Part shown: positions 1 through 46,102 of the stretch, piece by piece
Numbering within the stretch: the first letter of the stretch is position 1
Layout: every line of letters begins with the position of its first letter
Assembly: GCA_025453655.1 (NCBI GenBank)
Contig: JALOPX010000006.1
Location: 1 to 46,102 of the forward strand
From: Candidatus Krumholzibacteriia bacterium
GTDB lineage: Bacteria; Krumholzibacteriota; Krumholzibacteriia; Krumholzibacteriales; Krumholzibacteriaceae
Reading direction: 5' to 3'
Length of the DNA: 46,102 nucleotides
The notes under the pieces: generated by a model
What the model saw: the letters and a program-made list of their open reading frames with translations, nothing else
Database searches by the model: none
Told to the model about the DNA's origin: nothing
Program-made: the position numbers and the translations under genes

Positions 1-555
1 GAGGTCATCCTGATGGTGAGCGGGCGGGCCTATCTGGACGCGTACGGGGTCTTCCTCGTGCTTTTGCCGGGAGTGCCCATGGCCGCTTTGATCGCGCCTC
101 TTCTATCGGCGATGAAGGGCCTGCATTTCATGAAGTGGGCCGTCTTCTGCGATTTCATATGGATGGCGGTCTACTTCGGAACCTTTTTCTTCCTCGTCGG
201 CCTGTGGGGCGTCCTCGGCATGGCGGCGGCGCAGTTGCTGGCCTCAGCGTTCCAGACGGCGGCTGCGATCGTCCTGTCGAAGCGTGGCGGGTTCTACGGC
301 GGGGCGGGAGCCCGCACCGGGCGCGTCCTCGCCGTGTTCGCCGCCGTTGCCGCGGCGGGAACGGCGGCAGCGATTCACTGGGGCCTCGCCGCGGCCGCGA
401 TACTGGTGGCCGCGTCCCCATTCCTTCTCAGGGCGGTTCTGGTCGGGCTCAGGATCTTCGATGAGGAGGAGGCCCGTCTGATCGCCGCGATGACGCAGAC
501 GAAGGCATTGAGAAAAACGGTTTGCTGGATGATCGGGCACGGGGGCGCGGCATGA
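1..555 (+). CDS. C-terminal part of a polysaccharide (Wzx/MATE-like) flippase; 5' end outside the window
   Basis: Frame open from base 1 to the stop at 555; several hydrophobic TM segments with MATE/Wzx-like spacing; followed by a glycosyltransferase. Confidence 0.6.
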   Translation, partial: EVILMVSGRAYLDAYGVFLVLLPGVPMAALIAPLLSAMKGLHFMKWAVFCDFIWMAVYFGTFFFLVGLWGVLGMAAAQLLASAFQTAAAIVLSKRGGFYGGAGARTGRVLAVFAAVAAAGTAAAIHWGLAAAAILVAASPFLLRAVLVGLRIFDEEEARLIAAMTQTKALRKTVCWMIGHGGAA

Positions 556-1847
556 ACGGCGGGAAACTGCTCATGATGATCAATTTCTTCCCCCCCGCCG
601 CGGGCGGGGGAGTGTACCGCCCTCTCTCCTTCGTGCGGCACCTTTCGAGCCTCGGATGGCGGATAACGGTGATAACGCCGAGGCCGGGGGAGTTCTGGAT
701 AAACGATCCGGATCTGGAAAGGATGGTCCCCCCGGAAGTGAGGGTGATAAGGACAAGGTCCCTTTCCGGGCAGCGTTTTCTCGGAGGGATGAGGAGGGGG
801 GCGGCCGGCTCGAGGAGATCCTCCCCGCGTTTCGGCGCGCTCAGGAGGCTCGGGGAATTTTTCCTTCTGCCCGACACCTACGTCGGCTGGGCGCCATTCG
901 CCTTCAGGGCCGCCTCGGCCCTCTGCAGAAGCGAAAGGTTCGACGCGATCTATTCGACGAGCCCTCCCGACTCGACGCATATGGCGGCCATGGCTGCGGC
1001 CCGGAGGTTTTCGATTCCCTGGGTCGCCGATTTCAGGGACCCGTGGATATCCCTTTACCTGAGGAAGCCGCCGACGCGGGCGCACGAGTGGCTGCACCGG
1101 CGCATGGAGCGAAGTGTCGCCGCGGCGGACCGCGTCGTGGTGGCCACCTCTTGGCAGAAGTCGGCCATGGAGGAAAGGCATCCGGGATGCCGGGTCGAGC
1201 ACATCCCCAACGGTTTCGACGAGGATGATTTCGACGGGCCCGCGCCCCGCGGGGACGGAGGCTCGATCTTCACCGTCCTTCACTGCGGGATGCTCACCCT
1301 CGGCCGCACATCCGGCTCCTTTCTCCGGGGGCTTTCCCTTCTCGCCGCGAGAAGGCCCGAGCTTCGGGACGGGATCAGGGTCGTCTTTCTCGGCGCGAGG
1401 GAGTCTGCAAACGAGGAGTGGGTGTCGAAGCTCGGCCTCGGAGATATGGTGAGATTCGAGGACGGCATTCCTCACCGCGAGTGCGTCAGGCTCGAGCGGG
1501 AAAGCTCGGCCCTGCTTCTGATAAAGCACGACGACGAAAGGTACGCCGGCTTGATTCCGGGCAAGCTGTTCGAGTACATCGGAGCCAGGAGGCCCGTGAT
1601 GGCGGTTGTCGCAGACGGCGAGGCCGCCGGCATCATAAGGAGGGAGAGGCGCGGCGAGGTCGTTTCGCACGGCGACACGGAGGGAATCGCCTCCGCCATA
1701 GAAAGGATGTACGATCTGCACAGAGAGGGAAGGCTCTCCGAGGCTTATTCCCTGGGCGAACTGCCGGCCTATTCGAGGCGGGAGGCGGCCGCCTCCCTCG
1801 ACCGCCTGCTCCGCGGGATGGCCGGCCCGAAGGAGGGACGCGCATGA
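552..1847 (+). CDS. Glycosyltransferase family 4 (GT-B) protein
   Basis: ATG at 552 overlaps the upstream stop; N-terminus MLMMINFFPPAAGGGVYRPLSFVRHLSSLGWRITVITP and C-terminal PGKLFEYIGARRPVMAV are GT4-like. Confidence 0.85.
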   Translation: MNGGKLLMMINFFPPAAGGGVYRPLSFVRHLSSLGWRITVITPRPGEFWINDPDLERMVPPEVRVIRTRSLSGQRFLGGMRRGAAGSRRSSPRFGALRRLGEFFLLPDTYVGWAPFAFRAASALCRSERFDAIYSTSPPDSTHMAAMAAARRFSIPWVADFRDPWISLYLRKPPTRAHEWLHRRMERSVAAADRVVVATSWQKSAMEERHPGCRVEHIPNGFDEDDFDGPAPRGDGGSIFTVLHCGMLTLGRTSGSFLRGLSLLAARRPELRDGIRVVFLGARESANEEWVSKLGLGDMVRFEDGIPHRECVRLERESSALLLIKHDDERYAGLIPGKLFEYIGARRPVMAVVADGEAAGIIRRERRGEVVSHGDTEGIASAIERMYDLHREGRLSEAYSLGELPAYSRREAAASLDRLLRGMAGPKEGRA

Positions 1848-3394
1848 TCGGGAAAAGACCCCTCTCGAAGGCATTTCCAGGCGGCGGGGCCGACCGGCTC
1901 CTCCTCGCCGCCTGCATGCTCCTTCTTGCGATCCTTCTCCTTCCGCTGAGGGGCGCAAAAACCGACGACACCTATATCCACATGCAATATGCTCGAAACC
2001 TCTCCGAGAGGGGGGAGCTTTCCTTCAACGCCGGGGAGCGGGCCTACGGCGCCACCAGCCCTCTCTGGGTCCTCCTTCTCGCGGCGGCCCGCGCGCTCGG
2101 AGGGGACCTCGCTTCGTGGAGCGGGATACTCTCGAGGTTCTTCGCCTTCGCCTCGGTCCTTCTGGTGTTCCGTCTCGCCCTCTTCGTCGACGGACGCAGG
2201 GCGACGGCTTTCGCCGCCGGGATTCTCATGGCTTCCGAGGCGTGGCTGGTGCGGTGGAGCTCGGTGGGTATGGAGACGTCGCTGGCCGTTTTCATGGTCG
2301 CGGCGGCCCTTCTGACATCCATGAAAGCGGGAAGCTCGCCCGCCCGCTCGGCCCTCTTCGGCCTCGTTCTCTTCCTCGCATGCCTTGCGAGGCCCGAGAC
2401 CCTTCTTCTCGCGGCTCTCGGCCTCTTCTGTTTCCTCGCCGCCGGCGGCGGCATGCCGTTCGGCAGGAGGTTCGGCTGGCTTGTCGTCTTCGCGCCCCTC
2501 TTCGCCGCCTGGCTTTTCCTGATGAAGTCGTACACGGGGACATTCTTCCCGCTGACGGCGGGCGCCAAGCAGGGAGAGATCGCCTTCTCCGGCGCCCTTT
2601 TTTCGAGAGCCCTCGTGCCGGCCCGAATACTGGGGGCGACGGTCGCCCTCCCGATGCTCGCCTTCATCGCCTCCCTCGCGGGGGGCCTTGCCCGGCGCGC
2701 CGGAATTCCCGGCGCCCCGGCCCCGGAGGCGCGCCCCGGGATCCTTCTCGGGAAGCTCTGGATATTCGCCCTCCCCGCCGCGTATGTCATCATGGACTTC
2801 CAGGTCCTCTCCAGATACATGCTCCCCGTCTCGCCCGCCGTGATAGTCTTCGGAGCTGCCGGGGCGGCCCGCCTCGCCGATAAATTTTCCGTTCGCCGGA
2901 ACGCGGCGACGGCGGCGGTCATTATTCTCGCCGCGGCCGGGGCAGTCCAGAACATCGTCTTCTATTCCACCGTGGTCGTCAGGCCGACGATGGAATTCTC
3001 CGAGGGGCTGGAAACAGTGGTGGCGGGGATGGGAAGATGGCTCGCGAAGAACTCGGAGCCGGGCGCCGTGGTCGCCGCTCCCGACATCGGCGCCGTCGGG
3101 TATTTCTCGCGGCGCCGGATACTCGATCTCGGCGGGCTGGTGAGCCCGCGCATCAACGAGATGAGGTCCTCGATGGACGCGGACGAAATAATTACCGAAG
3201 GGCTCTATCTCGAGCTTGGAGCAGATTACCTGATGGACCGGAGCTCCCCCCCGGCGAGATTCGACGGGAGGGTGTTGAAGGGAGTCCGGTTCACGCGGGT
3301 CCTCAGCGGAACCGTTTCCAACCTCGGGATCAGGAAGCGGGAGCCGGTCCTGTACGTCCTGTACAGGCTGTCCAGGGAGGAGGGCGGGCGATGA
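1844..3394 (+). CDS. Multi-TM membrane protein, GT39/PMT-like glycosyltransferase
   Basis: ATG at 1844 overlaps the previous stop; motif TDDTYIHMQYARNLSERGELSFNAGERAYGATSPLW and many TM helices. Confidence 0.75.
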   Translation: MIGKRPLSKAFPGGGADRLLLAACMLLLAILLLPLRGAKTDDTYIHMQYARNLSERGELSFNAGERAYGATSPLWVLLLAAARALGGDLASWSGILSRFFAFASVLLVFRLALFVDGRRATAFAAGILMASEAWLVRWSSVGMETSLAVFMVAAALLTSMKAGSSPARSALFGLVLFLACLARPETLLLAALGLFCFLAAGGGMPFGRRFGWLVVFAPLFAAWLFLMKSYTGTFFPLTAGAKQGEIAFSGALFSRALVPARILGATVALPMLAFIASLAGGLARRAGIPGAPAPEARPGILLGKLWIFALPAAYVIMDFQVLSRYMLPVSPAVIVFGAAGAARLADKFSVRRNAATAAVIILAAAGAVQNIVFYSTVVVRPTMEFSEGLETVVAGMGRWLAKNSEPGAVVAAPDIGAVGYFSRRRILDLGGLVSPRINEMRSSMDADEIITEGLYLELGADYLMDRSSPPARFDGRVLKGVRFTRVLSGTVSNLGIRKREPVLYVLYRLSREEGGR

Positions 3395-4191
3395 TGGCCC
3401 GGGAGCCGGTCATCCCCGGCGACATACCTGAAGAGAGCGTGCCGAGCCTTCTTCGCAACTGGTTTCTCGGCTCGAAGGCGAGAAGATACCTCAGCAGGAG
3501 GCGCTTCGTCACGGTGAGCGGCCTCGCGCCCCGGTCGCGCGGAGGCTGGTCCCTCGACGTCGGCTGCGGGTGGGGATACAACCTCTTCCTCATGGGGGAG
3601 AGGGGGTACCGGCCGGTCGGCATCGATATCGTGCAGAACGATTTCACGGCGGCTTCGATGATCGCCCGCGCGAACGGGCGGCAGGCGCTCCTCGCCGGCG
3701 CCGACGTAAGCGCCCTGCCTTTCCCCGACGGCCTTTTCGAGGCCGTGACGGCGGTCGAGACCTACGAGCACATCTTCCATCCGGACCGGGAGGGGGCGGT
3801 TCGCGAGGTCGGGAGGGTCATGACGCCGGGGGGCGTTTTCGTCCTGTCGACGCCCAATTATCATTCCGTCGTCGAGGCCGGCAAGCGGCTTATAATCGGA
3901 TTCCCGGCGCTGCGAAGGCTTTTCCCGCCGATGTGTTATCCCGCAGGCGAGATCTCCAGGAAGGATTACCACCCATACACCTACCACCGGCCCTCCCCCG
4001 AAGGGGAGATAAAGGCCCTTCTCGAGGCGCAGGGATTCGACGTGCTCGAATCGAAGCGGATCATATTCGTCTGGAAATCGATCCCCGACCTTCTCTTCCC
4101 GGCCTTCATCGCGCTGGAGTTCCTCCTCGAGAGGATACCGTTCGTCAGGTCTCTCGGCAGCACCCTCGTGATCCGCTCACGCAGGCGCTGA
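3391..4191 (+). CDS. Class I SAM-dependent methyltransferase
   Basis: LDVGCGWGYNLFLM motif I, VTAVETYEHIFHPDREGAVREVGRVMTPGGVFVLSTPN. Confidence 0.85.
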   Translation: MMAREPVIPGDIPEESVPSLLRNWFLGSKARRYLSRRRFVTVSGLAPRSRGGWSLDVGCGWGYNLFLMGERGYRPVGIDIVQNDFTAASMIARANGRQALLAGADVSALPFPDGLFEAVTAVETYEHIFHPDREGAVREVGRVMTPGGVFVLSTPNYHSVVEAGKRLIIGFPALRRLFPPMCYPAGEISRKDYHPYTYHRPSPEGEIKALLEAQGFDVLESKRIIFVWKSIPDLLFPAFIALEFLLERIPFVRSLGSTLVIRSRRR

Positions 4192-4464
4192 GCCTGACGG
4201 GACGATCGCTCCTCCTTTATCTTCAATGATCACAGGCGACTGCCCGAAAGCGCGGAAACAGCGCCTCCATGGTCGATTCCTGCCGCGCACCTGCCTTTCC
4301 CCGGGCCCTTCCCATGGAGGTCCGGCGGGCACAGAAGGTGGGGAAAAGTGGCGACAATTCATCTTTGACAATCATTTTCATCATTTTTTTGCGTCAACCG
4401 CGTATCTATATTTATATCAACAAGATAAAATATGAAAAAAAGCCCGCAGCCGGCGTATTTTTTC

Positions 4465-4493
4465 TTGACATGTGGTAGGAAGTGGGGTAAAGT
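4465..4493 (+). promoter_or_regulatory. Predicted sigma-70-type promoter of the dcw operon: TTGACA (4465-4470) - N17 - TAAAGT (4488-4493)
   Basis: Perfect -35 hexamer, 17-bp spacer, 4/6 match at -10; lies upstream of mraZ next to an AT-rich tract (4381-4440). Confidence 0.65.
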
Positions 4494-4507
4494 GGGGCCC
4501 AATGGTA
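4473..4507 (+). promoter_or_regulatory. MraZ-binding repeat array, four TGGNN boxes at exact 10-bp period
   Basis: TGGTA(4473) N5 TGGGG(4483) N5 TGGGG(4493) N5 TGGTA(4503); matches the TGGGN-N5-TGGGN arrangement known for MraZ operators. Confidence 0.75.
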
Positions 4508-4603
4508 GAAAAGGTGCCCGAAAAGGTGAAGTGATTCTTCGAAGAAAAGCTTCCCGAATGCGGGCGGACAGGTAGCAGGAACGGGCAGAACTGAAAGACA
4601 ACG

Positions 4604-5038
4604 ATGCAGAATTTTCTCGGCGATTTTGAATGCGCGCTCGACTCCAAGGGGAGGCTGATGATTCCCGCCAAATTCAGGCACCTTGTGCCTGAAGGGACGG
4701 GGGGGCTCTACGTCATCACCAGGGGCAAGGAAAACTGCCTCAATCTCTATCCCCTCAACGAGTGGAACGAGGTCGTCGTCGCCAGGCTGCACGAGCTTCC
4801 TCCGGGCCCCGAGAAGAGGCAGTTCATACGCTTCTTCAGCAGGCAGTCGAGGACTCTCAATCTCGACAAGACCGGAAGGATAGCGGTCCCGCCGGGGTTC
4901 CTCGAATTGATCGGCAATCCCAAGCGCGTGGTCGTGGTCGGCGTCCTCAATTACATGGAGATCTGGGCGCCGGAGGACTACGAGAAGATCGGCAGAGAGG
5001 GCGACGACGCCTTCCGGAACGGCAATCTGGAGATATAG
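4604..5038 (+). CDS. mraZ: Transcriptional regulator MraZ
   Basis: MQNFLGDFECALDSKGRLMIPAKFR... repeated in LNLDKTGRIAVPPGF (two SpoVT/AbrB-like units); precedes rsmH. Confidence 0.97.
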   Translation: MQNFLGDFECALDSKGRLMIPAKFRHLVPEGTGGLYVITRGKENCLNLYPLNEWNEVVVARLHELPPGPEKRQFIRFFSRQSRTLNLDKTGRIAVPPGFLELIGNPKRVVVVGVLNYMEIWAPEDYEKIGREGDDAFRNGNLEI

Positions 5039-5039
5039 G

Positions 5040-5417
5040 GTGAGGATTTATCGAACCGAAATGGACGGAGTGGCCGTCCTCAGGATATCCGGCGTCGTCA
5101 GGCGCGAGGATGCCCTCATGCTGCTTCAGTCCATCGGGCAATCCCCCGCCTCGGTCAGGGGGTCCTTCATCCTCGATTTCCAGGGCGTCGAGCACGTCGA
5201 CTATCACGTCTTCGTGCTGTTCGAGGAATGGTTCTCGTCTTCGCCCGGCGTCGTGATGAGCGGGCTGAGCGACTACCTCCTCGATATCTTCGCCTTCGTC
5301 CAGCGCAGAAACGCGATACCGATCTATCCCGACTGGAGAAAAGCCCTCAACTACCTGGTCGTCCAAAGGGCGAGACTCGGAGAACCCCTGATCGCCGGCA
5401 TGACGGCAGGCAGTTAA
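5040..5417 (+). CDS. STAS-domain-like protein
   Basis: GTG start 1 nt after mraZ stop; FILDFQGVEHVDYHVFVLFEEW...VVMSGLSDYLLDIFAFVQRRNAIPIYPDWRKAL resembles the STAS fold, but the usual D-S-S/A-G loop is D-Y-H-V. Confidence 0.6.
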   Translation: MRIYRTEMDGVAVLRISGVVRREDALMLLQSIGQSPASVRGSFILDFQGVEHVDYHVFVLFEEWFSSSPGVVMSGLSDYLLDIFAFVQRRNAIPIYPDWRKALNYLVVQRARLGEPLIAGMTAGS

Positions 5418-5421
5418 AGCG

Positions 5422-6345
5422 GTGACGGAGACGGTGCGGCACGAGCCCGTAATGGTCGAACCAGTGGTCAGGTTTCTCCTGACAGATCCGGAAGGTATTT
5501 ACGTGGACGCGACGTTAGGACTGGGTGGGCACGCGATGAGTCTTCTGGAAACCTCCCCCGCTCTTCGGCTGGTGGGGATCGACAGGGACCGGGCGGCCCT
5601 CGATGAGGCCCGCCGGAGACTGTCGAAATTCGGGGGAAGGGTCTCCTTCATCCACGGCAATTTCAGCGATATAGCCTCCCATCTCGGCGGCAGGCCCTGC
5701 TCGGGCGTCCTTGCCGATCTTGGATTGTCCTCCTTCCAGATTTCGGACCGCTCCAGGGGGTTCAGCTACATGGAGGACGGCCCGCTTGACATGTCGATGG
5801 GAAGCGGCGCGCGCCCGGTGGCGAAGCTCCTCGCGGAGGCCCCCGCCTCGGAGATCGCCGGGATACTGCGCGATTACGGCGAGGAGAAGAAAAGCGGCGC
5901 CATCGCGGCGCTCATCGTCAAGGCGAGGGAAAACGGCGCCCTGACGACGACATCCGAGCTTCGTTCGATCGTCGGGCGGACGGTCCCGGCGAGATTCCTT
6001 ATCGGATCGCTTTCGCGCGTTTTTCAGGCTTTGAGAATCTGGGCCAACGACGAGTTGGAGAACCTCAGGGCCTTCCTGCCCCAGGCGGCCGCGCTCCTGA
6101 CACCGGGCGGCCGCCTGGCGGTTCTGAGCTACCACTCGCTCGAGGACAGGATGGTCAAGAATTACTTCAGGCAGGAGGAAAAGGGATGCATCTGCCCTCC
6201 GGATTTTCCCGAATGCGGATGCGGCAGGGTTTCGACATTGAAGGTCCTGACGAGGCGCCCGGTGCTCGCGGGGCCCGAAGAGGTGGACAATAACCCCAGG
6301 GCAAGGAGCGCGAGGCTCCGTGTCGCAGAAAGGTTGCAGAGATGA
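5422..6345 (+). CDS. rsmH: 16S rRNA (cytosine1402-N4)-methyltransferase RsmH (MraW)
   Basis: HEPVMVEPVVRFL, VDATLGLGGHAMSLL, GVLADLGLSSFQ, DMSM, LSYHSLEDRMVKNYF. Confidence 0.97.
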   Translation: MTETVRHEPVMVEPVVRFLLTDPEGIYVDATLGLGGHAMSLLETSPALRLVGIDRDRAALDEARRRLSKFGGRVSFIHGNFSDIASHLGGRPCSGVLADLGLSSFQISDRSRGFSYMEDGPLDMSMGSGARPVAKLLAEAPASEIAGILRDYGEEKKSGAIAALIVKARENGALTTTSELRSIVGRTVPARFLIGSLSRVFQALRIWANDELENLRAFLPQAAALLTPGGRLAVLSYHSLEDRMVKNYFRQEEKGCICPPDFPECGCGRVSTLKVLTRRPVLAGPEEVDNNPRARSARLRVAERLQR

Positions 6346-6767
6346 GGACGCACGCCGATTACATGGACGACGCCGCTATGGTTATCAAGAAAGCGCTCGA
6401 AGGAAGGATAAGCCCGATGAACTTCCTTCTCATAGTCGGATTCTTTTCGAGCCTGGTGCTTCTGTACATATCGCTCCACGTGCATTTTCAGACCCTTTCC
6501 GGGCAGATCAACAGCGGGATGCTGCAGGCCGAGAAGCTCGGCGAGGAAAAGATCCTCCTGACCGCGGAGCTCAACAGGCTGACTTCGCCCGACAGGATCA
6601 TCCCGCTGGTGCAGGAACTGGGGCTCAAGGCGGGCTCGACCGAGGAAGTCACGCGGATCGCCTGCTACGACAACCGCAAACAGTTCAAGAAGGAAGCGGT
6701 CCGCTGGGCGCAGGCCGGCCCTGGCGGGAGCGGCGCATCGACGCCCGGGGGAAAACTGGAGAAATGA
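6342..6767 (+). CDS. ftsL: FtsL-like cell division protein
   Basis: Small protein, one TM followed by coiled coil, between rsmH and ftsI; ATGA overlap with rsmH. Confidence 0.75.
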   Translation: MRTHADYMDDAAMVIKKALEGRISPMNFLLIVGFFSSLVLLYISLHVHFQTLSGQINSGMLQAEKLGEEKILLTAELNRLTSPDRIIPLVQELGLKAGSTEEVTRIACYDNRKQFKKEAVRWAQAGPGGSGASTPGGKLEK

Positions 6768-8932
6768 TGTCGAGCAGGTTCTCTGAATGGCGGATACGTC
6801 TCGTCTCTGCAATCGTCGCCATAACTGTCTGCGTTCTCGTCTATAGGATAATCCAGGTTCAGATCATTCAGCACAAGGCCTACAAGGCGCTGGCCGAAGA
6901 CCAGCAGACCGAGGAACAAACATGGCCCGCGAGGCGCGGTGCGATTTACGACCGCAACGGGTACCCGCTGGCAGTCTCCCATACGACGTACACGATCGGC
7001 GTCACCCCGAGGGATTTCCCGAAGGACGAGAGCTGCGCGGCGTATCTCGCCGGCGTTGTCGGCAAGAAGACATCCGCGATAAAACGCCTCCTCTCCCGCA
7101 AAGACAGCTACATCCTCCTCGCGAAGGACATCGATCTCACCGCCGAACAGGAGGCGAGGCTGTCCTCCCTGCCCGGGCTGAAACTCGACACCCGTCTGGA
7201 GAGATTGAACCCCATGGGAGCGATGACCCCGGCGTTCGTCGGATCGATCGACCGCGAGGGGAACGGCGTCTCCGGGATCGAACAGGCTTTCCAGAATTAC
7301 CTGAAGGGCGCCGACGGATGGCTGATCGTCAACAGGGACGCGAAATCCGCCGAATTCAGGCTGATCAACTCTCCGGGCAAGGAGCCCGTGGACGGCTGCG
7401 ACGTCTATCTGACCATCGATTCGGGGATACAGTCGATAGTCGATTTCGAGCTCGAACAGGCCGTCGAAAGTTACGGCGCGAAGGGCGGGGCCGCGATAGT
7501 CGTCGACCCCGACTGCGGCGACATACTGGCCATTTCGGAAAAATGCCCCGGCTCGGGAAGCGGGCTGCGCGTGTGGAAGGGGAACAGCGGGCTCTATTCG
7601 ACGACCTGCATGTACGAGCCAGGGTCCACCTTCAAGCTCGTGACCGACGCTTACCTGCTCGAATCGGGCAGGGTCGATCCATACGACGTCTTCTACGGGG
7701 AGAAGGGGAAAGCCGATTTCGATTTCGGCAGATTCACGGACGATCATGAGTTCGAGTGGCTGACCTTCAAGGAATCGTTCACCCGTTCGAGCAATATATG
7801 CACGATCAAGGCGATAATGGACAGCGACAGGAGGGATTTTTACACATTCATGCTGAACATGGGGTTCGGAGGCAGGACGGGAATCGACCTTCCGGCCGAA
7901 TCGAAGGGGATTTTGCGCGATCCTAAGGAATGGTCGGGACGTTCGATGGCCAGCATATCGATCGGGCAGGAGATCGGAGTGACGGCGATGCAGATGGCGA
8001 TGGCTTACGGCGCCCTCGCCAACGGCGGCACCCTGATGACTCCGCGCGTCGCCCTCGAGGTCGCGCGGCCCGGGGAAGGTCCCGTCGTCTCCTATCCGTC
8101 GATCAGGATGAGAAAGGTCTTTTCCGACGAGACGGCGAGGACGATGATCGATTTCTGCAAGGGAGTCGTCAAGGACGGCACCGGCATCAACGCGCAGGTC
8201 GAAGGGATCGAGACGGCGGGCAAGACCGGCACAGCCCAGAAATCGGAGGGGCGCGGGTACGTCGAAGGCAAATACATCGCGAGCTTCATCGGCTTCGCGC
8301 CGGCGGACGCGCCGCAGCTCGTGTGCCTGGTGCTCCTCGACGAGCCCGAACAAAATCACTATTACGGAGGCTCCTCGGCGGCCGTGGTCTTCCGCAGGAT
8401 AATCGAGGGGATCAACCTCTCGACCGACCTCCTGGTGGACCCGCGCTCGAGCGTCATGACCATGGCGGACCCGAAGGCGAACCGGTCGGCCGTACCCAGT
8501 TTCCTCAGGCTCAACCTCTCCGAAGCGGAGATACTTGCCGCCAGGCACGGATTCAGGGTGGACTGCACGATGAGGGATGGAGAGGTGTTCGCCCAGATCC
8601 CGGAGCCCGGAACGTACGCCGACCCCGGGAGCGAGATCAGTCTCGCGCTCCGCTCCTCCCCGCACGACGCCTCGCAGGAGGTCTGCGTGCCCGACCTTCT
8701 CGGGCTGCCGGTCCGCAAGGCGCGAAGGATGCTCATCGAGTGCGGCCTCGCAGGCAAAATCGAGGGGTACGGGCTCGTGGAGAGCCAGGTTCCCGAGCCG
8801 GGCAGCATGGCCGGGCAGGGGACGAACGTCACGCTCTCTTGCAATCCATTGAATTACGAGGACCAGAAAGAGGAACAGAAGCCGGGGGAGAAGCCCGTTT
8901 CGGGCGCAGCGAAGACGGCGGGGGGGCATTGA
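6764..8932 (+). CDS. ftsI: Penicillin-binding protein (FtsI/SpoVD-type transpeptidase) with two C-terminal PASTA domains
   Basis: ARRGAIYDRNGYPLA, active-site EPGSTFKLVT, RSSN, ETAGKTGTAQKS; C-terminal VCVPDLLGLPVRKARRML PASTA-like repeats; ATGA overlap with ftsL. Confidence 0.95.
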   Translation: MMSSRFSEWRIRLVSAIVAITVCVLVYRIIQVQIIQHKAYKALAEDQQTEEQTWPARRGAIYDRNGYPLAVSHTTYTIGVTPRDFPKDESCAAYLAGVVGKKTSAIKRLLSRKDSYILLAKDIDLTAEQEARLSSLPGLKLDTRLERLNPMGAMTPAFVGSIDREGNGVSGIEQAFQNYLKGADGWLIVNRDAKSAEFRLINSPGKEPVDGCDVYLTIDSGIQSIVDFELEQAVESYGAKGGAAIVVDPDCGDILAISEKCPGSGSGLRVWKGNSGLYSTTCMYEPGSTFKLVTDAYLLESGRVDPYDVFYGEKGKADFDFGRFTDDHEFEWLTFKESFTRSSNICTIKAIMDSDRRDFYTFMLNMGFGGRTGIDLPAESKGILRDPKEWSGRSMASISIGQEIGVTAMQMAMAYGALANGGTLMTPRVALEVARPGEGPVVSYPSIRMRKVFSDETARTMIDFCKGVVKDGTGINAQVEGIETAGKTGTAQKSEGRGYVEGKYIASFIGFAPADAPQLVCLVLLDEPEQNHYYGGSSAAVVFRRIIEGINLSTDLLVDPRSSVMTMADPKANRSAVPSFLRLNLSEAEILAARHGFRVDCTMRDGEVFAQIPEPGTYADPGSEISLALRSSPHDASQEVCVPDLLGLPVRKARRMLIECGLAGKIEGYGLVESQVPEPGSMAGQGTNVTLSCNPLNYEDQKEEQKPGEKPVSGAAKTAGGH

Positions 8933-10417
8933 TTGAAGCTGTCGAAACTAATTGAAGGTCTGGCGATAAAGTCGGCTGTCGGGATGAGGGACGTCGAGAT
9001 CGGCCATATAACGGTCGACTCGAGGGAGGCGCGCGTCGGCAGCCTTTTCGTCGCGATCGCGGGCCACAAGCTCGACGGACACGATTTCATAGCCCAGGCG
9101 GTGAAGAACGGGGCTTCGGCGGTCATTGCCGACAGGGAGATCGGCGCCGGCGTCCCCGTGATTGCGGTCGCGGACACCTCTCTTGCCGAGGCCGTCCTGG
9201 CGAGGCGGCTTTTCGGCGAGCCGGATCTCTCCCTTCTTCTCGCCGGCGTCACCGGGACCAACGGCAAAACCTCGACGGCCTTCCTGCTCCGTTCGGTGCT
9301 CGAAAGGGCGGCGGGGCCCGCGGGGATCATCGGCACGGTAGGGTACGGGACGGCCGGCCGCATGAGATCCTCCGAGCGCACGACTCCCGGAGCCTCGGGG
9401 CTTTATTCGATACTCGGAGGATTCGTCGCCGGCGGATGCAGGTCGGCTGTCATGGAGGTCAGCTCGCACGCCGCCGCGCAGGGAAGGATCGAAGGCCTGG
9501 AATTCGACGTCGGAGTGTTCACCAACATCACGCGCGACCATCTCGATTATCACGGGACTCTCGAAAAATACATGGAGGCGAAGGAGATCTTCGTCCGTTC
9601 GCTCGACAGGCGGGGAAGAACCAAGAAGAACGGGACGATCGTCTACAACAACGACGATCTTCGCGTCAGGAGCGTAGGCGAAAGATTCGGAGGGGACAGG
9701 GTGTCGTTCGGCATGGGGGACGGCGCGATGGTGAGGGCGGAGGATGCCCGGGCGACGCTCGAAGGGACCTCCTTCACGCTCGCCACGCCGGTCGGCAGGA
9801 TCGGCGTCGACCTGAAGCTGCTCGGAAGGTTTTCGATCTTCAACGCCCTCGCCGCGGCCGGCGCGGCCCTCGCGGCGTCGATCGGGCTCGAAGAGATCAA
9901 GGCGGGGCTCGAAGGGGTGGAGGGGGTGCCGGGGAGGTTCCAGGTTATCAGAAGGGAAGGCGGCCCCGTCGTGGTCGTCGATTACGCGCACACCCCGGAC
10001 GCGCTGGAGAACCTGCTGCGTTTCTGCAGGGAGCTCGAGCCGGGCAGGCTGATCACAGTCTTCGGGTGCGGCGGCGACAGGGACAGGGGAAAGAGGCCGA
10101 TGATGGGGAAGGTCTCGGTGGAATACAGCGACCGCGTGATCGTCACGAGCGACAATCCGAGGTCCGAGGATCCCCGGTCGATAATAAACGAGGTGCTCGT
10201 AGGGACCGCCGGATCGAAGACGCCGGTGGACGCGATCGACGACCGCGCATCGGCAATACGCGCGGCCGTCGGCGAGGCCCGGGAAGGCGACATCGTCGCC
10301 ATCGCCGGGAAGGGGCACGAGGACTACCAGGAGGCCGGCGGGGTGAAGATACATTTCAGCGATACGGAAGAGGCGGGGAAGGCCCTGCAGGACGCGGAGG
10401 TGGGATATCAGGACTGA
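8933..10417 (+). CDS. murE: UDP-N-acetylmuramoyl-L-alanyl-D-glutamate--(diamino acid) ligase MurE
   Basis: TTG start abutting the ftsI stop; VDSREARVGSLFVAIAG, GVTGTNGKTSTAFLLRS, VVVDYAHTPDALENLL, SDNPRSEDP (the DNPR motif suggests diaminopimelate specificity). Confidence 0.95.
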   Translation: MKLSKLIEGLAIKSAVGMRDVEIGHITVDSREARVGSLFVAIAGHKLDGHDFIAQAVKNGASAVIADREIGAGVPVIAVADTSLAEAVLARRLFGEPDLSLLLAGVTGTNGKTSTAFLLRSVLERAAGPAGIIGTVGYGTAGRMRSSERTTPGASGLYSILGGFVAGGCRSAVMEVSSHAAAQGRIEGLEFDVGVFTNITRDHLDYHGTLEKYMEAKEIFVRSLDRRGRTKKNGTIVYNNDDLRVRSVGERFGGDRVSFGMGDGAMVRAEDARATLEGTSFTLATPVGRIGVDLKLLGRFSIFNALAAAGAALAASIGLEEIKAGLEGVEGVPGRFQVIRREGGPVVVVDYAHTPDALENLLRFCRELEPGRLITVFGCGGDRDRGKRPMMGKVSVEYSDRVIVTSDNPRSEDPRSIINEVLVGTAGSKTPVDAIDDRASAIRAAVGEAREGDIVAIAGKGHEDYQEAGGVKIHFSDTEEAGKALQDAEVGYQD

Positions 10418-11807
10418 GCTTTCATGGGTTGCAGGCGTTCTGGGAAAATCCGGAATCGGCGCGGAAGGCGCGACGGTCGGCGGAGTGTGCACCGATTCGA
10501 GGGGCGACTGCGCCGGGCGCGTCTTCTTCGCGCTCGCCGGCGACAGCGCCGACGGGCACGATCACATCGGCGAGGCGGTCTCGAAGGGAGCGGCGGCCCT
10601 AGTCGTGAACAGGAATCGAAGCGAGGACGCCGCGGGGGCCGCGGGCGGCCTGCCGGTGATCGACGTTCCCGACACGCTGAAGGCGCTTCAGCGGCTCTCC
10701 GCCGCGTGGCGCGACCGCGTGGCGCCGCGGGTCGTCGGCATCACGGGGAGCGTCGGAAAGACGGGGACGAAGGAACTGCTCGCGTCGGTTCTCGCGCTGA
10801 AGTACAGGGTCCACGCGACGCGGGGCAATTACAACAATCACATCGGGGTCCCGCTGACCCTGCTTTCGATGGACGAGGATACGGAAATGCTTGTCGTCGA
10901 GATGGGAGCGAGCGCGAAAAACGAGATCCGGCTCCTCGCGTCGCTGGCCCGCCCGGAGACGGGGATCATAACGAACATCGCCTCCGGGCACCTGGAGAGC
11001 TTCGGGACGATAAAGGGCGTGGCGAAAGCCAAGGCGGAACTGATCGAAGGCCTTCCGGAGGGCGGCGCCGCCGTGCTTCCGGCCGACGACGAATTCTTCG
11101 GCTTCCTGAAGGAACGGACCAGGGCGAAGGTCGTCTCGTTCGGCTTTTCGCCGGAGGCCGGTTTCAGGCCTGCCGAACTCTCGAAAAAGGAGGGCGGCGG
11201 GTACTCCTTCACCCTCTCGGGGGCGAGGATGGAGACGTCGCGGTACGGAAGGCATCACGTTCTCAACGCGGCGTCCGTCGTCGCGGCCGCCTCGCTTTAC
11301 GGGATAAGCCCGGAGGACGCGGCTCCCGTCGTCGCCGCAGCCGGGCCCGCGGGGGGAAGAGGCGTAATGTGCGACATAGCCGGCATCACCTTCGTCGACG
11401 ATTCGTACAACTGCAACCCGGCTTCCCTGACCTCGGCGGTGGACGCCTTCATGGAAATGCCCGTGAAGGGGAGAAGGTGGCTCGTCCTCGGCGACATGCT
11501 CGAGCTCGGCGAGGCCGGCCCGGAGCTTCACGCCGAGATGGGGATCTATTGCGGCAAGGCGGGCGTCGACGGGCTGCTCACCCTCGGCGAGCTGACGGTC
11601 GAGCTCAACAGGGCGGCCGCCGAACAGCGCAGGGCCCCCGCCGACATCAGCCATTTCATCGACACGGGCGCACTCGCCGCCTACCTCGACTCCTTCCTCG
11701 CCGCGGGCGACTGCGTGCTGGTGAAGGGATCGAGATCGATGCGCATGGAAAAGGTGATCGATGAGATAGCCGCGCTGCGCAAGGCGGAGAAAAGGAAGGT
11801 TTGCTGA
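10407..11807 (+). CDS. murF: UDP-N-acetylmuramoyl-tripeptide--D-alanyl-D-alanine ligase MurF; start proposed at ATC 10407
   Basis: GITGSVGKTGTKELLASVL, RGNYNNHIGVPLTLL, FVDDSYNCNPASLTSAV. In-frame N-terminus (I/M)RTELSWVAGVLG lies upstream of the GTG at 10485; GGAGG at 10396-10400 is 6 nt before ATC 10407. Confidence 0.93.
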   Translation: MRTELSWVAGVLGKSGIGAEGATVGGVCTDSRGDCAGRVFFALAGDSADGHDHIGEAVSKGAAALVVNRNRSEDAAGAAGGLPVIDVPDTLKALQRLSAAWRDRVAPRVVGITGSVGKTGTKELLASVLALKYRVHATRGNYNNHIGVPLTLLSMDEDTEMLVVEMGASAKNEIRLLASLARPETGIITNIASGHLESFGTIKGVAKAKAELIEGLPEGGAAVLPADDEFFGFLKERTRAKVVSFGFSPEAGFRPAELSKKEGGGYSFTLSGARMETSRYGRHHVLNAASVVAAASLYGISPEDAAPVVAAAGPAGGRGVMCDIAGITFVDDSYNCNPASLTSAVDAFMEMPVKGRRWLVLGDMLELGEAGPELHAEMGIYCGKAGVDGLLTLGELTVELNRAAAEQRRAPADISHFIDTGALAAYLDSFLAAGDCVLVKGSRSMRMEKVIDEIAALRKAEKRKVC

Positions 11808-12892
11808 TGCTTTACCATCTCCTCTATCCGCTCAAGGAATATTTCTTCGCTTTCAACGTTTTCAGGTACATAACGTTCAGGGCTGCGTACGCCACGGTCA
11901 CCGCGCTTCTCATCTGTTTCATATTCGGGCCGAGGCTGATTAAATGGCTCGCGAGGCTCCAGATCGGGGAGAGGATAAAGAAGCAGGCGCCCGAAAGGCA
12001 CAGCGGAAAGGCGGGGACCCCCACGATGGGCGGCGTCCTCGTGATCGCGGCGATCGTCATACCGACCCTCCTCTGGTCGAACCTGACCAACCACTACGTG
12101 CAGGTCGCCGTCGGCGCGACCCTCTGGACGGGGATGATAGGGTTCCTCGACGATTATCTCAGCGTCGTGAAAAAGAGGGACAAGGGGCTGATCGGAAGAT
12201 ACAAGCTGATCGGGCAGCTCCTTTTCGGCGCGGCTCTCGGCGGCTACCTCGTGGCCAATCCGCTCGTGAGCCACGGGATGACGTCGACCGCGGTGCCGTT
12301 TCTGAAGGATCTCTACATAAACTGGGGATATTTCTACATTCCGCTGGTGATGCTCGTCATCACGGGGACCTCCAACGCCGTGAATCTCACCGACGGACTC
12401 GACGGACTGGCGACCGGTATCGCCGCATTCTGCTTTCTGGCTTTCGCGTTGCTCGCCTACCTCGGCGGCAACAGGGTCTTTTCCGAGTACCTGAACATTT
12501 TCTACCAGGAGGGAGCAGGAGAGCTGACGATCTACTGCATGTCGGTGGTCGGCGCGGCGCTCGGGTTCCTTTGGTTCAATACTCACCCGGCCCAGATATT
12601 CATGGGCGATACCGGATCGCTGGCTCTCGGCGGCGCGCTCGGCACCGTCGCGGTGCTGCTGAAGAGCGAGCTGCTTCTCGTCGTGATCGGAGGGGTCTTC
12701 GTCGCGGAGGCGCTTTCGGTGATCCTGCAGGTCGGCTCCTTCAAGGTCACCGGCAAGAGAATATTCAAAATGGCGCCGCTTCACCATCACTTCGAACTGC
12801 TCGGGTGGAGCGAGAGCCAGATCGTCGTGAGATTCTGGATCGTGGCCGCGCTGTTCCTGCTTCTCGGCATGAGCACGCTCAAATTGCGCTGA
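11807..12892 (+). CDS. mraY: Phospho-N-acetylmuramoyl-pentapeptide transferase MraY
   Basis: GKAGTPTMGGVL, FLDDYLSVVKKRDKGL, NAVNLTDGLDGLA, HHHFELLGWSESQIVVRFWI; TGATG overlap with murF. Confidence 0.97.
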   Translation: MLYHLLYPLKEYFFAFNVFRYITFRAAYATVTALLICFIFGPRLIKWLARLQIGERIKKQAPERHSGKAGTPTMGGVLVIAAIVIPTLLWSNLTNHYVQVAVGATLWTGMIGFLDDYLSVVKKRDKGLIGRYKLIGQLLFGAALGGYLVANPLVSHGMTSTAVPFLKDLYINWGYFYIPLVMLVITGTSNAVNLTDGLDGLATGIAAFCFLAFALLAYLGGNRVFSEYLNIFYQEGAGELTIYCMSVVGAALGFLWFNTHPAQIFMGDTGSLALGGALGTVAVLLKSELLLVVIGGVFVAEALSVILQVGSFKVTGKRIFKMAPLHHHFELLGWSESQIVVRFWIVAALFLLLGMSTLKLR

Positions 12893-12915
12893 GTCGCGGG
12901 CCGCGTGAAAGGCGG

Positions 12916-14277
12916 ATGGCTGTGGGATTGGGCGACGGAAATAAAAAAAGGACGGTGGTTTTCGGCATGGCGAGAAGCGGGATCGCCGCCGCGAGGCTTC
13001 TCCTCTCGAAGGGACGGGAAGTGGTCTGCGCCGACGAAGGCGGGAAGATCTCCATCCCTCCGGATCTTTCCGGCGCCGCGATGGTTTCCGGGAAGTTCAG
13101 CCCCGGCCTTCTCGACGGTGCCGCCGAAGTGGTCATCAGCCCGGGCGTTCCGATGGAGCATCCCCTGATGGCCGAAGCGGCCTCGAGGGGGATCCCGGTC
13201 ATCAGCGAGCTCGAGCTCGCCTTCAGGCATGCCGCCGCGCCGGTCATCGCCGTCACCGGGACGAACGGCAAGTCGACGACGGTCTCGATGATAGGAGAGA
13301 TACTGAAGGCGGCCGGGAAAGAGGCGATCGTCGCGGGAAACGTCGGCGTCCCTTTCAGCGGCGTCGCGGAAAGCCTGGGCCCTGACGGATTTTTCGTCAT
13401 AGAGGTCAGCAGCTTCCAGCTCGAGGCGGTCAGGCAGTTCCATCCGGCGTCGGCCGGCATCCTGAACCTGACGCCCGACCACCTCGACCGTTACCGCAGC
13501 CTCGATGACTATTACCGGTTGAAGGAAAGGATCGTCGAGAATTGCGGCGGGGAAGACCTTTATTTTTACAACGCCGACGACGCCGGCTGCGTTTCCGTCG
13601 CGGCGCGCTTTCCCGGAAGGCTCGCCCCGTTCTCATCGACCCGCGAGGCCGCCGGCGGCGCCTGGCTCGACGGCGACGATCTCGTAAGGACGGACCCGGG
13701 CGGCGCCCGGGAACGGATCATCGGCAGGCGCGAGATGGGGGTCGTCGGGATTCACAACGCCGAGAACGCTCTCGCCGCAGTCTCTTCGCTGCAGGGCCTG
13801 GGCATCCCGGCCGAGGCATGCCGAAGGGCCCTCGCCGCCTTCCGCGGGCTTCAGCACAGGATGGAGAGGGTGGCCGTGATATCCGGGGTGACCTGGTACA
13901 ACGATTCCAAGGCGACCAACGTGGAGGCCGCGGTGAAGAGCCTGTCCGGCCTCGACGCGCCGGTCGTTCTGATAGCGGGCGGGTACGACAAGGGGAGCGA
14001 TTACACGAAATTCCTCGAAGTGCTCCCCGGGATAAAGGCCGTCGTCACGATCGGAAAGGCGGCTCCGCTGATCGAGAAGGCGCTCGAGGGGCGGGTGCAG
14101 CTGGAGAGGGCGGACTCGATGATGGACGCCGTCGTGAAATCCTCCCGGATCGCCGCCCCCGGGGATATGGTCGTGCTGTCTCCGGCGTGCGCCAGCTTCG
14201 ACATGTTCAGGAATTTCGAGCACAGGGGCGAGGTGTTCAGGGAATGCGTTCTTGAAACCGGAGGCATGCTGGGTTGA
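12916..14277 (+). CDS. murD: UDP-N-acetylmuramoyl-L-alanine--D-glutamate ligase MurD
   Basis: VFGMARSGIAAARLL, VTGTNGKSTTVSMI, EVSSFQLEAV, NDSKATNVEAAVKSL, LSPACASFDMFRNFEHRGEVF. Confidence 0.95.
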   Translation: MAVGLGDGNKKRTVVFGMARSGIAAARLLLSKGREVVCADEGGKISIPPDLSGAAMVSGKFSPGLLDGAAEVVISPGVPMEHPLMAEAASRGIPVISELELAFRHAAAPVIAVTGTNGKSTTVSMIGEILKAAGKEAIVAGNVGVPFSGVAESLGPDGFFVIEVSSFQLEAVRQFHPASAGILNLTPDHLDRYRSLDDYYRLKERIVENCGGEDLYFYNADDAGCVSVAARFPGRLAPFSSTREAAGGAWLDGDDLVRTDPGGARERIIGRREMGVVGIHNAENALAAVSSLQGLGIPAEACRRALAAFRGLQHRMERVAVISGVTWYNDSKATNVEAAVKSLSGLDAPVVLIAGGYDKGSDYTKFLEVLPGIKAVVTIGKAAPLIEKALEGRVQLERADSMMDAVVKSSRIAAPGDMVVLSPACASFDMFRNFEHRGEVFRECVLETGGMLG

Positions 14278-15452
14278 AAAAGCGGCAGGGATACGACATG
14301 AAACTCTTCCTGATCACCTTCCTCCTGGTGGCGCTCGGGCTCATCATGGTCTTCTCGGCGAGCCAGGTGATAGCGAGGGAACAGTTCAGCTCGTCGTTCT
14401 TTTTCATACAGAGGCACGCCATCCGCGTGGCCATGGGGATCTGCTGCATGCTCGTCTGCATGAAGATACCCTTCGGCGTCTACAGGAAGATGTCGCTCTA
14501 CATCCTGATCCTCTCGATAATCCTCCTCTCGGCGATATTCATATGGGGCAGGGAGGTCAGGGGCGCCGTCCGCTGGCTCCAGGTCTTCAATTTCGTGATT
14601 CAGCCGGTCGAGGTCGCGAAGTACGCCCTGATAATCTTCCTTTCGGCAAGGATAGCGGACGGGAAGGAAAAAATCACCGATCTGAAGCGCGGGTTCCTCC
14701 CGCTGCTCGGCGTCGTCATAATGATGGCGACGCTCATCGGGTTTCAGCCGAACCTGAGCAACGCGGTCATGATCGTGCTGATTTCGATGGCGATGATGTT
14801 CATCGGAGGATGCAGGATACGCCACATAGCCTCGTTCGGCGCGGCCGTCGCGGCGGTCGGCGTGCCGCTCATGTACAGTTTCCCCCACGTCCGCGAAAGG
14901 TTCATGGTGCTGTGCGACAGGGGGGCCGATCTTCAGGGCCAGGGGTGGCAGGTCAACCAGTCCCTGATTGCCCTCGGTTCGGGATTCATTTTCGGCTGCG
15001 GCCCGGGCAACGGGCACCAGAAGTACAATTTCCTGCCCGACGCGCACACAGATTTCATCTATTCGATAATCGGGGAGGAACTCGGGATATTAGGGACGGT
15101 GTCCGTCCTCGTCCTTTTCGTGGTGCTGTTCAACAGGGCGCTTAGAACCGCGAAAAGGGCCCCGAACTCGTTCGGGTTTCTTTTGGCGATGGGAATAGGG
15201 CTTTCGATCTTTTCGACGGCCATAATCAACATTTCGATGACCCTCGGCCTCGTTCCGGTCGCGGGCCTTCCTCTGCCTTTCGTAAGTTACGGGGGGTCCT
15301 CGCTGATAACTTCAATGTCCGCGGTGGGGATCCTCCTCAGTATTTCGTCGAAGGGCCGCAACCCGGGCGGCCCGAAGAGGCATTTGACCCCCGACGCCGG
15401 CGCCGAGGTCGTCTACGCGATACGTTGCCGGGAGAAGGAAACGGTCTGGTGA
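14274..15452 (+). CDS. ftsW: Lipid II polymerase / division protein FtsW (SEDS family)
   Basis: TTG start overlapping murD stop; GAVRWLQVFNFVIQPVEVAKYALI, FLPDAHTDFIYSIIGEELGILG, LPLPFVSYGGSSLITSM. Confidence 0.95.
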   Translation: MKKRQGYDMKLFLITFLLVALGLIMVFSASQVIAREQFSSSFFFIQRHAIRVAMGICCMLVCMKIPFGVYRKMSLYILILSIILLSAIFIWGREVRGAVRWLQVFNFVIQPVEVAKYALIIFLSARIADGKEKITDLKRGFLPLLGVVIMMATLIGFQPNLSNAVMIVLISMAMMFIGGCRIRHIASFGAAVAAVGVPLMYSFPHVRERFMVLCDRGADLQGQGWQVNQSLIALGSGFIFGCGPGNGHQKYNFLPDAHTDFIYSIIGEELGILGTVSVLVLFVVLFNRALRTAKRAPNSFGFLLAMGIGLSIFSTAIINISMTLGLVPVAGLPLPFVSYGGSSLITSMSAVGILLSISSKGRNPGGPKRHLTPDAGAEVVYAIRCREKETVW

Positions 15453-16648
15453 TGGAGAAGGGGCTCAGGATAATCTTCGCGGGCGGAGGCACCGGCGGGC
15501 ACGTCTACCCGGCGCTCGCCGTGGCCGAGGCTTTCGCGGCGCGCCACGACCGTTTCGAGGCGCTTTTCACCGGGACCAGGGCCGGCCTCGAGGCGAAGGT
15601 GGTCCCGGAGGCGGGGCACAGGATCGTTTTCATCTCCTCGCGCGGCGTCAGGGGGCGCGGATTTACGGGAAAGATCGGCACGATGTTCAGGCTGGCGGCC
15701 GGCATTGTCGAATCCTCCGTGATAATCGCGCGGTTCAAGCCCGATCTCGTTTTCGGCTCGGGAGGATATGCAAGCGCGGCCACCGTCATGGCCGCCGCGA
15801 TCCTCGGGCGCAGGATCGTGATTCAGGAGCAGAATTCGGTGCCGGGCCTCGCGAACAGGGTTCTGGCACGGCGAGCCGAGAGGGTCTACATAGGGTTCAA
15901 AGAGGCCGCCGTCCGTTTCGGCGGCCGCAAGGGAGTCGTCTTCACCGGCAATCCGCTCAGGCGCGGCATCGCCCGGATAGCCGGCCCCGGCGCGCGCTCT
16001 CCCGAGAGCAGGCGGGAGGCGAGGAGGATCTTCGGGCTGTCAGGCGACAAGCCCGTTCTTCTGGTGTTCGGCGGCAGCCAGGGCGCGCGGACTCTCAACA
16101 GGGCCGCCGCCGGCTACCTGCTCTCGGATGAAAGGGTCCAGGGGATCATTCAGACGGGACGGAAGGACTTTGCGGAGATGAAGAGCCTGCTTGAGCCCGC
16201 GGGGGCGAGGGTTTTCCTCGCCGAGTACATATCCAACATCGACAGCGCGTACATGGCCGCCGACGCGGCCCTTGCCCGTTCGGGCGCCCTCAGCTGCGCC
16301 GAACTGACGGCGGTCGGCCTGCCCTGCGTACTCGTCCCCTATCCCTTCTCGGCGGACGACCACCAGGCCGGAAACGCGGGCGCGCTCGTAGGCGCCGGAG
16401 GCGCCGTGATGATAAGTGACCGCGATCTCGACGAAAACTCCCTCGGCCGCGCGCTGGCAGGGATGATTCACGATCCGTCGGCCCTTTCGAGGATGGGCGA
16501 ATCGCTCCGGACGCTGCATGTCGGCGATTCCGCCGAAATAATAGCGCGGGATATCGAGGATCTTTTGGGCATTCCCGGCCGTTCCGGCCGGGACGCAGGG
16601 CGCACGGAGGCGTGCGGCCGCGTGGAAGGAACGTGCGATGCTCGGTAA
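15452..16648 (+). CDS. murG: UDP-GlcNAc:undecaprenyl-PP-MurNAc-pentapeptide GlcNAc transferase MurG
   Basis: IIFAGGGTGGHVYPALAVAEAF, FGSGGYASAATVMAA, IQEQNSVPGLANR, VFGGSQGARTLNRA. GTG at 15449 is an alternative start. Confidence 0.96.
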   Translation: MEKGLRIIFAGGGTGGHVYPALAVAEAFAARHDRFEALFTGTRAGLEAKVVPEAGHRIVFISSRGVRGRGFTGKIGTMFRLAAGIVESSVIIARFKPDLVFGSGGYASAATVMAAAILGRRIVIQEQNSVPGLANRVLARRAERVYIGFKEAAVRFGGRKGVVFTGNPLRRGIARIAGPGARSPESRREARRIFGLSGDKPVLLVFGGSQGARTLNRAAAGYLLSDERVQGIIQTGRKDFAEMKSLLEPAGARVFLAEYISNIDSAYMAADAALARSGALSCAELTAVGLPCVLVPYPFSADDHQAGNAGALVGAGGAVMISDRDLDENSLGRALAGMIHDPSALSRMGESLRTLHVGDSAEIIARDIEDLLGIPGRSGRDAGRTEACGRVEGTCDAR

Positions 16649-18011
16649 GGTGAAACATGTGCATTTCGTCGGAATCGGCGGAATCGGCATGAGCGGGATA
16701 GCCGAGGTGCTCCTGAACCTCGGGTTCGAGGTGAGCGGATCGGATATCGAGGAGAGCTCCATCACGGACAACCTCTCGTCCCTCGGGGCGAGGATAAGCA
16801 GGGGGCACATGGCGGAGAATATCGAGGGGGCGGATATCGTGGTCGTCTCGTCGGCCGTATCTCCTTCGAACCCGGAGGTGGCGGCGGCCGCCGCCGCGGG
16901 GATACCGGTGATCCCGCGCTCCGACATGCTCGGCGAACTGATGAGGATGAGGACCGGCATCGCCGTCGCGGGGGCCCACGGGAAAACCACGACCACCTCG
17001 CTCGCCGGCGTCGTGCTTCAGGAAGCGGGGCTCGACCCCACGATCATCGTAGGGGGGAAATTGAAAAGCCTCGACACGAACGCGAGGCTCGGCGAAGGCG
17101 AATTTCTCGTCGCCGAGGTCGACGAGAGCGACGGCAATTTCGTCCGGCTTTCCCCCGCCGTGGCGATTATAACGAACATAGACGCGGAGCATCTCGATTT
17201 CTACGGAAGCCTCGAGAGAATCCAGGACGCGTTCACGCGGTTCGCGCGGCAGGTGCCGTTCAACGGGGCGGTGATCTGCTGCCTCGACGATCCGAACGTC
17301 AGAAGCGTCATGCCGCGCATAGACCGCAGGATAATAACGTACGGATTCTCCGCCGAGGCGCACGTGCGCGGGGAGATCAGGGAGGAGTCCGTCGACGGCA
17401 CCACCTTCAGCGTCATCATCGGCGGGAAGGAAAAGGGCGAAATGTTCCTCAGGCTGCCGGGCAGGCATAACGTTCAGAACGCTCTCGGCGTCTGCGCCCT
17501 GGCCGACGAGCTAGGGATAGACCTCGCGATCGTCGGGAAGGCGTTTACCCGATTCAGCGGCGTCGGAAGGCGTTTCGAATTCAAGGGCGAAAGGGACGGC
17601 GTCGTGGTCATGGACGATTACGGGCACCATCCGACGGAGGTCAGGGCCGCAGTCGAAACGGCGCGACGGAGCTTCACCCGCAGGCTCGTGGTGGTGTTCC
17701 AGCCTCACAGGTACACCAGGACGCGCGACCTCCACCGGAGGTTCAACGAATGTTTTCTCATGGCGGACGAGGTCTTCATAACCGACGTGTACGCGGCCGG
17801 CGAACGCCCCATCCCCGGGGTCACCGGCGAGCTCATCTGCAGAAGCGCCCTCAAGGGGGGAGTGAAGAAGCTGACTTACATCCCGGCCTGGGATGACCTT
17901 CGTGTCGCGGTTTACGGGAGCCTCCGGCCGGGGGATCTTCTTCTGACTCTCGGAGCGGGCAATATCTTCAGGCTCGGCGAGGAATTTTTAAAAGGAAAGG
18001 GCGAGGAATGA
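16638..18011 (+). CDS. murC: UDP-N-acetylmuramate--L-alanine ligase MurC
   Basis: VHFVGIGGIGMSGIAEVLLNLGFEVSGSD, VAGAHGKTTTTSL, EVDESDGNFVRLSP, VMDDYGHHPTEVRA. Confidence 0.97.
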   Translation: MLGKVKHVHFVGIGGIGMSGIAEVLLNLGFEVSGSDIEESSITDNLSSLGARISRGHMAENIEGADIVVVSSAVSPSNPEVAAAAAAGIPVIPRSDMLGELMRMRTGIAVAGAHGKTTTTSLAGVVLQEAGLDPTIIVGGKLKSLDTNARLGEGEFLVAEVDESDGNFVRLSPAVAIITNIDAEHLDFYGSLERIQDAFTRFARQVPFNGAVICCLDDPNVRSVMPRIDRRIITYGFSAEAHVRGEIREESVDGTTFSVIIGGKEKGEMFLRLPGRHNVQNALGVCALADELGIDLAIVGKAFTRFSGVGRRFEFKGERDGVVVMDDYGHHPTEVRAAVETARRSFTRRLVVVFQPHRYTRTRDLHRRFNECFLMADEVFITDVYAAGERPIPGVTGELICRSALKGGVKKLTYIPAWDDLRVAVYGSLRPGDLLLTLGAGNIFRLGEEFLKGKGEE

Positions 18012-18766
18012 GATTATCGAGGCGTGGCGGGGCGAACCCGGCGGCGGAACGAGCGCCGAAAAGGATTCGCGTAATGCGGATAGCGGCGGTTTCGCTGGCC
18101 GTGGCGGCGGTATCCGGCGCCGCGTGGGTATTCTTTTTCACGACCGCCTTCGAGCTCAGGGAGATCAGGCTGAACGGCGGAAGGTACATGCCCGAGGATT
18201 CCCTGAGCGCCGTTCTCAGGACGCACCTCGGCAGCAACATATACACTCTTCCCCATTCCAGGCTTGAAAGGGAGCTGAAGGCGTTTCCCGAGGTGGCCCG
18301 CGTCACGTTCCGCCGGCGCCCGCTTCACGGGCTCGATTGTTACGTGGAGGAGAGGGTGCCAGTGGCGCTGATAAACCTCGAGACCATCTTCGGCGTCGAC
18401 GCCGGAGGCGTGGTGCTTCCCCTGAGGTCGGGCCCCTGGGACGTGGACCTGCCCCTCATAACGGGCATAAGCAGCGACGAGGCAAAAACGGAAAAGGGCG
18501 CGAGGATGATACAAAGATCGATGGAGATCCTCCAGCTCCTCAAGGATTTCGATTTTTCCCCGGCCGAGCTCCTCTCCGAAATACACGTGGAGGACTCCGA
18601 CGTGATCCTGGTCCTGCTCGACGGCGGCACGTCGATACAGATGGGGACCGGGGATTACGAGGAGAAGGTGCGAAAGCTGAGAACCGTGTACGGATCCCTG
18701 CGCGACGAGGAGTCGTTCCCGGGATTCATAGACCTGAGGTTTGAACGGCAGGTCGTCATTCGCTGA
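18008..18766 (+). CDS. ftsQ: FtsQ/DivIB (POTRA domain) division protein
   Basis: N-terminal TM, then FELREIRLNGGRYMPEDSLSAVLRTHLGSNIYTLPHSRLERELKAFPEVARVTFRRRPLHGLDCYVEERVPVALI. Confidence 0.88.
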   Translation: MRLSRRGGANPAAERAPKRIRVMRIAAVSLAVAAVSGAAWVFFFTTAFELREIRLNGGRYMPEDSLSAVLRTHLGSNIYTLPHSRLERELKAFPEVARVTFRRRPLHGLDCYVEERVPVALINLETIFGVDAGGVVLPLRSGPWDVDLPLITGISSDEAKTEKGARMIQRSMEILQLLKDFDFSPAELLSEIHVEDSDVILVLLDGGTSIQMGTGDYEEKVRKLRTVYGSLRDEESFPGFIDLRFERQVVIR

Positions 18767-18793
18767 TTGCCGGAAGGAGGTGATTCGCGGGTT

Positions 18794-20020
18794 ATGCAAC
18801 CGGAATTCATAGTGAGCCTTGACCTGGGAACCACGAAAGTGGCCGCCGCGGTGGGGGAATTCAGCGACGGCGGGATGAAGATAACGGGGGCCGCGAGCCT
18901 GCCTTCGGACGGAGTCAAAAAAGGGATGGTCGTGGACATGGAGGCCGCGGCCGCGTGCGTCGGCATGGCCCTCGAGAAGGCGGGCCGGATGGCCGACGTG
19001 GAGATACAGGGGGTGTGCGCGGGGTTTTCGGGCCCCGAGGTAAGGAGCATAAACAGCAGAGGCGTCATTTCCCTTCCCGACGGCAGGCTCGAGGTTACGG
19101 CGGCCGACGTCAGGAAGGTGATAGATTCGGCGGGGAACGTGGTGCTTCCCGGCGACATGGAGATCGTGGACACGGCCGTCCTGGATTTCACGGTCGACAA
19201 GAACCGGGGCATAAAGGATCCGGTCGGGATGGCGGGATCGCGTCTCGGCGTCGAGGTGCACCTCGTGACCGCCCAGGCCGCCGGCGTCGAGAACTTCGTC
19301 AGGATGCTGGAAAAGATCGGCGTCGACGCGCTCAATCTCGTTTTCCAGCCCCTCGCCTGCGCCCACTCCGTGCTGACCCGGGAGGACATGGAATCGGGCT
19401 GCCTCCTCATAGACATAGGCGGAGGGATAACCGATTTCGCGCTGTTCCACGGCGGGTGCGTCAGGGCCAGCGGAGTCATACCGGTAGGCGGGGCCAACAT
19501 CTCCAGGGATCTGGCCATCGGCCTGAGGATCCCTGAGTCGGCGGCCGAGGAGATAAAGCTCCGGTACGGGCTGGCGCTCGAATCGCTCGCGGGGGAGGAC
19601 GAGACGGTGATGCTCCCGGGAGCCCACGGGAACAGCGGGGGCGAGGTCCGGAAAAAGATCATCGCGGCGATAATAGAGCCGAGATGCGAGGAGATTTTCA
19701 GCATGATCAAGTCGTCCGTTTCGGCGACGGACTGGTTCAAGTCGATCGGGGCGGGGGTGGTTCTGACCGGCGGGGGGTCGAGGATAATGGGGATGAAGAG
19801 CGTCGCTTCGCAGGTCTTCGGCCTTCCAGCGAGGAAGGGGACGCCGGACGGGCTGGGCGGCATCCCCGGGATAACCGCCGATGAAAGCTGGAGCGCCGCG
19901 GTGGGCCTGCTCCTCTTCGAGAGCGACAGGTTCGGCAGGCTGGAGAGGTTGAAAAGCCCCGGCCGGCCGCTCGGATGGATGTTCGACAGGTTGAGAAGAA
20001 TAGCTAGTTTATTTCTGTAG
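18794..20020 (+). CDS. ftsA: Cell division protein FtsA
   Basis: IVSLDLGTTKVAAAVGE, GCLLIDIGGGITDFALF, VVLTGGGSRIMGM; GGAGGTGA upstream of ATG 18794 (alternative TTG at 18767); C-terminal amphipathic helix WMFDRLRRIASLFL. Confidence 0.95.
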   Translation: MQPEFIVSLDLGTTKVAAAVGEFSDGGMKITGAASLPSDGVKKGMVVDMEAAAACVGMALEKAGRMADVEIQGVCAGFSGPEVRSINSRGVISLPDGRLEVTAADVRKVIDSAGNVVLPGDMEIVDTAVLDFTVDKNRGIKDPVGMAGSRLGVEVHLVTAQAAGVENFVRMLEKIGVDALNLVFQPLACAHSVLTREDMESGCLLIDIGGGITDFALFHGGCVRASGVIPVGGANISRDLAIGLRIPESAAEEIKLRYGLALESLAGEDETVMLPGAHGNSGGEVRKKIIAAIIEPRCEEIFSMIKSSVSATDWFKSIGAGVVLTGGGSRIMGMKSVASQVFGLPARKGTPDGLGGIPGITADESWSAAVGLLLFESDRFGRLERLKSPGRPLGWMFDRLRRIASLFL

Positions 20021-20029
20021 AATAACCGT

Positions 20030-21199
20030 ATGGAAGAAAGGGGAAGCAAGATGCGGTTTGAATTCGATGAAATCAGCGAACTGGCCCGCCTGAGGGTCGT
20101 GGGAGTCGGAGGAGCGGGGGGAAACGCCGTCAACCGGATGATTGCCGCCGGCCTCCAGGGAGTGGAATTCGTCGCCGTCAACACCGACGCGCAGGTGCTC
20201 GAACTCTCCCTCGCGCACAAGAAGATGCAGATCGGCGGGAGGCTCACGAAGGGCCTCGGTTCCGGCGGGAGGCCGGAGGTCGGGAGAAAGGCGGTCGAGG
20301 AGGACTCCGACCTCATAAAGGAGATGCTCAACGGAGCCGACATGGTATTCGTCACGGCCGGAATGGGCGGAGGAACCGGAACCGGCGCGAGCCCCTTCGT
20401 GGCGAGGATAGCCCGCGAGATGGGCGCCCTGACCGTCGGGATCGTGACCAGGCCCTTCAGCTTCGAGGGCAAGAGAAGGGAGATGCAGGCGCTGGAGGGG
20501 ATCGAGCAGCTCAAGAACGAGGTCGACACGCTCATAGTGATACAGAACGACAGGCTCCTCTCCCTCGTGCCGTCCGATATGCCCCTTACGAAAGCCTTTT
20601 CGAAGGCCGACGAGGTGCTTCACCACGCCACCAAGGGGATATCAGACCTCGTCATGACGCCGGGTCTCATAAATCTTGACTTTGCCGACGTTCGCTCTAT
20701 CATGAGCGGCATGGGCGGGGCCCTCATGGGCACCGGAACGGCGGAGGGCGAGAACCGGGCGGTCGAGGCGGCGAGGATAGCGCTCAGCAGCCCGCTCCTC
20801 GAGGACGTTTCGATCAGGGGCGCCAAGGGAGTGCTGGTCAACATCACCGGCGACTCGAACATGACCCTTCATGAGGTGTCCCAGGCGACGGCCATCATCA
20901 GCGAGGAAGCCGGAGAGGACGCGAACGTCATATTCGGCGCGGTCATAAATGAGGAATGCTCCGACAGCATCAACGTCACGGTCATCGCGACCGGTTTCGA
21001 GCCGGGGGCCCGGGAGATAGTGCCCAGGATGAGGGTGCGCGAAAAGGCGCAGGAACGGTTCGAGGTCGAGAAAATGATTGAAACGGCGCCGCCCGCGCCG
21101 CGGTTCAACGGATTCGAAGGACTGGATCTCGTCGGCGTCGGCTGCGTGAGCGAACCGAACCTCGAGATCCCGACATTCCTGAGGAAACAGCTGGATTAA
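20030..21199 (+). CDS. ftsZ: Cell division protein FtsZ
   Basis: [39 protein letters not shown]-terminal [18 protein letters not shown] 20051 (MRFEFDE...) is an alternative start. Confidence 0.98.
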
Positions 21200-21215
21200 A
21201 CGCCGGGAGAAGCAT

Positions 21216-22856
21216 TTGTCGGTCTGGGGAAGATTGTTCGGGGTGGAAAGGAACACCGATTACGAGATCGGCATCAGGTATTTCAACGAGGGAAGGTACG
21301 ACCTGGCCGTCGAGCAGTTCGAGCGCGCGGTGAGCAGGGTCGGATCGAGCGACCCGGTTTACGCCCTCGGGATGTTCTACGCCGCCGAATCGCACGTTCA
21401 TCTCGGCACGGCGCTTTTTCACGCCGGCGACCTCGACGGGGCCTTCGAGCATTTCAGCGTGGCGATCAGGGAGAATCCGACCTACCCGGACCTGTATTAC
21501 CGCATGGGGGTGATCTACCACAGCCGCGGGAAACTGGGCGACGCGGTCGAAATGCTCGAGAGGGCCGTGGAACTGAACGAAAGCTACTTCGAGGCGGTCT
21601 GCTACCTCGGGATAATCCTGTTCGAGAAGGGGGACAGGGAAAGGGCCGACGCGGTCTTCGCGAGGGCCCTCGAACTGGGGTCCGGCAATCCGAACCCGAT
21701 CAGCAAGTTCCTGAGCGAGCACATGGCCGGCAGGGAAACCGAAATCCCCCCCCTCGCGAAGATACGCGAATTCGTGAAAACCGACACCGAGTTCGAGATG
21801 TGCGTCAGGGAGGGGATCGAGGCTTTCAACACGGGGGATTTCACCCTTGCGGCGGGCGCCTTCTCGGGGGCCGCGCGAATACATCCTGACTACCCCGACG
21901 TCAGGTTCAAGCTTGGACTGGCCCTGCTGCGCGACGGCAGGCGCGGTGAGGCGAGGAAGGAGTTCGAGGCCGCGCTGGGCGTCAACAAGGAATACACGGA
22001 AGCGAGGTTCTATCTCGGGGTCGCGTACCTCGACGACAGGATGTTCAGGGAGGCGCTGCCGCATTTCGAAATCGCGGCGGCGGAGCGCCCCGGCTACGCC
22101 GACCTTCAATGCTATCTCGGATCGACCCTTTTCTACCTCGGTGAGCACGACAAGGCGAAAACCGCGCTCGAAAAGACGCTCGAAATATCCCCCGGTTATT
22201 CGAGGGCCCAGTACTACTACGGGCTTCTTCTCTACCAGACGGGGGAGAAACAGAGGGCCGTGGATTACCTGACGAGCGGGATACACGGCAACGACAAGCC
22301 GGATGACGCCGATATAAGCGTGGCGCTGGTCCACCTCAGGGAGGGGAATCTCGAGGAGGCGATGAGGGTGCTGAGGGAAATCATCGACGTCGGCGGCGAA
22401 AGCGCCGACGCGCTGTATTTCATCGGCGAGGTATACGTGCATATGGGAATGGAGAAGGAGGCGGAGGAATTCTTCAGGAGGTCCCTCCGGATCAACGGCC
22501 GCTTCATAAGGGCGAGGGAGAAACTCGCCATGCTGCTGATAAGGCGGGGGGAATACCAGGAGGCGGAGAAGCTCCTGGATTCCAACGGCGACGATTTTGC
22601 CGACCTCTACAAGATAATGGGCGATATTCAGTTCTACAAGGGCGACCTGGACGCAGCCGAAGCCTGCTACAGAAAAAGCCTGGATGTGAATTCCGAGTAC
22701 GGCGAAGCGTTGATTTCGCTTGCCCTGACGATGAGGCAGAAGGGGATGGACGACAAGGCTGAATCCATCCTTCACAGGCTCGTGGAGATCGATCCCGGAA
22801 ATCTCGTCGCGAGAAATCTTATCGCCGACGGCTTTTCCGGCTTCGATGCGGGATGA
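21216..22856 (+). CDS. Tetratricopeptide repeat (TPR) protein
   Basis: TTG start; many TPR units (e.g. DLYYRMGVIYHSRGKLGDAVEMLERAVELNESYFEAVCYLGII). Confidence 0.88.
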   Translation: MSVWGRLFGVERNTDYEIGIRYFNEGRYDLAVEQFERAVSRVGSSDPVYALGMFYAAESHVHLGTALFHAGDLDGAFEHFSVAIRENPTYPDLYYRMGVIYHSRGKLGDAVEMLERAVELNESYFEAVCYLGIILFEKGDRERADAVFARALELGSGNPNPISKFLSEHMAGRETEIPPLAKIREFVKTDTEFEMCVREGIEAFNTGDFTLAAGAFSGAARIHPDYPDVRFKLGLALLRDGRRGEARKEFEAALGVNKEYTEARFYLGVAYLDDRMFREALPHFEIAAAERPGYADLQCYLGSTLFYLGEHDKAKTALEKTLEISPGYSRAQYYYGLLLYQTGEKQRAVDYLTSGIHGNDKPDDADISVALVHLREGNLEEAMRVLREIIDVGGESADALYFIGEVYVHMGMEKEAEEFFRRSLRINGRFIRAREKLAMLLIRRGEYQEAEKLLDSNGDDFADLYKIMGDIQFYKGDLDAAEACYRKSLDVNSEYGEALISLALTMRQKGMDDKAESILHRLVEIDPGNLVARNLIADGFSGFDAG

Positions 22857-22874
22857 TATCACGGAAAGGCCGCG

Positions 22875-24428
22875 TTGACTGCTTCCCGAAAAAAATCTTC
22901 CTCCCAGGGCAAACCCCGCGAGACATTCCTTGAGACGTTCCCACGGCCGCAGAGGCATGCAAGGGCCCTGTTCGCCGGATACCCCGCCGCATATTCCGTC
23001 GCGATGTCGAACCTCGGGTTCCATTTCATTTACGGCGCCCTGGCGCGGAGCGGCCGGTTCAACGTCGAAAGATTCTTCAGCGACACCTCGCCCATGACTT
23101 TCGAAAGCGGGAGGCCGATCGGCGACGCCTTCGCCCTCCTGTTCTCCGTGTCGTATGAGGAGGATTATCTCGGTCTCGTGCGCATCCTGATCGATTCCGG
23201 GATCGAGCCGCTGAGGGAGAAAAGGAGGGGCGCGCCCCTGGTGATCGCGGGAGGGCCCGCGGTAAGCTCCAATCCGCTTCCCCTCTCCGATATTATCGAC
23301 GTCGCGGTGCTGGGCGAGGGGGAAGAGGCGGCAAAGATCCTCGCGGACCTTCTGGACGAGGCGCCGGACGGCGGCGGGGCGGCACTTCCGGCGCGCCTTG
23401 CCGGGCTCGACGGTTTTTTCCTCCCCGGGGTGGAAGGGGCGCGGGCCGCTTTCTCAGGGGAAAGGCGCAGGGACGTCTTCCCGAAGTCCGTGATAATCAC
23501 CCCCGACACCGTTTTCTCAGACACGATGCTCTTCGAGACCGGAAGGGGGTGCGCCGGCTCCTGCGGATTCTGCCTTGCCACGGCGTTATACAGGCCGCTG
23601 CGATTCGTGTCGCCGGAGTCTGTGGAAAAGGCCCTGGACGAATTGAAGGCGCCGGTCGGCAAGGCGGGGCTCGTCAGCACCGCCGTTACCGCCCACCCGC
23701 GCTTTTCCGAACTGGTCGAACTTTTCCTTCAAAGGGGGATTTCCCTCGGGTTCAGCTCGATCAGCGCCTCCGGGCTTGACGAAACGGACGCGAGGCTCGT
23801 GGCGCGCGCCGGGACGCGGAGCGTAAGCCTCGCTCCGGAATCGGGGAGCGAGGAGCTGAGGATCAGGCTTGGCAAGAATGTCCCGGATCAGGCATATTTC
23901 AACGCGGTGCGCGTCCTCTCCGAAAGCGGGATAAGGAATATCGGGCTGTATTTCCTGACCGGATACCCGGGGGAGGACGAGGGCGCGTTCGAGAAGACCG
24001 CCGTTTTCCTGGAGGGTATCAGGCGCTCGGCCGGGAGAGCGTCGCTGACTCTCAGCGTCAACGCCATGGTGCCGAAACCCTGGACGCCGCTGCAGCATTA
24101 TGCGATGCCGGGAGAGGGCGTTCTCCGGGCCCGCATGGAAAAGATGAGAGCGATCGGCAGGAAGGCCCGGATCGAGTGCCGCGTCAAGCCGCTTCGCTCC
24201 TCGATGAGACAGGCCCTGCTTTCGGTCGGGGGAAGGGAGATCGGGGCGGCGCTCGTCATGTATCTGTCCGGCGGAGTCTCCTGGAAAAAGGCGCTTCTAC
24301 TCAGCGGGGCCGACCCGGAACTTCCCTTCAGGGAGCGCGGGATCGACGGCGATCTTCCATGGTCCGCGATAGAAGGCCCGTGCGGCGGAGCGCAGCTGCT
24401 CGAACGGTACAGGAGGATGACGATCTGA
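22875..24428 (+). CDS. B12-binding-domain-type radical SAM protein
   Basis: TTG start; GRGCAGSCGFCLATALYRPLRFVS (CxxxCxxC); SLAPESGSEELRIRLGKNV; N-terminal PLVIAGGPAVSSNPLPLSDIIDVAVLGEGEE. Confidence 0.85.
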   Translation: MTASRKKSSSQGKPRETFLETFPRPQRHARALFAGYPAAYSVAMSNLGFHFIYGALARSGRFNVERFFSDTSPMTFESGRPIGDAFALLFSVSYEEDYLGLVRILIDSGIEPLREKRRGAPLVIAGGPAVSSNPLPLSDIIDVAVLGEGEEAAKILADLLDEAPDGGGAALPARLAGLDGFFLPGVEGARAAFSGERRRDVFPKSVIITPDTVFSDTMLFETGRGCAGSCGFCLATALYRPLRFVSPESVEKALDELKAPVGKAGLVSTAVTAHPRFSELVELFLQRGISLGFSSISASGLDETDARLVARAGTRSVSLAPESGSEELRIRLGKNVPDQAYFNAVRVLSESGIRNIGLYFLTGYPGEDEGAFEKTAVFLEGIRRSAGRASLTLSVNAMVPKPWTPLQHYAMPGEGVLRARMEKMRAIGRKARIECRVKPLRSSMRQALLSVGGREIGAALVMYLSGGVSWKKALLLSGADPELPFRERGIDGDLPWSAIEGPCGGAQLLERYRRMTI

Positions 24429-24489
24429 AGCCGCCCCGCGGGGATGGCGGCCGGCCGGGCGGAGGCAGGAGGCGCGGCGAAATGAAAAA

Positions 24490-24513
24490 GACCGGGAAAC
24501 TGTTTTCCCGGTC
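24490..24513 (-). terminator. Rho-independent terminator for rpmB (possibly bidirectional)
   Basis: Perfect 10-bp stem GACCGGGAAA / TTTCCCGGTC, 4-nt loop; on the - strand followed by CTTTTTC. Confidence 0.8.
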
Positions 24514-24553
24514 CCGGCAGGCTCAAAAAGGAACAAGCCTCATGAAACTATGT

Positions 24554-24745
24554 CTAAAGAACCTTTTTTGCCTTTCCACCCTTGATGCAACGGGCGCAGA
24601 CCCAGCTCTTCCTGATTCCTTCCTTCGTCTCGATGCGAATCTTCTGAAGATTGGGAAGCCAGCGCCGTTTCGTAAGGTTATGGGCGTGGCTCACCGTGTG
24701 CCCCGTCATGGGCTTCTTTCCACATATAACGCATTCCTTGCTCAT
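24554..24745 (-). CDS. rpmB: 50S ribosomal protein L28 (bL28)
   Basis: [38 protein letters not shown]...[18 protein letters not shown]; CxxC/CxxC form. Confidence 0.96.
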
Positions 24746-24778
24746 CGTTATCCTCCGTATATCGACAAAAGATTCTAT

Positions 24779-24807
24779 AATGTAGATGATATAACCGGCA
24801 TTTGCAA
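24779..24807 (-). promoter_or_regulatory. Predicted rpmB promoter TTGCAA - N17 - TACATT (minus strand)
   Basis: Hexamers at 24807-24802 and 24784-24779 read on the - strand with a 17-bp spacer. Confidence 0.45.
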
Positions 24808-24815
24808 GTGTTTTT

Positions 24816-26915
24816 ATGGAAAAACAGGGTGAAAGACAGGAAGTCCTGGCCGAAAGCAGCCAGTTCGTGAAGGGCGTCGGGCCTTTCAGGCAGGTCCTGC
24901 TGAGCCGTCTCGGTATCGAGACGGTCGAGGACCTCGTGCTCCATTACCCGCGTAATTACTTCGATCGCAGCGAGTTGAAACGCGTCAGCGACATGGTCCC
25001 CGAAAGCCGGGGCTCCTTCTCGGGGACCGTGCTCGCCGTCTCTCCGCGAAAGCTCGGCCGGGGGCGTTCGATGCTTACCGTCGCCGTGGGGGACGAGACG
25101 GGGATCATCAATCTCGTCTTCTTCAACCAGCATTACCTCGAAAAGATTTTCAGGCAGGGAAACACCGTCATAGCGAGCGGAACGGTGAGACACTACAGGG
25201 GGCAGAAACAGATCGTTGCTCCCGAATACGAGATCGTCTCCGCGGACGCTGGGGACGAACTTCTCCATGCGGGAAGGATCGTTCCCGTCTATCCGCTGAC
25301 CGCCGGCATTTCGCAGAGAATGATGAGAAGGATCGTGAAAACGGCCCTCGACAAGTGCGGGGGGAGGATCCGGGAAAACCTCCCGGAGTGGATAACGGGC
25401 CCCTCCGGCTTCCCGCGCAGGGAGGAGGCCCTCAGGCAGATCCATTATCCGGAAAGCTGGGAAAATCTTAAGGCCGCGGTCGACCGGATGAAATTCGAGG
25501 AGGTTTTTTTCCTGCATCTTCTCGTCATGATGAGAAGGAAATTCCTCGGCGAAGGGAGGCCCAGGCCGGAGATAAGGCCGCCGCACCCCCTTCTCGAGAG
25601 GTTTCTCGCTTCGCTGCCCTTCGAGATGACGCTCGCGCAGAAAAGGGCGCTCTCCGAGATCGCCGCCGACGTGGAGGGCCCGAGGGGGCTCTCCCGGCTG
25701 CTGCAGGGGGACGTCGGCTGCGGGAAAACCGTCGTCGGGATAGCCGCGATGCTGATGGCGGTCGGCAGGGGGTTCCAGGCCGCGCTCATGGTCCCGACGG
25801 AGATACTGGCCGAGCAGCATTTCGGCAAGATCAGGGAGTATCTGAAGGGCTTCCCCGTCGCGTCCGAGCTGTTGATAGGATCGCTCGGCCAGGCGGAGAA
25901 GAAGAGGATCCACGCCGGCATAGCCTCGGGGGAGATCGACCTGGTCGTCGGCACCCAGGCCCTGATCCAGGAAGGAATAGATTTCAGGCAGCTCGGGCTC
26001 GCTGTGATAGACGAACAGCACAGGTTCGGTGTCCGCCAGAGGGCGAGGCTCGGACAGGGCGGGCTGCTTCCCCATTTTCTCGTCATGACGGCGACGCCCA
26101 TCCCGAGATCCCTCGCCCAGACCGTTTACGGGGATCTGGACCTGACGGTGATAGACGAGCTCCCGTTCGGAGGGAGAAAGGTGCGCACCGGCCTGATCGG
26201 CGAAAGCCGGCTCGATGAGGTTTACGCCGCCATCAGGAATGCGTTCGACGCCGGGAGGCAGGCGTTCATTCTTTATCCCCTGGTCGAGGAAAGCGAAAAG
26301 TCGGACCTGAGGGCGGCGGTCGACGAGTTCGAAAGGCTTCAGAGGGACGAATTCGCCGGGTATCCCCTCGGGCTTCTTCACGGCAGGATGAGTTTCGAGG
26401 AGAAATCGCGCGCGATAGAGATGTTCCGCGACCGGAGCATAATGGGGCTCGTGACCACCACAGTGATCGAGGTCGGCGTGGACATACCGAACGCGTCGAT
26501 CCTCCTGATAAACCATCCCGAAAGGTTCGGGCTGTCCCAGCTTCACCAGCTCAGGGGCAGGGTCGGGAGGGGCGGAGAGGAGGGGATCTGTTTCCTGGCG
26601 ACCGGAGCCGGGGACGAGAGCGACAGCGCGAGGCGCCTTGAATTTTTCGCGTCCACCGACGACGGATTCGCGGTGGCCGAGATGGATCTGAAACTCAGGG
26701 GGCCGGGGGAGATATGGGGGCTGAGACAGTCGGGATATCCGATGTTCAGGCTGCTCAATCCGCTCAGCGACCGGATGATCGTCGAAAGGTCCTGGGAGAC
26801 GGCGCGCGATCTTCTCGCGGCGGATCCGGGTCTTAAAAGGGCCGAAAACAGGGTTGTAGCGGAATATTTTCAACTGTATTACAGGCCGAGGATGGAACTC
26901 GGGGATATCGGCTGA
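24816..26915 (+). CDS. recG: ATP-dependent DNA helicase RecG
   Basis: [103 protein letters not shown]. Confidence 0.97.
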
Positions 26916-26930
26916 CATGAAGAACCCCGA

Positions 26931-27491
26931 ATGGAGGGAAAATTGATATCGAGAGAAGAGGGATTCGCCCTTGTCACGAAGCATCTCAGCAAGAAGAATC
27001 TTATAAAGCACGTTCTCGCCGTCGAGGCCATCATGAGGGTCCTTGCTGAGAGATTCGGCGAAGACGTCGAGAGCTGGGGCCTCGCGGGCCTTATACACGA
27101 CCTCGATTACGAGGAAACGGAAAGCTCTCCCGATCGGCACGGCCACGTGACCATCGATCTCGTCTCCTCACAGGATATTCCCGCGGATGTCCGTCACGCG
27201 ATTCTTGCCCACGCGGATCAGGTCGAGCGTATCTCGCTCATGGACAAGGCGATATACTGCAGCGACCCCGTTACTGGCTTGATTGTTGCATCAGTGCTGA
27301 TGCACCCATCAAAGAGCCTGGCCGGCATGGACGCCGACTTTGTGGGAAAACGATTTAAAGAAAAGAGGTTTGCCGCGGGAGCAAACCGTGATGCAATTGC
27401 GGGTTGTAGCGAACTCGGTCTGGAATTGCACGAGTTTCTGGAGATATCGCTTGACGCCATGAGGAAGATTTCGAAAGATCTCGGGTTGTGA
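26931..27491 (+). CDS. HD (HDIG) domain metal-dependent hydrolase
   Basis: KHVLAVEAIMRVLAERFGEDVESWGLAGLIHDLDYEET...RHAILAHAD. Confidence 0.85.
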   Translation: MEGKLISREEGFALVTKHLSKKNLIKHVLAVEAIMRVLAERFGEDVESWGLAGLIHDLDYEETESSPDRHGHVTIDLVSSQDIPADVRHAILAHADQVERISLMDKAIYCSDPVTGLIVASVLMHPSKSLAGMDADFVGKRFKEKRFAAGANRDAIAGCSELGLELHEFLEISLDAMRKISKDLGL

Positions 27492-27532
27492 CAAGGACAG
27501 GCCGGTCCGCCATCGAGTGAAGGAGCAGCCGA

Positions 27533-28123
27533 ATGATCGTCACCTGTGACGGATGCCAGACAAGGTACATGCTTGGAAACGACAAGGTTCCCCCGCGGGG
27601 AATCCGTGTCAGATGTCCGAAGTGCCGTTTCGTGTGGAAGCTCACCGCCGCCGCCGAGAAACCCGTCTTCGAGGTCAGCTCGGGCAGGTTCTCATCGGAA
27701 GCCGCGGCCGCCGAAGCTCCCGCAGGAGGCTGGAACGCTTCCCCGCAGAGATCGACGGTCGTCATGACCGAGCCGGAGATAAGCGCGCCCGGGATCGGGC
27801 CGGAAAAGGAAGTCGAGATCCGGTCCGGCGACCGGAGCGCCGCGCCTTCCCTGACGGAGGCTCAGGAATCGCCGGAGCTCAAGAGAAAACGCGAAAGGAC
27901 CAGAAGGCTCGCCAGGGTCTTCGTCAGCGACATCCTCGTGTACAACAAGGAAAAAAGGAATCAGGCGCTTGGGGAGGGGAACCTGATGGCCGCGCTGGGC
28001 CCGGAGATAAAGAAGGCCTGGGAGGCTTACAAGGAGAAGGTCGGTACGGAGTTGAAGGAATCGAACGATTATTTCCGTGAAGCCCTGAACGATATCCTAG
28101 CCGATGGGCAGGAAGTTTTCTGA
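27533..28123 (+). CDS. MJ0042-type zinc ribbon protein with helical C-terminal domain
   Basis: MIVTCDGCQTRYMLGNDKVPPRGIRVRCPKCRFVWKL (CxxC...CxxC). Confidence 0.8.
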   Translation: MIVTCDGCQTRYMLGNDKVPPRGIRVRCPKCRFVWKLTAAAEKPVFEVSSGRFSSEAAAAEAPAGGWNASPQRSTVVMTEPEISAPGIGPEKEVEIRSGDRSAAPSLTEAQESPELKRKRERTRRLARVFVSDILVYNKEKRNQALGEGNLMAALGPEIKKAWEAYKEKVGTELKESNDYFREALNDILADGQEVF

Positions 28124-28131
28124 AAACGCGT

Positions 28132-28956
28132 GTGAATAAGCTGTCCTTATATATTCTCGACCTGGCGCCGGCGGTGCATGCCGAGTTTTTCAGCGATATG
28201 CGGCTGCCCGAAGAGGTCGACGTAAAGGTTTACAAGACCTATCCCCGGTTTCTCGGCGGTCTGCAGGCTCCCGAGGCCGGCGATCCCAACATTCTGCTCT
28301 TCCTTCCTTCGGGGCGGTTCGACGCCTCAAAGGCGCGCCAGCTCCGGATCCTCAAGATAGATTCGCCGATGTACATAATCACCCCCGAATGCGACGAGAA
28401 AGCCTATCTTTCATACCTGTCGATGGGCGTGAGCGGGATATTGACCCCTCCGTTCAACAAGGTGGACGTTCAGGGCGTGATGAACGGCCGCGATCAGCAT
28501 GGAATACTCTTCCCGAGGAACAATGAGCTGATCAGGGAGGGCCAGGTACGCCTCGATTTCCTGGTTCCGAGCAAGCTATCGAGGATACTCGGGGTCAACC
28601 GCCTGGTCTCCTTCCTCGCGGCGGAGTTCGGATTCCCGCCGGAGGACACCCGGGTCAACCTTCCGATGGTGATGGACGAGGCTCTCAGCAACGCAATGGA
28701 GCACGGAAACGGGGGGAACGAGAACCTGAAGGTTCACGTGAGGATATACGTGAGCACCAGCAGGATCGTCATGCAGATCGAGGACCAGGGTGAGGGGTTC
28801 ATACCCGAGCACATCGATGATCCGACCGACAGGGAGAATCTCTACAAGGGGTCCGGCAGGGGCATATTCCTGATGAAGGAGCTGATGGACAAGGTCACAT
28901 TCAGCAAGGGCGGGCGGCTCGTGGAGATAGAGAAGATCAACCCGCTCGCCACGTGA
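28132..28956 (+). CDS. Degenerate receiver-like domain fused to an RsbW-type HATPase (anti-sigma-factor-like kinase)
   Basis: C-terminus NLPMVMDEALSNAMEHGNGG...IEDQGEGFIPEHIDDPTDRENLYKGSGRGIFLMKELMDKVTF; N-terminus has response-regulator-like alternation ending in MGVSGILTPPFNKVDV. Confidence 0.75.
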   Translation: MNKLSLYILDLAPAVHAEFFSDMRLPEEVDVKVYKTYPRFLGGLQAPEAGDPNILLFLPSGRFDASKARQLRILKIDSPMYIITPECDEKAYLSYLSMGVSGILTPPFNKVDVQGVMNGRDQHGILFPRNNELIREGQVRLDFLVPSKLSRILGVNRLVSFLAAEFGFPPEDTRVNLPMVMDEALSNAMEHGNGGNENLKVHVRIYVSTSRIVMQIEDQGEGFIPEHIDDPTDRENLYKGSGRGIFLMKELMDKVTFSKGGRLVEIEKINPLAT

Positions 28957-28969
28957 AAGCGGCTTCCCG

Positions 28970-29410
28970 CTATTTCTCCCCCCACTTTTCCTTCGATATC
29001 TTCTCGAGGAGATTGTCTATCTGACCGCGGATCCTCTCGTTCTGATCGGGCTCGAAAAGCACCTTCTTGACCCTGCCCTGATCGTCCTTCTTCACGTATC
29101 TGATGGCCTTGATATTCTCCATCGGGATCAGGATGTCCTTGCTGACGCGCACCTCTATGTTCCGCTCGTCGAGGTTCTTGTCGTTGTTGTTATACGGGTG
29201 CATGCCCATTCCCCATCCGTGCACGAACATGCTGCAGATGATCGCCCTGAAGGTGTTCTGCCTCTGGACCGTGTCGAGTTCGAAGGTGTCCTGGAACTTC
29301 TCCATCATCCCGTCGATGACGATCTGGAGTTTCTTGAGGGTCTCCTGCTTCGGTTCCGTGTTGAGGAGCCTGTGGAAGACCTCTTTGAGGATCTTTTCAG
29401 TGATTTCCAT
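28970..29410 (-). CDS. Uncharacterised 146-aa protein
   Basis: Minus-strand ORF starting MEITEKILKEVFHRLLNTEPKQETLKKLQIVIDGMMEKFQDTF; compositionally ordinary, no strong competing + strand ORF. Confidence 0.7.
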   Translation of the reverse strand: MEITEKILKEVFHRLLNTEPKQETLKKLQIVIDGMMEKFQDTFELDTVQRQNTFRAIICSMFVHGWGMGMHPYNNNDKNLDERNIEVRVSKDILIPMENIKAIRYVKKDDQGRVKKVLFEPDQNERIRGQIDNLLEKISKEKWGEK

Positions 29411-29559
29411 ATTCCGCTCTCGCCCCCGCGCTGTTAAATCGAACGAAAGTATCGCCGCAAACGCAACATGCCGTCTGGATGGAAATAGCAAAAAGAGGAC
29501 CAAAGGCGCGCCTTCCCCGGTCTTTTCCATCGAAGCCTCGCGGGGTGTGGGTGAAATCT

Positions 29560-29577
29560 CCGGGGGCCGGCCCCCGG
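29560..29577. repeat. Perfect 18-bp palindrome CCGGGGGCCGGCCCCCGG
   Basis: Read directly; lies between divergent genes. Confidence 0.85.
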
Positions 29578-29584
29578 GCGCAAA

Positions 29585-29618
29585 GGCCTCCGTCCCGTCA
29601 TCCGCCGGGACGGAGGCC
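29585..29618. repeat. Inverted repeat with perfect 13-bp arms GGCCTCCGTCCCG / CGGGACGGAGGCC, 8-nt loop
   Basis: Read directly; ends just upstream of the GGAGG of the gene at 29635. Confidence 0.85.
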
Positions 29619-29634
29619 CGGTTGGAGGCGGGAA

Positions 29635-30105
29635 ATGGCACGGTTCTGGCACGAAGGGATGAAATGGTCCGTAAGGGAAGGAGCGGAGTTGCACGTTAAC
29701 ACAGAAGTCACCGTTTTCATGCAAAAAGCGATATATTACGTCAGCAGGCTCATGGCCGCGAGAGGCGTGGTCGAAATGACCGACAGGAGCCTGAACTTCG
29801 AGGTTTCGAGCCTCGATTCCGCCTTCGGCATAAGGGACGTGTCAATCGACCTTTCCACCCTCCTGGAAGTGAGGATAGAGTGCGGCGATCTTAACCCGAG
29901 GATCATCGTCACGGCCGCCTGCGGAAAATACGAGTTCGTCCTTTCCCGCGGGCAGGAGCTCTACGACAGGCTCCGCGAGCATATTCACAACCCGTCGTTT
30001 GCACTCGACGCCGGCGCGGGAGCCGCGGTCACCCTGAAGTGCGGATGCGGCAGCGAGATAAACAGCCTCTACCGTTTCTGCCCGTGGTGCGGCTCCAGGA
30101 TGTGA
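29635..30105 (+). CDS. PH-like (YcxB/GRAM-type) domain protein with C-terminal zinc ribbon
   Basis: ATG 29635 preceded by GGAGGCGGG; LKCGCGSEINSLYRFCPWCGSRM at the C-terminus. Confidence 0.6.
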   Translation: MARFWHEGMKWSVREGAELHVNTEVTVFMQKAIYYVSRLMAARGVVEMTDRSLNFEVSSLDSAFGIRDVSIDLSTLLEVRIECGDLNPRIIVTAACGKYEFVLSRGQELYDRLREHIHNPSFALDAGAGAAVTLKCGCGSEINSLYRFCPWCGSRM

Positions 30106-30132
30106 CGGGCAAGGGCCGGGTTCATTTTTCAG

Positions 30133-30161
30133 TTGTCCTCCCTCCCCATATTTATTACATT
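30133..30161 (+). promoter_or_regulatory. Weak predicted promoter TTGTCC - N17 - TACATT
   Basis: 4/6 matches at each hexamer, 17-bp spacer, upstream of the lipoprotein ORF. Confidence 0.35.
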
Positions 30162-30224
30162 GATTCCGGGTTATGATTCCGGCCGGCAAGGCCGTATGCG
30201 CGTATACCTTTTGAGGAGGTCCAT

Positions 30225-30575
30225 ATGAGACGGGCCATGTTGATGATGATATCAGCCGTATTGATGCTGTCGTTCTTCTCGTCGGGATGCAAGGACGATT
30301 CTCAGGAAGCCTCCGAGACCGGTCTCAGGATCGTCACGGATGGATGCATCGAATTCGGCATTTATATCCATATAGATGACGAGCCTCAGGGCATGATCTC
30401 TTCGCTCGAGCCGGCCAACATCCTTCTTCCCGCGGGAACATACGAGCTTTTCGCGCGCAGCAACGCGGCATGGAACGGCAACGAGCTCTGCTGGACGGGA
30501 CAGTACACGGTCAGCGACGGTTCGCTGACGACGGTCACGCTTACCTGCAGCGAAGAGCAGTTCTGCGGAGATTGA
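30225..30575 (+). CDS. Small predicted lipoprotein
   Basis: Signal peptide with lipobox-like FFSSGC; strong upstream SD GAGGAGG. Confidence 0.65.
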   Translation: MRRAMLMMISAVLMLSFFSSGCKDDSQEASETGLRIVTDGCIEFGIYIHIDDEPQGMISSLEPANILLPAGTYELFARSNAAWNGNELCWTGQYTVSDGSLTTVTLTCSEEQFCGD

Positions 30576-30633
30576 TCCTCGGAGCGCCCCGTCCGGGGCG
30601 CGGCAGATCCGGAACGGGACGAATCGCAGTTTA

Positions 30634-30670
30634 AGAAGGCCCTTTCTCATTATGAGCGAAGGGCCTTTTC
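30634..30670 (+). terminator. Rho-independent terminator after the lipoprotein gene
   Basis: AAGGCCCTT (30636-30644) / AAGGGCCTT (30659-30667) with inner CTCA/TGAG pairing, followed by TTC. Confidence 0.65.
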
Positions 30671-30740
30671 ACGTCTATCCCCGCATATTGTAACATCAAG
30701 CCGGACAAGGAATTAAAAAAATAGAGCCTCCCGGCCCGCA

Positions 30741-30757
30741 TGGCACATTACTTGCGG
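30741..30757 (+). promoter_or_regulatory. Predicted sigma-54 (-24/-12) promoter TGGCACATTACTTGCGG
   Basis: Matches TGGCACR-N4-TTGC with the exact -24/-12 spacing; intergenic, upstream of the MglA-like gene. Confidence 0.7.
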
Positions 30758-30766
30758 AAACCGCAA

Positions 30767-30898
30767 ATTGGTCGGGGTGGATTCTACAGATACCGACGTA
30801 GACAGTGAACACCCTAGCTCAAGTGACGCGACCTGCTCCGGATTCTGCTTCCTTGCCTGTGCACCGAGTGAGCGGGATGTAGGCCGCCCCGACTTCAA
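30767..30898 (+). ncRNA. Candidate structured RNA / leader upstream of the MglA-like GTPase gene
   Basis: GTCGGGGTGG (30771-30780) pairs with CCGCCCCGAC (30884-30893), 10 bp with one G-U; inner CTACA/TGTAG and CCC-GCTCA/TGAGCGGG helices; non-coding in the ORF track. Confidence 0.5.
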
Positions 30899-30919
30899 AC
30901 TCTAAGGAGATAACAGGAG

Positions 30920-32071
30920 ATGGCTGTTTACAATTACGCCGGCGGAGAGGTCAACATCAAGATAGTTTACTACGGCCCGGGTCTGAGCGGGAAGACCACG
31001 AATCTCGAGCACATGTATTCGAAGCTCCCGAGGGAGAACAAGGGCAAGATGGTCTCCATGAAGACTAGGACGGACAGGACGCTCTTTTTCGATTTTCTCC
31101 CGATAGAGGTCGACGGGCTCAACGGGATGACCGCGCGTTTTCTCCTTTACACCGTTCCCGGACAGGTCTATTACAACGCCACGCGAAAACTGGTTCTGAA
31201 GGGGGCCGACGCCGTGGTTTTCGTGGCCGATTCGGATCCCGAGAGGATGGACGACAACAGGGAAAGCCTCTCCAACCTCGAGGAGAACCTCAACGAGCTG
31301 GGATTGTCGCTCTCCGATATTCCGTGGGTCATCCAGTACAACAAGCGCGATCTTCCGGACCGCATGGAAATCGGGGCCCTCGACGCGGCTCTCAACAAAT
31401 GGAACGCGACCTCCTACGAGGCCGTCGCCACGACGGGGCAGGGTGTTTACGAGACCTTCGAAGGAATAGCCCGCAAGGTTTTCAGATCTCTCAACGAAGC
31501 CATGAAGAATCCGGCGGCGGCGCCGCAGAATGAAGATAAACCCGCCTCAGTGGAGGTCAGGCCCGAGGTCGTGGCGAAGGGGAAAAAGGGAGTTTATGAC
31601 TCAGAGACGGACAAGAGCGAATCTTTGTGTTACGCAGAGGAGAGAGAAGAGGAGCACGAATCTGTCTCTGAGTTGATTGAAAACGTACTCAGCGACGGGG
31701 AGAAGAAGGAAAGCATAGACATGAACTCCACCAGGGAAGGGTATGAGGATTACGGGCACATGGTGGAGCTTGGAAACGGAGCGGCTTCCCCCGATGCGGG
31801 AAAAGCCGCCGCTGACGAATCCCCGGCCGGCGACCCGGCGGGATTGGATATCATAAACGATCCGCTGGAAAAGCTCTGCGAATGCCCGGGCGGGGACGCC
31901 GGCGGGGAATCGACGGCCGCCGGGCCTCGCAAGGAAGAGGCTGCAGCCGGCGCCGTCGCCTGCATGGTCGCCGAAAAGACGCTCACGGTCGCGCTCGAGC
32001 TGTCCGAGGAGGAGATCCGGGGCAACGTCCCGGTCAGGATCATCCTCGATATAAAAGTCGCCTCGTCCTGA
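30920..32071 (+). CDS. MglA-like small GTPase with long acidic C-terminal extension
   Basis: YYGPGLSGKTTNLEHMYSKLP (P-loop), DFLPIEVDGLNGMTARFLLYTVPGQVYYNATRKLVLKGADAVVFVADS, QYNKRDLP. Confidence 0.9.
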   Translation: MAVYNYAGGEVNIKIVYYGPGLSGKTTNLEHMYSKLPRENKGKMVSMKTRTDRTLFFDFLPIEVDGLNGMTARFLLYTVPGQVYYNATRKLVLKGADAVVFVADSDPERMDDNRESLSNLEENLNELGLSLSDIPWVIQYNKRDLPDRMEIGALDAALNKWNATSYEAVATTGQGVYETFEGIARKVFRSLNEAMKNPAAAPQNEDKPASVEVRPEVVAKGKKGVYDSETDKSESLCYAEEREEEHESVSELIENVLSDGEKKESIDMNSTREGYEDYGHMVELGNGAASPDAGKAAADESPAGDPAGLDIINDPLEKLCECPGGDAGGESTAAGPRKEEAAAGAVACMVAEKTLTVALELSEEEIRGNVPVRIILDIKVASS

Positions 32072-32167
32072 TCCGCCTTAAAAAGTGCTTGACCGGCGGC
32101 TCCAATCATCCCAAGATATAAGCATGTATCGGCACGCGGCCCGCATTATCGTCGCAGGGGGCGAAAG

Positions 32168-32536
32168 ATGGCAAGGATCCTTATCGTCGATGACGAAGTG
32201 AACGTCAGGAACCTGTACAGCGAAGAACTCGAAGGCGAAGGGTACGAGACGATCCTCGCCGAGAACATCGCAGAAGCCCTCGCGGCCGTCGGGAAAGGCG
32301 CGCCGGATCTGATAGTTCTCGACATCAAGCTCGGCGACGAGAGCGGCATCGACGCCCTCATGCAGATCGCCGACAGGCACAAGAACATCCCGGTCATCCT
32401 CAATTCCGCCTATTCGGTCTACAAGGACAATTTCCAGACATGGGCCGCCGACGCCTATATAGTGAAATCGGCGGATCTCAAGCCTCTGAAGGACAAGATA
32501 AAGGAACTGCTCGAGAGAAAGGAGATGCCGCAGTGA
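32168..32536 (+). CDS. Single-domain response regulator (CheY-like)
   Basis: ILIVDDEVNVRNLY, DLIVLDIKLGDESG, YIVKSADLKPLKD; acidic pair, Asp and Lys retained. Confidence 0.92.
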   Translation: MARILIVDDEVNVRNLYSEELEGEGYETILAENIAEALAAVGKGAPDLIVLDIKLGDESGIDALMQIADRHKNIPVILNSAYSVYKDNFQTWAADAYIVKSADLKPLKDKIKELLERKEMPQ

Positions 32537-32976
32537 CGAGGGCAGCGATAGCGGCTCTGGCGATCGCCCTGATGATGCTCGCGCAGCCGGCGCGGACCGC
32601 CGCGGGCGAAGAGCATGTTTCCGGCGGCGGCATCTTCGACGACTATCTCAACCCCGTTGAAAATCCCTCCTTCGCCGGCCTTGCCGGCATTTCGTTCAGC
32701 AGCTCGGCGGGATTCCTGTACTCGTCCGGCGGGACGCGCGGCTCTGACGGATCGGCATTCTACATGGGGCATTTCAGCTGCGATCTCGCATCCAACCTGA
32801 CGCTCCGGTGGGATGTGGGGCTGCGTTCGTCGATGGTCGGTCCCGAAGCGGGAGGCGATCCGGAATTTTTCATCCCCAACATCGATCTCACTTACAGGCC
32901 GAGCGACAGGCTGATGTTCACGCTGCGGTTCGGCCGGTACGATATGGGCACGCAGTCTTACCTTATGCGCCGCTGA
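32533..32976 (+). CDS. Predicted secreted/outer-membrane protein, short
   Basis: GTG 32533 overlaps the response-regulator stop; signal peptide MTRAAIAALAIALMMLAQPARTAAGE; alternating beta-like segments. Confidence 0.55.
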   Translation: MTRAAIAALAIALMMLAQPARTAAGEEHVSGGGIFDDYLNPVENPSFAGLAGISFSSSAGFLYSSGGTRGSDGSAFYMGHFSCDLASNLTLRWDVGLRSSMVGPEAGGDPEFFIPNIDLTYRPSDRLMFTLRFGRYDMGTQSYLMRR

Positions 32977-33082
32977 CGCCGCTGCTGCTCTCCGGACCAT
33001 AATATCCTTGACATAAAGGCCGTTGCCGGGCTAGCCTCAATCGTACCCGAACACCTGTGGATTTCTTCGAGGGGGGTCCGAG

Positions 33083-34240
33083 ATGGGGTTGAGCTGGGAC
33101 AAGCTGCTTGAATTTACAAAGGGCGAGGTCAAGGAGGAGGGCAGGGAAATCGCGCGGCTGAAACGGCGGTGCGACTCCGGAGAGGCCCGTACGGATGAGA
33201 TGCTCGAGCTGGCGAAGCATCTGCTCAGGAGAAAAGAAGCGGGAAAATCAGAGAAGCTGATGAGGGAACTGCTCGCCAGGGCGGATGTCACCGAGGACAC
33301 GCTGACGGAGATATGCTCGCTCTTCGAGGATACCGGCAATTACGAGGCGGCCTTCGAGGGGTACCAGCGCTACAGGGAGATGGTGAGCTGCAACGCCTTT
33401 CCCATATACAGGATGGGAAGGCTGCTCGAGCTCCAGGGCAGGCTCGACGAGGCCATTCTTCTTCACAGGGAGGCGGTGGCGGTCGATCCGGAAAACCCCG
33501 AATGCTATTACCGGCTGGGCGTGGCATGCACGAAGAGCCGGCGTTTCAGCGAGGCCGAGGAAAATTACCGCAAAGCCATAGAGATAGATCCCACGCACTC
33601 GAAATCTTATACGAATCTCGGATACATACTCGACCTGAACGGGAAGAGAAGCGCGGCGCTTCAACAGTTCAGGAAGGCGGTTCAGCACAATCCGAGAAGC
33701 GCCGAGGCGCATTTCAATCTGGGCGCGCTGTACGGCGAGGAGGGCGACAAGGATCTCGCGATAAAGGAATTCCGCATCGGGCTGGAATTGGATCCCTCCT
33801 GCGTCGAAGGCCACTACAACCTCGGCATCGCCCTCATCAACGAGGGGCATCTCGACGAAGCGCTCGAGGAGTTCAGCAGGATACTGAGGCTCGAGAGCGA
33901 TAACGTGAACGCGCTTTTCTACAAGGGGCTCATCTATTACAGGAAAGGCCTTTACGCGCGGGCGATCAAGCACCTTCAGCAGGCGGTCCATCTCAATCCC
34001 GGCAACTCGACCATACTTTATTATGTCGGCGAATGTTTCAACAAGCTGGAACAGCCCGACAAGGCCAAGGAATATTTCAAACGCGTGGCCGAAATCAATC
34101 CGGACGATCAGAGGGTATATTTCAGCATGGGGATCGCATGCGAAAAACAGGACGACAAAAGCACGGCCCGCGAATGGTACAGGATGGCCGCGGCCGGGGC
34201 TCCGACCGTACTCAGGGAGACGCACCGCATATCCGGATGA
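33083..34240 (+). CDS. TPR repeat protein
   Basis: Many TPR units (CYYRLGVACTKSRRFSEAEENYRKAIEIDPTHSKSYTNLGYIL...). Confidence 0.9.
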   Translation: MGLSWDKLLEFTKGEVKEEGREIARLKRRCDSGEARTDEMLELAKHLLRRKEAGKSEKLMRELLARADVTEDTLTEICSLFEDTGNYEAAFEGYQRYREMVSCNAFPIYRMGRLLELQGRLDEAILLHREAVAVDPENPECYYRLGVACTKSRRFSEAEENYRKAIEIDPTHSKSYTNLGYILDLNGKRSAALQQFRKAVQHNPRSAEAHFNLGALYGEEGDKDLAIKEFRIGLELDPSCVEGHYNLGIALINEGHLDEALEEFSRILRLESDNVNALFYKGLIYYRKGLYARAIKHLQQAVHLNPGNSTILYYVGECFNKLEQPDKAKEYFKRVAEINPDDQRVYFSMGIACEKQDDKSTAREWYRMAAAGAPTVLRETHRISG

Positions 34241-35784
34241 AATCCGCAATACTTTCAAGACGCCTTGCTTTCGCCGCGGTACTGCCGCTTCTTCTGCTTC
34301 CCTCGGGGATTCTCGCTTCCAACGAGACCATCGACGTAGACAGCTGGATCTATCCGGCCTTCCGGACCCTCGAGCTGGCGGGCATGGTCGATCTGCCGCC
34401 CCGCATGCCATGGACAAGAAGCGAGGCGGAGTTTTTTCTCGACCGGGCGCTTCAATCGCTCGGAGACGGCGGGGCGGCTCCCACCGCGCGGCAGGGCTTC
34501 CTTCTGGAACGGCTGAAGGGCGAATTCCACGGGAAGGCTTCCCGGCCCGCGGACCGCGAGGACGGCCCCCTCTGGTGCATGAGGGAGGGGGCGCGGTTCG
34601 CCGCCTTCGATCTGTCGGCGGGCGCGTCGTACGGCAAAAACGCTCCGGCAGGACGGGAAGGGCCGTCGGGCTCGGCGGTCCCGGAGTTACTCGCCGATCT
34701 GGGCAGGGGGCTGACCCTCTTTTCATCCTACAGCGCGAGGCTCGAGCGCGAGTCCGGCTCCAACGTGTCGGGTGAAAAGCCGTCGCCGAGGGAAAAAAGC
34801 TTCAGGGGCCTGAGGTCGGAGTACCGCCGCGGGTACATTTCGGTCACGGGTAACAGGTGGGCGCTTCTCGCGGGGAGGGACCACATCCACTGGGGGCCGG
34901 GCCGCGATGAGGGGCTCATCATGTCCAGGACCGCGGGATCGATCGACCAGATCTCGGCGATGGTGGAGATGGGCCGGTTCAGGCTCAGCGCGGTGCAGGC
35001 CGTGCTCGACCCGGAGATCCCGAGGCGCCTCGCGGGGCATCGCCTCGAGATTTCGCTGCCGCGGAAAATCAGGCTCGGCATAAGCGAAACGGTGGTATAC
35101 ACGGGAAGAGGCCTTGATTTCTCGTACCTCATCCCGGCCGGATCCTTCTACGCCAACCAGTACAACGAGAGGGACGACGACAACATCCTCTGGGGCCTCG
35201 ACCTGAAGGTGCCTCTTCGCGCGGGGATGATCGCCCACGGCGAGCTCCTCGTCGACGATTTCCAGTACGAGGGCAGGGGGACCGCCCCGGACAGGCTGGC
35301 ATTCAACATCTCGATCGAGGCGCTCGCCGCCCCGTTCGGACGCGACGTCGAGATAACGGCCGGATATACGTATGTCGATATCTTCACATACGCGCACAAG
35401 GATTCGCTGCTCGCACGGTACGTGACCGGCGACGGCGATCCCCTGGTCAATCCGATCATCGGTTCCCCCCTCGGTCCCGATTCCGACAGATGGAATCTCG
35501 GCGCCTCGGTGGCGATAACCGCCCGTTTCACGGCGGAGGCCGGCGTGACGCTGACGAGGCGGGGCGACGGCAACGATCTCCGCGAATGGGAAAGGGGATC
35601 CGATCCGGACCCCTCGTTTCCGAGCGGAACGACCCTGGACGAAAGGATATTCCTCCTCGGAGGATCGTTCGATCTCGGAAAGGGGTCTTCGGTCTTCGGG
35701 AGCGCCGGCCTGGCGCGCTTCACGGGCCCGGACAGGGACGGGGATGGAAGTTTCGCGTATCTCGGAATGGTACTGGATTTCTGA
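34237..35784 (+). CDS. Capsule-assembly Wzi-like outer-membrane beta-barrel protein
   Basis: Signal peptide; GNRWALLAGRDHIHWGPGRDEGLIMSRTAGSIDQIS; beta-barrel-like alternation ending in aromatic F; ATGA overlap with the TPR gene. Confidence 0.65.
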   Translation: MKSAILSRRLAFAAVLPLLLLPSGILASNETIDVDSWIYPAFRTLELAGMVDLPPRMPWTRSEAEFFLDRALQSLGDGGAAPTARQGFLLERLKGEFHGKASRPADREDGPLWCMREGARFAAFDLSAGASYGKNAPAGREGPSGSAVPELLADLGRGLTLFSSYSARLERESGSNVSGEKPSPREKSFRGLRSEYRRGYISVTGNRWALLAGRDHIHWGPGRDEGLIMSRTAGSIDQISAMVEMGRFRLSAVQAVLDPEIPRRLAGHRLEISLPRKIRLGISETVVYTGRGLDFSYLIPAGSFYANQYNERDDDNILWGLDLKVPLRAGMIAHGELLVDDFQYEGRGTAPDRLAFNISIEALAAPFGRDVEITAGYTYVDIFTYAHKDSLLARYVTGDGDPLVNPIIGSPLGPDSDRWNLGASVAITARFTAEAGVTLTRRGDGNDLREWERGSDPDPSFPSGTTLDERIFLLGGSFDLGKGSSVFGSAGLARFTGPDRDGDGSFAYLGMVLDF

Positions 35785-36608
35785 TGACGAGAATGATTAA
35801 AGCGTTCCTTCTCATTCGTCCGCACAACGTGGCGGCCGCGCTGCTGTGCGTGGCTTCCGGGTTCTGGATGGCCGCGTGGCCCGCGCGCGTCCCCCTTCCC
35901 CTCCTTTTCGCCGTGGCCCTCGTCACTGCGGCCGGCAACGTGATAAACGACTGCTGCGACAGGGATATCGACAGCATAAACAAGCCGCGCCGCGTGATCC
36001 CCTCGGGAGGGATGACGGTGCGCGTGGCCTTTTCAGTGTATATCTCCATGCTCCTGCTCCTCGGCGCGACGCTCTTTTTCATGAGCCCTGCGCAGGCGGC
36101 GTGGATCGCCGCGTGGGCCCTGCTCCTGCATCTTTACTCGGCAAGGCTCAAGAGGGTCTACCTCGCGGGAAACATCCTCGTCTCGATGGTGACGGCAAGC
36201 GGATTCACGCTCGGCGCGTTCGCCGGAGCCGACATCCGCCAGGGCGTCCTGCCATCGATCTACACATTTTTTTTCGTCATGGGAAGGGAACTGGTCAAGG
36301 ATTGCGAGGATGTGGAGGGGGACGGGACCTGCGGAGCGAGGACCGTGCCCGTCGTCTCGGGCCGCGCGGCCGCGATGAACATGGCGGCGACGATATTCAT
36401 CCTTCTCGCGGCGGCGTTCCCGGTCCCTTATTTCGCCGGGATTTACAACCACGCCTACGCCGCCATCATGCTCATTTCAGTCTTGCCGATACTGGCGATA
36501 TCCTCCATATTTGCGCTTCGCGGAAGGAATCCCGGGCTGATCAGCGTGATGCTGAAGGTGGGCATGTATTTCGGCATCGCCGCGTTTCTGCTGGGAACGA
36601 TAATGTGA
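35784..36608 (+). CDS. UbiA-family prenyltransferase
   Basis: NDCCDRDIDSINKPRRVIPSG and KDCEDVEGD Asp-rich motifs, multi-TM. Confidence 0.85.
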   Translation: MTRMIKAFLLIRPHNVAAALLCVASGFWMAAWPARVPLPLLFAVALVTAAGNVINDCCDRDIDSINKPRRVIPSGGMTVRVAFSVYISMLLLLGATLFFMSPAQAAWIAAWALLLHLYSARLKRVYLAGNILVSMVTASGFTLGAFAGADIRQGVLPSIYTFFFVMGRELVKDCEDVEGDGTCGARTVPVVSGRAAAMNMAATIFILLAAAFPVPYFAGIYNHAYAAIMLISVLPILAISSIFALRGRNPGLISVMLKVGMYFGIAAFLLGTIM

Positions 36609-36630
36609 TCCATCGAAAGGGGAGCGGGAG

Positions 36631-37379
36631 TTGTTCTTCGACATCATCACGGCGATCATACTGGCCGTAGTCCAGGGGCTCACCGAATTTCTGCCGGTCA
36701 GCTCTTCGGGTCACCTCGCCATCGGCGCGGCGCTTCTCGGGTCGAAGGGCGCTTCGGGGGGAGGGAACCTGATTTTCGAGGTCGCCGTGCATGTGGGGAC
36801 GCTCGGCGCCGTTGCCGCGATATACAGGCGAAGGATCCGGGCTCTCTTCGAAAGCGCCCTGTCCTTCGCGTCCTCCGGTTTCAGGCCGGTCGGGAAACAC
36901 CGGGAAGGGATGTCATATATAGGCCTGATGGCGCTCGGATCGGTCCCGGCGGCGGTCGTGGGACTTTTGTTCCGCGACAGGATAGCCGCCCTTTTCGATT
37001 CGCCGGCCGTCGTCTCGATTCTCCTTGTCGGGACGGGCTTTTTCCTGCTGTCGTCCCGTGGGCGATCGGGGTCCTCCCCGATTACGCCCGGCAGGGCCCT
37101 CCTTATCGGGATGGCCCAGGCGGTGGCCATCCTGCCGGGCTGTTCGAGGAGCGGCTGGACGATAACGATGGCCCTGCTGGCGGGGATCGGCTTCGAAAAG
37201 GCCAGGCCTCGTCGGTCCTCCTTCTGCTCGTACCGGCGGCTGTCGCTTTTGCCACCGGGCTCGCGGCATTGAAACTGCTGGTGCGGATCCTCCGCGCGGG
37301 CGCTTTGCACAGGTTCGCGTGGTACCTTATCCCGGTCGGAGCCGTTTCCTGGGCATATTTCACCTTCATCGGCCGCTAG
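36631..37379 (+). pseudogene. uppP: Undecaprenyl-diphosphatase UppP (BacA), apparent frameshift near 37200
   Basis: QGLTEFLPVSSSGHLAI and PGCSRSGWTITMALLAGIGFEKA in frame 1; the hydrophobic C-terminus QASSVLLLLVPAAVAFATGLAALKLLVRILRAGALHRFAWYLIPVGAVSWAYFTFIGR* continues in the -1 frame from 37203. Confidence 0.8.
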
Positions 37380-37479
37380 GGCATCGGAAGATTGACCCGG
37401 CGACGGGCCTGTGATAGATTCAGACGCCGCGCCGAAGGTCGCCGTGACGGCGAAAGGCCGGCATATCCAAGGAGAAGAA

Positions 37480-40179
37480 ATGCTCGAAAAAGTCTACAAC
37501 CCCGCAGAGATAGACGGAAAATGGAGCGCGGCGTGGCAGAGGGAATCGATCTTCGACGCCGACGCCTCTTCGCCTCGCCCGCCGTATTCGATAGTGCTGC
37601 CCCCGCCGAACGTCACGGGACAGCTTACGGTCGGGCACGCGCTCGGCACGACCGTGCAGGATATCCTCGTGCGCTGGAAGCGGCTCAAGGGATACAACGT
37701 TCTCTGGCTGTCCGGATCCGATCACGCCGGCATAGCGACGCAGAACGTCGTGGAGCGTTACCTTGAGAAGGAGGGCCTCTCGAGAGAGTCGCTGGGGCGC
37801 GAGAAATTTCTCGAGGAGTGCTGGAAATGGAAGGATAAGTACCACGACCGGATCGTCGCGCAGCTGGGGAGGCTCGGGGCGTCGCTCGACTGGAGCAGGG
37901 AGGTCTTCACGCTCGATCCCGGAGTCTCCAGGGCCGTGCGGGAGGTCTTCGTCAGGCTCTACGAGAAGAAGCTGCTCTATCGCGGAAGTTATATCGTGAA
38001 CTGGTGCCCATCGTGCGCCACGGCGATAAGCGACGAGGAGGTCGAATTCAGGGAGGAGAATTCGAAGCTCTATCATGTCGCCTACCCGTTCGCGGACGGG
38101 AGCGGGGAGGTCGTGGTCGGGACGACGAGGCCCGAGACGATGCTCGGCGACGTGGCCGTGGCGATGAGCCCGTCGGACGACAGGGCCCCCGCGATGGAGG
38201 GAGTCGAGTTGATCCTTCCCCTGACCGGCAGGACTATCCCGGTGATCCTGGACGACGCGGTCGATCCTTCGTTCGGCACGGGATGCCTCAAGGTCACTCC
38301 GGCGCATGACGCGACGGATTTCGGCATAGGCCTGAGGCACGGGCTCGAGCCGTTCATAGTGATAGACCGGGCGGGAAGGATGAACGAGAACGCCGGGGAA
38401 TTCGCCGGCATGGGCCTGGCAGAGGCGAGGGAGGCGGTGCTCGGGCGGCTCGCCGAAGGGGGATACCTGAGGAAGACGGAGGATTATCTCCATTCGGTCG
38501 GCCATCACGACAGGTGCGGCCACGTCGTAGAGCCGGCGATTTCCAGGCAGTGGTTCCTTCGAATGGAATCGCTCGCGGCCCCGGCGCTGGAGGCCGTCAA
38601 AAGCGGGGAAGTGTCGTTCTTCCCCGAGCGCTGGGGAAACATCTACATCGACTGGATGGAGAACATAAGGGACTGGTGCGTATCGAGGCAGATCTGGTGG
38701 GGGCACAGGATACCCGTATGGTACTGCGCGGAGTGCGGGACGGAGATCGTCTCCAGGGAGGATCCGACCCTGTGCTCCAGATGCGCGAGCCCGGACATCG
38801 TCCAGGACGAGGACGTGCTCGACACCTGGTTCTCCTCGTGGCTCTGGACCTTCTCGCCCCTCGGCTGGCCCGATGAGACGAAGGACCTGAAGGTCTTCCA
38901 CCCGACCGACGTGCTGGTCACGGGGGGCGACATCATCTTCTTCTGGGTCGCCAGGATGGTGATGGCTTCGATCGAATTCATGGGCGAGAGACCCTTTTCC
39001 AGGGTCTACATTACGGGGATCGTAAGGGATTCGAAGGGGAGAAAGATGAGCAAGTCGCTCGGCAATTCCCCCGACCCGATAGATATCATGGACCGCAGCG
39101 GAGCCGACGCATTCAGGTTCACGCTGATGATGCTCTCCCCGCCCGGGCAGGACCTGATGTTCGACGAGGAGAAGGTCGAGAACGGGAGGCATTTCGCCAA
39201 CAAGGTCTGGAACGCGGCGAGATTCGTGCTGGGGCAGGAGACGGGCGGCGCCGATATCTTCGCCCCCGCGCCGGGACGTGAGGCGAAGGAATCCCCGGAG
39301 AGGCTCTTCGCCTCGGTCTACGGGAGGGTCCCCGGCTGCGAATCGGTTTTCGGATGGGAGGACAGGTGGATCGTGAGCCGCGCCGTGACGAGGATGGCCC
39401 AGTACGATAATTCGCTCGAAGGGTTCAGGTTCGACGAAGCGGTCAGGACCGTGTACGATTTCTTCTGGCACGAGTTCTGCGACTGGTACCTCGAGCTTTC
39501 GAAACCCGCTTTTCGCGAAACCGGCCCCAGGGGCGCGGGGGCTGCCGTCACCTCGAGGGCCGTGCTCGGCCTTTCCATGATCATGCTGCACCCCGTTATG
39601 CCCTTTATTTCGGAGGAGATCTGGAGTATGCTCTCACCGAACGCGCCGTTGCTTGCGGGATATTCCTGGGGCGGTCCCCCGGAGGGGCTGGACGATCCGA
39701 AACTCGACGGCGACGTCGACATGTTCAGGGAGATCGTCACGAGCATTCGAAACCTGCGGCAGAGCTTCAACATCCCCCACCAGAGGGGCGTGGAGGCGAT
39801 AATAAGCTGCGAGCGGGGAAGATCGATCCCGGAAAAACTCTCCCCTTTCAGGGCGCAGATATCCTCGCTGGCGAAGGTCGACAGGCTGGTCATCGGGGAC
39901 GACGAGCCGAAACCGGGAGGTTCCGCGGCGGCGGGCCATTCGATGATAGACATATATGTGCCCCTCGGCGGCATCGTGGACATAGAGGCGGAGAGGAAGA
40001 GGCTGTCGAAGGATCGTGACAAGCTTGCTGTGGAAGTGGAAAAGATCGGCCGCCGCCTCGCCGACGAGGGATTCACGGGCAGGGCTCCCGCCGACGTGGT
40101 CGAAAGGGAGCGGGCGAGATTCGACGAGATGAGCGACAGGAAAACGCGTATCGAAAGGATTCTGGAGGATCTCGTGTGA
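37480..40179 (+). CDS. valS: Valyl-tRNA synthetase
   Basis: PPPNVTGQLTVGHALGTTVQDILVRWKRLKGYNVLWLSGSDHAGIATQ; KMSKSLGNSPDP; SD AAGGAG before ATG 37480. Confidence 0.97.
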   Translation: MLEKVYNPAEIDGKWSAAWQRESIFDADASSPRPPYSIVLPPPNVTGQLTVGHALGTTVQDILVRWKRLKGYNVLWLSGSDHAGIATQNVVERYLEKEGLSRESLGREKFLEECWKWKDKYHDRIVAQLGRLGASLDWSREVFTLDPGVSRAVREVFVRLYEKKLLYRGSYIVNWCPSCATAISDEEVEFREENSKLYHVAYPFADGSGEVVVGTTRPETMLGDVAVAMSPSDDRAPAMEGVELILPLTGRTIPVILDDAVDPSFGTGCLKVTPAHDATDFGIGLRHGLEPFIVIDRAGRMNENAGEFAGMGLAEAREAVLGRLAEGGYLRKTEDYLHSVGHHDRCGHVVEPAISRQWFLRMESLAAPALEAVKSGEVSFFPERWGNIYIDWMENIRDWCVSRQIWWGHRIPVWYCAECGTEIVSREDPTLCSRCASPDIVQDEDVLDTWFSSWLWTFSPLGWPDETKDLKVFHPTDVLVTGGDIIFFWVARMVMASIEFMGERPFSRVYITGIVRDSKGRKMSKSLGNSPDPIDIMDRSGADAFRFTLMMLSPPGQDLMFDEEKVENGRHFANKVWNAARFVLGQETGGADIFAPAPGREAKESPERLFASVYGRVPGCESVFGWEDRWIVSRAVTRMAQYDNSLEGFRFDEAVRTVYDFFWHEFCDWYLELSKPAFRETGPRGAGAAVTSRAVLGLSMIMLHPVMPFISEEIWSMLSPNAPLLAGYSWGGPPEGLDDPKLDGDVDMFREIVTSIRNLRQSFNIPHQRGVEAIISCERGRSIPEKLSPFRAQISSLAKVDRLVIGDDEPKPGGSAAAGHSMIDIYVPLGGIVDIEAERKRLSKDRDKLAVEVEKIGRRLADEGFTGRAPADVVERERARFDEMSDRKTRIERILEDLV

Positions 40180-41159
40180 GCGATTCGAACGTGACTGGCG
40201 ACGAGGGAAAATGCGGGGAGCAGCCGGCCGAAGGATCCCCCACCTCCCTCGACATAAAGGGGGAAAAGACCGTCGGCGAGATCCTTCTGGCGGCGAGGGA
40301 GGGTTCCGGGCTTTCCCTGGAGTCGGTCAGCCTGGAGACGAAGATACCGAGAAAATCGCTGGAGTACCTGGAGACGGACAACTTCGAGGCGCTTCCCTCC
40401 AGGGTCTACGTCAGGGGATTCCTGCGGACGTACGCCGGCCTTCTAGGGCTCGACGTCCAGCAGGTCCTCGGGAGGTTCGAGGCCCAGGTGGGGCAGACCC
40501 ACAAGAGCAGGGGGGATCGCTGGGAGATCGAGGAGGCCGTCGTCGAGGAGGAGCTCGAGTCTCCGAGGATCTTCAGAAGATTCGTGATGCCGTCTCTCGC
40601 GGCTCTCCTCGTCGTCGCCGCGATCGTCTGGGCCGTCTGGATGAAGACCGGCCGCGACGCCAGGCCTCCGAAGGACGAACCAACCGCCGAATCGACGGCC
40701 GCGGCGCCGGATTCCTCCGCCGGCGACGGCCTGGCCGGGGGCGCCCCGGATTCCGCGGCGATCGACGCGCAGGCAGTCGCCGATCTCCTTAACGCGCCCG
40801 GCGCGGCGGGCGGCGGGGGCGCGGTTCCCGGCGCTTCCGCTGCGATCGAACCTTCGCGGGGCCAGGCGGGCGGGAAGAAGATCAACGTCAGGCTCATCGC
40901 CAATTCCAGGGACACTACCTGGTTCGATCTCGTCGTCTACTCCACGTCGGAATCGGGGCCGCAGCGAAATTCCCACGACTTCATACTGGGACCGGACCAG
41001 GTGCGCACCTTCCAGGCGATCGACTCGATTATTTTCAGGACGGTCGGGAACGCGGGGGGGTTCTACATAGAGCGCGACGATGTCCGCCTGCCCGTCCTCG
41101 GCGAACGCCGGCAGGTGATGAGAAATGTCAGGCTGACCGGCGAGGGGGTCTTCCGTTGA
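40176..41159 (+). CDS. RodZ-like protein (N-terminal helix-turn-helix, TM, C-terminal DUF4115-like)
   Basis: VGEILLAAREGSGLSLESVSLETKIPRKSLEYLETDNFEALPSRVYVRGFLRTYAGLLGLD; single TM; beta-rich C-terminus. Confidence 0.85.
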   Translation: MSDSNVTGDEGKCGEQPAEGSPTSLDIKGEKTVGEILLAAREGSGLSLESVSLETKIPRKSLEYLETDNFEALPSRVYVRGFLRTYAGLLGLDVQQVLGRFEAQVGQTHKSRGDRWEIEEAVVEEELESPRIFRRFVMPSLAALLVVAAIVWAVWMKTGRDARPPKDEPTAESTAAAPDSSAGDGLAGGAPDSAAIDAQAVADLLNAPGAAGGGGAVPGASAAIEPSRGQAGGKKINVRLIANSRDTTWFDLVVYSTSESGPQRNSHDFILGPDQVRTFQAIDSIIFRTVGNAGGFYIERDDVRLPVLGERRQVMRNVRLTGEGVFR

Positions 41160-41240
41160 CGCGCGGGCGCGCATCGGGGAAGACGGGCGCCGGCAGATTG
41201 GAATCACGATTTTTACCGCCTCCCGGCGGGACCGCTTCCG

Positions 41241-43253
41241 GTGGCGACAATGTCCATATATGACATACGGTCGGATTATGAGCCGACGGGCGATCAGCCC
41301 GAGGCGATAGAGCGCCTGACGGACGGCGTCCTGTCGGGCCGGAAATGGCAGACCCTGCTCGGCGTAACCGGTTCGGGGAAGACGTTCACGATCGCCAACG
41401 TGATCGCGAGATGCGGGATGCCCGCCCTCGTCATTTCCCACAACAAGACCCTCGCCGCCCAGTTGTACGGCGAATTCAGGACCCTCTTCCCCGGGAACGC
41501 CGTAGAGTATTTCATCAGCTATTACGACTATTACCAGCCCGAGGCGTTCATTCCGTCCACGCAGACCTACATCGAGAAGGACGTCTCGATCAACGAGGAT
41601 ATAGACAGGCTGAGGCTCAAGGCCACCGGCGCCCTCATGACGCGAAGGGACGTGATCGTGGTCGCCAGCGTCTCGTGCATCTACGGCCTCGGCTCGCCGG
41701 AGGAATTCGGAAGGATGACCTTTTCGCTCGCCGAGGGCGACTCGATCCCGCGGGAGAGCCTCCTGAGGAAACTCGTCGATATCAGGTACACGAGGAACGA
41801 TTTCGATTTCTCGCGCGGGACCTTCAGGGTTCGCGGCGACACGGTCGAGATAAGGCCGGCCTACATGGAGGAGGCGGTGAGGATCGAGATGTTCGGCGAC
41901 GATGTGGAGAGGATAAACGTGGTCGATCCCGTGGGCGGCGGCGTGCTCAGGCGGGCTCCCCGGGTGACCGTCTTCCCGTCTTCCCATTTCGTCGTGTCGG
42001 ACGAGAAGATAGAGGACGCCATTGGGGCGATCGAGAAGGACCTCGCGGAAAGGGCGAAGGAGCTTCGCTCCGCCGGGCTCGAATTCGAGGCGAGGCGCCT
42101 CGAATCGAGGACGAGGTACGACCTCGAGATGATGCAGGAGATGGGCTACTGCACGGGTATCGAGAATTACTCGAGGTATTTCACAGGCAGGAACCCCGGC
42201 GAACGGCCGGCGACGCTGATCGATTATTTCGGAGACGACTTCCTCGTCGTGATAGACGAATCCCACGTGACGGTCCCCCAGATAAGGGCGATGTACAACG
42301 GGGACAGGAACAGGAAACAGACGCTCGTGGAACACGGGTTCAGGCTCCCTTCGGCCCTGGACAACAGGCCCCTGAAGTTCGACGAGTTCGAGAAGGTCAT
42401 AAAAAAGGCGATATTCGTTTCGGCCACCCCCTCCGAGTACGAGCTGGAGAGATGCGGGGGAGAGGTGGTCGAGCAGCTCGTACGCCCCACCGGCCTGATC
42501 GATCCGGAGATCGTGGTCAGGCCGGTGAAGGGGCAGGTGGACGACCTTCTCGGGGAGATAAGGGACCGGGCTTCCAGGAAACAGAGGGTCCTCGTCACGA
42601 CCCTGACCAAGAAGATGTCCGAGGACCTCACCGATTACCTGTCGAAGCTGGGTGTGAAGGTCAAGTACCTTCACAGCGACATTGACGCGCTCGACAGGGT
42701 GGAGATACTGAGAGACCTGAGGTACGGAGAGTTCGACGTTCTCGTCGGGATCAACCTTCTGAGGGAAGGCCTCGATCTCCCGGAAGTGACTCTCGTGGCG
42801 GTTCTGGACGCGGACAAGGAGGGATTCCTGCGTTCGCGCACCTCCCTTATACAGACGGCCGGGAGGGCGGCGAGGAACATCGAGGGCAGGGTCATATTCT
42901 ATGCGGACAAGATAACCGATTCGATGCAGAGGGCCCTTTCGGAGACGGGCAGGCGCAGGGAGAAACAGATCGAATACAACGCGAGGCACGGCATTACGCC
43001 GAGATCGATCAGCAAGTCGATCGACGACGTGAGGATTTCGACCTCGGTCGCGGACGCCCGGAGCGCCGCGCCCGCGAAGGGCGCCTTCGAGGTGCTAGTG
43101 CCCGAGGACCCGTACGACCCGCGTCTGATCGGGAAGCTCGAGGAGGAGATGAGGAAGGAGGCTGCGGCGCTGCGTTTCGAGAACGCCGCCAGCATAAGGG
43201 ACAGGATAGAGGAGATAAGGATGAATATGCGCGGGAGGAAAAACCGTGAATGA
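41241..43253 (+). CDS. uvrB: Excinuclease ABC subunit UvrB
   Basis: [68 protein letters not shown]-terminal UVR motif. ATG 41250 is an alternative start. Confidence 0.98.
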
Positions 43254-44097
43254 CAGGGCCGCCGGAATTGATGAGATCGTGGCGAGGGCGCTGGCCGAGG
43301 ATCGCGCCGCGGAGGACGTGACGACGGCCCTTCTCGTCGATCGCGCCCTCGGGGGCGAAGCCTCGATCGTGGCGAGGGCGCCGGGCGTGATATCGGGTCA
43401 GGAATGCGCGGCGGCGGCGTTCAGGCTGGCGGGCGCGCCGGATTACACGGCTCTCGTTCCGGACGGGGGAAGGGTGCGCGCGGGGGACACGGTCGCCGCC
43501 GTAGCGGGGCCGCTCGCCGCGATACTGTCGGGCGAAAGGACCGCCCTTAATTTTCTCGGCCACCTTTCGGGCGTCGCGACCGCCACCGATTCGCTCGTCT
43601 CCAGGATCGGCGACGGGAGGACGAGGATACTCGACACAAGGAAGACGACTCCCGGTTTGCGCCTGCTCGAAAAGAAAGCGGTCAGGGACGGGGGAGGCAT
43701 GAACCACAGGCACGATCTCGCCTCGTACATACTCGTCAAGGAGAATCATATCGCAGCCGCGGGAGGGATCGGGAAGGTCTCGGCCGTCCTGGGGAGAAGA
43801 ATCGCCCTGTCCGAGGTGGAAGTCACGAGTCTCGAGGAACTGCGCCTTCTTGAAAGCGCCCCGCCGGGAAGGATAATGCTCGATAATTTCCCCCCGGCGA
43901 TGGTCGCCGAGGCTGTTGGCGAGATCCGCCGCTGGACGCCGCCCCGTCCCGCCGTCGAGGTCTCCGGCGGGATAAACGCGGGGAACGTGGCCGAATACGC
44001 GATGCCGGGCGTCGATTTCATATCGTCGGGCTCCATCACCTCGTCGGCGGCGAGCCTCGATCTGAGCCTTCTCGTGGGGAAGGGGGCGAAGCGATGA
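43246..44097 (+). CDS. nadC: Nicotinate-nucleotide pyrophosphorylase (carboxylating)
   Basis: [55 protein letters not shown]. Confidence 0.96.
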
Positions 44098-44903
44098 TCG
44101 AAGCGGGGGACGCCGGGACGGAAAGGCTGCCCGCGGACCTTCATCCCGCGAGGATACTCGGGATGCTCGATACGGCGAGGTTCGGCAGGACGATCATCCT
44201 GTTCGACTCGGCCGGATCAACGAATACTGAGGCTGCCGCCGCTGCGGACGCGTACGAGGAAGGCACGGTGATAATCGCCGCCGAACAGGTCGCGGGCAGG
44301 GGAAGGAAGGGAAGATCATGGTTCACGGGATCGGGGGGCGGCCTGGCCTTTTCGCTGATCGTGAAACCCCGCGGGATTTCCGGAAGCCTCACCTCCCTTC
44401 TGGCGATCAGCGCGGCTGCGGCCCTGGAGGGCGAATATCCGGGAATCGAGGTCGGGATAAAGTGGCCGAACGACCTTTATATCGGCCCCGGGAAGGTGGC
44501 GGGAATACTCGCCGAGACGAGGGGCGGCAGCGTCATACTCGGGATGGGGCTCAACGTGAACGATGAGCCCGGAGCCTTCCCTCCTGAAATCGCCGATGCG
44601 GCGGTCTCCCTCAGGATGGCCGGCGCAGTGGCGCGGGACCGCGGGGAAATCCTCGCGGCGATCATACGCAGCTTCGAGGATCTCTACTTGAGGTGGGAGG
44701 GAGGCGAGCCGGATCTTTTGAGATCCCGGCTAGAAAGCCGCCTCTTGTGGAAGGGCGAAAGGGTCTCGATCGAAAATGGGGTGGAGACGGTCTCCGGGGT
44801 CGTCGAGGGGGTTACGGCGGAAGGGTACCTGAGGCTCTCGACGGACGGGGGCCCGAGGACCTTCCACGCCGGCGACCTTTCGCTTCGCAGGGAGGAGAGA
44901 TGA
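44094..44903 (+). CDS. birA: Biotin--[acetyl-CoA-carboxylase] ligase
   Basis: DSAGSTNTEA, EQVAGRGRKGRSWFTGSGGGLAFSLI, KWPNDLYI. Confidence 0.93.
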   Translation: MIEAGDAGTERLPADLHPARILGMLDTARFGRTIILFDSAGSTNTEAAAAADAYEEGTVIIAAEQVAGRGRKGRSWFTGSGGGLAFSLIVKPRGISGSLTSLLAISAAAALEGEYPGIEVGIKWPNDLYIGPGKVAGILAETRGGSVILGMGLNVNDEPGAFPPEIADAAVSLRMAGAVARDRGEILAAIIRSFEDLYLRWEGGEPDLLRSRLESRLLWKGERVSIENGVETVSGVVEGVTAEGYLRLSTDGGPRTFHAGDLSLRREER

Positions 44904-45685
44904 ACGGAATACTGCTGCTCGACAGGGGGAACCACAGCCTCAAGGCCGCCCTCTCGGTGTCGGGCCGTATCGTCAGGAGATGGAGAATCGAGGCCGCCCC
45001 CGCTATCGAGGGCCCGGAACGCGGGGCCCCCGGGAGCGCCGCCGAAGAGCTCCTGAGACAGATCATCGACGCAGGCCGCCCCTCTGCCGCCGCCGTTTCG
45101 AGCGTGGTTCCCGGATGGGCCGGTAGGATGGAGCGATACCTGGCGGACCTCGGGGTGACCGACGTGGTGATCGCCGGATCGAAGGCGAGGCTCCCCTTTC
45201 CCCTCCTCGTCGAGGAGCCGGGCAGGGTGGGGGCGGACAGGATCTCGGCGGCCTGCGGAGCCGTCGCCTCCGGGATGCCGGAGGCCCTGATCATAGACGC
45301 CGGAACCGCCGTCACGGTCGATGTTCTCTCGGCGGAAGGCTTCGAAGGCGGATCGATCTTTCCCGGCGCCGGGCTCCTTGCAACGGCCCTCAGCCGGGGG
45401 ACCGCGGCCCTCCCCCATGTCGGCCTGGAGAAGCGGTCCGGCCTTCCTCCGGCCCGTTCGACGGAAGGCGCGATGGAGGCGGGGATCTTCTGGGGGCTCG
45501 TCGGCGCGGTGAACGAAATCGCCGCGCGCTCGCGCGAAGGGTCCGCGCGGGACCTTCCCGTGGCGCTGACGGGAGGCTCGGCTCCCCTGATCTCGGGATA
45601 TATTGAAGGAAATGTGACCGTGATCCCCGACCTGGTGCTTCTCGGGCTGCAGCTTCTTTACGGCCTGAACAGAGATGGCGATTGA
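44900..45685 (+). CDS. coaX: Type III pantothenate kinase
   Basis: LLLDRGNHSLKAAL, VSSVVPGW, GADRISAACGA, LIIDAGTAVTVDVLSAEGFEGGSIFPGAGL. Confidence 0.92.
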   Translation: MNGILLLDRGNHSLKAALSVSGRIVRRWRIEAAPAIEGPERGAPGSAAEELLRQIIDAGRPSAAAVSSVVPGWAGRMERYLADLGVTDVVIAGSKARLPFPLLVEEPGRVGADRISAACGAVASGMPEALIIDAGTAVTVDVLSAEGFEGGSIFPGAGLLATALSRGTAALPHVGLEKRSGLPPARSTEGAMEAGIFWGLVGAVNEIAARSREGSARDLPVALTGGSAPLISGYIEGNVTVIPDLVLLGLQLLYGLNRDGD

Positions 45686-45790
45686 AGCGATGAAAAGGGT
45701 CGCCGGTCGAACGGAATCCCCGGGGCCCCCGCCCCGGGACAGGTGCCCCCCTGCAGGATTTAAAAAAATCGGGAAAGTTGATTTTTCCTC

Positions 45791-45819
45791 TTGAAATTTT
45801 TCGCCCGCGCGGATATATT
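45791..45819 (+). promoter_or_regulatory. Predicted groES promoter TTGAAA - N17 - TATATT
   Basis: Hexamers at 45791-45796 and 45814-45819, 17-bp spacer. Confidence 0.6.
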
Positions 45820-45824
45820 CACAT

Positions 45825-45851
45825 TTGGCACTCCCATGTAGAGAGTGCTAA
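45825..45851. promoter_or_regulatory. CIRCE element (HrcA operator)
   Basis: TTGGCACTC - N9 - GAGTGCTAA; one mismatch to consensus TTAGCACTC-N9-GAGTGCTAA; precedes groES. Confidence 0.95.
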
Positions 45852-45904
45852 CTCTTTGTAATAATTAAAATAACGGTCACTAACAGTTGGAAAAGGGGGT
45901 CGAC

Positions 45905-46102
45905 ATGAAGATTACGCCTCTCGCTGACAGGGTCCTCGTGAAACCGATGGACCAGGCCGAAGTGAAGAAGGGCGGGATTATCATCCCGGATACCGCGAAG
46001 GAAAAGCCCCAGGAGGGCGAGGTCATCGCGGTCGGCAAAGGGCGCGTCAACGAAACCACCGGGGAGCGGATCGCTCTCGAGGTGAAGAAGGGCGACAAGG
46101 TG
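45905..46102 (+). CDS. groES: Co-chaperonin GroES, 3' end beyond the window
   Basis: [46 protein letters not shown]. Confidence 0.97.

Follow-up and report, generated by a model that had tools for sequence, protein, structure and literature searches.

A structured leader acting in cis is a known kind of RNA. The GEMM element (c-di-GMP-I riboswitch), which controls motility and pilus genes, and the orphan riboswitch candidates lie in 5' UTRs, are closed by a terminal helix, carry highly conserved loop nucleotides, precede a single downstream gene class and are about 120 nt long. The leader RNA described here, which lies before an mglA-type gene of Krumholzibacteriota, resembles them in all of these respects but differs in giving no Rfam match (GEMM included), in being without an identifiable terminator or sequestering platform, and in its confinement to one phylum among the genomes searched. 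A long GC-rich closing helix is shared with 6S RNA and SRP RNA, from which the leader is set apart by its mRNA-leader position and branched fold, and again by the lack of an Rfam match.

The product of the downstream gene resembles MglA, known from Myxococcus xanthus and Thermus thermophilus, in its GTPase domain (residues 1–192), which aligns with solved MglA chains. Unlike canonical mglBA, the gene is a long paralogue with an extension of ~190 aa, has no adjoining mglB, and is preceded by a sigma-54 promoter and the leader. The promoter can be compared with sigma-54-dependent pilA promoters of the PilR/RpoN type, as the sigma-54 sites of the genome include those of type IV pilus genes and NtrC-type activators are encoded; unlike the transcripts of those promoters, the mglA transcript would start with an RNA of deep conservation. 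From the comparisons given below, this RNA rather probably represents a new structured 5' leader family that begins at a sigma-54 start or a few nucleotides from it, is co-transcribed with the extended mglA and would add a second layer of control in cis.

The long mglA gene and its surroundings

The analysed window is contig C183 (46,102 nt) of a Krumholzibacteriota MAG (2.55 Mb in 199 contigs). The leader, its promoter, the GTPase gene and the signals discussed with them all lie on the forward strand, to which the coordinates refer. The gene at 30920..32071 starts with ATG at 30920 and encodes a 383-aa MglA-type GTPase (phmmer; Pfam Arf/Ras), and the preliminary description of the stretch had named an MglA-like GTPase here; residues 1–192 match solved MglA chains with E about 2e-67 (phmmer). 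No Pfam domain was found in the ~190-aa extension, the C-terminal stretch of which is conserved. The flanking genes tested for an adjoining MglB gave no Pfam roadblock match. The Shine-Dalgarno sequence AAGGAG of the gene is at 30904..30909, outside the leader fold.

A second, canonical mglA paralogue, ~53% identical, is located elsewhere in the genome. The canonical gene is present in nearly every genome of the phylum and the long paralogue in all families but one. The copies of the canonical gene that were taken from a related family lie downstream of an mglB-like gene, and neither a sigma-54 element nor a leader accompanies them. Among the loci examined, the combination of sigma-54 element and leader was found only at the long mglA.

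Upstream of the leader, a terminator had been proposed to isolate it, and a Rho-independent terminator-like hairpin of the preceding gene (GGCCCTTTC...GAAGGGCC-TTTT) is indeed present at 30637..30668. A similar hairpin with a T-run occupies the equivalent position in most homologues in the alignment upstream of the -24 element, and a simple terminator scan of the window did not flag it on account of its long loop. The preceding gene (30225–30575) is small and lipoprotein-like and gave no Pfam match. Family-wide it precedes the leader, from which the terminator-like hairpin separates it. Gene order around the leader and mglA is conserved across the family, and hence linkage to mglA alone does not discriminate between a cis leader and a free RNA.

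Sigma-54 promoter and upstream region

The -24/-12 element TGGCACATTACTTGC at 30741..30755 is an exact match, as previously read, and is the sole exact TGGCAY-N5-TTGC within the 46-kb window. The genome includes rpoN (Sigma54_DBD, E=2.6e-64) and ~19 strong Sigma54_activat matches, the activators being of the NtrC type. Genome-wide, 29 exact sigma-54 sites were found versus 6 for a reversed-pattern control; thus, the majority of these sites are probably real. At orthologous loci the GG-N10-GC element and the RNA are both kept, the element being present in 27/27 RNA-bearing homologues. Transcription is predicted to start at 30767, 12 nt 3' of the C of the -12 element, by the sigma-54 rule. In each of the same 27 homologues the first helix of the leader (P1) begins 12–16 nt past the -12 TTGC, a position corresponding to roughly +1 to +5 of the predicted sigma-54 transcript. 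To our knowledge, the pairing of a sigma-54 promoter with a leader at a fixed +1 is unusual.

A further conserved region (TAAC ... TTAAAAAAA) at 30694..30729 was revealed by alignment of the 110 nt upstream of the -24 element from 34 loci, and may be an activator or UP-like site. In relatives it takes the form TAAC-N2-GTTAAAAAA, 25–26 nt before the -24 element; the copy in the window is degenerate. The hexamer AACNNGTT is enriched upstream of the 29 exact sites, 17 of which have a copy with at least 5/6 matches versus 7.4 ± 2.3 in mononucleotide shuffles, and perfect copies number 5 versus 0.4. Several mglA promoters have AACNNGTT 25–26 nt before the -24 element. At sigma-54 sites across the genome the hexamer, often as TAACNNGTTAAAAAA, occurs 25–40 nt upstream of the -24 element, and the mglA loci show a second element, TAACTC, ~40 nt upstream. 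AACNNGTT/TAACNNGTTAAAAAA together with TAACTC is a candidate for the site at which the activator of a pilus/motility regulon binds.

Distribution and conservation of the leader

The structured core of the leader extends from 30771 to 30893 (123 nt here, 118–129 nt in the family) and matches the covariance model with 119.6 bits. A DNA search detected the leader in 14/20 family genomes, and covariance model R1 in 19/20 family genomes and in 3/5 genomes of the sister family. The one family genome without the leader also lacks the long mglA, so that the leader is found in 19/19 family genomes having this gene. It occurs once per genome, always adjoining the long mglA; the exception, G011, has two contigs with one copy each. 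In 82 genomes of the phylum no copy was found away from the mglA locus using R1, which may miss diverged forms, and no R1 match was obtained at the other sigma-54 promoters of the genome. Searches with R1 of 25 genomes, most of them from other lineages in which MglA has homologues, and of 48 genomes of the phylum to which an Eisenbacteria MAG (L021) belongs revealed no leader, though diverged forms may escape the model.

Diverged forms were identified by reading the upstream regions of the long mglA in other families, and have P1-like ends and a CACCC box. They are present in families f2 (L176), f7 (L170 and L172) and f8 (L169 and L171). In family f5 (genomes G026–G029; L178, L180, L182 and L184) the long mglA still has its sigma-54 element, followed by a UTR of 52–73 nt, and in families f3 and f4 the element is weak or absent. 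It therefore seems that the promoter predates the RNA or has persisted better.

Mean pairwise identity is 67% over the RNA core and ~73% over its interior, as compared with 33% in the stretch from promoter to helix, 42% between the RNA and ATG, 42% in the 60 nt upstream of the -24 element, and 41% at 4-fold degenerate codon sites of the GTPase gene. Comparison of these sequences and of the fold described below lends strong support to the promoter, to the P1/P1b stem, to selection acting on sequence as well as fold, and to an exclusive association with the long mglA.

Secondary structure of the leader

The outer helix P1, formed by GTCGGGGTGG (30771..30780) and CCGCCCCGAC (30884..30893), had been drawn in the preliminary description and is supported by one pair with compensatory exchange of CG and UA, seen in 6 sequences. 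Inside it, CTACA (30784..30788) and TGTAG (30878..30882) form P1b, also drawn before, in which two pairs are changed on both sides. A swap test, which looks for closer pairing of a 5' strand with its own 3' strand than with the corresponding strands of relatives, gave p<5e-5 for P1, 0.0009 for P1b, 0.019 for P2 and 0.07 for P3, values that are uncorrected for shared ancestry. Negative controls therefore matter, and unrelated segment pairs gave p=0.15–0.70.

The next helix inward had been proposed as CCC-ta-GCTCA pairing with TGAGCGGG. It can be drawn, but two of its pairs are broken in 4–5 of the 19 sequences; it shows no co-variation, performs no better than shuffled sequences and gave a swap p of 0.47. 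A better fit is provided by P3, formed by CCTGCTC (30832..30838) and GAGCGGG (30870..30876), with 94% of cells in the alignment paired and with U-G/U-A and G-C/G-U alternations. Changes in P3 are of the wobble kind, and none in the alignment affects both sides of a pair. P3 is retained in L094 and L009, where a strand of the alternative inner helix is lost. A small helix, P2, spans the near-invariant CACCCUAGCU box; in the sequence of the window itself it is weak. Thus, in place of the single long rod with an apical region first suggested, the shape that best fits the alignment is branched, with the P1/P1b stem closing a junction that carries P3 and the small P2.

Folded singly, the leader of the window is moderately unusual (z=-2.3). 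The consensus fold of 19 homologues has an energy of -58.9 kcal/mol, compared with -34.2 ± 4.0 after shuffling of the columns (0/200; z=-6.2), and the paired fraction falls from 93% to 42–54% when the structure is slid by 1–3 columns. A switch helix, P1*, pairing a GGGGUG 5' strand with the internal CACCC box, received no support (swap p=0.69, 20 representatives); seeming co-variation of P1* occurs in L011–L013 and L176. Co-variation among the leader homologues pointed to no alternative pairing.

The possibility that the conserved stretch is a DNA element, such as downstream activator or nucleoid-protein sites composed of inverted repeats, and not an RNA structure, is very unlikely in light of these data. 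Sigma-54 activators can bind downstream of promoters, and the GGGGUG, CACCC and CCCC segments do form repeats. However, a DNA site would not account for the compensatory changes, the helix-specific co-variation seen in the swap tests, or the U-G/U-A alternations in P1 and P3, and folding is more favourable for the forward strand than for the reverse complement (-58.9 versus -53.7), albeit by a modest margin.

Two segments of the RNA stand out by their sequence. The box CACCCTAGCT at 30810..30819 is near-invariant in alignments A1–A3, is mostly unpaired in the consensus and may be a recognition element; its CACCC persists in the diverged families. The apical segment GCTTCCTTGCCTGTGCAC inside P3 (30847..30864) has an invariant GCTT with near-invariant flanking bases in 22 sequences. 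The best-conserved unpaired bases are those of the CACCCUAGCU box and of apical P3 (GCUUCC...UGCAC). This is the pattern of a recognition site, and the bases look like a pocket for a ligand or protein.

These bases bear on the main rival explanation, a constitutive mRNA stabiliser or translation spacer in which the 5'-terminal helix protects against 5'-end-dependent decay without sensing any signal. The position of P1 at the very start of the predicted transcript in every RNA-bearing homologue, its high stability and the mostly open ribosome site that follows are as such a stabiliser would have them. For that purpose a helix alone suffices, yet the loops (the CACCC box and GCUUC) are among the best-conserved bases, and a plain stem has no need of the interior identity found. 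This explanation is considered unlikely. Favoured over it is a leader that responds to a ligand or protein and so adjusts translation or mRNA stability.

Relationship of the leader to the mglA mRNA

The preliminary description had recognised no riboswitch and no 6S or SRP core in the leader, and Rfam 15, in which GEMM, 6S, SRP and tmRNA are included, gave 0 matches in the window at the gathering threshold. At a permissive threshold, the leader and 12 homologous loci gave matches at chance level that were inconsistent between homologues. No paper on Krumholzibacteriota RNAs or on sigma-54/MglA leaders was found in the literature searched. The present RNA family is therefore absent from Rfam and from the literature found, and it adds an uncatalogued and well-supported RNA family in a little-known phylum, linked to a gene that in other organisms determines the polarity of motility.

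The leader is non-coding, as had been stated. A leader peptide was rejected on the basis of stops in all three frames, core lengths of 118–129 nt in mixed phase and the lack of a shared uORF. The earlier statement that no T-tract follows the stem likewise agrees with the alignment, in which none is consistent across homologues; CTTTTTC is present at this place in L006 and L010. No conserved terminator between the RNA and the gene was found among the homologues, and a Shine-Dalgarno sequence and start codon stand close behind the RNA in all of them.

From the lack of a conserved terminator we infer co-transcription with mglA, and a cis leader is favoured over a processed RNA. The suggestion of a regulated RNA or a cis-acting leader for the GTPase is supported by the conservation, the cis form being the more probable one, and the inner fold given with it is not. 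An RNA processed from the mglA mRNA or terminated before it, with a role in trans as a protein-sequestering RNA or as a small RNA under sigma-54 control, would fit a discrete, closed structure of ~125 nt beginning at the promoter, and the short T-run behind the stem in a few genomes (L006 and L010) would suit it. The missing terminator and the closely following translation signals speak against such an RNA, as does the lack of any R1 match away from mglA in 82 genomes of the phylum, and it is improbable.

The ribosome-binding site is predicted to be largely accessible in the folded leader. Its openness (means over homologues) is ~0.7 (0.68) when folded and falls to 0.47 with the 5' strand of P1 blocked, a modest change that is not seen in every homologue. 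A role of GCUUCCUU as an anti-Shine-Dalgarno sequence was not favoured, given the mostly open ribosome site predicted and the lack of uniform occlusion on blocking of P1.

Proposed role of the leader in the sigma-54 regulon

Exact sigma-54 sites precede pilB-, pilA- and pilM-like genes on contig C60 of this same genome (G000; L190, L191 and L192), with start codons ~120–130 nt downstream, and an RR-GGDEF gene on contig C83 (L196). The pilin behind its site has an N_methyl domain, and its best PilA-type model is Myxococcus PilA, below the cut-off of that model. The PilB-type ATPase has a c-di-GMP-type MshEN domain. The shared sigma-54 sites and AACNNGTT would tie the mglA transcript, by correlation, to a pilus-related regulon.

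In the proposed scheme, a sigma-54 activator, probably that of the pilus-related regulon, would control the synthesis of the transcript, and the leader in its folded form, with its conserved loops as a ligand- or protein-binding pocket, would set the amount of MglA per transcript post-transcriptionally. With P1 closed, the ribosome site is mostly open in the predicted structures; expression is therefore probably favoured by the folded state, and opening of P1 may lower expression via translation or mRNA stability. As the change in openness on blocking P1 is not uniform, 'folded = ON' is a weak preference.

A nucleotide signal would be the natural candidate ligand, given that the sigma-54 set includes the GGDEF response regulator and PilB with a c-di-GMP-type MshEN domain. 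It is conceivable, though doubtful, that the leader is a new riboswitch class, with an aptamer fixed at the sigma-54 +1 and perhaps a nucleotide second messenger as the ligand, placing the polarity GTPase of an uncultured phylum under two-step control by an activator and then by an RNA ligand. With a leader that always lies at a sigma-54 start, a single transcript would combine activator-dependent synthesis with sensing at the RNA level, and at 125 nt the conserved element is small enough for in-vitro synthesis and direct ligand screening.

The UTR of family f5 is too short for the RNA and forms a natural contrast to the leader-bearing families in regulation. One sigma-54 activator domain is also located on contig C60 (13014–13514). 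At L191, ~11–130 nt past the sigma-54 site, the predicted pilA-like leader has strong hairpins (-44 kcal/mol over 119 nt).
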